Assembly: GCA_024223715.1 (NCBI GenBank)
Contig: JAAEOA010000047.1
Location: forward strand, 1 to 64,000
DNA from: a bacterium
GTDB taxonomy: Bacteria; Krumholzibacteriota; Krumholzibacteriia; LZORAL124-64-63
Direction: 5' to 3'
DNA: 64,000 nt
In this document: in pieces, positions 1 to 64,000 of the stretch
How positions within the stretch are numbered: the stretch's first letter is position 1
How the letters are laid out: each line of letters begins with the position of its first letter
Made by a program: the position numbers and the translations under genes
Notes under the pieces: generated by a model
Seen by the model: only the letters and a program-made list of their open reading frames with translations
What the model was told of the DNA's origin: nothing
The model's database searches: none

Positions 1-390
1 GACGATCTCAAGTGCCATTGATCGGTGAGATCTGAACGCTGAAAGCAGGAATACGATGGCGATTTTAAGCATAATGACCGGTATCGGCGATTGTGCTAAG
101 TTGTTGAGGGACAATGGGGACGGATTAAACGTTAGGCACAATGCCAAAAGGCAGCGTACCTGGTTTCGAATTCTGAACAACAGCATCCAAGGTCATCCTG
201 AGGATCAGGATCTGTTTCAAAAGCTCCTTCGTACAATGGATTTCTAATTTTTTTTGATTAATTTCGTTTTTTTCCTTTAAAATCCCTTTTTCACATGTCC
301 AGAGGATGTAGCCAACTGCTTGTGTGTGAAACATTCAGCCGGAATTACCCACTCAAAATCTGAATCATTCGAATTTCCTTAGGGGGAAAC

Positions 391-3300
391 ATGTCATATT
401 TAATAAAGAGTGCCTTTTTATCCGCACTAATCATATTCTTTTCAGTTCCTGCATTTTCTGAAATCTCTGATGTTCGACATCTTGATCTAACCGATTATAG
501 CACGAACGTTTTTGTTGGCGGTAACAACAACTCAGCCAAATCAGAAGTTGATTCCGTTTTTATTATTGGTCCCTGGGGAAGCGGTGCTTCTGTAAATGGT
601 GAATTTGAAACCCCCAGCGGAGGTGCCCATTGGAATGGGTGGACTCATGAAGATTTGACTCCAGGAAGCCACCACTGGAGTATCAGTTCGTATCAGGCTG
701 ACAACTTGAATTCCGTTACGGGAAATCTGGCTGCCTATTGCGGAAATGAAACACTGCAATCTTGTGACGAAACAGACCCGGTTGGAGGCTACGGCAACGC
801 TTACGCTGACATCATGGCCTTTGTGTACACCATTGATGACCCACTTCAGCCCTGTAATCTTATGGTAAGCGGGGTCTTAAATTATGATGTCGAACCCGGT
901 TACGATTTCATAACCTTTCGATACCTTACGAGTGAAAACACCATTAACCTTGATCAACTTGACGGGCAAGGTTCTGCTGTACCTTTCAATTATTCCGTCA
1001 CTTATAGTCCAGCTGAGTATGTTGGAGCCGACTCAGACCAAATCCAATTTGAGATTTTTGTAAGCAGCGATGTAGGATGGTCTGATGAAGATTGTTATTA
1101 TCCTTCGATAGGAGCTTGTCAGGTTGATGATATCCGGGTTCAGTGTTCCAACGGAAATTACGACAATACATCCGATTTCCAAGATGGAATGGGCGACTGG
1201 ATTTTTTTAGACCAAACCGGAGTTGGCGACTTTGCCCAGATCTGGATTGGGTTGGATTCAGTTGACCCTTGTATTGTCAATTACACACCTCAAGTGGCTT
1301 TCATTGATGATGGTCAAGTCGTACCCGGCATTGGTCCCAGTTATTGTATTGACTGGTGCTATGGCCCTGGGGGGTATGTAATCAACTCAACTGGTGGCGC
1401 GCGTGCTGATGAATTTGATGCCTATTTACATAATGCAATTCTCAGTCCTGTTCTTTCCTGGCCAGAAGAAGATAGTGTAGGTGCCCAATTAACATTTACT
1501 GTATATCAGCATGAAGTATTTAGTAGTTCCTCTCCTGGAGTTTTTACGACCTGGCATTTCCGTTCCGCTGAAACACTTGAAGATTTAGAAGACTCTCCAT
1601 GGAGAGACAGGTCTTTTGTGTATTTCGGAGGACCGGACTATAGACGACAAAATGAAATCATCAACGATTTGGTTTTGCCAGGAGCCACCGTGGCTCAGGT
1701 GAAATTCACTTGTTATGAACTTGGATTTGTCTGGGGAATTGATGGAAACAATGCCACACCGGCTCCATATTTCGACAATATCCGTTTGGTGGCTTATCCA
1801 AATAATGGTCCCAATATGGTTGTCCGTGAACTTGACCTGGCGCAGGACGCATTCCCGGAACAAGGAAGTCTGAATCTTGCCAACCTTGCCAGCAATAACA
1901 TTCGGTTTGATTCTGCACATAACAAAAACAACAACGAATTGAACGTACCTGGCGATTCCATTGTATGCGATGTGACTCTCAGTCGACCCGGTGGCCTCCT
2001 GATTGAAAACCGCATGTATTACCATGTACAACGTAATCCGGTTTTTGACTCTGTTCGTGACCCGGCGTGGGGATCAACTGGATTTGTAGAGGCCTTGCCT
2101 GCAGTTTCTCATCATGGCCAACTTAATGAAGATCGTTATGCGTACGACTTACCGGACAGTGGCTTCCTTTTCCCTGGAGATGTTCTGCATTACTATTTTT
2201 CAGCCACGGAAGAAGTGGACGGCAATTCAGCTCTTTCTAAAACCATACCCAGCGATTTATCAGGATTTTCTGATTTCAGTAATGGGCAAAATTATGATCC
2301 CCGATTTACTGTCAACTGCCTGCCAAGTGTGAATGCTCAGGAAGAAACACCCACTCTTTTATTTTGGGATGATGCTGGCCAACATAATGATCTGAATGAA
2401 TGGAATGGGGCCTTAAATAATCTGGGGTTGGTTCGTGGGATGCATTATGACGTTTACCGCACCAACAGCCCTTCTTCACGTTTGGGCAATGGACTTGGTG
2501 GTCGCACCACCGTTGAAGTGCTTGACCAATACCAGCACCTTTTGTATTCCAGTGGTTCCCAATATTCAAGCACTCTCTCTAACGGAGATTATTCGAGCAG
2601 CCCCGGGGATGACATTAGACTGGTTACCAACTGGCTGCAAGGTTCCGACAAGGGTGCCTTTTTCAGTGGGGACAATTTGGCTGCAGATTTAACCTGGTCG
2701 GGCACTCCAGGCCAGGAATTCCTCACCAACATATTGAAGGTTGAATTGTACAGTTCATCTATCAATCCGCTGATACACAGTCAAACCACTCCCGGTGTTC
2801 TGCCCACGGCCAACAATCCTGTGTTCAATCCTACCATCAACGGTTGGATTGCCCATGGCGGTTGTCCGTCCTTCAATTCATTCGATGCGGTCAATGCTTT
2901 GCCTGGCGCAGAAATTCTTGCCCGTTTCACAACCCCGTCGGAAGATTCCGTCTATCTTTACAGTGCTGCCACTTTGAATCAGACAGACTCGTTCAAGGCC
3001 ATCAGCATGCCTTATGATTTCAAATTCATTCACAATCACCCAGGACATACTCAGCCAAATGGTCTGGCTACACGGGTAAATATTCTGGAAGATATTCTGA
3101 ACTTCTTCGAATTTCCCCTCAATACAATTTACCCGGTTGCGGTGCCAGAGGCTGATGTTTTCACCGCTGGAAATTACCCTAATCCTTTCAACCCAAGCAC
3201 CAGAATCAGTTTCAACCTGCCCAAAGATACTCACCTGAGTGTGAAGGTCTTTAATGTGCGGGGTGAACTGGTGAATCAGCTATTAAATGAAAACCGAACC

Positions 3301-3429
3301 ACCGGTCCAGGTTTTGTTTTATGGGATGGGAAAAATTCCAAAGGTGCTCAAGCCTCATCAGGTGTTTATTTCTACGAAGTTCGAACTTCCGACGATATCA
3401 AAGTCGGAAAAATGATGATGATCAAATAA
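391..3429 (+). CDS. large secreted protein with C-terminal FlgD-like/T9SS-type sorting domain (paralog 1 of 3)
   Basis: 1012-aa ORF, AGGGGGA Shine-Dalgarno-like sequence just upstream, N-terminal signal peptide, C-terminal NYPNPFNPSTRISFNLPKDTHLSVKVFNVRGELV...SGVYFYEVRT. Confidence 0.9.
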   Translation: MSYLIKSAFLSALIIFFSVPAFSEISDVRHLDLTDYSTNVFVGGNNNSAKSEVDSVFIIGPWGSGASVNGEFETPSGGAHWNGWTHEDLTPGSHHWSISSYQADNLNSVTGNLAAYCGNETLQSCDETDPVGGYGNAYADIMAFVYTIDDPLQPCNLMVSGVLNYDVEPGYDFITFRYLTSENTINLDQLDGQGSAVPFNYSVTYSPAEYVGADSDQIQFEIFVSSDVGWSDEDCYYPSIGACQVDDIRVQCSNGNYDNTSDFQDGMGDWIFLDQTGVGDFAQIWIGLDSVDPCIVNYTPQVAFIDDGQVVPGIGPSYCIDWCYGPGGYVINSTGGARADEFDAYLHNAILSPVLSWPEEDSVGAQLTFTVYQHEVFSSSSPGVFTTWHFRSAETLEDLEDSPWRDRSFVYFGGPDYRRQNEIINDLVLPGATVAQVKFTCYELGFVWGIDGNNATPAPYFDNIRLVAYPNNGPNMVVRELDLAQDAFPEQGSLNLANLASNNIRFDSAHNKNNNELNVPGDSIVCDVTLSRPGGLLIENRMYYHVQRNPVFDSVRDPAWGSTGFVEALPAVSHHGQLNEDRYAYDLPDSGFLFPGDVLHYYFSATEEVDGNSALSKTIPSDLSGFSDFSNGQNYDPRFTVNCLPSVNAQEETPTLLFWDDAGQHNDLNEWNGALNNLGLVRGMHYDVYRTNSPSSRLGNGLGGRTTVEVLDQYQHLLYSSGSQYSSTLSNGDYSSSPGDDIRLVTNWLQGSDKGAFFSGDNLAADLTWSGTPGQEFLTNILKVELYSSSINPLIHSQTTPGVLPTANNPVFNPTINGWIAHGGCPSFNSFDAVNALPGAEILARFTTPSEDSVYLYSAATLNQTDSFKAISMPYDFKFIHNHPGHTQPNGLATRVNILEDILNFFEFPLNTIYPVAVPEADVFTAGNYPNPFNPSTRISFNLPKDTHLSVKVFNVRGELVNQLLNENRTTGPGFVLWDGKNSKGAQASSGVYFYEVRTSDDIKVGKMMMIK

Positions 3430-3461
3430 GGCCATATGTCCTCCCACTTTTCCTTCGGGAT

Positions 3462-3497
3462 GGGTTAGAATCTTAACTTCGGTGAAGATTCTAACCC
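3462..3497 (+). terminator. stem-loop between convergent paralogs (possible terminator)
   Basis: gggttagaatctt / aagattctaaccc, 13-bp perfect stem with 10-nt loop, just downstream of the 391-3429 stop. Confidence 0.6.
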
Positions 3498-3637
3498 TCC
3501 GGAGATAGAAAAAACCAGCTGCTGATTTCCAGTTTTTGTGAAGCTATGGAGTTTTGGGTATGGACAGGTGGCCAGGATGTGTCGATCTGTTTGATGCCCA
3601 TCTGACAGCGTTACTATTCTCGGCTAACAGTTTTGAA

Positions 3638-6600
3638 TCATTTTACCAAAGCCATTTTATTGACAATAACCTCACCGGCGGTACGCACCTCATAGAAATA
3701 AATTCCCGAAGAAACCTGCGCACCCTTACCATTGCTACCGTCCCACAAGACTTGTCCTGAACCTGCCTCCCGGTGTTCATCAATCAGGGTTTTAACCCAT
3801 TCACCACGAAGGTTGTAAATCTTAAGGCTTAAAGGACCGGCCTTAGGAAGATTGAATTGAATTTTTGTGCTTGGGTTGAAAGGGTTTGGGTAATTATTGA
3901 CCGAAAACACGCCCGATTCAGGAACATCTGAAGGACAACCGATGCATGGATCGCGACCGAAGGCTCGAAGAACATCTTCCAACACTTTAACCCGTGTGGC
4001 CAATCCGCCAGGAATTGGGTTTGAAGGATCTGTATAAATGCTCATGAAATCGTAAGGCATGGTGATGACTTTATTGCCGTTTGTTTCATTCAAAGTGGCA
4101 GCGGAATAATCATAACTTGCTTCTCCGGAAGGATCAGCAAAACGCGCCAAACGCTGGGCACCCGGACCCGCTTCCACTGCGTCAAATTTATTTATGACAT
4201 CGCAGCCACCGTAGGCCACCCATGTCAAATCGGAAGAAAACACATCATTGCCCAATTCGACCCGCACCAATGGAGTTGACTGATTGGCAATTCTGGGCCG
4301 TAGATTGTTATCAACCCATATTACATTCAAATGCGTTGTCATCAGGTCGGCAGCAGAGTTTCCCTGGTTATGGAGATCGCTTACCAGACCATCACCGGTT
4401 GCAAAAAAGTCAACGTCCCCCTGATCGAGCCATTGGGCCAGCAACCCTGCATCATCACCTGGATCATAACCAGGGTCGCCGTTGGAAATAGTGAAATTGG
4501 CCAGGTCGCCGCTGGTGTAGAGAAGAATTTCATATCCTTCCAGAAGCTGGATGGTGGCGCGTCCTCCGAGGCCATTGCCAACACCGGAATCGGCGCCGTT
4601 GGTTTGGTAAAGGTCGTAGTCCTGCCCCATAACCAGCTCCAGATTCCTTAAAGCACTGAACCATTCATCTTGCCCATTGTCTGGTGTGGAATCGAACCAG
4701 AATAAAATATCGGGACGATTACCATTGACATCCACTGAAGGCAGGGCGTGGACCTGAAAACTGGTATTGTATGCAGTGGGAGAAGTGAAATCGCCAAAGC
4801 CGACAGTGCTGGCAGGCAGGGTGGATGTTTCAGGAGCAGAAGATCCCACTTCGTCGGTTGCAGAGAAGTAATAATGCAGAACATCTCCGGGGAAGAGGAA
4901 TCCGCTGTCTGGCAGGTCGTAGGCAAATTTTCCATCGACCGGATTGCCTTGTGGCCCAACGGCGGGTTGCCCGTCAACAAAGCCGGTTGCATGCCAGGCA
5001 GGGTTGCGAACGGAGTCGAAAACAGGATTTCGGTCCATGCTGTAATAGAGGCGGTTTTCCACCAGCTGCCCACCAGCTCGACAGGAAACGACATTGCAAA
5101 CTATGGAATCGCCAGGAGTGTTCAGGGTATTGTCGCCATTGTTTATGGCCGCGTCAAAACGAATGTTGTTGGCGGCTAGGTTGGTTAAGTCTAATTCGCC
5201 GGATGCGGGCCAGTTGTCATTGGCCAGGTCAATTTCCCGGGCGGTCATGGAAGGGCCCTGGAGAGGGAAGGCGGTTAGGCGGACGTTGTCGAAATAGGGG
5301 GCTGGGGTTCCGTCGTCAAAGCTCCAATGCCATTGTAAAACTTGCACACAGGTAAGTTGAACTTGAATGTGAGTTAGACCAGAAATCAGCAAATCAGAAA
5401 CAATATCACCGGAGCGGATATAATCCGGTCCTCCATAAAATAACAGATCTCGGTTTTCCCATTCGGCTGCCAGGATCTCTTCCTCGGAACTCCCAGACCG
5501 AACACTCCAGGAAAAAAACATCCTTGGTGAATCCGGACTTAAATCTTCGTGTCGATATACATCAAAACTAAACTCAGCTCCGCTGTTGTTTTCACCAGGC
5601 CAGACAACAACTGGGCTTTCAATAACATTATGCAGTTGTGCATTTGGATCATGTACTATAGCCGCTCCACCAGTAGTATTGACAATATACCCCCCAGGCC
5701 CATAACACCAATCCTGACAATAAGAAGGCCCCACACCCGGCACTTGAGTGCCGTCATCAATAAAAGCAACCTGAGGTGAATAGTTAGTTCGGCAGGGATC
5801 AATATCTTCCAGGCCGGTCCATATTTGCGCAAAATCTCCCGTTCCCAACGGATAGGCTAACTCCCAATCACCCATGCCATTGGAAAAATCTTCCGTGTAG
5901 TCATAATTGCCATTGGAGCAAACAACATGAAGGTCATCTACAGTGCAGGCACCACTGCCACTGAATAAACAATCAACATCGGAATAGGCACCGGCGCCTC
6001 TAAAGTGAATATCAAACCGAACTTCATCGGAGTTTTCCCCGGCATAATCGGCCACGTCATAGTCCATGGTGTGGGAAAAAGTAACTTGAGTGCCTTCGCC
6101 ATCCAGAGAACCAACATTCAGTCCCCCATCAGCCGTTTGGAAAAAAAAGTTGATATAGTCGTATCCAGGCTCACTGTCATGATTGAGCAGACCGGAGACT
6201 GTTATTTCACAACCTTCAGCTGGATCTTCAACCATATAGCTGATGCGCAAAATATCGCTCCAGGAATTGCCATATCCACCTTCAACATCATCTTCGTTGC
6301 AGGCGGGAATGCTTTCATCGCCACAGTACATGGCCATGTTGCCCACACCGTGAGGAGAGTTGTAATCGCTGAGGTGGAAATGATTTTCAGTGGACTGGGT
6401 GACATCCCAATGAGTCCAGCCGTTCCAGTCCGGGGCCCCGCTTGAATTCTGGAACTGACCATTGACCTGGGCGCCGGAACCCCAGGGGCCAATCAGAATG
6501 ATCGTATCCCGGCTGCTTTTGGAAAACTCGGCATTTCCCCCGTGCCAAACACCGCCGTCACGGGACGGAACCTGCTTGTTTTCAGCAGCCCCCGCGTTCA

Positions 6601-6652
6601 AAGTCAAAACAAACAAAAAGCCCGCAATAAATAATCGGCATAAAGTCATCAT
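3638..6652 (-). CDS. large secreted protein with C-terminal FlgD-like/T9SS-type sorting domain (paralog 2 of 3)
   Basis: 1004-aa ORF co-linear with the 391 and 6805 ORFs (shared IGPWGSGAQVNGQF, YCQDWCYGPGGY, LPDSGFLFPGDVLHYYFSATDEV, NYPNPFNPSTKIQFNLP). Confidence 0.9.
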   Translation of the reverse strand: MMTLCRLFIAGFLFVLTLNAGAAENKQVPSRDGGVWHGGNAEFSKSSRDTIILIGPWGSGAQVNGQFQNSSGAPDWNGWTHWDVTQSTENHFHLSDYNSPHGVGNMAMYCGDESIPACNEDDVEGGYGNSWSDILRISYMVEDPAEGCEITVSGLLNHDSEPGYDYINFFFQTADGGLNVGSLDGEGTQVTFSHTMDYDVADYAGENSDEVRFDIHFRGAGAYSDVDCLFSGSGACTVDDLHVVCSNGNYDYTEDFSNGMGDWELAYPLGTGDFAQIWTGLEDIDPCRTNYSPQVAFIDDGTQVPGVGPSYCQDWCYGPGGYIVNTTGGAAIVHDPNAQLHNVIESPVVVWPGENNSGAEFSFDVYRHEDLSPDSPRMFFSWSVRSGSSEEEILAAEWENRDLLFYGGPDYIRSGDIVSDLLISGLTHIQVQLTCVQVLQWHWSFDDGTPAPYFDNVRLTAFPLQGPSMTAREIDLANDNWPASGELDLTNLAANNIRFDAAINNGDNTLNTPGDSIVCNVVSCRAGGQLVENRLYYSMDRNPVFDSVRNPAWHATGFVDGQPAVGPQGNPVDGKFAYDLPDSGFLFPGDVLHYYFSATDEVGSSAPETSTLPASTVGFGDFTSPTAYNTSFQVHALPSVDVNGNRPDILFWFDSTPDNGQDEWFSALRNLELVMGQDYDLYQTNGADSGVGNGLGGRATIQLLEGYEILLYTSGDLANFTISNGDPGYDPGDDAGLLAQWLDQGDVDFFATGDGLVSDLHNQGNSAADLMTTHLNVIWVDNNLRPRIANQSTPLVRVELGNDVFSSDLTWVAYGGCDVINKFDAVEAGPGAQRLARFADPSGEASYDYSAATLNETNGNKVITMPYDFMSIYTDPSNPIPGGLATRVKVLEDVLRAFGRDPCIGCPSDVPESGVFSVNNYPNPFNPSTKIQFNLPKAGPLSLKIYNLRGEWVKTLIDEHREAGSGQVLWDGSNGKGAQVSSGIYFYEVRTAGEVIVNKMALVK

Positions 6653-6752
6653 GATTCCCCCCTAAAAAAATCAATTTTGAATTAGGACTATTGTATCAGA
6701 AAACCCTGCAAACATTCAAGAGGGAACAGCAAAACAGAGGGAATACAAAAAA

Positions 6753-6781
6753 CGGGAGCGCATCCATAAGACGCGCTCCCG
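6753..6781 (-). terminator. intrinsic terminator downstream of the 6805-9825 gene
   Basis: minus strand cgggagcgc...gcgctcccg 9-bp stem followed immediately by a T tract (TTTTTTG). Confidence 0.85.
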
Positions 6782-6804
6782 AACTCTCTTTCCAGCCTTT
6801 GGAA

Positions 6805-9800
6805 TTATTTCACCAAGGCCATTTTATTAACCGAAACCTCTTTCCCTGTGCGTGCTTCATAGAAATACACACCTGAAGAAACGCTCGATCCCTGGTCGCT
6901 CTTGCCATCCCACATTATGTGGTCGGAGCCAGCCAAACGAGCTTCATCAATCAGAGTGCGAACCAGCTCACCGCGAACATTGTAAACCTTCAGACTCAAG
7001 TGCCCATCTTTTGGCATGTTGAACTGAATTTTTGTTGTCGGGTTGAACGGATTCGGGTAATTACTGATGGCAAATTTCTCAGCTACTGGCACATTCGAAG
7101 GAACTAACAAACTGGTATCGAACCCGAAGTAAGTAAGAACCTGTTCCAACATTCTCGTCCGCGTGGCGACTCCGCCGGAGACGGGATTGTCAATATCGGT
7201 GTAGATGTAGCTGAAATCGTAAGGTACTGAAATAATCTTGTCACCGGTTCCAGTCTCGTTCAGCGTGGCCGCTGAATAAGAATAATCTGGTGATCCATAT
7301 TCATCGGTAAACCGGGCCAGCTGTTGGGCGCCAGGCCGTACTTCTACCGCATCGAAGGAATTGATGCCTCGGCAACCGCCATAAGCAACCCAGCTCATAT
7401 CTGGCTGGAATACCGGAGCGCCGGGTTCAGGCAAAACCAGCGGGGTGGCTTGATTGGTAATCAGGGGACGCAGGTCGTCACTGATTACCGTTACGTTCAG
7501 GTAGTTGTCCAGGAATGTTGAAGTAGCATTTCCTGAATTGGCCAAGTCACTGGCCAAATCATCGCCAGTCAGGAAGAGATTTACTTCGTTCTGATCAACC
7601 CAATCGGCCAACAGGCCAACATCGTCACTGGGGTCGAACATAGGGTCGCCATTGGCAATGGTATTGACACTCAGGTCACCACTGGTGTACAGCAGGGTTT
7701 TATAACCATCCATCAGAAGGTTGGATGCCCGGCCACCAAGACCGTTACCCACACCAGAGTCAGGACCGTTGGTATAATATACATCGTAGTGTTCGCCCTC
7801 AATCATTCCGATGTTGTTAAAGGCTCCATACCATTCATTCTCTCCCCCACGATTAGCAAAATCGTTCCAGAACAGAATTTCAGGATGGTCACCTTCGGAA
7901 TCAACCGATGGCAGAGCATGAACCTGGAAGCTGCGGCTATAACCCAAGGGGAAACTGAAATCACCAAAGCCGTTTAGATTTGCCGGCACGGTAGATGTTT
8001 CAGGGTCGGAGTGGCCAACTTCATCGGTGGCACTGAAGTAATAATGCAGCACATCACCTGGGAACAGGAATCCCGTATCGGGCAAATCGTAGGCAAATTT
8101 ATCAGGAACGATATTACCGGCGTTGTTAACTGCTGGTCGAGCATCTACAAAACCAGTAGCGCCCCAGGCTGGGTCACGAACCGAATCAAAGACTGGATTT
8201 CGATCCATGCTGTAATACAGGCGGTTTTCCACCAAGGCACCACCCACACGTACGGAAACCACGTCACAAACAACGGAGTCACCAGGAACGTTCATGGTAT
8301 CGTCGCCTTTATTCTTGGAGCCATCAAACCGAACGCTGTTTGCTCCCAAATTGTTCATATCAACCTGAGCAATTTCTGGCCAGTTATCGTTGGCCAAATC
8401 AATTTCCAGCGTTGCCATGGCCGGGCCTTCTGCTGCGAAGGCTGTCAAACGAACGTTGTCGAAATATGGAGCGGGAGTTCCATTGTCTCCGTAGAATCCC
8501 CAATTCCATCCTAACTCGAAACAAGCTAATTGGACCTGAACGTGAGTCCGGGCTGGCACAAGTAGATCACTGACAATTTCTCCACTTCGGAAATAGTCTG
8601 GACCACCCATGAGCACTTGATTTCGGTCTTTCCAATCTGCAGTCAGAATATCCGCTTCAGATGTGCCTGATCGAACTCCCCAAGTGTAGAACATACCTGG
8701 TGAATCGGGAGCCAACTCTTCGTGTCTGTAAACACCATAAGTGAGTAACGACCCGAGATAATCAGAGCCCGGCCATTCAACTATTGGACTTTCAACCGCC
8801 ACGTGCAAATATGCATTCACGTTGGTTGAGATAGCAGCACCACCCGTTGAGTTAACGATGTAACCACCGGGTCCATAACACCAATCCTGGCAGTAACTGG
8901 GCCCGGCACCTTCAACCTGAGTGCCATCATCAATGAAAGCTACTTGTGGAGTGTAATTTGTGAAACAGGGATCAACGCCTTCCAGTCCCTGCCAAAGCTG
9001 AGCAAAATCACCGGTTCCCCTGGGGTACCCGAGGGTCCACTCACCCATTCCGTCAGAGAAATCTTCGGTATGATCATACCCGCCATTAGAACAAACAGTT
9101 CGAATGTCATCCAAGGTACAGGCACCGACACCATAGAAGGAACAATCCTCATCGGACCATCCGGCGTCACTTAAAAAGTTGACATCGAAACGGACCTCAT
9201 CGTCATTATTGCCAATATAATCAGCAACACTATAAGTCAGGTTGAACGAGAACGGAACATTTGTCCGCGTGCCATCTAAGGCCCCAGCGGTAACAATACC
9301 GTCGCTCGTATGAAAGAAAAATCGTACGTAATCATACCCTATTTCTGTATCATGATTTAACACACCGGAGACCGTCATGGTGCAAGGTGAGTTTGGATCA
9401 GCGACCACATAGCTGAAGCGCAGGATTTCCTCCCACTGGTTTCCATAACCACCTATGGGATCATTTGCATCACAGGCGGGGATAGTTTCATCGCCACAAT
9501 ACATGGCCATGTTACCCGGACCATTGGGACCGTTATAGTCACTGATGTGGAAATGAGTATCGGTAGGCTGAGTAATATCGTAGTGGGTCCAGCCTTGCCA
9601 GTCCGCAACGCCCGAAGCAGATTCAAACTGTCCATTTGCCTGAGCTCCAGAACCTGGTGGTCCTATCAGGAAAATAGTATCTCGGCTGGCCTTGGCTGTT
9701 TCCGGATTTCCTCCATAAAACACACGGTCATTGCCTATTGCCCGATCAGGCAATTCTTCGGCTATGACATTCATTGCTAAAATTGAAAGGAAGACTATTG

Positions 9801-9825
9801 TCGAAAAAATTTTGAACTTATTCAT
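6805..9825 (-). CDS. large secreted protein with C-terminal FlgD-like/T9SS-type sorting domain (paralog 3 of 3)
   Basis: 1006-aa ORF, signal peptide, same architecture as the 391 and 3638 ORFs, ends NYPNPFNPTTKIQFNMPKDGHLSLKVYNVRGELVRTL...SGVYFYEARTG. Confidence 0.9.
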   Translation of the reverse strand: MNKFKIFSTIVFLSILAMNVIAEELPDRAIGNDRVFYGGNPETAKASRDTIFLIGPPGSGAQANGQFESASGVADWQGWTHYDITQPTDTHFHISDYNGPNGPGNMAMYCGDETIPACDANDPIGGYGNQWEEILRFSYVVADPNSPCTMTVSGVLNHDTEIGYDYVRFFFHTSDGIVTAGALDGTRTNVPFSFNLTYSVADYIGNNDDEVRFDVNFLSDAGWSDEDCSFYGVGACTLDDIRTVCSNGGYDHTEDFSDGMGEWTLGYPRGTGDFAQLWQGLEGVDPCFTNYTPQVAFIDDGTQVEGAGPSYCQDWCYGPGGYIVNSTGGAAISTNVNAYLHVAVESPIVEWPGSDYLGSLLTYGVYRHEELAPDSPGMFYTWGVRSGTSEADILTADWKDRNQVLMGGPDYFRSGEIVSDLLVPARTHVQVQLACFELGWNWGFYGDNGTPAPYFDNVRLTAFAAEGPAMATLEIDLANDNWPEIAQVDMNNLGANSVRFDGSKNKGDDTMNVPGDSVVCDVVSVRVGGALVENRLYYSMDRNPVFDSVRDPAWGATGFVDARPAVNNAGNIVPDKFAYDLPDTGFLFPGDVLHYYFSATDEVGHSDPETSTVPANLNGFGDFSFPLGYSRSFQVHALPSVDSEGDHPEILFWNDFANRGGENEWYGAFNNIGMIEGEHYDVYYTNGPDSGVGNGLGGRASNLLMDGYKTLLYTSGDLSVNTIANGDPMFDPSDDVGLLADWVDQNEVNLFLTGDDLASDLANSGNATSTFLDNYLNVTVISDDLRPLITNQATPLVLPEPGAPVFQPDMSWVAYGGCRGINSFDAVEVRPGAQQLARFTDEYGSPDYSYSAATLNETGTGDKIISVPYDFSYIYTDIDNPVSGGVATRTRMLEQVLTYFGFDTSLLVPSNVPVAEKFAISNYPNPFNPTTKIQFNMPKDGHLSLKVYNVRGELVRTLIDEARLAGSDHIMWDGKSDQGSSVSSGVYFYEARTGKEVSVNKMALVK

Positions 9826-10296
9826 GCCTTTACCCCCATCGCCGGTTCAATGACCGGTGTTTGGTTTGGCGAACGGTTGCTGTACCGCCAGAGCATGAGT
9901 CGGGTTGCGAGCAGCACAGATAGTGAGCAGCAATTATTCTCCCGAGTGCGAGTTCTGATTCATCGTCCTCGTCTCCAGCATAACCTCCTTTGAGAGCTGT
10001 CAACAAAGATAACGACCGAACTAAAGACTTAACACAAGACTCGATTTCTTGAGCGAGAAGTTCGAGTCAGCGCACCTCAAGGGTGGGAAACTAATTATCT
10101 GTGAGTCGCTTGATCATTTTATTGAATTAAAATCTGCGGGGCAATAGATGCCGTAATATTTCTGAAATATTTTTTGACCTATCAGCATGTCGGAAATTTA
10201 TTACCGACTTTTCATCGTAAATCATACGGATATATAGTCACTCCCTGTATTTCCAAACAAAGGTTGTGACCATCAATTCGGACCCCGGAAGCATGG

Positions 10297-10455
10297 TTAT
10301 TCAAAACCAACCGCCGCACTGTTAACAGCGGTGGCAACACCTTCCCGGGAAACAAAATCACCGGGTAGCGCCAAGTCTTCTGAACCGTCAAATGATGCGA
10401 GAAAAAAACTGCTGGAAACAGCAAGCAAAAAATTATTTTGCATGAGTCTCTTCAT
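10297..10455 (-). CDS. putative small signal-peptide-containing ORF, possibly frameshifted
   Basis: Manual reading: MKRLMQNNFLLAVSSSFFLASFDGSEDLALPGDFVSREGVATAVNSAAVGFE*; an overlapping alternate-frame ORF (10212-10424) continues downstream. Confidence 0.25.
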   Translation of the reverse strand: MKRLMQNNFLLAVSSSFFLASFDGSEDLALPGDFVSREGVATAVNSAAVGFE

Positions 10456-10501
10456 TTCCCATGATATGAAACAGGGTGCATCACTTAATGCTGATGGCTG
10501 A

Positions 10502-11977
10502 TCAGGTTAGCTGCCCTAATTCAATCGTAAGTCCTTTGTCTTGCAACATGGGTTTAATATCATCCTGATCCACAGATCTCATAAAAGCTTCATTGGCAGT
10601 AATTTGATCATTATTCACAAGGTCCACCAAAGCGTCGTTCAGTAACCTCATACCTTCTTTTTTACCCGTTTGAATAGCCGATGGAATCTGGAATGTTTTT
10701 CCCTCACGAATCAAATTGCTAATGGCTCTGGTGTAGAGCAAAATTTCAAGTGCCGCAACCCTACCGCCCCCCTTTTTCTTGCATAAAGTCTGAGAAATGA
10801 CTCCCCGTAAAGATTCCGAAAGCATGACCCGAATCTGACTTTGCTGATCGGCAGGGTACTGATCGATAATCCGGTCAATGGTTGAAACTGCCGTGGTGGT
10901 ATGCAAGGTCCCAAATACCAGGTGCCCTGTTTCCGCCGTTTCCACAGCAATGCTGATGGTTTCAAGGTCGCGCAATTCTCCCACCAGAACAATATCCGGA
11001 TCTTCGCGCAAAGCGGCTCGTAAAGCACTTTTAAAGCCTTTAGTATGGACCGAAACTTCCCTTTGGTTAATCAGGCATTCTTTGTTGGAATGCACAAATT
11101 CAATAGGATCTTCAATTGTAATAATGTGGTCTTTGCGGGTTTTGTTAATGTGATCGATCAGTGCCGCCAAGGTGGTCGATTTTCCCGAACCTGTGGGGCC
11201 AGTTACCAGAACCAGGCCTTTGGAAAGAGTGCACAGTTTCAGCAATTCATCGGGCAGGCCCAATTGTTTTGCCGATAGAATCTCCACAGGAATTTGCCTG
11301 AAAACCGCACCGCACCCGTTTCGATCATAAAAATAGTTACAACGGAATCTTGCAAGCCCGGGAATTTCATAGGCAAAATCCGTGTCAAAATCCTTATCAA
11401 ATTCAGTTCGGTTTCGGTCGGGAATGATTTCCATTAAAAGCCCATTGAGCTCTTCATCTTCAAAGGGAGGATCAGACAAAACAATCATTTCACCGTCTTT
11501 GCGCATGTACGGCGGAGCATTGGAACTCAGGTGCAAATCACTGGCACCATCGGAAATCATTTGCTGCAAATAGCCCAGGATTCGACCAGATTTACCCGGT
11601 TCGCGCACCGGTTCAGGTATTTGAGTTTCTGATTTGGATGCTTCCGGCTTTGCGGTTTCTGTTTCTGACTTTGGGGTTTTTGGGGCAGGGTAAATCTGAA
11701 GAGTTAAAACTCCGCCATTTATGATTTTTTTTACCATTACCGATGCCGACCCTCCGGTGTACAGAATGGGCGTTGGCGAGTCGGTGCCCACATTTTCCGG
11801 TGGCTGGCTCAATTCTTCTGTTAGAAAACGGACCAATTCACTTTCCGTAACCAGGGCCGTAGAAAGGGTTTCCGATTTCCCGTTCACCCTCATAATTGGC
11901 GACTTGCCGACCATCAACAAGAGCCCGTCGCTTCCGCGACTTTGCATGGCGCTTATGCATTTCCGAACAAATTCCAT
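10502..11977 (-). CDS. pilT: PilT-like type IV pilus retraction ATPase with extra N-terminal domain
   Basis: Walker A GPTGSGKST, AIRAx-like IITIEDPIEFVH, GELRDLETISIAVETAETGHLVFGTLHT; ASDLHLS N-domain. Confidence 0.88.
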   Translation of the reverse strand: MEFVRKCISAMQSRGSDGLLLMVGKSPIMRVNGKSETLSTALVTESELVRFLTEELSQPPENVGTDSPTPILYTGGSASVMVKKIINGGVLTLQIYPAPKTPKSETETAKPEASKSETQIPEPVREPGKSGRILGYLQQMISDGASDLHLSSNAPPYMRKDGEMIVLSDPPFEDEELNGLLMEIIPDRNRTEFDKDFDTDFAYEIPGLARFRCNYFYDRNGCGAVFRQIPVEILSAKQLGLPDELLKLCTLSKGLVLVTGPTGSGKSTTLAALIDHINKTRKDHIITIEDPIEFVHSNKECLINQREVSVHTKGFKSALRAALREDPDIVLVGELRDLETISIAVETAETGHLVFGTLHTTTAVSTIDRIIDQYPADQQSQIRVMLSESLRGVISQTLCKKKGGGRVAALEILLYTRAISNLIREGKTFQIPSAIQTGKKEGMRLLNDALVDLVNNDQITANEAFMRSVDQDDIKPMLQDKGLTIELGQLT

Positions 11978-12007
11978 ATTGGCAATCGTCTCTCTTTAAG
12001 CTTCAGA

Positions 12008-12493
12008 CTAGGCTTTTGGCACCAGATACTGAATGAGGTTTTTATTGATAATCCAAGGACCGTCTTCAGATTCGAAAACAAAGAACTGGTTTTTGTGGTT
12101 CAGCAAATCGGTCACACGACGGCGTTCGGGTGGCATTTCACCAGTATAAAGACGCCCGTTTAAACCCAGGTCAGAAAAAGCAATTTCAGCATGAGGCCAG
12201 CAGTCATCGCCACATTCAGGGCCTTGCCCAAACCATTGATGACTATTGGGGTGATTGGGCCTAAGGCGAACAATCTGAGATTTCCTAATCACAACCACGG
12301 GTGCATCATCGACCTGTTTGAAAGGAATGAATTGCTTTTCCGGGTTATTGATCAAATCCAAAAGAGTTTCCTGCCCTGAGTGGTTTTGCGTCTGAGCTGC
12401 CAAAAAAAACCAACCCTGTATTTCCCGCTCCCCAGCAAGAGTAACAATTAGTTCAATAGATTGGCCTGTTACGAGATTTAAACTCTGGGTCAT
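12008..12493 (-). CDS. conserved hypothetical protein with internal duplication
   Basis: 161-aa ORF immediately upstream of pilT on the same strand; two related halves (..DLINNPEKQFIPFKQVDDAPVVVIRKSQIVRL.. / ..DLLNHKNQFFVFESEDGPWIINKNLIQYLV..). Confidence 0.7.
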   Translation of the reverse strand: MTQSLNLVTGQSIELIVTLAGEREIQGWFFLAAQTQNHSGQETLLDLINNPEKQFIPFKQVDDAPVVVIRKSQIVRLRPNHPNSHQWFGQGPECGDDCWPHAEIAFSDLGLNGRLYTGEMPPERRRVTDLLNHKNQFFVFESEDGPWIINKNLIQYLVPKA

Positions 12494-12693
12494 AATAATA
12501 TCCTGAAGTAGTAGCCCTGGGTTTCAAATCCCATAGCGTAAATTATGCGGTGGGAGTGTTTATTGATTATCGGATATAATTGGTGTTTCTTAAGAAAAAT
12601 CTGTTACCGTTGTCTTGGGCAGGCCGATAATAGGTAAAAAATTAGCCACCAAATTTGCCACCAAATTTTCCACAAGCGAAAGTACCCTCCCAA

Positions 12694-13536
12694 ATGTTGT
12701 ATGTTGGACAATTTAATAATCTTCAAATCATAAAAGAAGTGGATTTCGGGTTTTATCTTGATAGCGAAGATGAAAACTGGGGTGAAATTCTGCTACCTTC
12801 TAACAGTGCCCCCAAAAATTGCGTTGAAGGCGACTGGCTTAATGTTTTCATTTATTTCGACTCGGAAGACCGCATTATTGCCACAACCGAAACACCTCAC
12901 GCTGTTGTCGGTGAATTTAATCTGCTGAGGGTAGCCTCCATTGAACGCGTTGGTGCCTTCATGGATTGGGGCCTCAAAAAAGATTTACTGGTTCCTTTTA
13001 ATGAACAAAAAATCCGCATGAAAGCCGACCGCTCCTACGTTGTCTTTGTCTTTCGGGATGAAGCCACTGGACGCATTGTCGGATCCAGCAAGCTGGGGAA
13101 ATTTCTATCCGACCTGCCTGGCGATTACGAAGAAGGACAGAAAGTGGAGATTCTCATCACCCAGGAAACAGACCTGGGTTACAAGGCCATCATTAACGAT
13201 GCCCACTGGGGATTCCTCTATGAAAATGAAGTTTTCAAAAAAGTCCGGGTTGGAAAGAAACTCAAAGCGTACATTCAGAAAATGCGGGAAGATGGCAAAA
13301 TTGATTTGTCATTAACCGCCGCAGGGTATGAAAAAGTCAGTGGTATGTCCAAAGCCATTCTGGATTATCTGGCCGATAAAAATGGATTCATGACGCTGAA
13401 TTCCCAATCGGACCCTGAAGAGATTTATGATGCTTTTGGAATCAGCAAAAAGAACTTCAAAAAAGCCATTGGCGCTCTTTACAAAGAACGACTGATCACT
13501 ATTGACCCTGATGGCATCAGGCTGGTTCGCTGGTAG
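12694..13536 (+). CDS. cvfB: S1-like RNA-binding protein, CvfB/YitL family
   Basis: LYVGQFNNLQIIKEVDFGFYLD..WGEILLPS, repeated S1-type folds, C-terminal winged-helix-like IYDAFGISKKNFKKAIGALYKERLI; in-frame ATG 39 nt into the listed ORF preferred as start. Confidence 0.85.
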   Translation: MLYVGQFNNLQIIKEVDFGFYLDSEDENWGEILLPSNSAPKNCVEGDWLNVFIYFDSEDRIIATTETPHAVVGEFNLLRVASIERVGAFMDWGLKKDLLVPFNEQKIRMKADRSYVVFVFRDEATGRIVGSSKLGKFLSDLPGDYEEGQKVEILITQETDLGYKAIINDAHWGFLYENEVFKKVRVGKKLKAYIQKMREDGKIDLSLTAAGYEKVSGMSKAILDYLADKNGFMTLNSQSDPEEIYDAFGISKKNFKKAIGALYKERLITIDPDGIRLVRW

Positions 13537-13562
13537 CACCAAGCCTGACCCAGGTTTAGGGT

Positions 13563-14216
13563 TTAAATCAATCCATGACGAGTAGCTTTTTTCACTGCCC
13601 GCATTTTATTATTTACCTGAAGTTTGCGATAAATATTTTCAATATGTTTTCGCACGGTAGCCGGAGAAATAAACAAATTCCCTGCAATTTCCTGATATTC
13701 AAGCCCCTGGCTGAGCTGTTCCAGAACTTCAACTTCCCGCTTTGTCAGAGAGAATTCTTTGGACTCTGCTTTTTTCCTGCCCCGTGAAGGATCTCGTAAC
13801 AATTGCAATGATTTGGCGGCAATTGTCGGGGACATGGGAGCCCCCCCTTCGGTCATCGTTACGATTGCATCATGAACGGCTTGGGGAGGTTCATCTTTCA
13901 GCAAGTACCCCATAGCCCCGGCTTCAATAGCCTTAAAAATCCGGTGTTCATCATCAAAAACTGTAAACATGATTACTTTAACATGTGGAAACCTCTCACA
14001 GACTGAATCCGTTGCCTCAATACCGTCCATGACCGGCATTTCAATGTCCATTAATACAACATCGACCCCGGGATGATCTGTTAAGCGATCCAGCAAATCC
14101 TTTCCATCTTTAGCCCAGAAAATGAACTCAAGAGTATCGGGAAATAGCTTTAATTTATCTTCCAGAGCCTGAGCAAGGAAGGGCTTGTCTTCGGCAAGAG
14201 CGACACGAATGGCCAT
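13563..14216 (-). CDS. NarL/FixJ-family response regulator (REC-LuxR HTH)
   Basis: VALAEDKPFLAQALEDKL..VDVVLMDIEMPVMDGIEAT..; LTKREVEVLEQLSQGLEYQEIAGNLFISPATVRKHIENIYRKLQVNNKMRAV. Confidence 0.92.
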   Translation of the reverse strand: MAIRVALAEDKPFLAQALEDKLKLFPDTLEFIFWAKDGKDLLDRLTDHPGVDVVLMDIEMPVMDGIEATDSVCERFPHVKVIMFTVFDDEHRIFKAIEAGAMGYLLKDEPPQAVHDAIVTMTEGGAPMSPTIAAKSLQLLRDPSRGRKKAESKEFSLTKREVEVLEQLSQGLEYQEIAGNLFISPATVRKHIENIYRKLQVNNKMRAVKKATRHGLI

Positions 14217-14230
14217 TTCATAAACCTTTC

Positions 14231-15955
14231 TTAATCCAATGGGAATTGACAGGAAACACAAGTTCCCCCGTTATTACTGGTTAAGGAAAATTGACCACCA
14301 ACTTCCTGGCAACGATGTTTCATATTGTCCAGACCGGAAACCCGACTCAGCTCAGATTCAACAAAACCCTGACCTGAGTCTTCAACACTGAGAATCGCCT
14401 TATTATTCACCACTTCAAGGCGCACAATAACTTTTTTCGTACCCGAATGTTTCATTGAATTCTGAACTGCTTCCTGAGCTATACGATAGAGATTCAGCAT
14501 GCAGGCCGAGGACAATCCACCCGATACATCACGAACACCATCAACATCCAATTCAAAAACATGCCCCGCCTGGGAACACTGCCGTTTTAATTCATTGAGT
14601 TTATTTTTCAGAACAGGAAAGCCCCCATCGCCATGCCTCATGGCCCACACAGTGTTGCGCAATTCAGACAAGGTAGTACGGCCAAATTCACTGATGGAAT
14701 CAAGCTTTGTTTTTACCGTGGCTTCATCGGTCATTAATGCAAGATTGTCCATGGAACTGACTAGAAAAGTCATGTGTGAGCCAATATTGTCGTGCAGTTC
14801 TCTGGAAATTCGAAGTTTCTCGTCGGCCATGCGCTGTTCATATTCACTGCGCTTCAACTTCTCGCGTAACTTCATTTCCCGTTGAATTTGGCGACGTTTC
14901 AAAAGTTGATATCGATAGGTGGTTGCGGCGGCAGCCAACAGGAGAACCGCCAGGCCCGCCATAATCATCAACTGGCGGGAACGCGCTTCAATGGCCAATT
15001 GGTTTTCTGCCAGAAGACGGTCTTTTTTTTCCGATTCGAATTCGATTTCCAGTTCGGCAATTCGGGAGCTGGTTTCTACAGTATCCAGACTGTCCCGATA
15101 CGAAGTGAAGCGCTGTTGGCTTGCGAAAGCTCGGGCATAGTCGTTTTGTTTTTCGTAAATTTGGGTCAGTTGCCCGTAGCAATGAATCACCAGATAACTT
15201 AAGTCCTGGACCTGGGGTTTAGATAAAGTTTCAAGGTAATCTTTTTCAGCTTCTTCAAGGTCACCCCGGCTGAAATTTAAATCGCCCCAATGAGCACTCT
15301 TTACCAGGTTATTGTATTCATCTCCGGTCTCCTGGAGATATCCATCAGACAAAGTCAAAAGGGAATCAGCAATGTCGTATTGCCCAGCGGCCGCATGAAT
15401 GGCGGCAAGATTAAACAAACTGAATGGAATGCCTATTGAGTCGTTCAGAGCATATTTTAAGTCGAGGGCTTTGTTATAATAATAGGCCGCGCTGTCCGGC
15501 TGTGAGTCCATTTCATGGATCACCCCGAAATTATCGTACAGCGCGCACAATTTCGCCTTCAGATCATTCCTGACGGCAATATTTATCCCCTGGCGCATAT
15601 AGTTTTTACCCAAGTCCAGGTCGTGGTTTTTTAATCTATAACCAAGCTCACCAAATCCATTGGCCAGTTCCATTTGCATATCATTTTCTTGCAGCAGGCG
15701 AATGGATAACAAATGCGCTTCAACGCTGTCATCAAAAAGTCCATTAAGGGAAAGAGCAATGGCCAAATGTTGTAGAGCCAAAGCCTCCCCGGGTTCATAA
15801 TTCAAACCGCGGGCTTCTTCTGCCAAATTGGAATACAACTCGATGGAATCAATTATATTGGAAAAAATGTATTCGTTGCCCAGGTTGTTCAGGGAGTCAA
15901 TTCGCGCAACATTAGCCCATACCGGGGAACTGACCAGCAGCAATAACACCACCAA
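14231..15955 (-). CDS. TPR-containing NarX-type sensor histidine kinase (HisKA_3/HATPase)
   Basis: N-terminal TPRs, one TM, ISRELHDNIGSHMTFLVSSMDNL H-box, LYRIAQEAVQNSMKHSGTKKVIVRL N-box; upstream of the response regulator. Confidence 0.9.
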   Translation of the reverse strand: MVVLLLLVSSPVWANVARIDSLNNLGNEYIFSNIIDSIELYSNLAEEARGLNYEPGEALALQHLAIALSLNGLFDDSVEAHLLSIRLLQENDMQMELANGFGELGYRLKNHDLDLGKNYMRQGINIAVRNDLKAKLCALYDNFGVIHEMDSQPDSAAYYYNKALDLKYALNDSIGIPFSLFNLAAIHAAAGQYDIADSLLTLSDGYLQETGDEYNNLVKSAHWGDLNFSRGDLEEAEKDYLETLSKPQVQDLSYLVIHCYGQLTQIYEKQNDYARAFASQQRFTSYRDSLDTVETSSRIAELEIEFESEKKDRLLAENQLAIEARSRQLMIMAGLAVLLLAAAATTYRYQLLKRRQIQREMKLREKLKRSEYEQRMADEKLRISRELHDNIGSHMTFLVSSMDNLALMTDEATVKTKLDSISEFGRTTLSELRNTVWAMRHGDGGFPVLKNKLNELKRQCSQAGHVFELDVDGVRDVSGGLSSACMLNLYRIAQEAVQNSMKHSGTKKVIVRLEVVNNKAILSVEDSGQGFVESELSRVSGLDNMKHRCQEVGGQFSLTSNNGGTCVSCQFPLD

Positions 15956-16176
15956 CCCACAGGCAAAATCCGAACCCCAAATACGGAAAAAACAAAAAAT
16001 ACTGCGACCTGCGTTCTGAATAATGAATCAAAGACAACTTCAAGCACCATTGTACCATGTCTTTCGATTTTCAGCAATCCGCATGGGTATTTTTAAAGAG
16101 TAATGGGAAAAATCATGCCAATTATTTCAGAAAAAAGGAAATCAAAGCTACCAAGGTGTTGGGCCATTGTTGAAAC

Positions 16177-16210
16177 AAGCCGGGGCCATCAGTAACCATA
16201 GCCCCGGCTT
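16177..16210 (-). terminator. terminator of RND efflux operon
   Basis: aagccggggc / gccccggctt 10-bp perfect stem downstream of the CusA-like ORF stop. Confidence 0.75.
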
Positions 16211-16232
16211 ATGAAATACAAACCTCTGAAGT

Positions 16233-19200
16233 TTACTCCGAAGTCTCTTTTGACCTTTTCCCAACAATCCGATAAATAGCGGGCAGAACAACCAATGTCA
16301 GTGCGTTGGCTGTCAAAACTCCACCAATAACCACGGTAGCCAAAGGCCGTTGAACCTCTGCCCCAACTCCCGTATTAAAAGCCATGGGAACAAAGCCAAG
16401 AGCGGCAACCAAAGTAGTCATCAACACTGGCCTCAACCTCATCAGAGCACTTTTTTCAATGGCTTCGTCTAAAGCAACGCCATCTTTTAGCATTCTATTT
16501 ATGGTCGCGACCATCACCAGCCCAGCCAGCATGGCCACCCCGGAAACGGCCACAAAGCCAATTCCAGCCGAAACCGTATAGGGCATTCCCCTTAACCAAA
16601 GGGAAACAATTCCCCCCAACGTTGCAAACGGGGCGGCGGTGAAAATAATTCCCGCATCGCTCCATGAGCCTGTACTTGAATACAGCAGGAAAATGATCAG
16701 CAGTAAAGCAACCGGCACCACGAACATTAACTTCAACCGAGCCCGCTCCATGTGTTCGAACTGCCCTGAAAAACTGACAAAATATCCCTGAGGCATTTCA
16801 ACTTCGGAGGCAATACGCTGCCGTGCTTCGGATACAAAGCTGCCCACATCGCGATCGCGTACATTCATTTGAACAACAATGCGACGGCGTTGCCATTCAC
16901 GAGTAATGGTCGAAGGCCCTTCAACTTGTTCAATGGTGGCCAAACGCTCGAGAGGAATCCTCGCTCCAGAAGCGGTGGAAACCAGAATGCGCCGTAACAA
17001 CTCCGGATCATTTCGATATTTCTCCGGCAGTCGGACCGTCAAATCAAATCGGCGCTGCCCTTCACGGACTTCTCCAACATCTATTCCACCAACGGCTTCT
17101 ACAAGCTCCAACACATGTTTTGCAGGCACTCCATGGCGAGCGATGGCGTCCTGGTCCACGCGAATTTCAATAACCGGCTGTCCGGTAATTTGCTCCACGT
17201 AGAGATCAGCACTTCCATCAATAGTTTCAATCACACTGCCAACCTGATCAGCCAACTCGCGCAGAACTTCTAAATCATCGCCAAATATTTTCACACCCAC
17301 ATCGGTGCGAATTCCGGCGATCATTTCATTCAGACGCATTTCGATCGGCTGGGTGAAAACCACACGCATGCCAGGCAGACCGGTAAGCTCGTCGTCCATG
17401 AGTCTTACCAGATCGGTCTGGGTTTTGGCTCGCGTCCATTGTTCTCGCGGATGCAGGGTCATGTAGATATCGGTCAATTCAATACCCATTGGATCGGTTG
17501 CCACTTCGGCGGTACCGGTGCGTGACCAAATATGCTTCACTTCATCGGGAAACTTTTCCATGATGATTTTTTCAATGCGCGTACTGTAACGAACAGACTC
17601 ATCGAGGGATGCCCCGGACAACCGAACCGCATTAATGCAAATGCTTCCTTCGGACAAACGGGGAATAAATTCTGCTCCGATAGTCGTAGCCAAAAACCCT
17701 CCGGCTGCCAGCAGGACAAGGGTCCCAACCAGAACCAACTTGCGCCGTTGCAAGGCAAAATGAATCAAAGGTTTATACACACGCTTCAAGCCGCGCATGA
17801 GAAAATTGTCGCCTTCTTTTCCTCCACGTTTCAAAACGAAACTAGCCAATACAGGCATTAAAGTAAGAGACAACAGCAACGATCCGGCCAAGGCAAAAAG
17901 CAAGGTCAGGGCCATGGGTTGGAACATCTTACCTTCAATGCCTTCAAGGGCCAGAACCGGCAGAAACACGATGGCAATAATCAATTCGCCATACATGGTG
18001 GGCTTGCGCACTTCAAGAGCAGCGTCACGCACAACTTCCAGGACACTTCTTTTGCCGTCCGCCTCATTCAGCCTGCGCACACTGTTTTCCACCATGATGA
18101 CGGAACTATCGACAATGAGTCCAAAATCGATGGCCCCCAAACTCATCAAACTTCCCGCAATTCCAAACTTGAGCATGCCTTGAACAGCAAAAAGCATCGA
18201 CAGGGGTATGGCAGCAGCCACAATCAGGCCGGCGCGTAAATTACCAAGGAAAACGAACAAAATGGCAATGACCAGGACCGCCCCCTCAAAGAGGTTTTCT
18301 TTGACAGTATGGAGGACCTTGTCGACCAAATCGGTTCGTTCGTACATTGACTCAACCTTCACGCCCTCGGGCAGCGAAGCGGCAATATCCATAAGGCGTT
18401 CGTGCATTTGACGAGTCACATCATGGCTGTTTTCACCCATGAGCATGAACCCGAGACCGAGCACAACTTCACCCTGTCCCGAGGCCGTGGTGGCACCACG
18501 CCGTATTTCGTGACCTTCCTGAACTTCCCCCAAATCGCTCACCCGAACCGGGACACCGTCATGAGCCACAATAACAATGTTTCCAATTTGACGTGCGTCG
18601 CTGGTCAGACTGATTCCCTGTACCAGATGTAACTCACCAGCCTGAACAATGTAACCACCGCCCACATTAAGATTATTTCGATTTAAAGCGGTAAAAACAT
18701 CGTCCAGATTAAGATTAAATTTCACCAGACGATCCGGATCAATCAACACCTGATACTGCTTTTTTTCGCCGCCCCAGGTATTGACTTCGGCCACGCCGGG
18801 AACAGATTGCAAACGAGGCTTGACTACCCACTCATGCAAAGTGGTCAGGTCTTGAAGAGAGTGCGTTTGGCTGGAAAGGATGTAATGAAAAACTTCCCCC
18901 AGACCGGTTGCCACCGGCCCCATTTCCGGACGGCCAATTCCATCAGGAATTTCCACCGTCTGCAGTCTTTCCATTATCAGCTGCCGGGCAAAATAAATAT
19001 CAGTTCCGTCGGCAAAAGTGACCGTCAACTGCGAAAGTCCAAATTTTGACAGGGAGCGAACCTCATCAAGATCCGGCAAACCGGCAATGGCCCGTTCCAC
19101 AGGAAAAGTGATCTGTTGTTCAATCTCCAAGGGCGATAACGACGGTGCCGTAGTATTGATTTGCACCTGAACCGGGGTGGTATCAGGAAACGCATCCACA

Positions 19201-19304
19201 GGCAAACGGCCCAAACTGTACAGCCCGGATCCGGCGAGCAAGGCCGTTAACGCCAACACCAGAAAACGATTTCGCAACGACCAGGTAATAATTGCATCTA
19301 ACAT
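16233..19304 (-). CDS. cusA: heavy-metal efflux RND transporter, CusA/CzcA family
   Basis: LRNRFLVLALTALLAGSGLYSLGRLPVDAFPDTTPVQVQINTTAPSLSPLEIEQQITFPVE; GAIDFGLIVDSSVIMVENSVRRL; Met of MLDAIITW taken as start. Confidence 0.93.
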   Translation of the reverse strand: MLDAIITWSLRNRFLVLALTALLAGSGLYSLGRLPVDAFPDTTPVQVQINTTAPSLSPLEIEQQITFPVERAIAGLPDLDEVRSLSKFGLSQLTVTFADGTDIYFARQLIMERLQTVEIPDGIGRPEMGPVATGLGEVFHYILSSQTHSLQDLTTLHEWVVKPRLQSVPGVAEVNTWGGEKKQYQVLIDPDRLVKFNLNLDDVFTALNRNNLNVGGGYIVQAGELHLVQGISLTSDARQIGNIVIVAHDGVPVRVSDLGEVQEGHEIRRGATTASGQGEVVLGLGFMLMGENSHDVTRQMHERLMDIAASLPEGVKVESMYERTDLVDKVLHTVKENLFEGAVLVIAILFVFLGNLRAGLIVAAAIPLSMLFAVQGMLKFGIAGSLMSLGAIDFGLIVDSSVIMVENSVRRLNEADGKRSVLEVVRDAALEVRKPTMYGELIIAIVFLPVLALEGIEGKMFQPMALTLLFALAGSLLLSLTLMPVLASFVLKRGGKEGDNFLMRGLKRVYKPLIHFALQRRKLVLVGTLVLLAAGGFLATTIGAEFIPRLSEGSICINAVRLSGASLDESVRYSTRIEKIIMEKFPDEVKHIWSRTGTAEVATDPMGIELTDIYMTLHPREQWTRAKTQTDLVRLMDDELTGLPGMRVVFTQPIEMRLNEMIAGIRTDVGVKIFGDDLEVLRELADQVGSVIETIDGSADLYVEQITGQPVIEIRVDQDAIARHGVPAKHVLELVEAVGGIDVGEVREGQRRFDLTVRLPEKYRNDPELLRRILVSTASGARIPLERLATIEQVEGPSTITREWQRRRIVVQMNVRDRDVGSFVSEARQRIASEVEMPQGYFVSFSGQFEHMERARLKLMFVVPVALLLIIFLLYSSTGSWSDAGIIFTAAPFATLGGIVSLWLRGMPYTVSAGIGFVAVSGVAMLAGLVMVATINRMLKDGVALDEAIEKSALMRLRPVLMTTLVAALGFVPMAFNTGVGAEVQRPLATVVIGGVLTANALTLVVLPAIYRIVGKRSKETSE

Positions 19305-19308
19305 AATA

Positions 19309-20874
19309 TTACCTCTCCGCCTGACCCGGCTGCACTTCACAGCAACCGGCGCCAATGTTGTTTTTCAGGATTTCAGTTTTTAGAAGAAAACTCCCCTGAG
19401 TGACTACCGTTTCCCCTTCGGAGAGTCCGGAAATAACTTCGTAAATCCCATCGTTTGCAGGACCAAGGGTCACTTTTCGGGGATGGTAAGAAGTCTCAGA
19501 TTTTTTAACAAAAACAACATTGCAACAGCCTTCCCATTGAACGGCTTCGCGGGGAATAATAAGTACCGGCTGATGGTTGCGAACCGTTACCCGGGACTTC
19601 GCAAACATATTAGCCCGCAGGACTCCCCTACTGTTGTCCAGTACGGCACGAGCCTGCAAAGTACGGGTGCGGGGATCCAGTTGCGAGCTGATCCAGGTAA
19701 TGTCACCGCCAAAAGATTCTCCCGGCTGGCCTTCCAATTGAAGAACCACAGACTGCCCCTCGGAAACTTCACGCGCATCGGCTTCATAAATATCCAGAAT
19801 GGCCCACATATGAGAAATATCGGCAATGGTGAACAATGGCTGACTGGTATCAAAAACCTCTCCCACACCGGCCTGGCGTTCCACCACCACAGCAGCGAAG
19901 GAGGCGGTCACCGGATATAAGTTGGAAGTATCCATGGTGTGGCGGACTTCATCAACTTGCTCATCAGACAAACCCAACCCCAGCAACTTTTCCCGTGCCC
20001 GGGACAGAGCAATTCGGCCTTCCATGAGACGGGTTTCCGCTTCCAGAAGATCCTGCTCCGTACCCACGCCTCTGTCCAGAAGGTCCTTTTCCCTGGCGTA
20101 ATTTTTTTCCCAGAGACTGGCCGCGGCATCAGCTTGCAGAAAAGTGGCTTTTGCCGCTCCAAAGGCCATGGAATTAATAATGGCCAACACCTCGCCCGGT
20201 TCCACTTTCTCGCCCAGATCTTTTTCCAGGGACGAAACCACGCCACCAACCTGGGAAGCTATTCGAGCGTACCGATTGGCGTTGTAAGTTATGGTGGCAT
20301 TGCAATCCAGAAAACGGGTCAATGGAACCCGCTGCACAGAGGAAAACTCCAGGCCAATTTCCGCCGCAATTTCCTCACGGTCAAAATTGATAACCAGGTT
20401 CTGGGTTAAACAAGTCACCGAAGGTGGACGCTGGATGCGAGGTAAAGAATCGTCCACTTCGGGCTCCTCGTCGGCGCCATCTTTGGGTTCCAAATGAGGG
20501 TTGCAGATATAACACTGAGACTCAGGCCGATCATGACCTCCGCACCAGTCTCCCACAGCTTTGAATGCTGCCACCAAATTGCCATTGCATTGGTAACAAA
20601 GTGCCTCGGGAACATTGTGTCCACCGCACCACCCCAGAGAGTCGATAAGACCAGGACTGCAGAAGGGGCATTCTGATTCATCTATTTCGTGTTCAGCGCA
20701 CCAATTACCATCCGTTGCAGCAGGTGCTGCACCATGCCCTTCACCGGGACCCTGGTCGTGGCTGACTTGTTCATCCTGAGTTGCTTCCTTATTTCCTTCT
20801 CCTGCACCACAGGCCGAAACAAAGACCAGGGAAAGGCTCAATAAAATCAGGAGTAAAATCTTTGTAGTTTTCAT
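19309..20874 (-). CDS. cusB: RND efflux periplasmic adaptor, CusB family, with triplicated N-terminal Cys/His motif
   Basis: lipoprotein-like signal; three copies of WCxxHxxxExxCxxC; membrane-fusion barrel-sandwich (GGVVSSLEKDLGEKVEPGEVLAIINS). Confidence 0.9.
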   Translation of the reverse strand: MKTTKILLLILLSLSLVFVSACGAGEGNKEATQDEQVSHDQGPGEGHGAAPAATDGNWCAEHEIDESECPFCSPGLIDSLGWCGGHNVPEALCYQCNGNLVAAFKAVGDWCGGHDRPESQCYICNPHLEPKDGADEEPEVDDSLPRIQRPPSVTCLTQNLVINFDREEIAAEIGLEFSSVQRVPLTRFLDCNATITYNANRYARIASQVGGVVSSLEKDLGEKVEPGEVLAIINSMAFGAAKATFLQADAAASLWEKNYAREKDLLDRGVGTEQDLLEAETRLMEGRIALSRAREKLLGLGLSDEQVDEVRHTMDTSNLYPVTASFAAVVVERQAGVGEVFDTSQPLFTIADISHMWAILDIYEADAREVSEGQSVVLQLEGQPGESFGGDITWISSQLDPRTRTLQARAVLDNSRGVLRANMFAKSRVTVRNHQPVLIIPREAVQWEGCCNVVFVKKSETSYHPRKVTLGPANDGIYEVISGLSEGETVVTQGSFLLKTEILKNNIGAGCCEVQPGQAER

Positions 20875-22163
20875 TGTATTCCTCCGGTCTGGGCATAGGG
20901 GCCAAGACCCAGCAGACTCATGCGGTCAGCTTCGGCCATGGCTAAATCTCTTTGTATTTGCAGGGCACGCAAACGAATATTTGCGTAGGTTCTTTGGGCG
21001 TCCACCAGTTCCAAAAACATGAGTCGACCCACTCCATAAGCTTGTTGGGCCTGATTCAATCCACGTTCTGCGGCAGGAAGGATTGTAGTTTCCAAAGTTT
21101 CCAGTTGCTCATGCAGGAGGTCATGATTCTGTTTGGCTGTGATCAAGGCAACTTTCCACTCGTTTTCCACCTGACGAGCTTCGTGTTCGACCATTACTTT
21201 CAGGGACTTTGTTTCAGCCAGGCGACCCTGGTTACGATTAAACAGAGGCACGGGAATGGAAATACCGCCCTCGACAAAGTTATCGTCTTCAGGTCTGGCC
21301 TGCCCAAAAGCGAGGAACACACCCAAATCAGGGAATCGTTCCGCACCGGCAACTCGTGCTTCAGCATCGGCGGCAGCCACACCCATTCGTGCTCTGAGAA
21401 CTGCGGGATGATTGGCTACTTTTTCCAAATGGTCCAAACCCCAGGTATGTTTTCCTTCATTGTTTACCAAAGATCCGGAAACCCGATCCAAAGGCAGGTT
21501 CAGACCACCAAGAAGGGCAATTGTTTCTGAATTACTCAACACTCGCTGCCCGCGCAACTGTTGCAAGGAAACTTCCAGATCATAAACTTCAAGCATAGCT
21601 TTGGTCACATGGGATTCTGGTTCCGAACGGGAATCAAAACGGGCTTTGGCTAACTGGAGAGTTTGTTGGGCCCTATTCATAAGCACACCAAAAGTGACTT
21701 CAACTTCCTGAAAATACAATTGGTCAGCCCACAGCTTATGAATCTGTCCGTAAATTTCCCGGCGACTTTGAAGCAACTCATACTGGGCTGACTCTGCCTG
21801 AAAGTTGGCCGCTTCCCGGGCCAATCCGAGGCGACCACCCAGCACCAGAGGTTGCATCAATTCCACTCGCATTTTGTAGGGATTGGGATCAACCAGAAAA
21901 GCTTCGCCAATACCGAATGTCAACTCGGGATTGGGATACAGCCCAGCTTGAACAGCTTGACCGAGCCGGGCACTAATTCTGGCCCTGTCGATACCCAATT
22001 GGGGATTTGTCAGTTCAGCCAGTCGGAACAGATCGTCCAAACTTATTTCAGACTGATTGAGAATGGCATTCACCTCGTCCTGCGGGCCTGTTTGTCCGGA
22101 TGCCACCGGTACCAGACCAGAAATCGCAAGAGCCACTATTAACAACTTAAACCACATCACCAA
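20871..22163 (-). CDS. TolC-family outer membrane efflux protein (CusC/CzcC-like)
   Basis: ISLDDLFRLAELTNPQLGIDRARISARLGQAVQAGLYPNPEL; GISIPVPLFNRNQGRLAETKS; ATGA overlap with the cusB-like start. Confidence 0.92.
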   Translation of the reverse strand: MVMWFKLLIVALAISGLVPVASGQTGPQDEVNAILNQSEISLDDLFRLAELTNPQLGIDRARISARLGQAVQAGLYPNPELTFGIGEAFLVDPNPYKMRVELMQPLVLGGRLGLAREAANFQAESAQYELLQSRREIYGQIHKLWADQLYFQEVEVTFGVLMNRAQQTLQLAKARFDSRSEPESHVTKAMLEVYDLEVSLQQLRGQRVLSNSETIALLGGLNLPLDRVSGSLVNNEGKHTWGLDHLEKVANHPAVLRARMGVAAADAEARVAGAERFPDLGVFLAFGQARPEDDNFVEGGISIPVPLFNRNQGRLAETKSLKVMVEHEARQVENEWKVALITAKQNHDLLHEQLETLETTILPAAERGLNQAQQAYGVGRLMFLELVDAQRTYANIRLRALQIQRDLAMAEADRMSLLGLGPYAQTGGIQ

Positions 22164-22256
22164 GCATCCTCCAGGAGAAGGTCAACATCAAACGACCCGG
22201 ACGAGATGAGTTCTCGCCGCTGCCGAAAATGATTATTCAGAAAGTTTTGGGAAAAA

Positions 22257-22610
22257 CTAGGAGAGGATCTGCGGAGGGTGGAAAAACGAATCGAGGCCAA
22301 CCCAGAAATTGCCCTGGTCCACGACTTGGGTGCGGCCACTGAAGCCGTCAATGTTTCCAAGTCGAACCGAGCCAATCATGATGCAGGCCAAACCGCCGCA
22401 ACTTGATAACCCACAGTCCAGGCAACCAGTTTCGCATCCGCTTTCGTCTTGACAGTCATCAGAACAGGAAGACTCGGCCGCGCCTCCGGCACATGCAGAG
22501 ACTTCATCCTGATGATCAGTGAAATCGCACAACAATTGACCGGAGACAGGTATTGCCACCAGCAGAGCCATACAGACAAGAGCAATGTAAATTGAAGTTT
22601 TTATGGTCAC
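22257..22610 (-). CDS. small exported Cys-rich protein upstream of efflux operon
   Basis: signal peptide then CDFTDHQDEVSACAGGAAESSCSDDCQDESGCETGCLDCGLSSCGGLAC; same strand, directly upstream of the tolC-like gene. Confidence 0.65.
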   Translation of the reverse strand: MTIKTSIYIALVCMALLVAIPVSGQLLCDFTDHQDEVSACAGGAAESSCSDDCQDESGCETGCLDCGLSSCGGLACIMIGSVRLGNIDGFSGRTQVVDQGNFWVGLDSFFHPPQILS

Positions 22611-22974
22611 TACCTGTTTGGGTTTGGAATAAGAGGCTTTTGACTTTAACGAACATTATATGGGAAGTTCCCAAAAAATTCAAGATGTCGGGAAATATTT
22701 GGAATACAATTGTACGCAAACACTAACAAATCATTAAAGTTAGCCACTAACACAATAATTTGGGGAATTCTGATAAATTGTTTCCGACAGGCCGCTTTCA
22801 GTTCTTCCAAAATGGGGCAACTTGATTCGTGCTGTTTTTTTACGACTTACAATGCTTCTGGGAATATTTAACAAAACAGGGTAACCTGGAAAGGAGAGGG
22901 TAGAAATAAAATGCTCCCCAAAAATAATACCATTTGAGACCGGAAAAAATTCCGTCCCAACCAAAGGCCTTGTC

Positions 22975-23790
22975 ATGAATGATCTGAGCGAAAATTCCAG
23001 CAACGAATTCATACTCTCTTTCGAAGACAGCGCCGACCGCGTGCCCGTACTGTGGCTCCACGGATTTCCTCTGAACAATACCATGTGGGACTTGCAGGTT
23101 GCCGGTCTGTCTGACGTTGCCAGATTGATCACTCCCGATCTTCGTGGCCACGGGTTGACCGAAGCAACATCGGTTACTCCCTACAGCATGGAACTTATGG
23201 CCGGGGATTGCATTCGTATTTTGGACCATCTGGGTTGCCAAGGGCCGGTGGTGGTGGCGGGATTGTCCATGGGTGGCTATTTGGCCTTTGAAATTTGTCG
23301 TCGGTTCCCCGAACGTGTAGCCGGGCTCATACTCGCAGCCACCAAAGCCACCGCCGACACCGAGGAAGTGAAATTAAACCGCGACAACTCAGCTCGAATA
23401 GTGATGAGCGATGGTGTCAAACCGGTTGTGGATGGCTTGTTGCCGAAGTTACTGTCACCGAAGGCTTACGAAGATGATCCCGACCTGGTTGATTTTTTAA
23501 GAGACATGATGCTCCTGACTTCACCGGAAGGAATTGCTGGCGCCCAGGGGGCTATGCGTGACCGTCCGGACTCTACACCCGACTTGCCTGATTTGAATAT
23601 CCCGACCCTGATTATTCATGGAGATGAAGACCAGCTGATTCCGCTTGATGAAGCCAAGGCCATGGCAGCTGCGTTACCGGAAGCGGAATTGGTTATCATT
23701 CCAGGGGCTGGACACATGCCAAATCTTGAACAACCCATGGTCTTCAATGATGCAGTGCGTGAATTTCTGGAAGTTTTTTATGGAGAGTAG
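22975..23790 (+). CDS. alpha/beta-fold hydrolase
   Basis: VPVLWLHGFPLNNTMWDLQV..; nucleophile elbow VVVAGLSMGGYLAFE; IHGDEDQLIP; GAGHMPNLEQP. Confidence 0.92.
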   Translation: MNDLSENSSNEFILSFEDSADRVPVLWLHGFPLNNTMWDLQVAGLSDVARLITPDLRGHGLTEATSVTPYSMELMAGDCIRILDHLGCQGPVVVAGLSMGGYLAFEICRRFPERVAGLILAATKATADTEEVKLNRDNSARIVMSDGVKPVVDGLLPKLLSPKAYEDDPDLVDFLRDMMLLTSPEGIAGAQGAMRDRPDSTPDLPDLNIPTLIIHGDEDQLIPLDEAKAMAAALPEAELVIIPGAGHMPNLEQPMVFNDAVREFLEVFYGE

Positions 23791-23878
23791 GGTGCATTGT
23801 GTTTGCCAGAAGTTTATAATGAATGGGATAGTATGGTAAAAGATTCCAGTTTCATTCTCGCTGATCGGGAGATTATTT

Positions 23879-25099
23879 TTGAGTCTGCTTTCCACTGAAA
23901 ACATAGCTGTGCAGCTAAAAGCTCCTGTTGTCAGAGCGGTTAAAAAAGGCCATCCCTGGGTATTTGATAAAGGCATATACAAACAGAACAAACCCGGAAA
24001 TTCGGGAGACCTGGCTATATTGTACGATCAAAAACGGGATTTTGTCGGAATTGGGTTATTTGACCCTGAATCTCCCATTAAAATACGTGTTCTTCATCGA
24101 GGCCAACCGACAAAACTGGATACAAAGTGGTTTCAGAAAAAACTGGATTCTGTTTTCCAAAGAAGATCTGAACTGATCAACGATCCTCAGACTACGGGTT
24201 ATCGACTGGTCAGTGGTGAAAACGATGGCATTCCTGGCTTGGTTGTTGATCGGTATGAAGGAACATTGGTTTTTAAGTTGGACACGGTGGCCTGGCTCCC
24301 CCATCTAGAAGCACTGATATCAGTATTCAAAGATTTGCTCGACCCTGAAAGAATTGTTCTGCGCGCCAGCCGTACGGTAATAAACTCCTCCTTCTGCCCC
24401 GCGCACATAAAGGATGGCTGCGTGATTTTCGGAGAAGAACTGAATGGTCCCATAATTTTCCGTGAAAACGGACTGCGATTTGAAGCTGAACCAATTATCG
24501 GTCAAAAGACCGGATTTTTTCTGGACCAGAGAGATAATCGGGACCGGGTGGGCAAGTTATCAAAAGGAGAAACCGTATTAAATGTTTTTTCCTATACCGG
24601 TGGGTTTTCTCTTTTTGCTGCCAGCAATGCAGCAAAATCGGTGACCAGTCTTGATTTGAGTCAACCTGCTTTGGATGCCGCACAACGGAATTTTGACTTG
24701 AACCAGGATATTATTAACATTTCGAAAACTCCCCATATTCTTATGCGTGATGATGCGTTCAGTGCTTTGGAAGAGCTCTCCAAAAAGAGTCAAAAATATG
24801 GCATTGTCATTCTCGATCCGCCTTCATTTGCAAAAAAACAAACCGACATACCGGGAGCATTAATCGCCTATGGCAAATTGGCAAAACTTGGTTTGCAGGT
24901 GTTAAAAAAAGGCGGAGTACTGGTATCAGCGTCTTGCTCGGCAAGAGTCTCCGCAGATGATTTTTTTGAGACTGTAATCAGGGCAGCCGCCGCCTGTGGC
25001 CGCCCGTTACAGGTGATTGAAAAAACGGGCCATGCTGTTGATCACCCCGTTGGGTTTTCTGAAGGTGCTTACTTAAAATGCCTTTTTGCAAGAGGGTGA
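23879..25099 (+). CDS. class I SAM-dependent rRNA methyltransferase, RlmI-like (PUA + MTase)
   Basis: PWVFDKGIYK..GDLAILYDQKRDFVGIGLFDPESPIKIRVL; TGFFLDQRDNRD..VLNVFSYTGGFSLFAAS; VILDPPSFAKKQ; TTG start. Confidence 0.9.
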   Translation: MSLLSTENIAVQLKAPVVRAVKKGHPWVFDKGIYKQNKPGNSGDLAILYDQKRDFVGIGLFDPESPIKIRVLHRGQPTKLDTKWFQKKLDSVFQRRSELINDPQTTGYRLVSGENDGIPGLVVDRYEGTLVFKLDTVAWLPHLEALISVFKDLLDPERIVLRASRTVINSSFCPAHIKDGCVIFGEELNGPIIFRENGLRFEAEPIIGQKTGFFLDQRDNRDRVGKLSKGETVLNVFSYTGGFSLFAASNAAKSVTSLDLSQPALDAAQRNFDLNQDIINISKTPHILMRDDAFSALEELSKKSQKYGIVILDPPSFAKKQTDIPGALIAYGKLAKLGLQVLKKGGVLVSASCSARVSADDFFETVIRAAAACGRPLQVIEKTGHAVDHPVGFSEGAYLKCLFARG

Positions 25100-25130
25100 G
25101 ACAAACTCCTCCTGATACTTTTGGCACTGA

Positions 25131-26912
25131 TCACCTGACCAGCACCATCTTTCTTCCTTCGGTTCCTGAACCACTGCTCAACTGATAATAGTAAACTCCA
25201 GAGGGCGTTTCAGCACCGTGGTCGTCCCTTCCGTTCCAATGCACCGACTCCGAGCCTGGCCCGGCATCTCCATCATACAGGGTGCGAACGAGACGGCCCT
25301 GCACATCATAAATCCGCAGTACCACATGTTGTCGACGGGACGTTTCAAATTTTATGTCCGTTGCTGGGTTAAACGGATTGGGGTGGTTTTGATTTAATTG
25401 AAGTCCGGCCATTGGAGTAAGAGGTGCCGGCGATAATGATGAGCCCAGAGTTCCATCCCCATTAAGATTCTGTCCGTAAATATCATAGTTTCCCGAGCGG
25501 TTGTCTGCCCAAATTGCCCGCACGGTTCCATCCTCACCTATGACAGTCATGAGATCGTCCTTACCGCTCAAATTTGTACTCACTCCAACCGCAGCAGGGA
25601 TCCACATTGGTGAGCCGTCAGTATCAACCTTAATGCCGACAACCTGATCCTGACCAAAGGAGTTATAAGGAGCCTGGAAGAATAATCCCATGACTGCATC
25701 GCCAGAATCTTCGGCCCGGACAAAACCTTCAATAGTTGTATCCACAGGAACGATTTGCACACCATTGTCGGTCCACAACCTTTCTCCCGTGGTGCTGATT
25801 CTTTGGGAGAAAACACCCTTTTCGTTTTGGTTGCTGCTCATTTGAATGTAAAAAACCGTGGCTTCGCCACTCGTCGGGTTGAAGGTCAGGTCCGGTGAAA
25901 TTTGAGAGTAGCCTGGATTTGTGGAGACAGGTAAGCCATTGTGTCCATAATCCTCATTACCGTCTTGATCCACATGTTGGGCGCGGGCGGTGAAATTTAG
26001 ACCCGTTGCAACAGACCAGCTGAAGAATGCTCCACCCTGCCCATCAGCAATCATCTGGAAGTAATGGCCCATCGGTACGGTGGCATCATCCATAATCATC
26101 AAATAGTCGGCCCAGACCGGTTGGGCCGAAGCATCAAAACGTTGGGCTTTGATTTGGCGATTTCCCATGAACGAATAGACGGGAACGTAAGCCATGAGGA
26201 ATCCGTCGGTGCCGCACGGGACCATGGATTGGCCTGAGGGCAGACTGTCCGTTCCTTCAGTGACCGATAGGCCGCCAGCGGCAAGCAAGGGTGTGCCTTC
26301 AGAGTTGTACCGCTGAACTTTTATTGATGGACCACCAAAAGTTGAGTCCTGAAACCACGCCACGACAACATCGCCGTTGTTGGTTTCAACCAGGCTGGGT
26401 GGTCCCTTGCTGTCAGCATTGTTGCTCACATCGATGCCATCGGCTCCCCAGGAAAAAGAGCCATCGGAAGCAATTTTATAAACATGGATGTTGGAATTCC
26501 CCCCACGGATATCGGCAAAGGAAACGATGGCGTTGCCACCCGAATCAGCAATCAGGGACCAGTCCATGACCCAGGAGTTCTGGGCGTGACCGCTGACGGT
26601 TATTCCACCATGAGGCCACTGTTCGGTACCGTCGGCGGCCAGCAACTGCAGGTTAACATTGTAGTTACTACTGGAGTTGTCGTACCAGCCGACATAGCAG
26701 GAGCCATCAGGGTTAATAGCCAAATGAGGAACAATCTGATCGCCATCACCGGTCCCCAGAGGCAGATTGACAGCAGATTCGTCGGGCCATTGAGCGAAGG
26801 TGGTGGTGGAGATCAGAAGCAAGAGGACGGGCAAGAAAAGGCGAAAGGCAAAAAACATAACAGTCTCCCGATGATATTGAATGACCTGATGGAAAATGGC
26901 AGTATAACACAA
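25131..26912 (-). CDS. secreted repeat protein with C-terminal FlgD-like/T9SS-type sorting domain
   Basis: signal peptide (from MFFAFRLFLPVLLLLISTTTFAQ) and NHPNPFNPATDIKFETSRRQHVVLRIYDVQGRLVRTL...SGVYYYQLSSG. Confidence 0.85.
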   Translation of the reverse strand: MCYTAIFHQVIQYHRETVMFFAFRLFLPVLLLLISTTTFAQWPDESAVNLPLGTGDGDQIVPHLAINPDGSCYVGWYDNSSSNYNVNLQLLAADGTEQWPHGGITVSGHAQNSWVMDWSLIADSGGNAIVSFADIRGGNSNIHVYKIASDGSFSWGADGIDVSNNADSKGPPSLVETNNGDVVVAWFQDSTFGGPSIKVQRYNSEGTPLLAAGGLSVTEGTDSLPSGQSMVPCGTDGFLMAYVPVYSFMGNRQIKAQRFDASAQPVWADYLMIMDDATVPMGHYFQMIADGQGGAFFSWSVATGLNFTARAQHVDQDGNEDYGHNGLPVSTNPGYSQISPDLTFNPTSGEATVFYIQMSSNQNEKGVFSQRISTTGERLWTDNGVQIVPVDTTIEGFVRAEDSGDAVMGLFFQAPYNSFGQDQVVGIKVDTDGSPMWIPAAVGVSTNLSGKDDLMTVIGEDGTVRAIWADNRSGNYDIYGQNLNGDGTLGSSLSPAPLTPMAGLQLNQNHPNPFNPATDIKFETSRRQHVVLRIYDVQGRLVRTLYDGDAGPGSESVHWNGRDDHGAETPSGVYYYQLSSGSGTEGRKMVLVR

Positions 26913-27018
26913 GTGACGCCTTTTTGTTGGACATCAGTTGAAATTTTGCCCGGTCAAAAAACTCACCCTTCAAAAGCTAGCTCAATATGGTATGGAATAT
27001 TTTTCTCACAATAGTAAA

Positions 27019-27046
27019 CCGGTCGCCCCTTTGGAGAGACGACCGG
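27019..27046 (-). terminator. possible terminator hairpin
   Basis: ccggtcg / cgaccgg 7-bp stem between the 27186 and 25131 minus-strand genes. Confidence 0.4.
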
Positions 27047-27185
27047 AAGAAGGTCTAACAAATGTCCTCAGCAAAATCGTCGCAGTCGTATCCCTTGGTA
27101 CCGTCGTCCTGCGGATCCTGCTCGTATTTGCGATCAGGAATACCGGTTGCCCAGGCGGCGCCCCGTGTTTAACACCCCCAACAAC

Positions 27186-29510
27186 CTACATCTGGAACAG
27201 GTATTGGATCTTCATAAAGTACTGACGCGAAGTCTGACGCCATTGCGTTGGCTGACTTTGGGAAGCCGCCTGAAAATCCCGGAAGTCGTGAGTCGATCCC
27301 AGATAAAACACCGAGAACGAATTCACCCGATAAGTCAGCAACGGATCCACTTCCCATTTACCACCAAAATACATATGATAACGAGGGAAATTTCCATCGA
27401 TCGCCTCTTCACGGTAAGGCGGATTCTCTGAATTGTTGTGTTGCACCACTAGTCGGAGGCTCAATCGCCGACTCAACTGCAAGCGTACCCTTGCCCGGGC
27501 AATAACTTGTTCAAAAAGCAGCTCACCGGTGCTGTGATCATCGCTGCGAATGTAATCCAGAGTTGGTTCAATAATCAGATTATCCATCGGCTTAATATCC
27601 AGAGCAAATGAAGCCCGAACCTGGTCGCCTCTTTCCAGCGAAAACAAGGCCGGTGTCTCAGAAATTTGAACCATCATGTAATACCCCAACCGATCCCAGG
27701 GGCGACTGTCCCAACGAAATCTGGCACTCCACAGTTCATCGAACAGGATATCACTCCAAACCTCTTCGCCTCTCTCGTAATTAAAACTGAAATTGGTTTG
27801 GGCCCAGCGCAAACGGACGTCCACACCCGCACTGGAATGAAGCCACTTGCGGTGTCCCGCCATATTCCAACGTCCATTTACAAAAGCACTGGGAGAGATT
27901 CTTTCAATCATCCCCTCCTCAAAGTTAATATTGTAATTGGTATAAATGAAGCTGTTGCGTTGATCGTTCCAGGGGTCATAGCCAGTTTGAGTACGGTAAG
28001 TTTGACCTACCTGATTGTAATCCAGAACAAAATTCCAGTGGTCCGCCGAACGGCGCAACTCGGTAATAAATGCGTTTCCATTGTATTTTTCCCCATCCAA
28101 ATCCACCGTGTATTTTCCATCGGCAAAAGTTTCACCCGGGCTGATCTCAATACCGTCGGATTCTTCTGTTTCCGAATGAACAAACTGTCCCATCAGGCTC
28201 AGCGTATTAGTGAGTCGGAAATTTGCATCCCCTGCATAAATAGTCCCCACACCTCCTGCATCGTATCGCCTGTCGGTTAGCATAAATCCCACCTGAGAAT
28301 TATTTCCAAGACTATGCAGACCCCGAAGAACACTCACATCGCTTCGCCCCAAATTTTCCATATAGCTGCGTTCTTCAGTGGGAATGATGTAAGGGGAGTT
28401 TTCATCACTGGCGTAAAACGCGGCAACACTGGACTTGGACCAGCGAGCGGTGCCTTTGACCGCAACCACAGGATCGACCACCATCCGGGTATAAAATGAA
28501 TTAAAATAGGTTCGAAAAAGATCGTTACCCTCCTGAAAGAAAGGACGTCTTTCAGGAAATCGTTGCAGGATTGTCGTATTGACATTTATCTGATCAGCAT
28601 CAGCCTCGATCTGGCTATAATCGGGATTGATAGTGGCCTCCAGAGTGATATCCGATGTTACGGAGTATTTGGCGCCCAGGGAAACCTCACCCATAATATC
28701 TTCGCTGCTCATGCCGGAATCGCCATCCAGGTCATTTTCAATTTCAGCTGTTTGGTAGCCGATCATGGCAGGCAAAAACTCCAGCCCCTTACCAGCCGAT
28801 ACTCCATTTACACCCTGAACAAAACCCCATTGGCAAGGCCGACACTGATCATTTCTATCCCTCGCCGCCCAAGTGGATTGATGAGTACTCTCCCTTGGAT
28901 GCGTGCGTTGGAAATTGAGACGCCAATTCTGCACCTCTGCTGCCGGAAACCGCATTCCAGAAAATGGAATAGCCATTTCTACGATGTAACCCTCGTCGGT
29001 AATACTTGCCGCCGAATGCCAAATCATGTCAAAACCACGGTCACTGCCCTGCACGTTGGTCCACATCAAATCTTTCTGAATTCCATAAGGATTGACAATA
29101 AATTCGTATGCCCACTGCCCTTCACCAAAAGTATCAATCTGTATACCAACTTCGTCGTCGTTAAAAAACTGATCTCGCTGACACATTGTGGCCCGGATCA
29201 GGTTAGGATCATCATTGCAGACAAATGCCACGTAAAGATGACTGTCAGAATATGTGAGGTAAACGGTGGTGGGTTTTAAAGGCTCTGTATTATCACCTGG
29301 ATAAACTTCACTGAAGCCGGTGGCTTGTCCAGCATTCAGCCACCCCTCATCGTCCAGAATACCATCGATTTCAATTTCCCCCGGGGCCGATGAAACCACC
29401 ATTGTCGGAGTAATGGCTGGCTGGAATTGAGCCAGGGCGGCAACAGGAAGGAGAATCAGAGTCAGTAGAAGAACAATTCGATGAACACTTACAACAGCAT
29501 TTCTTTTCAT
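27186..29510 (-). CDS. DUF5916-like protein (N-terminal CBM9-like domain + outer-membrane barrel)
   Basis: EIEIDGILDDEGWLNAGQATGFSEVYPGDNTEPLKPTTVYLTYSDSHLYVAFVCNDD..; NPDYSQIEADADQINVNTTILQRFPERRPFFQEGNDLF; C-terminal aromatic barrel end YLFQM. Confidence 0.85.
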   Translation of the reverse strand: MKRNAVVSVHRIVLLLTLILLPVAALAQFQPAITPTMVVSSAPGEIEIDGILDDEGWLNAGQATGFSEVYPGDNTEPLKPTTVYLTYSDSHLYVAFVCNDDPNLIRATMCQRDQFFNDDEVGIQIDTFGEGQWAYEFIVNPYGIQKDLMWTNVQGSDRGFDMIWHSAASITDEGYIVEMAIPFSGMRFPAAEVQNWRLNFQRTHPRESTHQSTWAARDRNDQCRPCQWGFVQGVNGVSAGKGLEFLPAMIGYQTAEIENDLDGDSGMSSEDIMGEVSLGAKYSVTSDITLEATINPDYSQIEADADQINVNTTILQRFPERRPFFQEGNDLFRTYFNSFYTRMVVDPVVAVKGTARWSKSSVAAFYASDENSPYIIPTEERSYMENLGRSDVSVLRGLHSLGNNSQVGFMLTDRRYDAGGVGTIYAGDANFRLTNTLSLMGQFVHSETEESDGIEISPGETFADGKYTVDLDGEKYNGNAFITELRRSADHWNFVLDYNQVGQTYRTQTGYDPWNDQRNSFIYTNYNINFEEGMIERISPSAFVNGRWNMAGHRKWLHSSAGVDVRLRWAQTNFSFNYERGEEVWSDILFDELWSARFRWDSRPWDRLGYYMMVQISETPALFSLERGDQVRASFALDIKPMDNLIIEPTLDYIRSDDHSTGELLFEQVIARARVRLQLSRRLSLRLVVQHNNSENPPYREEAIDGNFPRYHMYFGGKWEVDPLLTYRVNSFSVFYLGSTHDFRDFQAASQSQPTQWRQTSRQYFMKIQYLFQM

Positions 29511-29713
29511 GATAAATCACTCCGCTGGGTGCATTTGAGGCTTCGGGGTCGGGGGAAGACCTTCTGCCTATTTTAATTCGCTTAACTACGATGAGTTCTA
29601 ACAATTGTTCAGCTATTTCCTGAGAATTTTTCAATCCACCAATCAAGCAAATATCTAAACAATTTATTATTCCGCAGAGAATGTGAAAGGCCCTGATTCT
29701 GCATATCTGAAGC

Positions 29714-30823
29714 ATGTGCACTTTAATTTACCCATCAAAAAGTTGGCAACCACCGCATTGTCCCAACAGCAACTGCCTTTCACATAAGCAGTTGGCAGAA
29801 AACCGAATATTCAGGCCCCACTCCCACTACTATAGAGCAACCGACAACCGGCATGTACAACGATACCAATGCCTGTCATGCAAAATTACCTTCTCAACCC
29901 AAACTTTCTCCACAACCTACTGGCAAAAAAGAGCAGACCTGGATGAAAAAATTTTCAACCTCTCTGCTAACGGCATGGCAAACAGTCAGATAGCCCGAGT
30001 TATCAAGTGCGCACCCTCAACGGTAGACAGAAAACTGGCCAGAATGGGCCGTCATTGCTTGTTGTACCTATTGATCATGTTGGAAAAAGGAAGGCCTGCT
30101 AAGGAAATTGTCTATGACGGTCTGGAGTCCTTTGAATACAGTCAATATTTCCCGTTTTACTTGAATCTCGCGGTAGAAAAATCATCAGATTACATTTTAT
30201 TTTTTAATGAAAGTGAAATGAGGCGAAAAGGCGCCATGACCGACAAACAGAAAGCAATGCGAGTTCAATTGGAAAAAGAATTGGGTCGACCTGACCCGAA
30301 AGCTATCGAAAAATCGACAGTTAAAATATTCGAACAGCTAATTTCTGACCAAAAGCATGTGACCGTTTTCACTGACAAACACTCCCAATATACCAAACCT
30401 TTATTGGATTTTGGTCAAACAGTTACTCACGAGACAACTGACAGTAAAGACCACCGCGGAGTACACAATAACTTATTTGCAGTCAACCGGTTGGACATGA
30501 TGCTTCGTCACGGAAGTAAAAACCATACTCGAGAAACCATTGCTTTTTCAAAACGTCGGCAAGCTGCAATTGAACGAATGGCCATATTTTCTGTTTATTT
30601 GAATTTTTCGATGGATCGCCGTCAAAGGGGATTAAAGAATTTCACTCCAGCTATGGCCAGAGGTGTTGTGGGACGCAAGCTTATGTATAAGGACATCTTT
30701 GATGTTAGGTTGTTTGTTTTCCAGCATGAAATCCCTGAACAATGGCGACAGTATTACTTCAGAGAGGTTGAAACACGGGTTTTGCCCAACAACAAGGGGC
30801 ATACGTTGAAATACGCTGCTTAA
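29714..30823 (+). mobile_element. IS1-like transposase (zinc-ribbon + DDE-type)
   Basis: N-terminal Cys motif CPNSNC..YQCLSCKITFS, HTH-like SQIARVIKCAPSTVDRKL, YDGLESF / VFTDKHSQY acidic motifs; terminal inverted repeats not found by eye. Confidence 0.6.
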
Positions 30824-30883
30824 TGGAGATAACAAATGGGAAAATGAAAGAGGTTACATTCTTCGAGGAACAATATAAAGAAC

Positions 30884-30911
30884 AACCCCGCTACTTTGGA
30901 GTAACGGGGTT
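30884..30911. terminator. hairpin between the converging transposase and RRM genes
   Basis: aaccccgctac / gtaacggggtt, 11-bp stem with one G-T pair. Confidence 0.65.
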
Positions 30912-30962
30912 TATGTATCAACCCAGGGGCTGACAGCCGGATGTCCAGCTTAACCTACCAAC
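30912..30962 (-). repeat. dispersed repeat copy A
   Basis: GTTGGTAGGTTAAGCTGGACATCCGGCTGTCAGCCCCTGGGTTGATAC; first 19 nt identical to copy B. Confidence 0.6.
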
Positions 30963-31269
30963 GGCCGCCGCCGCCGCCGCCACCGCCGCCGCCACGGTTT
31001 CCACCGAAGCCGCCGCCGCCACCGCGGGGTTTGTCCTGAGCTTCGTTCACGCGAAGTGCACGGCCACCCATTTCAAAGCCATCGAGAGCCTGCATGGCTC
31101 CAGCAATAGCTTCGTCGTCCATTTCAATGAAGCCGAAGCCTCGGGGACGACCGGTTTCGCGGTCGTTGATCAACGCAACAGAGTGAACCGTGCCATGTTG
31201 GCCGAACAGTTCGGTGACTTCGTCTTCGGTCGCGCTGAAGGGCAGGTTGCCCACATACAATTTCTTCAA
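30955..31269 (-). CDS. RRM-domain RNA-binding protein with Gly-rich tail
   Basis: RNP2 KLYVGNL, RNP1 RGFGFIEM, C-terminal RGGGGGFGGNRGGGGGGGGGGRW. Confidence 0.93.
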   Translation of the reverse strand: MKKLYVGNLPFSATEDEVTELFGQHGTVHSVALINDRETGRPRGFGFIEMDDEAIAGAMQALDGFEMGGRALRVNEAQDKPRGGGGGFGGNRGGGGGGGGGGRW

Positions 31270-31724
31270 GGTCTTATCTCCATGTGCCGGCTTGCCGGCT
31301 TAACCAAGCGTTTGGAATCGCCGGCTTCTTCCGGCTAAATCCCTCTTCGCTTCAAAATGGCTCGGCTATCATTCCAGGATACCGTTTTGGCAAATCCCAG
31401 CGACTGTCGAACCTCATCCTCCGACGGTCGGAGGAATCTTGTGGGCGCATCGTCGCGGCTGTTAAGCAAAAACGATCGATGGGCACGTTTTCTGAGAGTT
31501 TCAGGAGAATTCAGGCATTTTCCATGACCTGGCTGTAAAGCACTAATCCTGACTGAGACTCTATATCCGGAAACGCTTTAAATGGCGATTCCGCAAACCC
31601 TTGCCATTCATCCCAATGAAAGCCACATCCTTGTGGTGTCATTTGGTTCCTGAAAATAGCGATGGGATTTCCTGCTAAAAAATTCACTCCCTGACAGATT
31701 TCCTTATCCGATTTATCAGAGACG

Positions 31725-32106
31725 CTACCCAAAATAGGCTGTATTTACACATATAGCAAGTTTTTCGGAACTTGAATTTTCATTTGCATTCAATCCCGTA
31801 TTTTTTAGAACCGTGGTGGCGTTGCTGCCGGGTCCGTTTCCGGAAACCAAAACCTGTGCTCCGTATTCTGCAACTTTCAGAGCTGTCTTGGGAATGGCGC
31901 CATGGGATTCGTTTTCTACAGTTGTCTCATGGTTGATATTCGTTACCGGCAAACTGCTTCGCCAGAAAACGAGGTAGGCACCAGGTTTATGAGCTGGCGG
32001 ATCTAAAAGCAGGACTTGCCCAAATTCTGCACCAACCACTTCAACAACTGCAATACTCTGGCAATGGCCAAAGTGGGCACAGGATTTGCCGTCCTGAGTC
32101 GGGATT
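31725..32106 (-). pseudogene. remnant of NifX/NifB-type dinitrogenase iron-molybdenum cofactor family protein
   Basis: Manual reading upstream of ORF 31725-32039 gives *SAIPTQDGKSCAHFGHCQSIAVVEVVGAEFGQVLLLDPPAHKPGAYL..ESHGAIPKTALKVAEYGAQVLVSGNGPGSNATTVLKNTGL; stop directly upstream and no N-terminal Met. Confidence 0.6.
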
Positions 32107-32204
32107 GCTGATTATTAAATGGATGCGAGCCAAAAGACTTCTGCTAATTCAGTTTGCAACTAAATATCGCTCGAAAGAACTCCCTACAACTGCCGCTCCA
32201 GCCT

Positions 32205-32828
32205 TCAAGGCAACAGTACCGATGAAACTCCTTCTTGAAGAATTGTTGCAGGCTTTATTTCGTCGGCGAATCCATCTAAATCAAAGTGCAGTTTTGTTTC
32301 TGGATAATTCTCTAGTTGTATTTCAAGAATTGCCGGTCCGGATTCATCAGCAAGCAATAGCTGGCCAATGAGAGAGGCTACGCCACGCGAGTCTTCTATA
32401 TGGACTGAAGTTCCGTCCTGATTCAATTCAACATCAATTTCGACATCCCTATCCTGATTAATTGAATAAATAATCTTCCCATATTCCTGGCCGCGATAAT
32501 CTGGGATATCAATAACATATAAACATGAAAGAGTTACCGGTGAACCATTGGAAGAGGCACCAGAGACCTCATAACAAGTAAAAACAAATGCTCCATTTCG
32601 ACTACCCTCAGCGGTCAGTTCAACGCTGCCATAAGAAATATAGTCTCCAACCAAATTGTCTTCTACTTCACCAATTTTCGAATAAAGAATATTTTTATTG
32701 GCGCTACAGCCAATTGCCGAACAAAGACCTGCCAACAAACAAATGAAAAGAAAATTCTTTGTTTTAGAGTTCCAAACCCATCTCATTTTCAATTCCATGA
32801 GTGCCTTTGCCATTGTAATATTCTCCAT
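32205..32828 (-). CDS. hypothetical lipoprotein
   Basis: hydrophobic N-region followed by lipobox-like LCSAIGC, then beta-rich mature sequence. Confidence 0.6.
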   Translation of the reverse strand: MENITMAKALMELKMRWVWNSKTKNFLFICLLAGLCSAIGCSANKNILYSKIGEVEDNLVGDYISYGSVELTAEGSRNGAFVFTCYEVSGASSNGSPVTLSCLYVIDIPDYRGQEYGKIIYSINQDRDVEIDVELNQDGTSVHIEDSRGVASLIGQLLLADESGPAILEIQLENYPETKLHFDLDGFADEIKPATILQEGVSSVLLP

Positions 32829-33241
32829 TTTCCGGGTTATTATCTTTCAATTATCAAAGGGATGAAAAAATCATCCTGCACTTTACCGTTATTATCCAAG
32901 AGTTGTGCTCCCCTCTTGGATGAATCGCTTCCCAATCCCGCAGGGGGATGAGGAAAAGATTCGCCAGATTCGGGAATTATTCAAGATCTGAATAATGGAA
33001 TGTTTCCAGCTTGCTGAAGTAAAACAGTTGGGACAGGACAATGTCCACAAACATAAAGGAGAAATGTCACTAAGTTTTTGGCTAGAAAACGGCCCCGTGT
33101 TCTTGTACCCTTCATTGGGTATGCTGTGATTTGATCCAGCCAGCAGCATCAGATCCAGTCAAAGGATGATATCATGATTTCGGTCCAGTTGAAACGACAT
33201 GCTATCATTGCCACTTACATTTTCGTTATTTTCCTGTCTGC

Positions 33242-33483
33242 AATGTCAACGTTAACGCCCTGACCGTATATCGTGGTGAACTCTACTCTGGTGGCCGTTT
33301 CACTTCCACTGGCAATACTCCGTTGTCTGGATTCGCTCGCAGGGCCGACGGTCCCTGGCAGAACGTTGGTGGAGGTTGCAACAACATAGTCGACGATTTG
33401 ACCGTGTTCAACCATCGGCTCTATCTGACCGGTAATTTTGGCGTTGTGGGTGAAGGAGTACCTGTGGCGACTGGAGGCTGATG
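33242..33483 (+). pseudogene. beta-propeller-like gene fragment
   Basis: Manual reading NVNVNALTVYRGELYSGGRFTSTGNTPLSGFARRADGPWQNVGGGCNNIVDDLTVFNHRLYLTGNFGVVGEGVPVATGG*; no start codon or signal peptide in frame; motif typical of repeated secreted propeller proteins. Confidence 0.55.
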
Positions 33484-33596
33484 GTGAGGTGCAAACAGGG
33501 AAATTCCTGCTGGCGGAATGATCGGGTTCATGGAACTATCATTTTCGCAATTTCAAACTTTCGACTTTTCCTTTAGAACGATAACCTGGAGAAAAA

Positions 33597-34610
33597 ATGC
33601 ATCCGTTGAAAACATTATCAGGGTACTTACTAATGTTCGCAATTACAGGTGTATCATTTGGACAAGTGGAACAAATTGATTTCCCAATATTGGAGGGGCC
33701 CTACCTCGGCCAAAATCCACCAGGACTGCAGGCTGAAATGTTTGCACCAGGGATAATATCGACAGGATTGCATGATGATGCAGGACCAGCATTCAACCGT
33801 TCCGGAACAGAAATATTTTTCCGGATCGCCGGCAAACCCTACGGAATAATTGGCAATATGAAAGAGATAGACGGGCGGTGGACCAAGCCGGATCTGGCGC
33901 CTTTTTCGGGCCGATACCCCGATGGATTTACGGTTTTTTCACATGATGAAAAACGTATTTTTTTTGGTTCAAGGAGACCAGCAGGTGGCACAGGAGCACC
34001 TCCGGAAACAAACGACATATGGGCGGCCGACGTAACGGAAAACGGGTACGGCATTCCCTATAAACTGGGGCCACCGATAAACACTCCGGAAGCAGACGAA
34101 TACCTCACGTCAATTGCCGCCAATGGTAATTTGTACTTCAACAAGAGAGTAAATATTGACGGCAAGATGACATTTGAGACTTATTTCAGTGAATATATTG
34201 ACAATAAATATTCCGCACCACAAAAAGTAGACCTGCCTCTGGATCCAAATTTCATGTCCTTTGGAGGATCGGTTGACCCTGACGAAAAGTATATGATTGT
34301 ATTTGTCCGGGGCAAAGACAATGGATTTGGCAGTGATGATCTTTACGTCAGTTTTCATCATGATGACGGAAGCTGGGGTGAACTTATTAATCTTGGTAGT
34401 GAGGTTAACTCCCCTTTATCCGATGCATGGAATTGCATTACCCCGGACGGCAAGTACCTTTTTTTTGTGAGCTGGCGATATGATGGCGAATCGTATTCAG
34501 AAACTACGCCGACATACGATGAAATAATCGCAAAGAAGAAAGGGCATACTTATGGCTGGGGCGCTGACATCTACTGGGTAAGTACGGAACTAATAGAGAA
34601 ACTGAAATAA
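33597..34610 (+). CDS. exported WD40-like/PD40 beta-propeller protein
   Basis: signal peptide; repeats such as HDDAGPAFNRSGTEIFFRI, FSHDEKRIFFGSRRP, SPLSDAWNCITPDGKYLFFVS. Confidence 0.8.
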   Translation: MHPLKTLSGYLLMFAITGVSFGQVEQIDFPILEGPYLGQNPPGLQAEMFAPGIISTGLHDDAGPAFNRSGTEIFFRIAGKPYGIIGNMKEIDGRWTKPDLAPFSGRYPDGFTVFSHDEKRIFFGSRRPAGGTGAPPETNDIWAADVTENGYGIPYKLGPPINTPEADEYLTSIAANGNLYFNKRVNIDGKMTFETYFSEYIDNKYSAPQKVDLPLDPNFMSFGGSVDPDEKYMIVFVRGKDNGFGSDDLYVSFHHDDGSWGELINLGSEVNSPLSDAWNCITPDGKYLFFVSWRYDGESYSETTPTYDEIIAKKKGHTYGWGADIYWVSTELIEKLK

Positions 34611-34689
34611 AACCAGACCTGGCGCCGTTCACCTGGAAAAAAATGTCATCGATGGTTTCTATCGGCTTCTGAGTTCAATTGATTTTCGT

Positions 34690-35190
34690 TTAGACAGTAT
34701 CCAAGTCAGAAATGCCGGCATTTGTCCTGAATTGAATATCGGAAATTTCACTATTTTCAGAGAATTTGTTTTTGACACTCACTGGAATAATTTTCTGGCT
34801 GATGAGTATCACTCGAGTTGGCCGTCCCATTGAATTTCGGTCCACTGTAATTCCAAAAGTACGAATAGAATGTGACTTTCCACAATGATGTTCCAGCCGG
34901 TATTCAGAATCAAAGTATCGCGTCTTTCCATTAAGATGATCATTGAGTGATTCAATTACCTCTGGTAAATAGTCGGCATGAATGGATTTCTCCCACATTC
35001 CAGCATCGCCATAGTAAATCCCTTTTGGGAGACCAAAGAGTTGAGTCCATGTTTTATTCCAAGTAGTACGGCCACTTCGCACATCCCAATCCATGAATCC
35101 CGTGTCCCTGGAACTAACAGAAATACCCGTTTTTGATACCAAGGAAGGAAAATCCAATCGCAATTTTGTTTTACTGACTGTTTCAAACAT
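34690..35190 (-). CDS. stand-alone PAS-domain protein
   Basis: TGFMDWDVRSGRTTWNKTWTQLFGLPKGIYYGDAGMWEKSIHADYLPEVIESLNDHLNGKTRYFDSEYRLEHHCGKSHSIRTFGI; no output domain. Confidence 0.7.
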   Translation of the reverse strand: MFETVSKTKLRLDFPSLVSKTGISVSSRDTGFMDWDVRSGRTTWNKTWTQLFGLPKGIYYGDAGMWEKSIHADYLPEVIESLNDHLNGKTRYFDSEYRLEHHCGKSHSIRTFGITVDRNSMGRPTRVILISQKIIPVSVKNKFSENSEISDIQFRTNAGISDLDTV

Positions 35191-35695
35191 GGGGACTCCT
35201 TTCTGACTGATACGTTCAAATATTATCGACGTATTGACATAAATGTAAATTGGGAGTTATCCCTATTTTCAAACGGGAAACCCCTGATTTGCTGCTGGTA
35301 GTGAGGCTTAATTTCATTTTCGAATTTTTCTAAAATACCTAAATGATGATCGTTTCTTTTTTTCCTGAAAAATATTGGGAGAATTCCCGATCCAAACATA
35401 AGCCACGAGCGAATCGTTTTGGCAGTGGGATACCAGCCAGAAACACTGAGTCCATGGACGAGGTTATTCCTCTGGATGAGGATTGTTTCCTTTGGCACCA
35501 GTGTAGAGACGGGATAATAATTATTATTCCGTCTTATTCGCCCCGTTTGCGTCTGAATCTTCCCCTAACTGGCGCAAGCGGGGCACAAACCTGGTTGTGC
35601 CCAAATTCTCCCGTTTCTTTACTGGGACAGAGCTGTCCGTATGTTACAATTTAGTTGGCTGGAATAAATGTTAACCACATTTAAGATAGTGCCGG

Positions 35696-38437
35696 ATGGG
35701 AAATTTGAATGGGACAGGATCGTTTTTTACCAGCAAAGGAATTTCTGTGACACCCCCCCCCAAAAAGCAACCCACGCCAGTGATCCGCATCACAGAAGTC
35801 CGTGCGGAGTATACCAGCGCCCGGCGAATCAACACCAATCTGGAGCACCGAATCGCTCAGCAAAGCTGGGAACGGCCAGTGGTTTATATACCAGCTGAAA
35901 TCGACTTCACCACCGCGGCGGGTAACCGATACACCATTTCTGTTCGGGACTACGACGTGCGCTTTCTGGACCGTGTTTCGAAAGAAGAAGCGGTTGCCCA
36001 TGTCGATCGCATCCACAAGGCACGCCGCAGGGACTCTGAAGCTCATCATGAGCTAGAGGCCATTGCCCGCAGTTTGCACTCCGTGCTTTCGCCTCGGTTT
36101 CTCAAGAAAGAGATGGTCGAAAATGAGTATGTTGTTCCCTACACAACCGAGCAGAACTATCCCGAAACCTTGATCAGCAACAAAGGCTCGGTCTTGCTCC
36201 ATCTCTCACGCAAAGGATTTGCCACCCCCGACTTCTGCTTCCTGACATCAAAGGTCTACCACCTCGATAATGCCAACCGAAACAAAGCTCTGCATTCCGC
36301 CATGCGCAACCTGGTTAAATTGAGCGGGCGACGGTTGGGCGATCCGAACAACCCGTTGCTTATCGCCATACGTTCGGCCATGCCCGACTATTTGCCAGGA
36401 TTTATGCCCACCTACCTGAATGTCGGATATGTACCTGCCATGCTGTCCGGTTTGTCTGAACGGTATGGCCAGGCCGCGGTCTCACGCATCCGTTTAAATA
36501 ATCGGCGCACTATCCTTGAAGCTCTGGATCCGGACACCATAGAAGAGCTCACTTCCAACCTTCGCCACGACCTGACCGACACCGAGAACAATGACCTCGC
36601 AAAAAAGATCGAGGACTGCATCGCCCGACACGACCCGCAATTATTGACCGACCCTTATCACCAACTCGAGTTTCTGCTCGGTTGCGTGTACGATTATTAT
36701 GACCAACACTTCGATGCCCTGAGAAATTTCATGGGCAACACTGTTCGCTACCCGACGGTGATCATGCAACGTATGGTATGCAGCGTCATCAATCAGGATT
36801 CTTACGCTGGCGTGCTATACAGCCGTCACCCCCGCATCGGGTCAGGGGTTCACCTCCAGTTTGCGCGAACCATCTACGGTGAAGAACTCATGACCGGCCG
36901 CTTGGTCCCGGATGAGGTGCATTTCGCCTTGCCCGAGGAAGCTCGTAAAGAATTTCCCGCCGTCTATCACTTCTGGAAGCGGTTACCCCATTTGGAAAGA
37001 TTATTCCTTGGGCCGGTCATGGTGGAGTTCACGGCAGTTCTTGGTACTTTCACCATCCTGCAGGTTAACCAGGCTCAACTGGCTGGGGCAGGCATGCTAA
37101 CGGCCGTTATGGACCTTTATGAATCCGGGATCATCAATGCCCAGCGGGTACAGGAGCTGATTGAGCCGTTTCACATTCGGCAGCTGGAGTCAGATACCAT
37201 CGACCCGGAATCGTTCGAAGACCTTTCCCCATTTGCCCAGGGACTGTCTGTCCTTCCGCGCACGGCCGTCACGGGTCGCCTGTTCTTTTCGATAGAGAAA
37301 GCCGAGGCTGCAAAGGTCAAAGGAAAAGGCGGCAATGTCATTCTCGTGCAGGATCGTTTCACACCCGCCGATACTGTCAGCATGCAGAACGTTCAGGGCA
37401 TCTGCAGTCTCAGTCCTGCTGCAATCCACGTGGTGACCACCGCACAAACACTGGGCATCCCCTCATTGCTGGACCTCAAAAAAGACGGGGTGCACATTGG
37501 CGATGACGAAACCACTCTGATTGGCAGAAACGGGATAGTGATCAACGAAGGTCAGTGGGTTACGATCTCCAGCCGCAAGAAAACACTTTTCCTGGGTCGT
37601 GCGGCTTTCGCGACCGCCCGCTTGTTTCGATTCATGGATGGGGAGGATCTGGGTCTTCAACCAGATGAACAAGTCGAATTCACCCGGCTTGCCATGTATT
37701 ACCGACGCTATCAGGCCCTGATTGACCGATTCCACAAAACTGGATTCAAAAGCCTTCAGGAGTTTGGCCAGTCCATCCGTGGTGGCCAGCTCCAAAATCA
37801 TCCGGAAGATGCGCAGGAACTGGTGAATCGCTGTGTGGATCAGTATTGCGACATTGTGATCGAGAGACTCTTTGGCACCACCCTCGGTATGCATCTAAAT
37901 AACCGCACTGCTTTCCTTTTGCTCACCATCGAACGCCAGGTCACATTACTCACTGCGATGGTCAAATTCGCTGGCGAGCAAGGGCGCCATGGTTACCAGG
38001 CCGGTTCGTTTGTAATCGGCTGTCTTGTGGAGCCGGATGCTCCAGTTGATCTTTGGAAAAAGCTCTCACCCCAGGTATTAGGCTTCCTGCTGAACGAATG
38101 GGTTGTGCACCAGCAATATCGCGACCTCATTACCCAGATTGGTGAACGCAAACTTAACCGGGCCCGTGAAGTGATCCTCACCCAGGGGCTAAGCCCAATA
38201 CGCTTGCATGTGGGACGGGCCAAGGAATTTATTTCCCTGAAACTATCCGGAGTTGATCTTGATGCGGTGATCGACGCCCTTCCATCTCATGCCGAAACCC
38301 AAACTGAGGAAATTTTTAACCTTTTGAAGGAACCATATGGGGCGTTTTACGATTATGAACGGCAGTCATCGCTGGCACCTCTAAAAACCCTGTGTGAACA
38401 AATTGGTCGACCGGTGCCAAAGGCGGGAGACCGTTGA
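35696..38437 (+). CDS. PEP/pyruvate-binding (PPDK-like) protein lacking C-terminal TIM barrel
   Basis: SNKGSVLLHLSRKGFATPDFCFLT; PNNPLLIAIRSAMPDYLPGFMPTYLNVGY; central His-domain-like ILVQDRFTPADTVSMQNVQGICSLSPAAIHVVTTAQTLGIPSLL. Confidence 0.8.
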   Translation: MGNLNGTGSFFTSKGISVTPPPKKQPTPVIRITEVRAEYTSARRINTNLEHRIAQQSWERPVVYIPAEIDFTTAAGNRYTISVRDYDVRFLDRVSKEEAVAHVDRIHKARRRDSEAHHELEAIARSLHSVLSPRFLKKEMVENEYVVPYTTEQNYPETLISNKGSVLLHLSRKGFATPDFCFLTSKVYHLDNANRNKALHSAMRNLVKLSGRRLGDPNNPLLIAIRSAMPDYLPGFMPTYLNVGYVPAMLSGLSERYGQAAVSRIRLNNRRTILEALDPDTIEELTSNLRHDLTDTENNDLAKKIEDCIARHDPQLLTDPYHQLEFLLGCVYDYYDQHFDALRNFMGNTVRYPTVIMQRMVCSVINQDSYAGVLYSRHPRIGSGVHLQFARTIYGEELMTGRLVPDEVHFALPEEARKEFPAVYHFWKRLPHLERLFLGPVMVEFTAVLGTFTILQVNQAQLAGAGMLTAVMDLYESGIINAQRVQELIEPFHIRQLESDTIDPESFEDLSPFAQGLSVLPRTAVTGRLFFSIEKAEAAKVKGKGGNVILVQDRFTPADTVSMQNVQGICSLSPAAIHVVTTAQTLGIPSLLDLKKDGVHIGDDETTLIGRNGIVINEGQWVTISSRKKTLFLGRAAFATARLFRFMDGEDLGLQPDEQVEFTRLAMYYRRYQALIDRFHKTGFKSLQEFGQSIRGGQLQNHPEDAQELVNRCVDQYCDIVIERLFGTTLGMHLNNRTAFLLLTIERQVTLLTAMVKFAGEQGRHGYQAGSFVIGCLVEPDAPVDLWKKLSPQVLGFLLNEWVVHQQYRDLITQIGERKLNRAREVILTQGLSPIRLHVGRAKEFISLKLSGVDLDAVIDALPSHAETQTEEIFNLLKEPYGAFYDYERQSSLAPLKTLCEQIGRPVPKAGDR

Positions 38438-38461
38438 TTAGATCCCTGAAATGAAAGTGAG

Positions 38462-38908
38462 TTGAAAATGTTTAGAGTTGGATTTTCTGTTCTGGTTGTC
38501 TTGATTGCTTTTTTACCCACTAATGCTCACAGTCAGACAAACGCCCAGCTTACGGCCAAAGTCCAGGCAACTGAAAATGCTTTCGCCGCAACAATGGCCA
38601 ATCGTGATTTCGATGCATTTGCCACTTTTCTGACCGATGAATCGGTATTTTTTAGTGGAGAACAACCTCTTCAAGGCAAAGAAATGATAAAATCTGTTTG
38701 GAGCACTTATTATGCCGGGGATGCTGCGCCTTTTTCGTGGCGTTCCGAAACCGTTGTAGTTCTGCCCTCAGGGACATTGGCACACAGCAGTGGCCCTGTT
38801 ATGAATTCCGATGGACAAGAAGTTGCAACATTTAATTCAGTTTGGCGGTTGGAAGCTGGTGGTGAATGGAAAGTTATTTTTGATAAAGGTTGTAACAACT
38901 GCCAATAG
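38462..38908 (+). CDS. exported SnoaL/DUF4440-like (NTF2 fold) protein
   Basis: signal peptide; ENAFAATMANRDFDAFATFLTDESVFFSGEQPLQGKEMI..WSTYY..WRLEAGGEWKVIFDKG. Confidence 0.85.
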   Translation: MKMFRVGFSVLVVLIAFLPTNAHSQTNAQLTAKVQATENAFAATMANRDFDAFATFLTDESVFFSGEQPLQGKEMIKSVWSTYYAGDAAPFSWRSETVVVLPSGTLAHSSGPVMNSDGQEVATFNSVWRLEAGGEWKVIFDKGCNNCQ

Positions 38909-38917
38909 ATTTGGCTG

Positions 38918-38939
38918 GGGCCCCGCCGCAGCAGGGCCC
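38918..38939 (+). terminator. possible terminator hairpin
   Basis: gggccc / gggccc 6-bp GC stem between convergent genes. Confidence 0.4.
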
Positions 38940-38961
38940 GATATAAAAAATTATCAATACC

Positions 38962-41682
38962 CTACAATGAGAAGTACTGCGAGATTTTTACCATAAAAAT
39001 ATCCTCGCCGGGGGCATCAAGCAGGGATTGGGCGTCTCGGCTCAAACTGAAACTGCCAGGATTTTCGAAGTCTGCCCGATCCTGGGTCCAGACAAAGTAG
39101 AAAGTACTGCCAGCACCATATTCCCAACGCAGAACCAGGTTCACCTTTAGCGACTTGAAGTTAAAATCCCGGTCAGCAAGGCTAAATGTATTGCCGGGGT
39201 TCGAGCCATCGGGTGTCACAACCCAGGGATTGTTCGAATCCAGATCAGGCCGATAATCAACCGATGAGCCATTGTCCTGGCCATAGACATTAAAATCGCG
39301 GGAACTGGCCCGGGCCAATTCCTTCATGCGAGTGTAGTCACCACTGGCAAAGAGCGGCTGAATGTAAGCTTGCAGAGTCAGTTTCGGCGTAAATGTCCAA
39401 TCGATGCGCGACTCAATGCTGAACTGCCGATACTCCAGATCGGAGAATATATAACGGCTGCCAAAGGTTGAACTCATGGTCGGGTCAAGAATCGTATCGT
39501 AGTATTGGGAATCGGTCTGGTTCCACGAATAGCGAGGGCCAATTTCAAAGCTTAAGCTGGTGGCTGGTTTGACTTGAATTGAAACCCCACCACTGGCCGA
39601 GCGGTCTCCCGAATTGGATTTACTAAGGAATACATCTGTACTTCCGACCAATTTCTTTCGTCGGTCTGTACTCAAACGGAAACTGAGTTCGCTGTTGTCA
39701 GCCGAACGCATATTCGGTCCACCACGCGTCATGCGTGGATCGTTAGTTTCCGGATTATAGAAAACGTGAGTATTAATATTCCAGTAATTGGCCAGCTGGC
39801 CCCAGTGCCACATTCCGAAGCCGCCACCATCGGCCATACCACCAGTATCCCAGGTCCAGTAAGTGGCCAGATTCACAGTCTGGTTTCGGAACAATTTATT
39901 GGGTTCAAGCCAGCGGTAACCACCTACCAATGAGGTGTTTATAATATCAGTGCGGAACATGAAGCCCATGTCGTTCACATCAAATCCAGGCGATGAATAT
40001 CCGGCCGCCGCATTCAGCAGCCAGTTACCAGACTGTTTATTCAGAGCCAGCCTGCCGATGAAACCATCCAGCTTGGTGGCGTCCGATGAATAATCCAGAT
40101 GACTGGCATCAGGCCGTTGAAAGTAATGTCGGGAGGACGTTTGCAAGGATTCAATTGCCTCAGCACTTCCGGTCAAATGACTGGCACCCAGGTATCCTTT
40201 AAGAGACCAGACACCATCTTCGTCCAGATTTATCCAACCGTCGATGCCTCCGGTCAGAGCCCGGCGGTCCAACTGGGCCTGGCTGTTCGGATCGTCCAGA
40301 TCACGGGCGGTGTGAGTTACCATTACACCAAGGCCCTTAAGACCTTCGTCCCGGGTGGTCTTGGCCCGAATAACAGAATAGTTCGACAACGGTTCAACGA
40401 CCTGATCGAATTGCTGGCCTCCATTCTGCAAATGAGCTTTTTCTCGAGCCGTTAATGCAGTCATGCCGCCAATAGAGGTTGTACCAATTTTGCCACTTAC
40501 TTTTGCTGCCCCCAAAATTGTGGTGAACTGGGGAATGTCAGCATAGTCGTAATCACTGTTGATGCCCAGCTGGGGAGCCCGCCCAACGCGCCGGCTGTAA
40601 AACATCAGAGGATCCATCCAGTTGAAATCCCAATTATTGTTCACACCTTCCCGGCCAAAACGAAACACGTTTGCATCTTCGACAAAAAATGGGCGGCGTT
40701 CCTCATAAAAGGTCTCGTAGGCCGACAGGTTGACCACGGCCGGATCAACTTCCACCTGGCCAAAATCAGGATTCACAGTGGCATTTAAAGTAAGATTATT
40801 GGAAAGAGGTGTTTTCAGATCAAGTCCAACGTTGCCCGAGAACTGGGGATTGTCGTGGAACGGATCTGCATCGTCCACTTCCAAAGATTCCGCCTTACCC
40901 AGAACATAGGGACGCACTTCAGCCTTGTTTTCTGGTTTTATGCCCGAAATTCCCACCAGATCCGGAAATCGCGAGCCGTAGCCGGAGCCCCCGCGCGGGT
41001 TGTGAAACAACTCACTTCGTTCGTTGAAACGCAAAGTGCGACGCGAAAAATTTATGCCCCAGACCTGATTTTCGGTATCGGGGAATTTGAACTGTGAAAA
41101 CGGAATGCGAACCTCCATTGTCCAACCCAATTGGTCAATAGTGGTGGCCGCATCCCAGACCCCATCCCATGACGAATCGTCCCAGCCATCGTTATACAAT
41201 ACAGCATCACCAATAACACCAGCGGGGTTAATGGAGAACGAAAAAGCATTCCGGTCGTCGTTGAAGGTATCGAAATTCAGGTAAATCCAATCCGATGAGG
41301 GCCAGGTATCGCGCCGCCCCAGCCGGGCGGCGATGGAATCCGGGGCTGAGTCGTACATACGGGCTGCCACATAGAGTGCTTCGTTGTCGTAAGCCACCCA
41401 AAACTCGGTACGATTGCGTGGGGCACAACCATTGTCTGGATCATTTTGAATCAGTCCATCATAACCGGATTGTCGCCAACTGCTTTCATCCAAAAGACCA
41501 TCAAGTTCGACTTCGTTTTGGAGACGAAAAGCCCGAATGGTTTTTGCCATTGGCACCAGAGAGGGATCACAATCCCAGTTAGTTTCCTCGGCAGTTTCAC
41601 TTTGGGCGAATGCCGGTATGCAGGCCAGTAGGAATAAGTTTAAAATTATAAACTGGCGACTAAAGATAGATGTCTGGAACAA
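38962..41682 (-). CDS. DUF5916-like protein (CBM9-like domain + outer-membrane barrel)
   Basis: RLQNEVELDGLLDESSWRQSGYDGLIQNDPDNGCAPRNRTEFWVAYDNEALYVAARMYD; NPDFGQVEVDPAVVNLSAYETFYEERRPFFVEDANVFRF. Confidence 0.88.
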   Translation of the reverse strand: MFQTSIFSRQFIILNLFLLACIPAFAQSETAEETNWDCDPSLVPMAKTIRAFRLQNEVELDGLLDESSWRQSGYDGLIQNDPDNGCAPRNRTEFWVAYDNEALYVAARMYDSAPDSIAARLGRRDTWPSSDWIYLNFDTFNDDRNAFSFSINPAGVIGDAVLYNDGWDDSSWDGVWDAATTIDQLGWTMEVRIPFSQFKFPDTENQVWGINFSRRTLRFNERSELFHNPRGGSGYGSRFPDLVGISGIKPENKAEVRPYVLGKAESLEVDDADPFHDNPQFSGNVGLDLKTPLSNNLTLNATVNPDFGQVEVDPAVVNLSAYETFYEERRPFFVEDANVFRFGREGVNNNWDFNWMDPLMFYSRRVGRAPQLGINSDYDYADIPQFTTILGAAKVSGKIGTTSIGGMTALTAREKAHLQNGGQQFDQVVEPLSNYSVIRAKTTRDEGLKGLGVMVTHTARDLDDPNSQAQLDRRALTGGIDGWINLDEDGVWSLKGYLGASHLTGSAEAIESLQTSSRHYFQRPDASHLDYSSDATKLDGFIGRLALNKQSGNWLLNAAAGYSSPGFDVNDMGFMFRTDIINTSLVGGYRWLEPNKLFRNQTVNLATYWTWDTGGMADGGGFGMWHWGQLANYWNINTHVFYNPETNDPRMTRGGPNMRSADNSELSFRLSTDRRKKLVGSTDVFLSKSNSGDRSASGGVSIQVKPATSLSFEIGPRYSWNQTDSQYYDTILDPTMSSTFGSRYIFSDLEYRQFSIESRIDWTFTPKLTLQAYIQPLFASGDYTRMKELARASSRDFNVYGQDNGSSVDYRPDLDSNNPWVVTPDGSNPGNTFSLADRDFNFKSLKVNLVLRWEYGAGSTFYFVWTQDRADFENPGSFSLSRDAQSLLDAPGEDIFMVKISQYFSL

Positions 41683-42209
41683 TACTTTAATCCTTTCAAA
41701 TGTTTGATGCAGGCCATTATTCGAGGAGGAACCGGTCGGGGAAACGTGGCCTCGAGGTGTCGTGAGTTGGGTTTTCTATTGTTTGTTTTCATAGGTATGA
41801 CGAGTGGAGAGAGGAAATGGTTGTGAAAAAAAAAAGAAATGGTGATTAATTTCGTGGGATATGGGTCCCGGATGGAATATTTGGAAGGTGCAATCCTCTG
41901 AATATTTGTTTTTTTCCACGTCAAATACTCGCCACACCTCTTTGGCACTGGCAATCATTTGTGCCATTTTCAATCAATGTTTCCATCTCAAGTGAACTCG
42001 TGGTATCATTTCTTGGTGGGTACTGGCTTGTTTCATTTTTTGCTGGTGAATTTGACCTTCACTACCAGAAGAACAGATATTGCCCTCCCATTCACCGTTC
42101 TTCCTCCGTTACTGGGTCAAAGAAGAAGAAATTTCAGATGGGAGGAGGCCCGAACCTTTTTAAAGGCTGTCAGCATCTTAAGGCTGTTTTTACACCTATA
42201 GGAAGTAAC

Positions 42210-43040
42210 ATGATTCAGGTGATAAGAAAGAAAGCCCTCAATTTTGTAGATAACTATATTCCTCAACATTTGCTAACCGAAGAACCAACGGTCTCTAAAC
42301 AAAATGAACTTTTTTCTACCCGAGTGACGATAGTTTTTTCAGTTGTTTTGTCTGCCATGTGCTTCGTAATGTTTATTACTCGCGTTATCCTTGAAGGTTT
42401 TGGTAGTAAAGGGTTATGGTTGCTACTACTGGTATCCCTGCTTTTAATACCGACACTTAATGTTTCAAAAAGGTTTCAAAACTATTCATTAATTAACAAT
42501 ATGTTTTTGCTTTGTGGCCTTACCGTAATTCCATATCGTGCCTGGGCCACTGGCGGAATAGATAGTTCTGTTTCAGCATTTTTTCTTCTCATTCCAATCG
42601 TCGGTGGATTGACTGGGAATGCAAAACTTTTCCTTAGTGCACTGATTGTTGCGTTCCTGGAGTTGATAATTGTTACATATCCTGGCATTTTTGGTTTTGA
42701 GCCCTCTTTGTTCGAGCCCCAAAAAGCAGTTCAATTAAGTGTACTGATCGTACTATTGTTGTTTGTATCTTTTCTTGTTTGGTTTTTCCAAAATGAGCGG
42801 AAATCTCATTTAATTATGCTTGACGAAAGGGGATCCCAGATCCGAATTCTTTCAGGCCTGTTGAGGATTTGTTCATCCTGCAAGAAGATTCATGATAAAG
42901 GTACTGGTGATTGGAAACAACTCGAACATTATATTGATAATCATTCAGAAGCACAGTTCACTCATGGTTTCTGCCCAAAATGCCTGGAAAAAGAATATTC
43001 AAAAGTAGGCCTAACACCTCCAAAGCAACAATCCGAATGA
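42210..43040 (+). CDS. multi-TM membrane protein with C-terminal Cys-pair zinc motif (orphan sensor-like)
   Basis: six or so TM segments; C-terminal LRICSSCKKIHDKGTGDWKQLEHYIDNHSEAQFTHGFCPKCLEKEY; internal ATG MIQVIRKK preferred. Confidence 0.75.
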   Translation: MIQVIRKKALNFVDNYIPQHLLTEEPTVSKQNELFSTRVTIVFSVVLSAMCFVMFITRVILEGFGSKGLWLLLLVSLLLIPTLNVSKRFQNYSLINNMFLLCGLTVIPYRAWATGGIDSSVSAFFLLIPIVGGLTGNAKLFLSALIVAFLELIIVTYPGIFGFEPSLFEPQKAVQLSVLIVLLLFVSFLVWFFQNERKSHLIMLDERGSQIRILSGLLRICSSCKKIHDKGTGDWKQLEHYIDNHSEAQFTHGFCPKCLEKEYSKVGLTPPKQQSE

Positions 43041-43210
43041 GCGACCTTCGGGATTTCCTCAGGAATCAGGAGGAGTTTGCACCTGATATTTACTATTAAC
43101 AACAACCAAAAAATGGTAATTATGACTTAATTTTTCAAGAATATTGCCGAACACCGTGGGGTTAGCAAATTTGTATACTTTCATTCCTTTGAGACAAAAG
43201 GATCCGTCTG

Positions 43211-44665
43211 ATGGAAAACATGGAAATCAAAAAAATGTTGTTGTTGGGAAATTCTATACCGGTTGTTCTGGTATTGATCTTGGTGGGACTGGCTGCCGCG
43301 ACATTTGATAACAACAAAACCAATACCAAAATGCTAGCTGAGGTAGATGCCCCTTTGTTGGTTGCTTTAGAAAAATGCAGCACCAATATGTTGTTACACA
43401 GGCGGTTCGAAAAAGATTTTCTGATCAATATTGGAAACTCAGAAAAACAAAAAAAATACTTAAAAAAGAATACAGCTCAACAATTGGAAACCCGGGCAAC
43501 TGTAGCAAACGTTGTTGCTTTGATAATGAAAAAACCAGCTGTTTCTATTGAAGCAAAAGAAGCTACTGCGAGGCTGGAAACTAATCTTGAAAGTTACTAC
43601 AAGGTGTTTTCTGGCGTTGTTGACCAGGTTCAAGATAATGATTCCCTGACCACCATTGATGGCAATAAATTAATGAAACCAGGCAAAAAGGCCATTCACG
43701 GATTTGAAGAGGATATAACTTTAATCACTTCCGAAGTGAAAGAAGCCTTTACTGTAGCTGCTTTTAAACAAGTGGCTTCAAATCAAAAGGGATTAGTGAC
43801 CGTGTTGACCAGTGGTTCGGGCATTGCCCTGGTCATCCTTATTTCCGGTTTTTTGGTAATGATTAAAGTCAGGAAGTCAGTGAATCGGGTGGTGACATCT
43901 TTGCATTCAGCAGAAATGCAAAGCAGGGATGCTTTAAAAACAATTTCCACTGGTGGCAAATCTCTTGCAAGTAGTGCCTCTTCTCAAGCCGAGTCCGTGG
44001 ACAAAACAGTTCTGGCCACTGAAGAAATGGCATCTCAAACGCATTTGAATTCCCAAAATGCAGCAAAAGCCAACGGGATTATGCAAGAGACATATTCGGT
44101 TGTTGAACGGGCCAATTCCAGCATGACCGAACTTTCAGATTCCATGGGCCAAATCACTTCAGCCAGTGAAGAAACTTCTAAAATTGTACAAACCATCGAT
44201 GAAATTGCCTTCCAAACCAATTTACTCGCTTTGAATGCAGCTGTTGAAGCAGCCAGAGCCGGCGAAGCCGGAAAAGGTTTTTCTGTGGTAGCCGAAGAGG
44301 TTAGAAACCTGGCCCAAAGGGCAGCCGGAGCAGCTAAAAACACTTCAGCTTTGATTGAAGAAACCGGTAATCGAGTGAAAAAGGGAGTTTCGTTAGTAGA
44401 AAAAACAACTCAGGATTTTGAGGATGTTGCCCAAAATACAAAAACCATCAGTGGTTTGGTTCAAAATATCAGTACCGCATCTGCCGAGCAGGCCGTTGGG
44501 GTGGAACAGGTTTCTCAGGCAATGACCGATTTTGATCGGATTGTTAAAGGAAACGCCGCAAATGCCCAGAGTACGGCTTCTACCACCGAGGATCTAACAA
44601 ACCATTTCCATTCCATTTCCGACTCCATTGGCAACTTGGCGGCGTTGGCTGGAATGGATCATTAA
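43211..44665 (+). CDS. methyl-accepting chemotaxis protein
   Basis: two TMs and hairpin tip [54 protein letters not shown]. Confidence 0.95.
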
Positions 44666-44778
44666 AATTTTTAGGATTTGTTTGAATATTGAACTTGGGG
44701 TCATTCACTAAAACATGGATGACCCTTGGTTGCACAGATAAATTTCAGAAATGCACGGGCCGGATCAGGCAAAGAATA

Positions 44779-44805
44779 ACCCCGCCACGATATCCGCAGC
44801 GGGGT
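44779..44805 (-). terminator. terminator hairpin downstream of cytochrome gene
   Basis: accccgc / gcggggt stem just past the minus-strand stop at 44831. Confidence 0.55.
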
Positions 44806-44830
44806 CCAAATAATTACGAAACAGAAATTC

Positions 44831-45781
44831 TTATTTCAGTAAAACCATCTTCTTCATTTCCACCATGCCAGCAGATTCCAGGCGGTAAAAGAAAACGCCA
44901 CTGGCCACCGAACGGCCGGCATCGTCCCGTCCATTCCATGTCACCTGATAGGTCATTGGACCATCATGATGCCGATTTGCAAGGGTCCTGATGTGTTTGC
45001 CCTGGAGAGAATAAACCCCCAACCGAATTTCACCCGGTTGATCAACCGCATATTCAATAATGGTACTCGGGTTGAAAGGGTTGGGATGGTTTTGAAAAAG
45101 TCTGGCAATCCGGGCTGGCTGATCGCCAACACCTGAAAGGTTGCAGGCCGGGTCACCGGCATCGTAAAAATCATTGCCGTCATTATCGAGCCCAATGGAT
45201 GCACCTGCAAAATTTTCGGATCCATCGTCATTGCAGGCCACGGTGGGCATGTTTGGATGGTTGCTGCCGGGGTTTACATAATAAGGCGGAGGGGTCGACT
45301 CAGACACAGGGGTGTAATTTGCAGGACTGGAATCTTCATGACAGTCCAAGCAAACACCCACACCTGCATTGTTGTGGTGCTGCCTCAAACCCGCCCCTGC
45401 CCCGTAAGGGTAGGATGGGTTTTGAGGAACATTGTCCTCATCTCTCCCATGACAACCCATGCAACCTATGGCCGCCAAACCTGAACCACCGCCGGACGAA
45501 TCGAGGGCTACTGGAAAATAGTCACCATTTTCGTGACAGGCGGCGCAATCTCCACTAAGCATGGTACTGCGATGCAAATTATGAAGATTTCCCCAGTTCT
45601 GCCCATCAACTGAAGAAATGTAACTGCCGTCTCTAAAGTCACCATGACAACTGCCACAATAAGTTGCATCGTCATCCACCGAGTACCTGGTGTAAGCCAT
45701 AACCCCAGTGGGAATCATTAGAATAATGAGTCCCAGGAGAATGCAGATTGAAACGGAAGGACCACATTTGAATTTTTCCAT
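44831..45781 (-). CDS. exported tetraheme c-type cytochrome-like protein with C-terminal FlgD-like/T9SS-type sorting domain
   Basis: four CXXCH motifs (CGSCH, CAACH, CMGCH, CLDCH); NHPNPFNPSTIIEYAVDQPGEIRLGVYSLQGKHIRTL..SGVFFYRLES; start at MEKFKC. Confidence 0.85.
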   Translation of the reverse strand: MEKFKCGPSVSICILLGLIILMIPTGVMAYTRYSVDDDATYCGSCHGDFRDGSYISSVDGQNWGNLHNLHRSTMLSGDCAACHENGDYFPVALDSSGGGSGLAAIGCMGCHGRDEDNVPQNPSYPYGAGAGLRQHHNNAGVGVCLDCHEDSSPANYTPVSESTPPPYYVNPGSNHPNMPTVACNDDGSENFAGASIGLDNDGNDFYDAGDPACNLSGVGDQPARIARLFQNHPNPFNPSTIIEYAVDQPGEIRLGVYSLQGKHIRTLANRHHDGPMTYQVTWNGRDDAGRSVASGVFFYRLESAGMVEMKKMVLLK

Positions 45782-46157
45782 GATTGTTTCTTCTTCCTTG
45801 GATGAGTAGATGACTATGAATACCCCACCGAAGTCGTAGACTATCATCTGATTCGTTTGAAATAAAGTACTAATTTTTTGGTTTTGATTATGATTGTGAG
45901 TTTCAAAACATTGAGAGAGGATATGAATATGAGTATCCCGCAACCGAACGTCAGAATCTTCTAACAGTTTTGTCTGAATGTTACAAATGTTTCTCATTTG
46001 GAACAAAACTATCGACACTGAAACATTTTCGTCAAGATCAAACACGATGTCGATAGCGAAGATTACCCCCTATCAGTTAATATTCTCCAACACGACAATG
46101 AAGAGGTAATTCTGCCTCGATTGCTGTGGGCTAAAATCATATGAGAGGACAAAACCT

Positions 46158-46805
46158 ATGCGCTTCGCAATGCTAATGCTGTTCCTGATGCTGGCGATTC
46201 CCGCCGCTGCCGAAACCGTCCGTGTCGAATTCATCGCCAATGTTGAATACAACCTTATCAACCAAGGAATCTTCGACGAAGTTAATTCCCAGGATGACGT
46301 TCGGATGACTTTTACAGTCGATTCGGAGAACTACATCGACAGTGCAAACTATGGTGTGCGTGCTTATCCAATTAATATGGCGTCATATGAATTGACGATA
46401 GGCTCTGTCGGTCCGGTCGCTTTGCTGGATCCCCAGCCCCAGGGTTTAACACCGTATTTCGTTGTACGTAATGCTGATCCGGTAGCTGATGGTTTTTTCA
46501 TCTCCAACAGCCCGGAAGAGCTCTACTGCTACGGCTGCCAGCCATCTCTGAATGTACCCGGAGGAATTGATCCGTACTTCAGCCAAATGTGGCATGTCGG
46601 TTACGAGGGTTCCACTCTTGATTCTCTGGATATCCTCGAAGCAGTGGGGACCTACGACTACACCGGTCTGACCAGTTACTACTGCACCATTCAGGACATG
46701 GGAATGGATACCATGGAACACTGGTACCAGTACACGGTCATCAGTGCCGAGACGGTCGCTACCGAAAACGCGACCTGGGACGGCGTCAAGACGTTGTACC
46801 GGTAA
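46158..46805 (+). CDS. exported hypothetical protein
   Basis: 215 aa with signal peptide MRFAMLMLFLMLAIPAAAETV. Confidence 0.75.
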   Translation: MRFAMLMLFLMLAIPAAAETVRVEFIANVEYNLINQGIFDEVNSQDDVRMTFTVDSENYIDSANYGVRAYPINMASYELTIGSVGPVALLDPQPQGLTPYFVVRNADPVADGFFISNSPEELYCYGCQPSLNVPGGIDPYFSQMWHVGYEGSTLDSLDILEAVGTYDYTGLTSYYCTIQDMGMDTMEHWYQYTVISAETVATENATWDGVKTLYR

Positions 46806-46837
46806 TAATGAAGTGCGTGCCGATCAAGGCATGCCGC

Positions 46838-46863
46838 AAGGTCCCCGCTCAGGCGGGGACCTT
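46838..46863 (+). terminator. intrinsic terminator-like hairpin
   Basis: aaggtccccgc tcag gcggggacctt, 11-bp perfect stem with 4-nt loop, downstream of the 46805 stop. Confidence 0.8.
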
Positions 46864-46983
46864 CGAAATACAGACTCTGAGTATCAGATATGAAATCTGA
46901 AGTTTCACGGCAGGATTTACGCCGAATGGAAAATTTTGCAGGGACAATGAATCGATTTTCATTTATATGAAGAAATCTCCACT

Positions 46984-48228
46984 TTATGGGATACGATAAT
47001 AAACCACTTCCATTTCCTGCATCAGGTCTTCTTCATCCAGCTTCTGGTTTCCGTCAGCCATGCTTGCATACAGTGCAGGAATGGATCCTTTGACAACAAT
47101 TACAACGTTGTCACTAACCCGGAAAATCTGGTCATCGTCAGGATTGGCTTCACAGGCCAATGTTACCTGCCGCTTATAAACACCATTGGAATCAAAAACA
47201 TCATAGCAGAAACCCGTGGCTCCTTCTTCATAACAACCACTTCGGCTGTGTTTGACCCACATGTTATTATCGTCGTCGATATAAATGTCATTGATGGTCA
47301 TGGCATTATTTTCAATTTTTGTTTTCAGTTGCCCTCGGGCCCACACATCGAAAACACTTTGCAATCGGTCTCTTTCCAGCCGGGTTTTCTGGCGAGCTTT
47401 AAAATCTCGCTCAACTACATATTCCAGCTGACCCTCGGGTGAATATACGTTAACCGAAAATCTGTCAAAATTATTTGAGACATATATTCGCCCATCTGGT
47501 CCAACCGTGGAACCAAACACAGCAGGGTTGAGAATGGCCACTTCGGATAGAACGGGATTGGCATTTTCCATAGTGTGGACAGTTTCGAAACATCGAGCCA
47601 GTTCTTTGCCATTCGAATCGAAACGCGAAACATATGTTTTCTGTTTTTGACCTGTTTCGGTGTTAGTGGATTTCTGAGCCACCAGAATCAGGTTTCCGTT
47701 ACGATGACGTCCGGTGTAAAGAGCAGAAAAACCCCCGTCTTTGGAATCACCCAGTTCAAAGGACCCTGCAGGGACATCATCCAGAGACACCTTGACGGCC
47801 TTTCCAGGAAATCGTTGCAATATGGCAAGGGTTCCATCGGGCATCATCGTCAGATCAACCGGCTCAGTGGTTTCTCCAGGACCCTCGCCTTCGCGGCTGA
47901 GTGTGCGCAAATATTCCCCCGATTTTGAAAAGACCGGAACGTTGCTCTGTTGGGTGTCCAGCAAGTAAATATTTCCATCAGCATCTGTATCAGCCCGGAA
48001 AATATGGCCAAAAATCATTTCACTTTCTTCACCGCCGACTCGCCACCTCTCGTCCAGTTCAATAGTTTCCGGTGCCATCTCCGGGCCCGATGAATTAGAG
48101 ATTACCGGAGAAACATCTGCATTTGTCTGAGCCGGTGATTGAGCAGGAATTACAGACAGGCCCAGTGCCAATGAAATGGCCAGTAATGTTGTGGCGGTTG
48201 ATTGTCGGTAATTGGCTGCTGTTGTCAT
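46984..48228 (-). CDS. exported 6-bladed beta-propeller (NHL-like) protein
   Basis: IFRADTDADGNIYLLDTQQSNVPVFSKSGEYLRTLSREGEGPGETTEPVDLTMMPDGTLAI. Confidence 0.85.
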   Translation of the reverse strand: MTTAANYRQSTATTLLAISLALGLSVIPAQSPAQTNADVSPVISNSSGPEMAPETIELDERWRVGGEESEMIFGHIFRADTDADGNIYLLDTQQSNVPVFSKSGEYLRTLSREGEGPGETTEPVDLTMMPDGTLAILQRFPGKAVKVSLDDVPAGSFELGDSKDGGFSALYTGRHRNGNLILVAQKSTNTETGQKQKTYVSRFDSNGKELARCFETVHTMENANPVLSEVAILNPAVFGSTVGPDGRIYVSNNFDRFSVNVYSPEGQLEYVVERDFKARQKTRLERDRLQSVFDVWARGQLKTKIENNAMTINDIYIDDDNNMWVKHSRSGCYEEGATGFCYDVFDSNGVYKRQVTLACEANPDDDQIFRVSDNVVIVVKGSIPALYASMADGNQKLDEEDLMQEMEVVYYRIP

Positions 48229-48342
48229 TTCATACTCCCAGGAAATTAAATTTAGATAATATTAGGGTCGTTTGCCTGATATTCGAACCGCTTCCGGAAA
48301 CACTGACGGAATAAGCAGAAAAAAAGTTCCATTGAAAATTAA

Positions 48343-48507
48343 TTACTTGTTCTGCATAGAAAGAAAAAGACCATAATCTGGAAGGAATAAATTGTTTCCC
48401 TGTGTGTGCCTTTCATATTTCACATCCCCATAAAAACAACGGGCCATATAACCAACAGTAGGGCAATCGGTTTTCCAGTTTAACCTGCCAGCGACCGCAC
48501 CCAACAC
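48343..48507 (-). CDS. possible small ORF spanning a dispersed repeat copy
   Basis: Manual reading (GTG start) VLGAVAGRLNWKTDCPTVGYMARCFYGDVKYERHTQGNNLFLPDYGLFLSMQNK*; below the 60-aa cutoff of the ORF track. Confidence 0.25.
   Translation of the reverse strand: MLGAVAGRLNWKTDCPTVGYMARCFYGDVKYERHTQGNNLFLPDYGLFLSMQNK
48426..48492 (-). repeat. dispersed repeat copy C
   Basis: GCTGGCAGGTTAAACTGGAAAACCGATTGCCCTACTGTTGGTTATATGGCCCGTTGTTTTTATGGGG; similar to copy B along its length. Confidence 0.55.
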
Positions 48508-48555
48508 GACGGTACTTCCCCATCATCAAACATCAGCAGGATATGAAACTGTAGG

Positions 48556-48933
48556 TTAGACTTTGGCAGCAGTGACCGTCATTTCAACCAGAAGTGTGTC
48601 TCGTGCCATTCTTGCTTCCACGCATGCTCTTGCAGGTTCAAAACCAGGAACAACCCAGGCATCCCAAACTTCATTCATCGCCTTGAAATGGGCCATATCT
48701 TTGAGATATATTGTCACCGAAAGCAGGTGTCTGGGGCTTGAACCGTACTGTTCTAACAGATCACAAATTTTCTGCAGAACAACTTGTGTTTGCTCTTTGA
48801 TATCTGTATCCGGCTCACCACATGTTTGACCGCACAAATAAATGGTGTCTTTGTGCTCCACAACCCTGCTCATTCTTCCGGTTCCTTCAAATCTCTTTAT
48901 TTCCAATGGTTTCTCCTTTTGTGGATTGATCAT
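48556..48933 (-). CDS. RidA/YjgF-family protein
   Basis: IYLCGQTCGEPDTDIKEQTQVVLQKICDLLEQYGSSPRHLLSVTIYLKDMAHFKAMNEVWDAWVVPGFEPARACVEA. Confidence 0.93.
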   Translation of the reverse strand: MINPQKEKPLEIKRFEGTGRMSRVVEHKDTIYLCGQTCGEPDTDIKEQTQVVLQKICDLLEQYGSSPRHLLSVTIYLKDMAHFKAMNEVWDAWVVPGFEPARACVEARMARDTLLVEMTVTAAKV

Positions 48934-48990
48934 TCCCCTGTATTTCCATCACACCGTACAGCACATGCCAAAATATCTCAAACTTTCTGT

Positions 48991-49131
48991 GGGTTGTGCC
49001 CAAAAGAATGTCGCTGGTTCAATTTGTGGCCCTAGATTTGATTAAACACGGGATATTTCTGTGTTTTCGGTTGAAGAATAGTGAGTACTTTTGTAAAAAA
49101 GCACCCAGCGACATTCTCTTGGGCACAACCC
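48991..49131. repeat. long inverted repeat (27-bp arms, 26/27 complementary)
   Basis: gggttgtgcccaaaagaatgtcgctgg (48991-49017) versus ccagcgacattctcttgggcacaaccc (49105-49131). Confidence 0.9.
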
Positions 49132-49258
49132 AGCTGGTGATGATGGTCTTTTTCCAGGCACTGGATTTTTAAAAATCCAAAATTCACGAAACAATGAACA
49201 GCGTTCAGCGTAATGACCAGCGTTCACAACAAACCAAACCCAACGAAAAGCGATCCAA

Positions 49259-49873
49259 ATGACCGCCAAACCCTGGAAAGAACAACAAAAAGCCCACCAG
49301 CGGCGGGAAATCCTGTCAGCTGCCCGTGAGCTATTCATGAACGAAGGCCACACCAAAATGTCCATGCGGAAACTGGCCAAGGCCGTCAATTGCGCCCCCG
49401 GCACACTCTATCTCTACTTCAAAGACAAGGAGCACATTGTCGCTCACCTGATTGAAGAGAGCTTTGAACGACTGATGGTTCAAATGGAAAATCCGCCACC
49501 AAGTACGAACTCTTTGCAGGCATTGCGACACAGCATGGCAATTTATGTCCAGTTCGGCATAGACAATCCTGATCATTATCAGGTGGCCTTTATTGTGCAA
49601 CGAACCAAGGAGATGGATGAAATACGGAAAGCTCCTCATCGTTCTTTTGCTTTTTTGCGTGAACAGGTTACCACATGCGTGGAACAGGAAATTTTTCGTC
49701 CGGTGGATCCCGAACTGGCAACGCAAGGGTTGTGGACCAACCTGCATGGCATAACCTCGCTCATCATAACCATGCCAAATTTTCCCTGGGTGGATAAGGA
49801 TCAAGTATTAAACCACGTAATCGATGGGGCCCTAGCCGCACTGCTTCCTGACAAACAACTGGACCTAAAATAA
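49259..49873 (+). CDS. TetR-family transcriptional regulator
   Basis: RREILSAARELFMNEGHTKMSMRKLAKAVNCAPGTLYLYFKDKEHIVAHLIEESFE. Confidence 0.93.
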   Translation: MTAKPWKEQQKAHQRREILSAARELFMNEGHTKMSMRKLAKAVNCAPGTLYLYFKDKEHIVAHLIEESFERLMVQMENPPPSTNSLQALRHSMAIYVQFGIDNPDHYQVAFIVQRTKEMDEIRKAPHRSFAFLREQVTTCVEQEIFRPVDPELATQGLWTNLHGITSLIITMPNFPWVDKDQVLNHVIDGALAALLPDKQLDLK

Positions 49874-49874
49874 A

Positions 49875-51416
49875 ATGGAGTCGCCAATGAAAACCGATAC
49901 AAAACTCAACAACGAAAACACACCGTCGACAACCAATAGACCTGGTCTTTTTTCCTGGCTTTCGCTCCTTCTTTCAGCTCTCTTTTTGCTGGTCGCAAGC
50001 GGACGCCATACGGTGCCTATTGCAGCCTGGGTTTCCTTACTGTTGATGTTGAATTTCGTTAGATCACAACCCAAAAAAACCGGCTTGCCAGTAGCCTGGT
50101 TAGTGCTCTTTCTAACCTGGGCATTTCAACTTCGAGGCCAGGCTCCGTTACCTGGATTTTTCTATTACGTTTTGTCGGCAACTTACGGACTAATTTTGTT
50201 ATTACCCTTTTTAGCAGACCGGTTTTTTGCAGCAAAATTGAAAGGCATTTCCGCAACTCTCGTCTTTCCCACTTCCTGGGTTTTCATGGAATGGCTCGTG
50301 GCTAGCTTCGCGCCCTACACCAGCTGGGGCTCCATGGCCTACACCCAGCACGAAAACTTGGTATTAATACAGTTAGCTGCTGTTACCGGTTTGTTCGGAA
50401 TAAGTTTTTTGATTGCCTGGTTTGCCTCTGTTGGCTGCCAGGTTTGGGAGGAAAGATCTGGCGGTTTAAGTACCCAGCGAGGGGCCATGGTTTTTGCAGT
50501 GGTTTTTGTTTTGGTATTACTCGGGGGCGGAATTCGCCTGGTCTTGTTTGCGCCCAATGCCCCAACAGTTCGTATCGCTTCCTTAACCGAACCTGATTAC
50601 GATCCCTTCGCTGGAACTGGAGGCAGTGCTGCCGGAGTATATACCGATGAGATATCGCCAAATGATATGGCTACCTACCGAACCAATGCTCAAGCTGTTA
50701 TGGATGATTTATTGGCCCGCGCGGAATTGGAAATTCAAGCTGGAGCCCGCATCATTTTTTGGGGTGAAGCAAATGGCTTTTGTATGAAAGAACACGAACC
50801 GGAAATTATCGAACGGGGCATTCAATTTGCCAAAAAACATGAAATATATTTGGGTTTGTCTCCTGCTGTAATTAATACAGCGGCCAGAAGGCCATTCGAA
50901 AACAAAATCATTCTTATCAATCCTCAGGGTGAAATTGAGTATGAATATTGGAAAGGTAATCCGGTGCCCGGTGGGGAGGCCGCTATTCAGGCAGTGTCGG
51001 ATATGTTGGTCAAACACGTTGATTCACCTTATGGCAGACTCGGCAGTGCCATTTGTTTCGACATGGATTTTCCGGGTTACTTGAGTCAGTGTGGTAAACA
51101 AAAAATTGATATCATGCTGGTGCCTTCGAATGACTGGCGTGAGATCGATCCCTGGCACAGCCATATGGCCCGGTTCAGGGCTATTGAGCAAGGGTTTAAT
51201 ATGGTTAGGCATGTCAGTAAAGGATTTTCGATTGCTACTGATTATCAAGGGAGAGTTTTAGCGAGCATGGATCATTATGTGACTGCTGAGCGGAATTTGG
51301 TTTCTCATGTGCCGACTAAAGGGGTTAACACCGTTTATTCAAAAGTTGGAGATTTGTTTTCCTGGGTTTGTATTGCTGGGTTTGTGTGCTTGGTGATTTG
51401 GGGGCGACGAAATTAA
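49875..51416 (+). CDS. lnt: apolipoprotein N-acyltransferase-like membrane nitrilase
   Basis: N-terminal multi-TM region with WVFMEWLVASFAPYTSWGSMAYTQ, C-terminal nitrilase fold with E (WGEANGF), K (YWKGNPVPGGE) and C (GSAICFDMDFP). Confidence 0.82.
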   Translation: MESPMKTDTKLNNENTPSTTNRPGLFSWLSLLLSALFLLVASGRHTVPIAAWVSLLLMLNFVRSQPKKTGLPVAWLVLFLTWAFQLRGQAPLPGFFYYVLSATYGLILLLPFLADRFFAAKLKGISATLVFPTSWVFMEWLVASFAPYTSWGSMAYTQHENLVLIQLAAVTGLFGISFLIAWFASVGCQVWEERSGGLSTQRGAMVFAVVFVLVLLGGGIRLVLFAPNAPTVRIASLTEPDYDPFAGTGGSAAGVYTDEISPNDMATYRTNAQAVMDDLLARAELEIQAGARIIFWGEANGFCMKEHEPEIIERGIQFAKKHEIYLGLSPAVINTAARRPFENKIILINPQGEIEYEYWKGNPVPGGEAAIQAVSDMLVKHVDSPYGRLGSAICFDMDFPGYLSQCGKQKIDIMLVPSNDWREIDPWHSHMARFRAIEQGFNMVRHVSKGFSIATDYQGRVLASMDHYVTAERNLVSHVPTKGVNTVYSKVGDLFSWVCIAGFVCLVIWGRRN

Positions 51417-51526
51417 AGGTTTACCTTTTATTGGCTTAAACGAACCCATTAAGAAAATCCAAAAAAGTTCCTGCCCAAAATACAGACTCTCTGAGCTGGA
51501 CGCTGTTAGAAATATTTCTGAGTAAA

Positions 51527-51559
51527 GGGGCTGGCTGGATACCTATTCCAACCAGCCCC
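51527..51559. terminator. terminator hairpin
   Basis: ggggctggctgg / ccaaccagcccc, 12-bp stem with one wobble pair. Confidence 0.7.
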
Positions 51560-52133
51560 AGGAAAACCTCCTTCACCAACATCATCCGCCTGGCCTGCAA
51601 CACATCCCAGCTTCCACCCGGATAAGATATACACCAGAAGCAACCTACCCACCAGCGGTGCTAAAGCCTTCCCAGACAAATACTTGACGCCAAACGCCAT
51701 GTTGCTCATCAACCAGAGCTGTACCAGACGGCCAGCTGCATCAAGAATATTCCGCTGCACACACGCAGGTGGCGCTGTAAAACTCCAAACGATTACCAGA
51801 AAGTTTTGCCATTTCAAAATAGCCATAGCCGGTGATATCAAAGCGCGCATGACTCCTTTCACAGAAATTATTCTCCATTGTCCAGTCGATTTCAAAATTT
51901 TGTGCGTTAGGAAATGAGATCCCGAGCGTTATGGTAACCAAGATCAGTGCATTAGAACTATTCCAGGTTTTCAATTTTTCCCCTGTAAATTGAAATGGAA
52001 TGAAATTTGATGTGGTTTTGATGTTACTTAACAGGCAATCCAAGGTGTATGACACATCGCAAATTCCTGTTTTTTACTTCGAATTTTTCTTTTGGCTCTG
52101 AATTACCAATGTTCCTGCACCATTGTGCACATT

Positions 52134-52457
52134 ATGGAGGATAATATTTTGTCAGCTAATCAAAAATTAAAGGACTTGGCAGTCAGTGATTCAGGATTTG
52201 TATTTGATCCATCCACAGGCACTACTTTCAATGTCAACGTTCCGGGTAGTCGGATATTGGACCTCCTGAAAAATGAAACCAGCTTTCAGGATATCCTGGT
52301 TGCTATCGAAGGAGAATTTGAAGTGGGCAATGCAGACCTGCATCGACATGTGCAGGAATTTTTGGCTTCCCTGGTTTCCTTTGGGTTGATCACCAAGGAG
52401 GAATCTGACCTGATCAGTGCTGAGAACACTGACCAAGTGGATGAGGAATCACCATGA
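52134..52457 (+). CDS. PqqD-like (RRE-type) protein
   Basis: LAVSDSGFVFDPSTGTTFNVNVPGSRILDLLKNETSFQDILVAIEGEFEVGNADLHRHVQEFLASLVSFGLI; first gene of coupled operon. Confidence 0.75.
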   Translation: MEDNILSANQKLKDLAVSDSGFVFDPSTGTTFNVNVPGSRILDLLKNETSFQDILVAIEGEFEVGNADLHRHVQEFLASLVSFGLITKEESDLISAENTDQVDEESP

Positions 52458-53533
52458 CCGCCGCAATAAACATTGTCGGAGTAACTGCCCTGAACGCCAC
52501 CGACAATCCAGGACCCGGAGTAGCTGTGGCTCGTTCTCTGCGCAATGATTCTGCTTTTACAGGACGAATTATTGGTCTTGCTTATGACGCTCTTGATCCG
52601 GGTGTTTATGCTGGTCTTTTTGATGCCATCTACTTAATTCCCTATCCCTCCGAAGGCCAAGAGGCTTTGGGAAATCGACTGGCTTACATAGTCGAACAAA
52701 CCGGAATGAATGTCTGCATTCCCACTCTTGATTCAGAGTTACCAGGGTTTATTGCCCTGGAAAAGAAACTGCAGGAACTTAAAGTGGCCACTTTCATGCC
52801 AACCAGTGATCAGTTTGCCATGCGAAGCAAAGAACGGTTGGATGAACTGGGAAATGCCGCCTCTGTTTCAACACCGGACCAGGTGGTAATTACCAGTGCT
52901 GATGAGTTGTATAACATTCATACTCGTATTGCCTTCCCATTGGTAGTCAAAGGTATTTTCTACGGCGCGGAAATTTGCCACACCCTGGATCAGGCTGTCA
53001 AAGCCTTCAACAATGTGGTTGCCCGTTGGGGAGTACCGGTCATTGTTCAGGAGTTTTTGGACGGAACTGAATTTGACGTGGTAGCTGTCGGCGATGGTGA
53101 AGGTGGTTTGATTGGCGCAGTGCCCATGAAAAAAATGCAACTTACGGACAAAGGCAAAGGCTGGTCGGGTGTCGTGGTCTCCAGTGAAGAGCTGGCGAAA
53201 ATGACCACCGCTTTTATGAAAGCAACTCGCTGGCGAGGACCCTGTGAATTGGAAATCATGGAAACAACCGACGGCAGATACTTGCTGTTGGAAGTAAATC
53301 CCCGGTTCCCAGCCTGGTGTTATCTGGCCTATGGGGCAGGATTGAATCTGCCCCTGGCGGTAGTGCATCTGTCACAGGGGAAAGAGGTTGAAGAGTTTGG
53401 AACTCCCGAAGTCGGGGCCATGTTTGTCCGCATTTCATTGGATCAAATAACTCATATTAATGCTTTTGAACAAATTGTCACTTCGGGTGAATTTCATCCT
53501 GAACCTGACCAACCTGAAGAGGATACAAAATGA
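52454..53533 (+). CDS. ATP-grasp ligase-like protein
   Basis: FPLVVKGIFYGAEICHTLDQAVKAFNNVVARWGVPVIVQEFLDGTEFDVVAVGDGEG..; GPCELEIMETTDGRYLLLEVNPRFPAW; ATGA overlap with the upstream gene. Confidence 0.88.
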   Translation: MTAAINIVGVTALNATDNPGPGVAVARSLRNDSAFTGRIIGLAYDALDPGVYAGLFDAIYLIPYPSEGQEALGNRLAYIVEQTGMNVCIPTLDSELPGFIALEKKLQELKVATFMPTSDQFAMRSKERLDELGNAASVSTPDQVVITSADELYNIHTRIAFPLVVKGIFYGAEICHTLDQAVKAFNNVVARWGVPVIVQEFLDGTEFDVVAVGDGEGGLIGAVPMKKMQLTDKGKGWSGVVVSSEELAKMTTAFMKATRWRGPCELEIMETTDGRYLLLEVNPRFPAWCYLAYGAGLNLPLAVVHLSQGKEVEEFGTPEVGAMFVRISLDQITHINAFEQIVTSGEFHPEPDQPEEDTK

Positions 53534-54891
53534 ATTTATCAACTTCCAAAGTACCATACGAAAAACCTCTCATGGTCAAACACGTGACCGGCATGATGAA
53601 CAAATTTGGTAGCAACCCGGCCTTTGTGCCCCTTGAGGAAATTGACGGAGTGCGCGTTTCGAGCCTGGTGGAACAATATGGTTCGCCACTGTTTGTCTTT
53701 TCGGAGAAAACCATTTCAGCCAAAGTGCGCGAATTGCGCGATGCTCTTGCCTTACGCTATCCCAAATCAAGAGTGGCCTGGTCCTACAAAACCAATTATC
53801 TGGATGCCATTTGCCGTATTCATCACAATGAAGGCTCCTGGGCCGAAGTGGTTTCGGAATTTGAGTACGACAAGGCTGTGCGCAATGGTGTCCCTGAAAA
53901 CCGGATCATTTTTAATGGTCCTTACAAAACCGGCGAAGCTTTGAGCAAAGCCTTTAATGGCGGAGCCATCGTTAACCTTGATAATTTCGATGAATTGGCT
54001 GAAGCCGAACGGTCGGCTGCCAATTTTCCTGAGCCCCCTTCGGTGGGAATTCGACTGAATATGTCGACTTCCTCAACTCCTCATTGGAGTCGGTTTGGAT
54101 TCAACCTTGAAAATGGCCAGGCCCTTGATGTGGTGAAGAGAATTCTCGCCGGTGGCAAATTGCAGATCAAAGGCTTGCATTGCCATTTGGGCACCTTTAT
54201 TCATGCCACGGAGGCATATGGGGAAGTGGCGGCCAAGATGGCCAGATTTGCAAATTTATTGCGGAACGATCATGGTATCACAGTTGATTATCTGGATCTT
54301 GGTGGCGGGTTTGCCTCGGAAAATACGCTGCACAGCCAATATCTGCCCGGTCAACAGGCCACACCACCATTGAGCCGGTTTGTTGAAGAAATTACCGATG
54401 GGTTGCGGGAATTGGATTTCCCCAGTGATTCCATGCCCACCCTGTTTCTGGAAACCGGCCGCGCGCTGGTAGATGCTTCGGGGTATCTGATCACAACCGT
54501 TGTTGCCAACAAAAGACTACCAGATGGCCAGCGGTCTATTATCATCGATGCGGGTGTATCCTCGCTGTTTACCTCGTTCTGGTACAAACACGATGTGGTG
54601 CCTGCCCAACCAACCAATGGTTTGCCTGAAACGGCAGTGATCCACGGGCCCTTATGCATGAACATTGATGTGATGCGTCCTGCCCTGGTCTTTCCTCCGG
54701 TTGATCCCGGTCACAAATTGATTTTCAAAAATGTGGGTGCCTATAATGTGACCCAGTGGATGCAGTTCATTACCTATCGGCCGGCCGTTGTTTTGGTATC
54801 GCCCGATAGTGAACATTCCATTATTCGCAAAAGGGAAAATCTTGAGACAGTGGTTGAACGGGAAGAAATGGCACCATGGCTTTCCAAATGA
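53530..54891 (+). CDS. PLP-dependent fold-type III decarboxylase (diaminopimelate decarboxylase-like)
   Basis: RVAWSYKTNYLDAICRIHHNEGSWAEVVSEFEYDKAVRNGVPENRIIFNGPYK; GLHCHLGTFI; DLGGGFAS; FLETGRALVDASG; ATGA overlap. Confidence 0.9.
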   Translation: MNLSTSKVPYEKPLMVKHVTGMMNKFGSNPAFVPLEEIDGVRVSSLVEQYGSPLFVFSEKTISAKVRELRDALALRYPKSRVAWSYKTNYLDAICRIHHNEGSWAEVVSEFEYDKAVRNGVPENRIIFNGPYKTGEALSKAFNGGAIVNLDNFDELAEAERSAANFPEPPSVGIRLNMSTSSTPHWSRFGFNLENGQALDVVKRILAGGKLQIKGLHCHLGTFIHATEAYGEVAAKMARFANLLRNDHGITVDYLDLGGGFASENTLHSQYLPGQQATPPLSRFVEEITDGLRELDFPSDSMPTLFLETGRALVDASGYLITTVVANKRLPDGQRSIIIDAGVSSLFTSFWYKHDVVPAQPTNGLPETAVIHGPLCMNIDVMRPALVFPPVDPGHKLIFKNVGAYNVTQWMQFITYRPAVVLVSPDSEHSIIRKRENLETVVEREEMAPWLSK

Positions 54892-57062
54892 TACCCAATG
54901 ATGACCCTTCCGAACGCGGAAAAACCGGCATTTTGCTGGACTCCATCCTGTTTGGATATTCGGAAATTTTCTTTGCCCGTCATCGTCTGGTCGGGTTGAT
55001 TTTCCTTTTGGCCACCGTTGTGCGTCCACTGGGAACATCAAGCCATAACCTGATGCATGGGCATTGGGCGGCTCTGTGTGGATTGGGCTCCATTGTTCTG
55101 GCCAATGGTCTGGCCCTGCGCCTGAAAATGCACCCGGATTCTGTGCGTGAAGGATTTATGGGTTACAACGCCCTGTTGGTGGGGTTGGCCATCCCTTCTC
55201 TTTTTGAACCTTCACCTGCCATGTTCTTTATGCTTCTGATTTCGGTGGTAGCGGTAGTTTTTGTGACCACCGGATTGCGCACCACTCTTGGTTATCACTT
55301 TAATTTGCCGGTACTCTCGGTGCCGTTTTTGTTGGTGATTTACTCCACCATATATTCCCTGCCAGTAATGCGCACTTTGGAGTTGCATGAATCCTGGTTG
55401 GATTTTGGTACCACAATTCCTTTTCTACCCGATTTCCTTTCAAGTTACCTGCAGGCCCTGGGGGCGGTCTTCTTTGCCCCCAATGACTATTCCGGCGGGT
55501 TGATTCTGCTTGGGCTACTGATTTTCAGTCGGTATGCTGTTTTTTTGACCATGGTGGGATTTGGCGGCGCCTGGATTATGGTGAACCATGTTTTTAATCT
55601 GCCCCAACAGGACCTGTCTCTGTATATAGCCTTCAATTTCATGTTGACCACTCTGGCCCTCGGTGGAGTCTGGTTTGTTCCCCAGCGTTCCTCTTTACTG
55701 TTGGCCGTTGGTGGCATGCTGATTTGCGCAGCCGTATTGGCCGGTACCAGCGGCATGATGACTGAATTAGGACTTCCCGTTCTTATCCTGCCCTTCAATG
55801 TGACAATGCTTTTGATGCTGCCGGCATTAAGGCAGCGTACCGAAGACAATGAACCCAAATCCGTCGATTTTATTTCAGGGTCACCTGAAGCCAATCGCGA
55901 CTTCTACAAAACCCGACTGGCCCGCTTCGGAACCCGATTTTCCCAACGAATTGAACTGCCTGTTCGCGGAACCTGGACCTGCACCCAAGGAGTGGATGGC
56001 GATCTGACCCACAAGGGTCCCTGGCGTCACGGCTTTGATTTTGAAGTGGCCGATCAGGATGGAAATTTTCATTCCAACGCGGGCACCAGCAGAGAAGACT
56101 ATTTCTGCTGGAAGCTGCCGGTCCTGGCTTGCGGAGCAGGGAAAGTTGTTCGCATTGTGGACAATGTTCCGGACAACGACATCGGTGAAATCAATACCCT
56201 TCAGAACTGGGGAAACCTGGTGATGATTGAGCACGCCATAGGACTGTACTCCGTAGTTTGTCATCTGGCAAAAAATTCCGTGAAAGTGACCGAAGGAGCC
56301 TTGGTCCGATCGGGTGATGTTGTTGGTTTCTGTGGCAGCTCCGGTCGGTCGCCCAAACCTCATCTGCATGTGCAATTGCAGGCCACCCGGCGCATTGGTG
56401 CTCCAACTATTCACGGGGAGTTTCAGGATGTTGTGCTCCAACAGAAGCAGCTTGAACTGCGAACTGTGTTGGTGCCTGATGAAGGACAAAAGATCCGCCG
56501 TATTGATCGTCAGGATGAAGTTGCGGAATTGTTCGACTTCCCATTGGGACGCACCCTGATTTGTGACGTCAGCCTGAATGGCAAATCATGGCGTGAAAAA
56601 ATTGAAACGGAAATGGATTTGTATGGAAATCTCCGGTTGGTTTCCAGTGATCAAAAGGCAATGCTGTTTTTCGAAAACCGCCTCTCTTCATTTTTGGTTC
56701 TGGACTATCAGGGACCAAAGCAAAGCGCTTTGTTTGCCATGGCTTGCGCCATGTCCAGAGTGCCCCTGGAAGAGAGCTCCCGGTTGGAATTTTCAGATGT
56801 TCTTCCATCACATAATTTTTTGTCGGGAGTTCGGCGATTGTGGGGAGACTTGAAGTCGGGTAATATCGGCCCTTCGGTGAATATTGACTATTGTTTTGTG
56901 CGCCGTGGAAATGATTTGATAATCAGAGGCCAGGGAGAGGACTCCCTTGGTGGTCAATTCACTACTCAGGCCGTTTTTAAAGAAGGTGTCGGAGCTTCCG
57001 AATTCTCTTTGACCACTTCGTCTCTGGATATGAAAGTTGTAATGGAGCAAGATGATGGCTAA
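54876..57062 (+). CDS. urea transporter (UT)-like membrane domain fused to M23 (LytM) metallopeptidase-like domain
   Basis: UT-like REGFMGYNALLVGLAIPSLF and GLPVLILPFNVTMLLMLPAL; M23-like RHGFDF...VCHLAKNSVKVTEGALVRSGDVVGFCGSSGRSPKPHLHVQL. Confidence 0.85.
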   Translation: MAFQMIPNDDPSERGKTGILLDSILFGYSEIFFARHRLVGLIFLLATVVRPLGTSSHNLMHGHWAALCGLGSIVLANGLALRLKMHPDSVREGFMGYNALLVGLAIPSLFEPSPAMFFMLLISVVAVVFVTTGLRTTLGYHFNLPVLSVPFLLVIYSTIYSLPVMRTLELHESWLDFGTTIPFLPDFLSSYLQALGAVFFAPNDYSGGLILLGLLIFSRYAVFLTMVGFGGAWIMVNHVFNLPQQDLSLYIAFNFMLTTLALGGVWFVPQRSSLLLAVGGMLICAAVLAGTSGMMTELGLPVLILPFNVTMLLMLPALRQRTEDNEPKSVDFISGSPEANRDFYKTRLARFGTRFSQRIELPVRGTWTCTQGVDGDLTHKGPWRHGFDFEVADQDGNFHSNAGTSREDYFCWKLPVLACGAGKVVRIVDNVPDNDIGEINTLQNWGNLVMIEHAIGLYSVVCHLAKNSVKVTEGALVRSGDVVGFCGSSGRSPKPHLHVQLQATRRIGAPTIHGEFQDVVLQQKQLELRTVLVPDEGQKIRRIDRQDEVAELFDFPLGRTLICDVSLNGKSWREKIETEMDLYGNLRLVSSDQKAMLFFENRLSSFLVLDYQGPKQSALFAMACAMSRVPLEESSRLEFSDVLPSHNFLSGVRRLWGDLKSGNIGPSVNIDYCFVRRGNDLIIRGQGEDSLGGQFTTQAVFKEGVGASEFSLTTSSLDMKVVMEQDDG

Positions 57063-58230
57063 TGGCCAACGACAAAAATACTTTGTGCTGATGGCCATTC
57101 TTGTTATTCAGGGAATTTTTTCTGGTACGGTTTCTGGGATCTCAGAAGTTGATCAACTCCTGGAATCCCAGGATTATTCAACAGTGATGGCCGCAGCCGA
57201 ATCTGCTCTTCAAAGAAGTGACTATAAAAGTGCATATTTTCTTTATGAGCGAGCCCATTTCCTGTCTGGTGGAAATATCGATTCATTGATGGGCAAGGCA
57301 GTGATGAGTTTAGAACTGGCCCGATATTGCGAAGCCCGTGAACTTTTTAACCAGATCTTGTCGAAAAGCCCAGGCCACGTAAAGGCCAGGGAATTTCTTG
57401 CCACTTTGGAAAGACCCACCACCTGGACTAACTTCTCCTTTTCAAGTCATGACTATCTGAATGATTTGTATAAGGAATCGGCTTTGGGTTTCTTGCTGGG
57501 AACACAATTCCCTGTTTCACAAAACAGTACAGCGGCGATACACCTAAGGCACACTGGATTTGAAATATTTAGTCCCCTTGAAATGGGATTGGGGGAAGAC
57601 AGTGAACCCCAAACAATGTCCCAGAATGAAGCTTGGCTCAAATACTCAACCGGCACTGATTGCACATCTTTGGCTATCCATTTGGCCGGATTTCAGAATG
57701 ACAGCGGGTGGAATGAAAAGGGATATGTGTTCGGCACTGTTCTTCATTTGGACAAAATATTGAATTGGCAAGCTGCTGGAATCGTTACTCGTTATGTTGA
57801 CGAAAGTGACCTGGCCCAATTTGATCTGTCGGGCACAATGAAAAACCTTCTCCCCCATTTGAATTTGACTTCAGGTCTTTCCATTCAAGACTTACTTTCG
57901 AGCCCTTCGTTTAGTTATTTGGGGTCGGCACTTTGGTATACTGATAATTTGTGGGCACGAGGAACAGTACGTATCGGGGAACAAATCAGGCCGGTGCGTT
58001 TGGAAGATCCCTCGATTTATAACATACAACAAACGACCAACTGGTCTGCCGGATTTGAATTTGGCGTGCCCATTGGCCGAGGATGGAGTTTGAGTGGTTC
58101 TCTCGAGAAACAGGAATATGTCCGATCGGCCTTCCAATACAGGGACACCCAAAATGAGATTAATAAAACTTATCCTGAAGAAATCAGTCATTTGGTTCTT
58201 CTCACTGCCGGGATTACTTATACCCCGTAG
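57052..58230 (+). CDS. TPR + YaiO-like outer-membrane beta-barrel protein
   Basis: TPR-like SDYKSAYFLYERAHFLSGGNIDSLMGKAVMSLELARYCEARELFNQILSKSPGH followed by amphipathic barrel ending VLLTAGITYTP; overlaps the upstream stop by 11 nt. Confidence 0.75.
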   Translation: MMANGQRQKYFVLMAILVIQGIFSGTVSGISEVDQLLESQDYSTVMAAAESALQRSDYKSAYFLYERAHFLSGGNIDSLMGKAVMSLELARYCEARELFNQILSKSPGHVKAREFLATLERPTTWTNFSFSSHDYLNDLYKESALGFLLGTQFPVSQNSTAAIHLRHTGFEIFSPLEMGLGEDSEPQTMSQNEAWLKYSTGTDCTSLAIHLAGFQNDSGWNEKGYVFGTVLHLDKILNWQAAGIVTRYVDESDLAQFDLSGTMKNLLPHLNLTSGLSIQDLLSSPSFSYLGSALWYTDNLWARGTVRIGEQIRPVRLEDPSIYNIQQTTNWSAGFEFGVPIGRGWSLSGSLEKQEYVRSAFQYRDTQNEINKTYPEEISHLVLLTAGITYTP

Positions 58231-58285
58231 AAGGTATTCATTGGCAGCTAAACCCGTCCTTTCAATAGATTACAGGAGTTGGACA

Positions 58286-58942
58286 ATGAAAAAAATTCGG
58301 ATCAAACTGACCAGACAATATTTTCCGGGCATATCCGTTTTGTTGTTTATGGCCTTCTGTTTGGTCCCTTTGGTTTCAAATGCTTTGGAAACTACTGTGG
58401 CGGAAGTTTACAGCCAGTCCTATGAGCAGGAATATGCCGGGTATTACCAAGCTGCTGTGGCCTCCATGAACCGCTTGCCAGTAATGGGTGAAACCGGGTA
58501 TGAATTTCATTTGCGACTGGGGTGGCTTAACTATCTTGCAGCAGATTATGATGCCTCCATTGCAGCTTACCGGCAGGCGATCGAGTTAAAGAACAAGGCC
58601 ATTGAACCAAAACTCGGAATTTTGAAGCCGCTGATGGCTTTACACAAATGGCTGGATTCACTGGATGTGATAGACATTATTTTGGTGAAGGATTCAGGTA
58701 ATTATCTGGGGCGTAGCCGGCAGGCTTATTGTCAGTTTCAATTAGGGCGTTTCAGTCAGGCTGTGACGACTTATCGTGATGTATTGGAAGATTACCCGGG
58801 GGATATTGAAATGATCTCGGGCCTGGGATGGTCCTTGTTGCGCAGTGGCGATACAGTTTCAGCAAAAATTGAATTTGAGAAAGTTTTGAGGATTTGGCCC
58901 GAATATGAAACGGCCAAAAGCGGAGCTGAGGCTTGTCGATAG
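58286..58942 (+). CDS. exported TPR protein
   Basis: signal sequence; EFHLRLGWLNYLAADYDASIAAYRQAIELKNKAIEPKLGIL; QFQLGRFSQAVTTYRDVLEDYPGDIEMISGLGWSLLRSGDTVSAKIEFEKVL. Confidence 0.85.
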   Translation: MKKIRIKLTRQYFPGISVLLFMAFCLVPLVSNALETTVAEVYSQSYEQEYAGYYQAAVASMNRLPVMGETGYEFHLRLGWLNYLAADYDASIAAYRQAIELKNKAIEPKLGILKPLMALHKWLDSLDVIDIILVKDSGNYLGRSRQAYCQFQLGRFSQAVTTYRDVLEDYPGDIEMISGLGWSLLRSGDTVSAKIEFEKVLRIWPEYETAKSGAEACR

Positions 58943-59070
58943 GGTATCTTTACATTTGAAATGCTATTCCCTGATTAACTATCTTTGTCACCTGATTCCG
59001 TCAGGCGAGAATTTGACAATTAAAGGAATTTATATTTGCCAAAATGCAAAATATATCTTCCATTTCCAGA

Positions 59071-59286
59071 ATGAAAACAAAACCAAACATCGCAATGAAG
59101 ATAGCCCGGGTTGAAAAAGGACTTTCTCAACAAGAGCTGGCCGACCTGGCCGACGCCACTCGGCAGACCATCGGCTTGATCGAAAAAGATCGCTACAATC
59201 CTTCGTTAAGCTTATGCATTCGAATTGCACGAGCCCTGGACCGAACTTTGGACCAATTATTCTGGAGGGAAGAAAACAATGACTAG
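59071..59286 (+). CDS. short XRE/Cro-family HTH regulator
   Basis: NIAMKIARVEKGLSQQELADLADATRQTIGLIEKDRYNPSLSLCIRIARALDRTLDQLFW. Confidence 0.93.
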   Translation: MKTKPNIAMKIARVEKGLSQQELADLADATRQTIGLIEKDRYNPSLSLCIRIARALDRTLDQLFWREENND

Positions 59287-59400
59287 ATTCCATTTGATCA
59301 ACATCATCTACTGAATGATGACATCATCCCCTGTTCCCAGCTATACAAGATTCAACCTGTCAAAACAGTCGGGCAAGTACACAATCCCCAAATGGGCTGT

Positions 59401-59760
59401 TTATTTCATACAATCACAAAACGGTTCACCGGGTCGGTCTCCATCTTTGTTTTCATTGTCTTTTTCACTCGGCGGGTCGTAGAATTCCACCCTGAATTTA
59501 ACTGGGCCATTTACCACCACATGATGAAATCTTTCTGGAAAAATCACAACAGGATGATTCGGGTCACCATCTATTACGTTGTCTTTGTCATCTTCCCAAA
59601 CGAATTGTAAGGCTCCCTCTTCAACAACAACCAGGCCATATTTCCCCTTGGGAGCGAGGTGATTTTTCAAAATTCCTTTTACAACTGTAACTTCGGTCAT
59701 GCTTGGGGTTGACCCTGTAAGAGTGGCACCAATTGGCAGTTCTTCATTTTGAAAGTTCAT
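59401..59760 (-). CDS. DUF1971/TehB-like cupin protein
   Basis: PIGATLTGSTPSMTEVTVVKGILKNHLAPKGKYGLVVVEEGALQFVWEDD..PVVIFPERFHHVVVNGPVKFRVEFYD. Confidence 0.8.
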   Translation of the reverse strand: MNFQNEELPIGATLTGSTPSMTEVTVVKGILKNHLAPKGKYGLVVVEEGALQFVWEDDKDNVIDGDPNHPVVIFPERFHHVVVNGPVKFRVEFYDPPSEKDNENKDGDRPGEPFCDCMK

Positions 59761-60200
59761 TTATCCTTCTTTTCAGGTTTAAAATTAAAGTTTTCGATCA
59801 GTTCCTGAGTATTGAAACTGAGCTCGAAAGACCAACATAATTGAAAAAGAAAATCACTGCCACCATTAAACAGTGGGGCCACATCAACCAAAGGGACAAC
59901 AGCCGGTTTCCAGCTTAACCTACCAACTGGGCCTTCTGTTGAATCCGTCGGTATGGGAATAATTTGACTTAACATTTCTGGAGAACAGTCCAAATATTGC
60001 AACAACTGGACCTGATCTCCGTAATCCAAAAACACCTTTGGACACAGATTACAAAACAAAGAGCAAGAATTTGGCTTCCCGGCCAGGACGACCCTAGAAC
60101 TAATTCTTAGAATCGGGGTTGGCAAAAACAGTCCCAACAACCTGTATTCTTGACTTACCCCTTCGCCAAATGAGGGTGGGACTTTCCTTTTGTATTTGCA
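59757..60200 (-). CDS. hypothetical protein containing a dispersed repeat copy
   Basis: open frame (MCKYKRKVPPSFGEG...FKPEKKDK) with ATGA overlap to the cupin start; start codon uncertain. Confidence 0.4.
   Translation of the reverse strand, partial: CKYKRKVPPSFGEGVSQEYRLLGLFLPTPILRISSRVVLAGKPNSCSLFCNLCPKVFLDYGDQVQLLQYLDCSPEMLSQIIPIPTDSTEGPVGRLSWKPAVVPLVDVAPLFNGGSDFLFQLCWSFELSFNTQELIENFNFKPEKKDK
59861..59927 (-). repeat. dispersed repeat copy B
   Basis: GTTGGTAGGTTAAGCTGGAAACCGGCTGTTGTCCCTTTGGTTGATGTGGCCCCACTGTTTAATGGTGG. Confidence 0.6.
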
Positions 60201-60273
60201 CATGAGGTGTCTTTTTTTTTGAAATGTACAGACAAGGTATACAACAAGAACCGGCTGACCATTGGGAGCAGGC

Positions 60274-61509
60274 ATGAAAAAGATAATAATAGTTGTTGTT
60301 TCACTCCTAGTGCTTACAGCAATCGCAGCGATACTAAAAAGACAGGATTATTTTAGTGGGAGCAGCATTTCTTATTCTTTCACAACAACTGAAGACAAAG
60401 CCAAAATTCCTTTCACAATGGTTGGCAATCATATCACCTTCACGGTATCAATAGAAAAATCGGAACCACTAAATATTGTCCTGGACACCGGGATGCCAAT
60501 GCCCAATGAGATAATGTTGTGGAATTCTGAAAAAATTGAAAACCTGCATCTCAACTATTCCGACAAAACAGAACTACAAGGCGCAGGAGGTGATCGAGAA
60601 AAAATCTTTTCTCAAATCGCAAAAAAAATTCCTGTAACCTTAGACGAAATCGAATTTCATGATTTGAATATCATGGTAGTACCCCGGATGGACGCGTTTG
60701 CTGGTCATTTTGATGGCATAATTGGAGCAGCGTTTTTCCGGAATTTTGTAGTGGAAATAAATCACGACGACATGATGATTTACCTTTATGACGAAAACAC
60801 CTTTCTACCAAAATCCCAAAGCGGCGCAATTCCCTTTCAGATGGAAGACCGTTTTCCCAAATGTACTGTCGAACTAGCCGTGGATGATAGAATTATTTCA
60901 ACAGATCTTGTTATTGATTTGGGCGCGAGCCATGTCCTGTCCCTGAACACGGAGAACCTGGATGATTTTCAATTGCCCGACAAGACAATAAAAACAGCTT
61001 TAGGAAAAGGACTCAGTGGAGTTATTTACGGGAATATTGGACGAGTTGAGAAAATCAACGTGGGTGGCTTCGTTTTTGAAAACATTGTTGCAAGGTTCCC
61101 TGCTCCTGATCAACAACGGAAAATGAGTAAGGTCGAAAAGAATGGAAACCTTGGAAACGGTTTCTTCAGTCGGTTTAATGTCACGTTTGATTATTCAAAC
61201 AAAGTGCTGTATTTGGAACCAAATCAGGGACATGGCGACCCCTTCGAATTTGATATGAGTGGTATTCGGATAAAAGTGCGTGAAGCTGGAACATTTTTGG
61301 TAACCGAAGTAATTGAAAATAGTCCCGCTGCGTTGGCAGGTCTCGAACAGGACGATGTTATCGTCAGAATTAACGACAATTCAACTTCAGAATTGACAAA
61401 AGTTGAGTTTTTTCAAATGTGCAAAATTGAGGGTGAAACCTTGAACTTTTCAATTCAACGAAGCAATGAACCAATCGAAGTTTCCTTTAAGTTAAAGAGG
61501 CTGATTTAG
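60274..61509 (+). CDS. retropepsin-like aspartyl protease with C-terminal PDZ domain
   Basis: VLDTGMPMPNEIML, LVIDLGASHVLSLN, IGAAFFRNFVVEINHDDMMIYLYD, PDZ GTFLVTEVIENSPAALAGLEQDDVIVRIND. Confidence 0.82.
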   Translation: MKKIIIVVVSLLVLTAIAAILKRQDYFSGSSISYSFTTTEDKAKIPFTMVGNHITFTVSIEKSEPLNIVLDTGMPMPNEIMLWNSEKIENLHLNYSDKTELQGAGGDREKIFSQIAKKIPVTLDEIEFHDLNIMVVPRMDAFAGHFDGIIGAAFFRNFVVEINHDDMMIYLYDENTFLPKSQSGAIPFQMEDRFPKCTVELAVDDRIISTDLVIDLGASHVLSLNTENLDDFQLPDKTIKTALGKGLSGVIYGNIGRVEKINVGGFVFENIVARFPAPDQQRKMSKVEKNGNLGNGFFSRFNVTFDYSNKVLYLEPNQGHGDPFEFDMSGIRIKVREAGTFLVTEVIENSPAALAGLEQDDVIVRINDNSTSELTKVEFFQMCKIEGETLNFSIQRSNEPIEVSFKLKRLI

Positions 61510-61833
61510 GAGCTGAAAAAACAGGCCTACCGCCTGTGCGGCTGGTCTCAAATCGCCTTTTTTTACAGTAGGGCTAACAGTATTAGCACTCAACATGATT
61601 GACCATCCCAAATATTCCATCCAGTGAAAATCCTGGAGTGAAGGCCCATGTTTTAGATTTTTCCCGGATGGAACAAATGGCAGAAACCAAAGCAATGGAG
61701 TTCTGAGGAGGATGTTGGTTTTAGTTTTCCATTTGTTTTCTGGAAATCTTTTCAAATAAACCTCGTCATTGTTGTGTATCCCAATATCTGGTATTTTAGA
61801 TTTTCAGCATTTATCCGATGGGGAGGCAAAGCA

Positions 61834-63873
61834 ATGAAAAAATATTCCCTGGTATTGGTTACTTTTGCTGTTGTAGTCGGCATAATGTATTCTCTATCCA
61901 ACCAAAAAACCGAGTCTGTCACAGGCGATTATTTCTTTGCAATTACCAGCGCCGGTGTTCTCAATGGCTATTCAGTTGTTGATACCTCTTTAACTTTTGA
62001 AAATGGCAAACAGATCCTTTTGCTGGAGCAAAGGGCCTACTCCCAGGGAAAGCTTCTGGGTAGAGAATTTGATAGTAACGTTGAGCTGGTTTACCACATT
62101 GATCCTCAATCCGGCCAATTTATTTTTTGCGAATTTGAAGTGGACAATGGGCAAGGGATATATTCAGCCCAAATAAAAATTGAGGACGAAAAGGCTCATT
62201 GCGAAAGTTCTTTTGGAGTAAAAAATCAGGTGGTTGATTTGCCTGTCGACGTCCTTTTGGAAAACCCACTATTTCATAAAAACATTCTTAAAGATTTTAG
62301 TCAGACAGATTTAAAAGAGAAGGTCTATTCGGCTTTTGATACCACAGACCAAAAGATTCAGGATGTTAAATTTTCATTTGCCGGCCATGAGGAAATAGAA
62401 CTTGCTGGAAGAGAATACAGCACGATCAAGGTAGACAGGGAAAACCTCGAAACTGGAGTTATTATTAGGCTGTGGCTTGATTCAGAATCGGGAATCTGCG
62501 TCAAGATATTGGAAAATGAAGGCCGGGTTATCTATTTGGCTGATAGTTCGCTAGCCAAGGAGGTGGAACGATTCGATTCCGATCCTTACATTTTGACCAA
62601 AACCAACGTTTCCATCGCCGACATTTGCGGAATCAGCTACATGAAGGTGCGAGCCAAACTCAAACCCACCGGAGTTTTGGCAACTCCTGAAAGTCTGAAT
62701 GTACAGGGTCAAAAATTTTCTGGTACTGTTGAGAATAATTTGATTGAAGGAATTTTCGAAATTGAACATTCCCACTATAATGGCCAAAATGCGCCGCCTT
62801 TTCCTCCAATTTACAACAATGATCCGGATCTTGTCGGCTACTTGCAACCAAGTGAAATGACTGAATCAGATTATCCGCCAATAGTGGCCAAGGCTGAAGA
62901 ACTAACCTTAGGCTCTGCAGATTCCTGGGAAGCAGCTTGCCGCTTGAGTAAATGGGTTTCCACCGAAATAGTTTATTCCATTCCAGGTGGCGGAACCGCC
63001 AAAGGAGTTTTTGAGGCGATGGCCGGTGAGTGCGGTGGGCACTCGGTTCTTTTGGCCGCCATGTGCCGGGCAGTGGGTATTCCAGCCCGAATGGTTTGGG
63101 GCGTTACCTATGTGCCCAATAAGGGCGGCATGTTCGGGCAACACGGCTGGAACGAAATATTCATGGGAGAAGCTGGCTGGATACCGGTTGATTCCACGGG
63201 TCCCGAAATTACCTTTGTTGATTCTGGGCATATTCGCTTGGGAACTTTTGATTCTTTTGCGACCTATGCCAATGGTAAGGAATTTGAAATCATCGATTTT
63301 CGATTGGCCGGGGATACTGAAGAATCCTCTGCAGCCGCCACCGTCAAATATGAAGCTTTTCTGGGCGAGTATTCGTCACCGGGAAAAGGCAAACCGGCTA
63401 AAGTGTTCACTGAGGGAGGCAGTCTGGTTTTTGATCTACCAGACAACATTGCTTTGGCTCTGAACGACCCCGATGAAAAAGGGCATTGGTACAGCAAGCT
63501 TGCCCGCCACATTTATCTGACTTTTGACCAAGATGATTCGGGCAAGGTTGTTGAAGCTCAAATACACGAAGTTTATCGATTACCCAAGAAACCGGGACCT
63601 GCTGCTTGGTCTGAAGAAGTACCAGAACAATACCGCGCCTATGTGGGAAATTATTCCTTATTAGAAGCAAATGTTGAATTCGTCATTAGTACTAATGGGC
63701 GGGGCTTGCAAATGTATCACCCTCTGACCAAAACAACTTCCTCGTTGCGGTCGCCCAACGATGAAGGTGGCTGGGTGGCAGATAATAACCGGCACACCAT
63801 TTTTTTTGAACGAGATGACGATGGTTTGGTTTGTGCTATGACTATCGATGGTGTCAGCAGGTATAAGCGGTAG
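61834..63873 (+). CDS. exported transglutaminase-like protease-fold protein
   Basis: GTAKGVFEAMAGECGGHSVLLAAMCRAVGIPARMVWGVTYVPNKGGMFGQHGWNEIFMGEAGWIPVDSTGP (Cys-His-Asp triad pattern). Confidence 0.9.
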   Translation: MKKYSLVLVTFAVVVGIMYSLSNQKTESVTGDYFFAITSAGVLNGYSVVDTSLTFENGKQILLLEQRAYSQGKLLGREFDSNVELVYHIDPQSGQFIFCEFEVDNGQGIYSAQIKIEDEKAHCESSFGVKNQVVDLPVDVLLENPLFHKNILKDFSQTDLKEKVYSAFDTTDQKIQDVKFSFAGHEEIELAGREYSTIKVDRENLETGVIIRLWLDSESGICVKILENEGRVIYLADSSLAKEVERFDSDPYILTKTNVSIADICGISYMKVRAKLKPTGVLATPESLNVQGQKFSGTVENNLIEGIFEIEHSHYNGQNAPPFPPIYNNDPDLVGYLQPSEMTESDYPPIVAKAEELTLGSADSWEAACRLSKWVSTEIVYSIPGGGTAKGVFEAMAGECGGHSVLLAAMCRAVGIPARMVWGVTYVPNKGGMFGQHGWNEIFMGEAGWIPVDSTGPEITFVDSGHIRLGTFDSFATYANGKEFEIIDFRLAGDTEESSAAATVKYEAFLGEYSSPGKGKPAKVFTEGGSLVFDLPDNIALALNDPDEKGHWYSKLARHIYLTFDQDDSGKVVEAQIHEVYRLPKKPGPAAWSEEVPEQYRAYVGNYSLLEANVEFVISTNGRGLQMYHPLTKTTSSLRSPNDEGGWVADNNRHTIFFERDDDGLVCAMTIDGVSRYKR

Positions 63874-64000
63874 TTGAATAGCTGTTGTTTGGAATCCTTT
63901 ATTGCTACTTTTCCTCCCGAGTGAGGATTAACCGAAACCCAATGCTGGATGGTGGCCAGCGAGAAACAACGGAGATGGAATATTCGTGAGGCACATACCA

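Follow-up and report, generated by a model that had tools for sequence, protein, structure and literature searches.

What does a PqqD-like protein bind when its gene stands directly ahead of an ATP-grasp ligase and a LysA-like decarboxylase, and what might such an operon make and move? We addressed this question for a locus in a 64,000-nucleotide stretch of DNA from a bacterium of the Krumholzibacteriota (hereafter the window). The features of the locus are as follows.

52134..52457, + strand: PqqD-like RRE protein, 107 aa (Pfam PqqD, E=1.3e-9)
52454..53533, + strand: ATP-grasp carboxylate-amine ligase, 359 aa, ATPgrasp_Ter / carbamoyl-phosphate-synthase-like (ATPgrasp_Ter, 7e-12)
53530..54891, + strand: LysA-like alanine-racemase-fold PLP decarboxylase, 453 aa, citrylamino-acid decarboxylase type (Orn_Arg_deC_N, 1.3e-28)
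53557..53610, + strand: leader-like recognition motif YEKPLMVKHVTGMMNKFG, decarboxylase residues 10-27 (family conservation)
54876..57062, + strand: UT-M23 fusion, 728 aa, a urea-transporter-type channel with an M23 metallopeptidase and a beta-rich C-terminal domain
54939..55823, + strand: UT channel domain, UT-M23 residues 22-316 (Pfam UT, 1.5e-47; dvUT 3k3f/3me1, 1.9e-43)
55956..56396, + strand: M23 metallopeptidase domain, about residues 361-507 of UT-M23 (Pfam Peptidase_M23, 1.5e-13)
57052..58230, + strand: gene 5, secreted TPR and putative outer-membrane beta-barrel protein, 392 aa (TPR matches)
58286..58942, + strand: gene 6, secreted TPR-repeat protein, 218 aa (TPR matches)

A first-pass annotation had described six closely joined genes on one strand, and all six plus-strand open reading frames were recovered along with their junctions: the first three genes are joined by ATGA overlaps (52454 and 53530), the next two junctions overlap by 16 bp (54876) and 11 bp (57052), and 55 bp separate the fifth gene from the sixth. 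The domain identities that it had assigned (PqqD, ATP-grasp, decarboxylase, UT plus M23, and TPR) were each matched by Pfam, and all four core genes score below the curated equivalog cut-offs of NCBIfam. Its label of a YaiO-like barrel for gene 5 did not hold, as no YaiO family match was found at E<0.1 in Pfam or NCBIfam. We describe gene 5 as TPR plus putative barrel, with the barrel call resting on a linked family present at other loci.

Conservation and distribution of the operon

About 40 independent loci contain the PqqD–ATP-grasp–LysA-like–UT/M23 quartet, and most of them also encode a TPR protein and an outer-membrane barrel. About 45 neighbourhoods were mapped, with the genomes being mostly metagenome assemblies. 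In 40 independent loci the sequence extends 3 kb or more upstream of UT-M23, and in 37 of these the PqqD, ATP-grasp and LysA-like genes lie on the same strand and in the same order. The gene-neighbourhood analysis that the first-pass annotation had proposed thus shows that the genes are co-conserved, with the first four in order at those 37 loci. A TPR gene is nearby in 38/47 loci and a barrel gene in 35/47. This gene arrangement is far from chance.

Co-occurrence was examined across sampled genomes. The UT-M23 fusion is present in 37 of 399 sampled Pseudomonadota genomes when a wider profile is used (about 9%). A narrower profile finds it in 16 of 369 genomes from the class to which the Cellvibrionaceae relative belongs. 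The LysA-like family occurs in 40 of the same 399 genomes, 35 of them with UT-M23 and five with LysA only, while UT only is seen in two (Fisher p about 2e-42, uncorrected for common descent). The core families are also correlated in their pairwise distances, with r=0.81-0.96 overall and r=0.96 for both the LysA-UTM23 and the ATP-grasp-LysA pairs. Taken together, the conserved order, the co-occurrence and the distance correlation point to the quartet being one co-inherited unit. In the window's own phylum UT-M23 is found in only 3 of 80 genomes, all three of which contain the same operon, and this scattered occurrence suggests that the operon was acquired there by transfer from elsewhere. Plasmid searches did not find the UT-M23 fusion, and no PqqD/ATP-grasp/decarboxylase set surrounds the best plasmid matches examined.

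There are several variations on this arrangement. Loci L129-L131 contain the PqqD/ATP-grasp/LysA trio with no adjacent UT-M23, which indicates that the export module is separable. A two-component pair precedes PqqD in L051, L053 and L055. An extra AsnB-like gene and a UT-TPR-UT protein are present in L117, L118 and L120.

The decarboxylase tail and the PqqD-like protein

The LysA-like enzymes have about 37 residues ahead of the fold, and these contain a conserved tail, [Y/W]xxPx[L/I/M]…GxxNKFG, that reads [Y/W]-x-[K/P]-P-x-[L/I/M]-x-x-[H/L/F]-x-x-G-x-x-N-K-[F]-G over columns 10-27. The motif is matched by 36 of the 41 full-length decarboxylases, with the other five being degenerate. Mean information per column is 2.92 bits in the tail motif, 1.33 in the linker that follows and 3.19 in the enzyme core, and judged by these values the tail is conserved in the manner of a short binding motif. 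When compared with published RRE targets, namely [Y/W]xxPx[L/V/I/F/A] (PMC13381572) and W/Y/LxxP/L/I (PMC12710340), the tail fits the motif that is bound by PqqD-type RiPP recognition elements (RREs). The tail sequence gave no match in the PDB, and the AlphaFold model of the LysA-like enzyme is weak, with low confidence in the tail and also in the C-terminal domain, so it carries no weight in our analysis.

The other partner in this proposed contact is the PqqD-like protein, which in the window scores 38.7 bits against a Pfam PqqD cut-off of 23.4. The family profile matches the solved RREs TbiB1 (1e-9), FusB1 (TfuB1), PbaB1, PqqD and LppB in the PDB; a sixth PDB match is the PqqD entry 5sxy. 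Published contacts of LppB show that the leader is bound by N33 and D70 and that F74 divides the pockets. With the register fixed by profile alignments to TbiB1, FusB1, PbaB1 and LppB, these positions hold N in all 41 members of the PqqD-like family, D in 31 and F in 40. The window protein keeps the equivalents of N33 and F74, as N35 and F76, and has a His at the D70 position. Eight members have A, G or S at the D70 position and all eight pair with WExP- or WDPP-type tails, a pairing that we regard as suggestive. When PqqD columns were screened for a split between Y-type and W-type tails, a single weak column emerged. From these alignments we infer that the PqqD-like protein is a putative [Y/W]xxP-peptide binder, with its motif lying on the neighbouring enzyme. 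This resembles the discrete RREs of lasso and LPP pathways (TbiB1, FusB1, PbaB1, LppB), which share the wHTH RRE fold, the same contact residues and a [Y/W]xxPx[L/I/M] target. In contrast to those systems, the target here is on an enzyme and not on a precursor peptide, there is no B2 protease, and an AsnB-like gene is present only in three side loci.

The first-pass annotation had also proposed looking for a small precursor peptide near the locus. A DNA pattern for the tail matched 34 of 36 W-type genomes, mostly once (two matches came from one two-cluster genome), and gave one match each in 6 of 9 Y-type genomes, while a reversed control pattern gave one match in total across the scanned genomes. 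At every mapped locus the matches fall at the decarboxylase start, so that in about 40 genomes the motif occurs once per gene cluster and always on the decarboxylase. No separate precursor peptide with the tail motif was found in the roughly 40 genomes scanned by this pattern, and for these genomes we reject a separate precursor of the motif-bearing kind, as the motif is confined to the decarboxylase gene. Since the motif occurs once per cluster at the decarboxylase N-terminus, the PqqD-like protein most likely holds the decarboxylase rather than a free peptide. A decarboxylase homologue that is leaderless (L132) has no adjoining PqqD or ATP-grasp.

These results bear on a classical RiPP pathway, in which the RRE, ATP-grasp and decarboxylase would modify a small precursor encoded elsewhere, with the decarboxylase tail being incidental. 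The homology of the RRE with lasso and PQQ chaperones and the AsnB-like gene of three related loci speak for such a pathway. However, we consider it quite unlikely given that in all 40 genomes where the motif was matched it lies on the decarboxylase alone, and that the median intergenic gaps within the quartet (-4, -4 and +2 bp) leave no space for a precursor gene.

A second alternative is that the tail is itself modified, or serves as a swinging arm. In that case GxxNKFG would be presented by the RRE to the ATP-grasp enzyme, which would load an amino acid onto it; the decarboxylase that bears the tail would then act on the tethered amino acid, much as BtrJ/BtrK work on the carrier BtrI, and the M23 domain would release it. 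This idea draws on the NKFG segment, which lies past the RRE-contact part and is as conserved as the contact part, and on the homologue BtrK, which acts on a carrier-bound amino acid (PMC7857480). We nevertheless find it rather unlikely, as the tail Lys gives way to Arg in L057 and to Thr in L129-L130, L131 reads INTFA over this segment, and no precedent is known for a carrier formed by an N-terminal tail of the enzyme itself. Our preferred reading is still that the tail is a docking site for the PqqD-like protein.

Predicted chemistry of the ligase and decarboxylase

The decarboxylase family profile matches N-citrylornithine decarboxylase (7kh2) with 299 bits and DAP decarboxylases with 217 or less. 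Key residues of the window enzyme are K87, C376-M377, T348, W351, Y352 and Y405, among which Met377, Thr348, Trp351 and Tyr352 are invariant in 41/41 decarboxylases. FigC has a Met after the catalytic Cys, and has Thr/Thr/Tyr where other members of the family rely on Asp or Arg to accept DAP or free basic amino acids (PMC7857480). The citrylamino-acid decarboxylase type (FigC, SbnH, AcsE) is defined by a non-acidic residue after this Cys and by no Asp/Arg in the specificity helix, and the enzymes of this family have both features. A true DAP decarboxylase was ruled out, given a curated LysA score of 199.9 against a cut-off of 297.9 and the presence of T348 at the R343 position and of M377 after the catalytic Cys in 41/41. 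The score with the curated FslC NCBIfam model is 227 against a cut-off of 500. The grouping with N-citrylornithine decarboxylase, and not with DAP decarboxylase, suggests a chemistry of ligation followed by decarboxylation on an amino-acid conjugate. The FigC citrate contacts H357, R387 and N389 are lost, being I379, Q409 and M411 here (Met/Leu in the family), and with the C-M, T, W and Y residues kept but the citrate contacts changed, the substrate is probably an amino-acid conjugate, but not a citryl one. The obvious candidate for making this conjugate is the ATP-grasp enzyme, which has an intact E-x-N-P-R metal site and has the carbamoyl-phosphate-synthase-like 2pn1 as its closest PDB entry.

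Two known systems are informative in this regard. As in rhizoferrin synthesis by FigA/FigC (FslA/FslC), a ligase would make an amide conjugate on which an alanine-racemase-fold decarboxylase then acts. That system differs by using an NIS synthetase instead of ATP-grasp and MFS export, by having neither an RRE nor a leader tail, and by the citrate contacts that are absent in this operon. BtrJ/BtrK of butirosin synthesis are likewise an ATP-grasp plus LysA-like decarboxylase pair, but they act on the carrier protein BtrI, which has no counterpart in the operon, and the butirosin pair has no counterpart of the RRE. The kinship with rhizoferrin raises the prospect of a siderophore-type pathway giving a rhizoferrin-like citryl amine, with FigC being the nearest relative of the decarboxylase. 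We consider this very unlikely because the FigC citrate contacts are not conserved and no IucA/IucC synthetase or siderophore receptor was noted adjoining the loci.

A variant of the operon is also instructive. In L112 and L114 the trio is absent and a fold-type I Orn/Lys/Arg decarboxylase and a different ATP-grasp are located beside the same UT-M23, with no PqqD. The same pair is present in L049, where the contig begins 100 bp before UT-M23. This fold-type I decarboxylase is related to M. tuberculosis Rv2531c, the activity of which is unknown (PMC12910592). The replacement indicates that an ATP-grasp plus an amino-acid decarboxylase is the requirement and that PqqD is tied to the tailed enzyme. 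By analogy, the variant mirrors rhizoferrin synthesis, where two routes are known that differ in whether the amine or the ligation comes first, with the putrescine-first alternative (PMC7857480) resembling the fold-type I form of this operon.

Proposed export and a model of the pathway

The UT domain scores 162.6 bits with Pfam UT and 107.9 with NCBIfam urea_trans_yut, for which the cut-off is 274.6. Positions aligned with dvUT Q24 and E187, which we take to be urea contacts, are variable across the family. The M23 metal and catalytic residues H379, D388, H463, H496 and H498 are invariant (47/47). Both the dvUT urea transporter and the M23/LytM peptidase folds are recognised here with the M23 metal ligands intact, and the differences from these proteins are that both are fused in one chain, that the Q24/E187 positions are unconserved and that the M23 domain is predicted to be cytosolic. 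Specifically, positive charge is concentrated in four places, namely the N-terminus, the stretch following TM2, the T1b-T2b loop and the segment directly behind the last helix, so that both ends of UT-M23 and the M23 domain should be on the cytosolic side. Both ends of animal UT-B are cytosolic. One UT-M23 loop near residue 140 disagrees with the charge-based topology, and the AlphaFold model of UT-M23 is unusable (pLDDT 38).

M23-domain relatives in Haladaptatus and Thermomicrobium are located behind N-terminal membrane helices and have no signal peptides, which argues that murein is not a likely M23 target. This matters for cell-wall remodelling, in which the LysA-like enzyme would act on DAP or a DAP peptide, the M23 domain would cut murein and the UT channel would move a by-product. 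The intact M23 catalytic residues speak for such a role, but we give it only a slim chance: the DAP determinants are lost from the decarboxylase, charge bias points to a cytosolic M23 domain, and its close relatives include haloarchaeal proteins. We know of no murein in archaea. The cell-wall-linked product that the first-pass annotation had entertained is therefore weakened by the predicted cytosolic placement of the M23 domain.

The barrel family linked to the operon, which replaces gene 5 at other loci, is 270-355 aa in length and ends with a C-terminal Trp in 32/32 members, a residue typical of outer-membrane barrels at this position. In L061 a TolC-type gene follows UT-M23 instead of a barrel. 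These observations, together with the features of UT-M23, favour export over uptake. They also make plausible the earlier suggestion of export through the transporter-peptidase fusion and the barrel.

We lean modestly toward a model in which an RRE organises a pathway that uses no precursor peptide and yields a small amide-linked amine, with export by UT/M23 and barrel/TPR proteins. The conserved residues on both sides suggest that the PqqD-like RRE would bind the LysA-like decarboxylase by its [Y/W]xxP tail, tethering it into a complex with the ATP-grasp enzyme. The ATP-grasp would couple an amino acid, of which a diamino acid is the probable kind, with a carboxylic acid, and the decarboxylase, going by its active-site residues, would strip the carboxylate from this conjugate as FigC does in rhizoferrin synthesis. 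Family type and linkage further suggest that the UT-type channel with its M23 hydrolase domain would move, and perhaps trim, the product across the inner membrane, and that the TPR protein and barrel would carry it across the outer membrane. The idea of a modified amino acid or peptide product thus fits as regards amino-acid chemistry, and is not supported as regards a separate precursor peptide.

In many gammaproteobacterial loci PqqD is fused to a TetR-type HTH (TetR_N 2e-9 in L113 and 1e-6 in L098). A more specific reading, which we hold tentatively at a little short of even chances, is that of an RRE with an enzyme client, where capture of the leader-like PLP decarboxylase tail would yield a peptide-free assembly line, decarboxylase level could control the operon in the TetR-fused branch, and the product would leave via UT-M23.

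The first-pass annotation did not recognise this combination as a characterised pathway, and none was matched in the literature that we searched. Searches of the open-access PMC literature with combinations of PqqD, ATP-grasp, urea transporter, M23 and decarboxylase retrieved no description of the operon, and no studied example of a channel-hydrolase fusion such as UT-M23 was found in the literature searched. An operon that is this common (about 9% of sampled Pseudomonadota genomes) yet undescribed in that literature would point to a new and widespread exported metabolite. Genome mining uses RREs to find RiPPs on the assumption that they bind precursor peptides. If it is true that this RRE serves an enzyme, then a precursor-less class of RRE loci would be explained and leader motifs would be a general docking code.

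Genes flanking the operon

Upstream of the six-gene operon, window positions 49259-51416 encode a TetR regulator and, after it, a protein resembling apolipoprotein N-acyltransferase, the latter assignment scoring below the cut-off. A stretch of about 0.7 kb in which no gene is evident lies between this pair and the operon. Downstream, window positions 60262-63873 encode two proteins, as judged from the sequence alone: the first has aspartic-protease-like motifs and ends in a PDZ-like C-terminus, and the second is transglutaminase-like. In the comparison neighbourhoods L117, L118 and L120 the operon is adjoined by an AsnB-like amidotransferase and by a protein in which TPRs are inserted between two urea-transporter halves.

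UT-M23, relatives of its peptidase domain, and decarboxylases at other loci

The beta-rich C-terminal domain of UT-M23, the urea-transporter-type channel fused to an M23 metallopeptidase, is without a Pfam match (window 56508-57059). Membrane-anchored M23 proteins from haloarchaea and Thermomicrobium (L133:4692-5618, L134:3674-4717), one of them adjoined by nitrile hydratase genes, share ~40% identity with the UT-M23 peptidase domain and apparently face the cytosol.

At three loci UT-M23 is adjoined by an unassigned ATP-grasp gene paired with a fold-type I Orn/Lys/Arg decarboxylase related to M. tuberculosis Rv2531c:

L112:2422-6668, fold-type I decarboxylase and ATP-grasp pair
L114:10162-14720, fold-type I decarboxylase and ATP-grasp pair
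L049:3182-6165, fold-type I decarboxylase and ATP-grasp pair

At L132:8128-14689 a relative of the LysA-like decarboxylase that lacks the N-terminal tail belongs to a four-gene set, possibly a defence-type island, whose other members encode TIR-like and HEAT-like proteins and an AAA ATPase.

PqqD fused to a DNA-binding domain

At L098, L103, L113 and other loci the PqqD gene encodes a single protein combining a TetR-type DNA-binding domain with the PqqD RRE, which may be a regulator that senses a leader-bearing enzyme.
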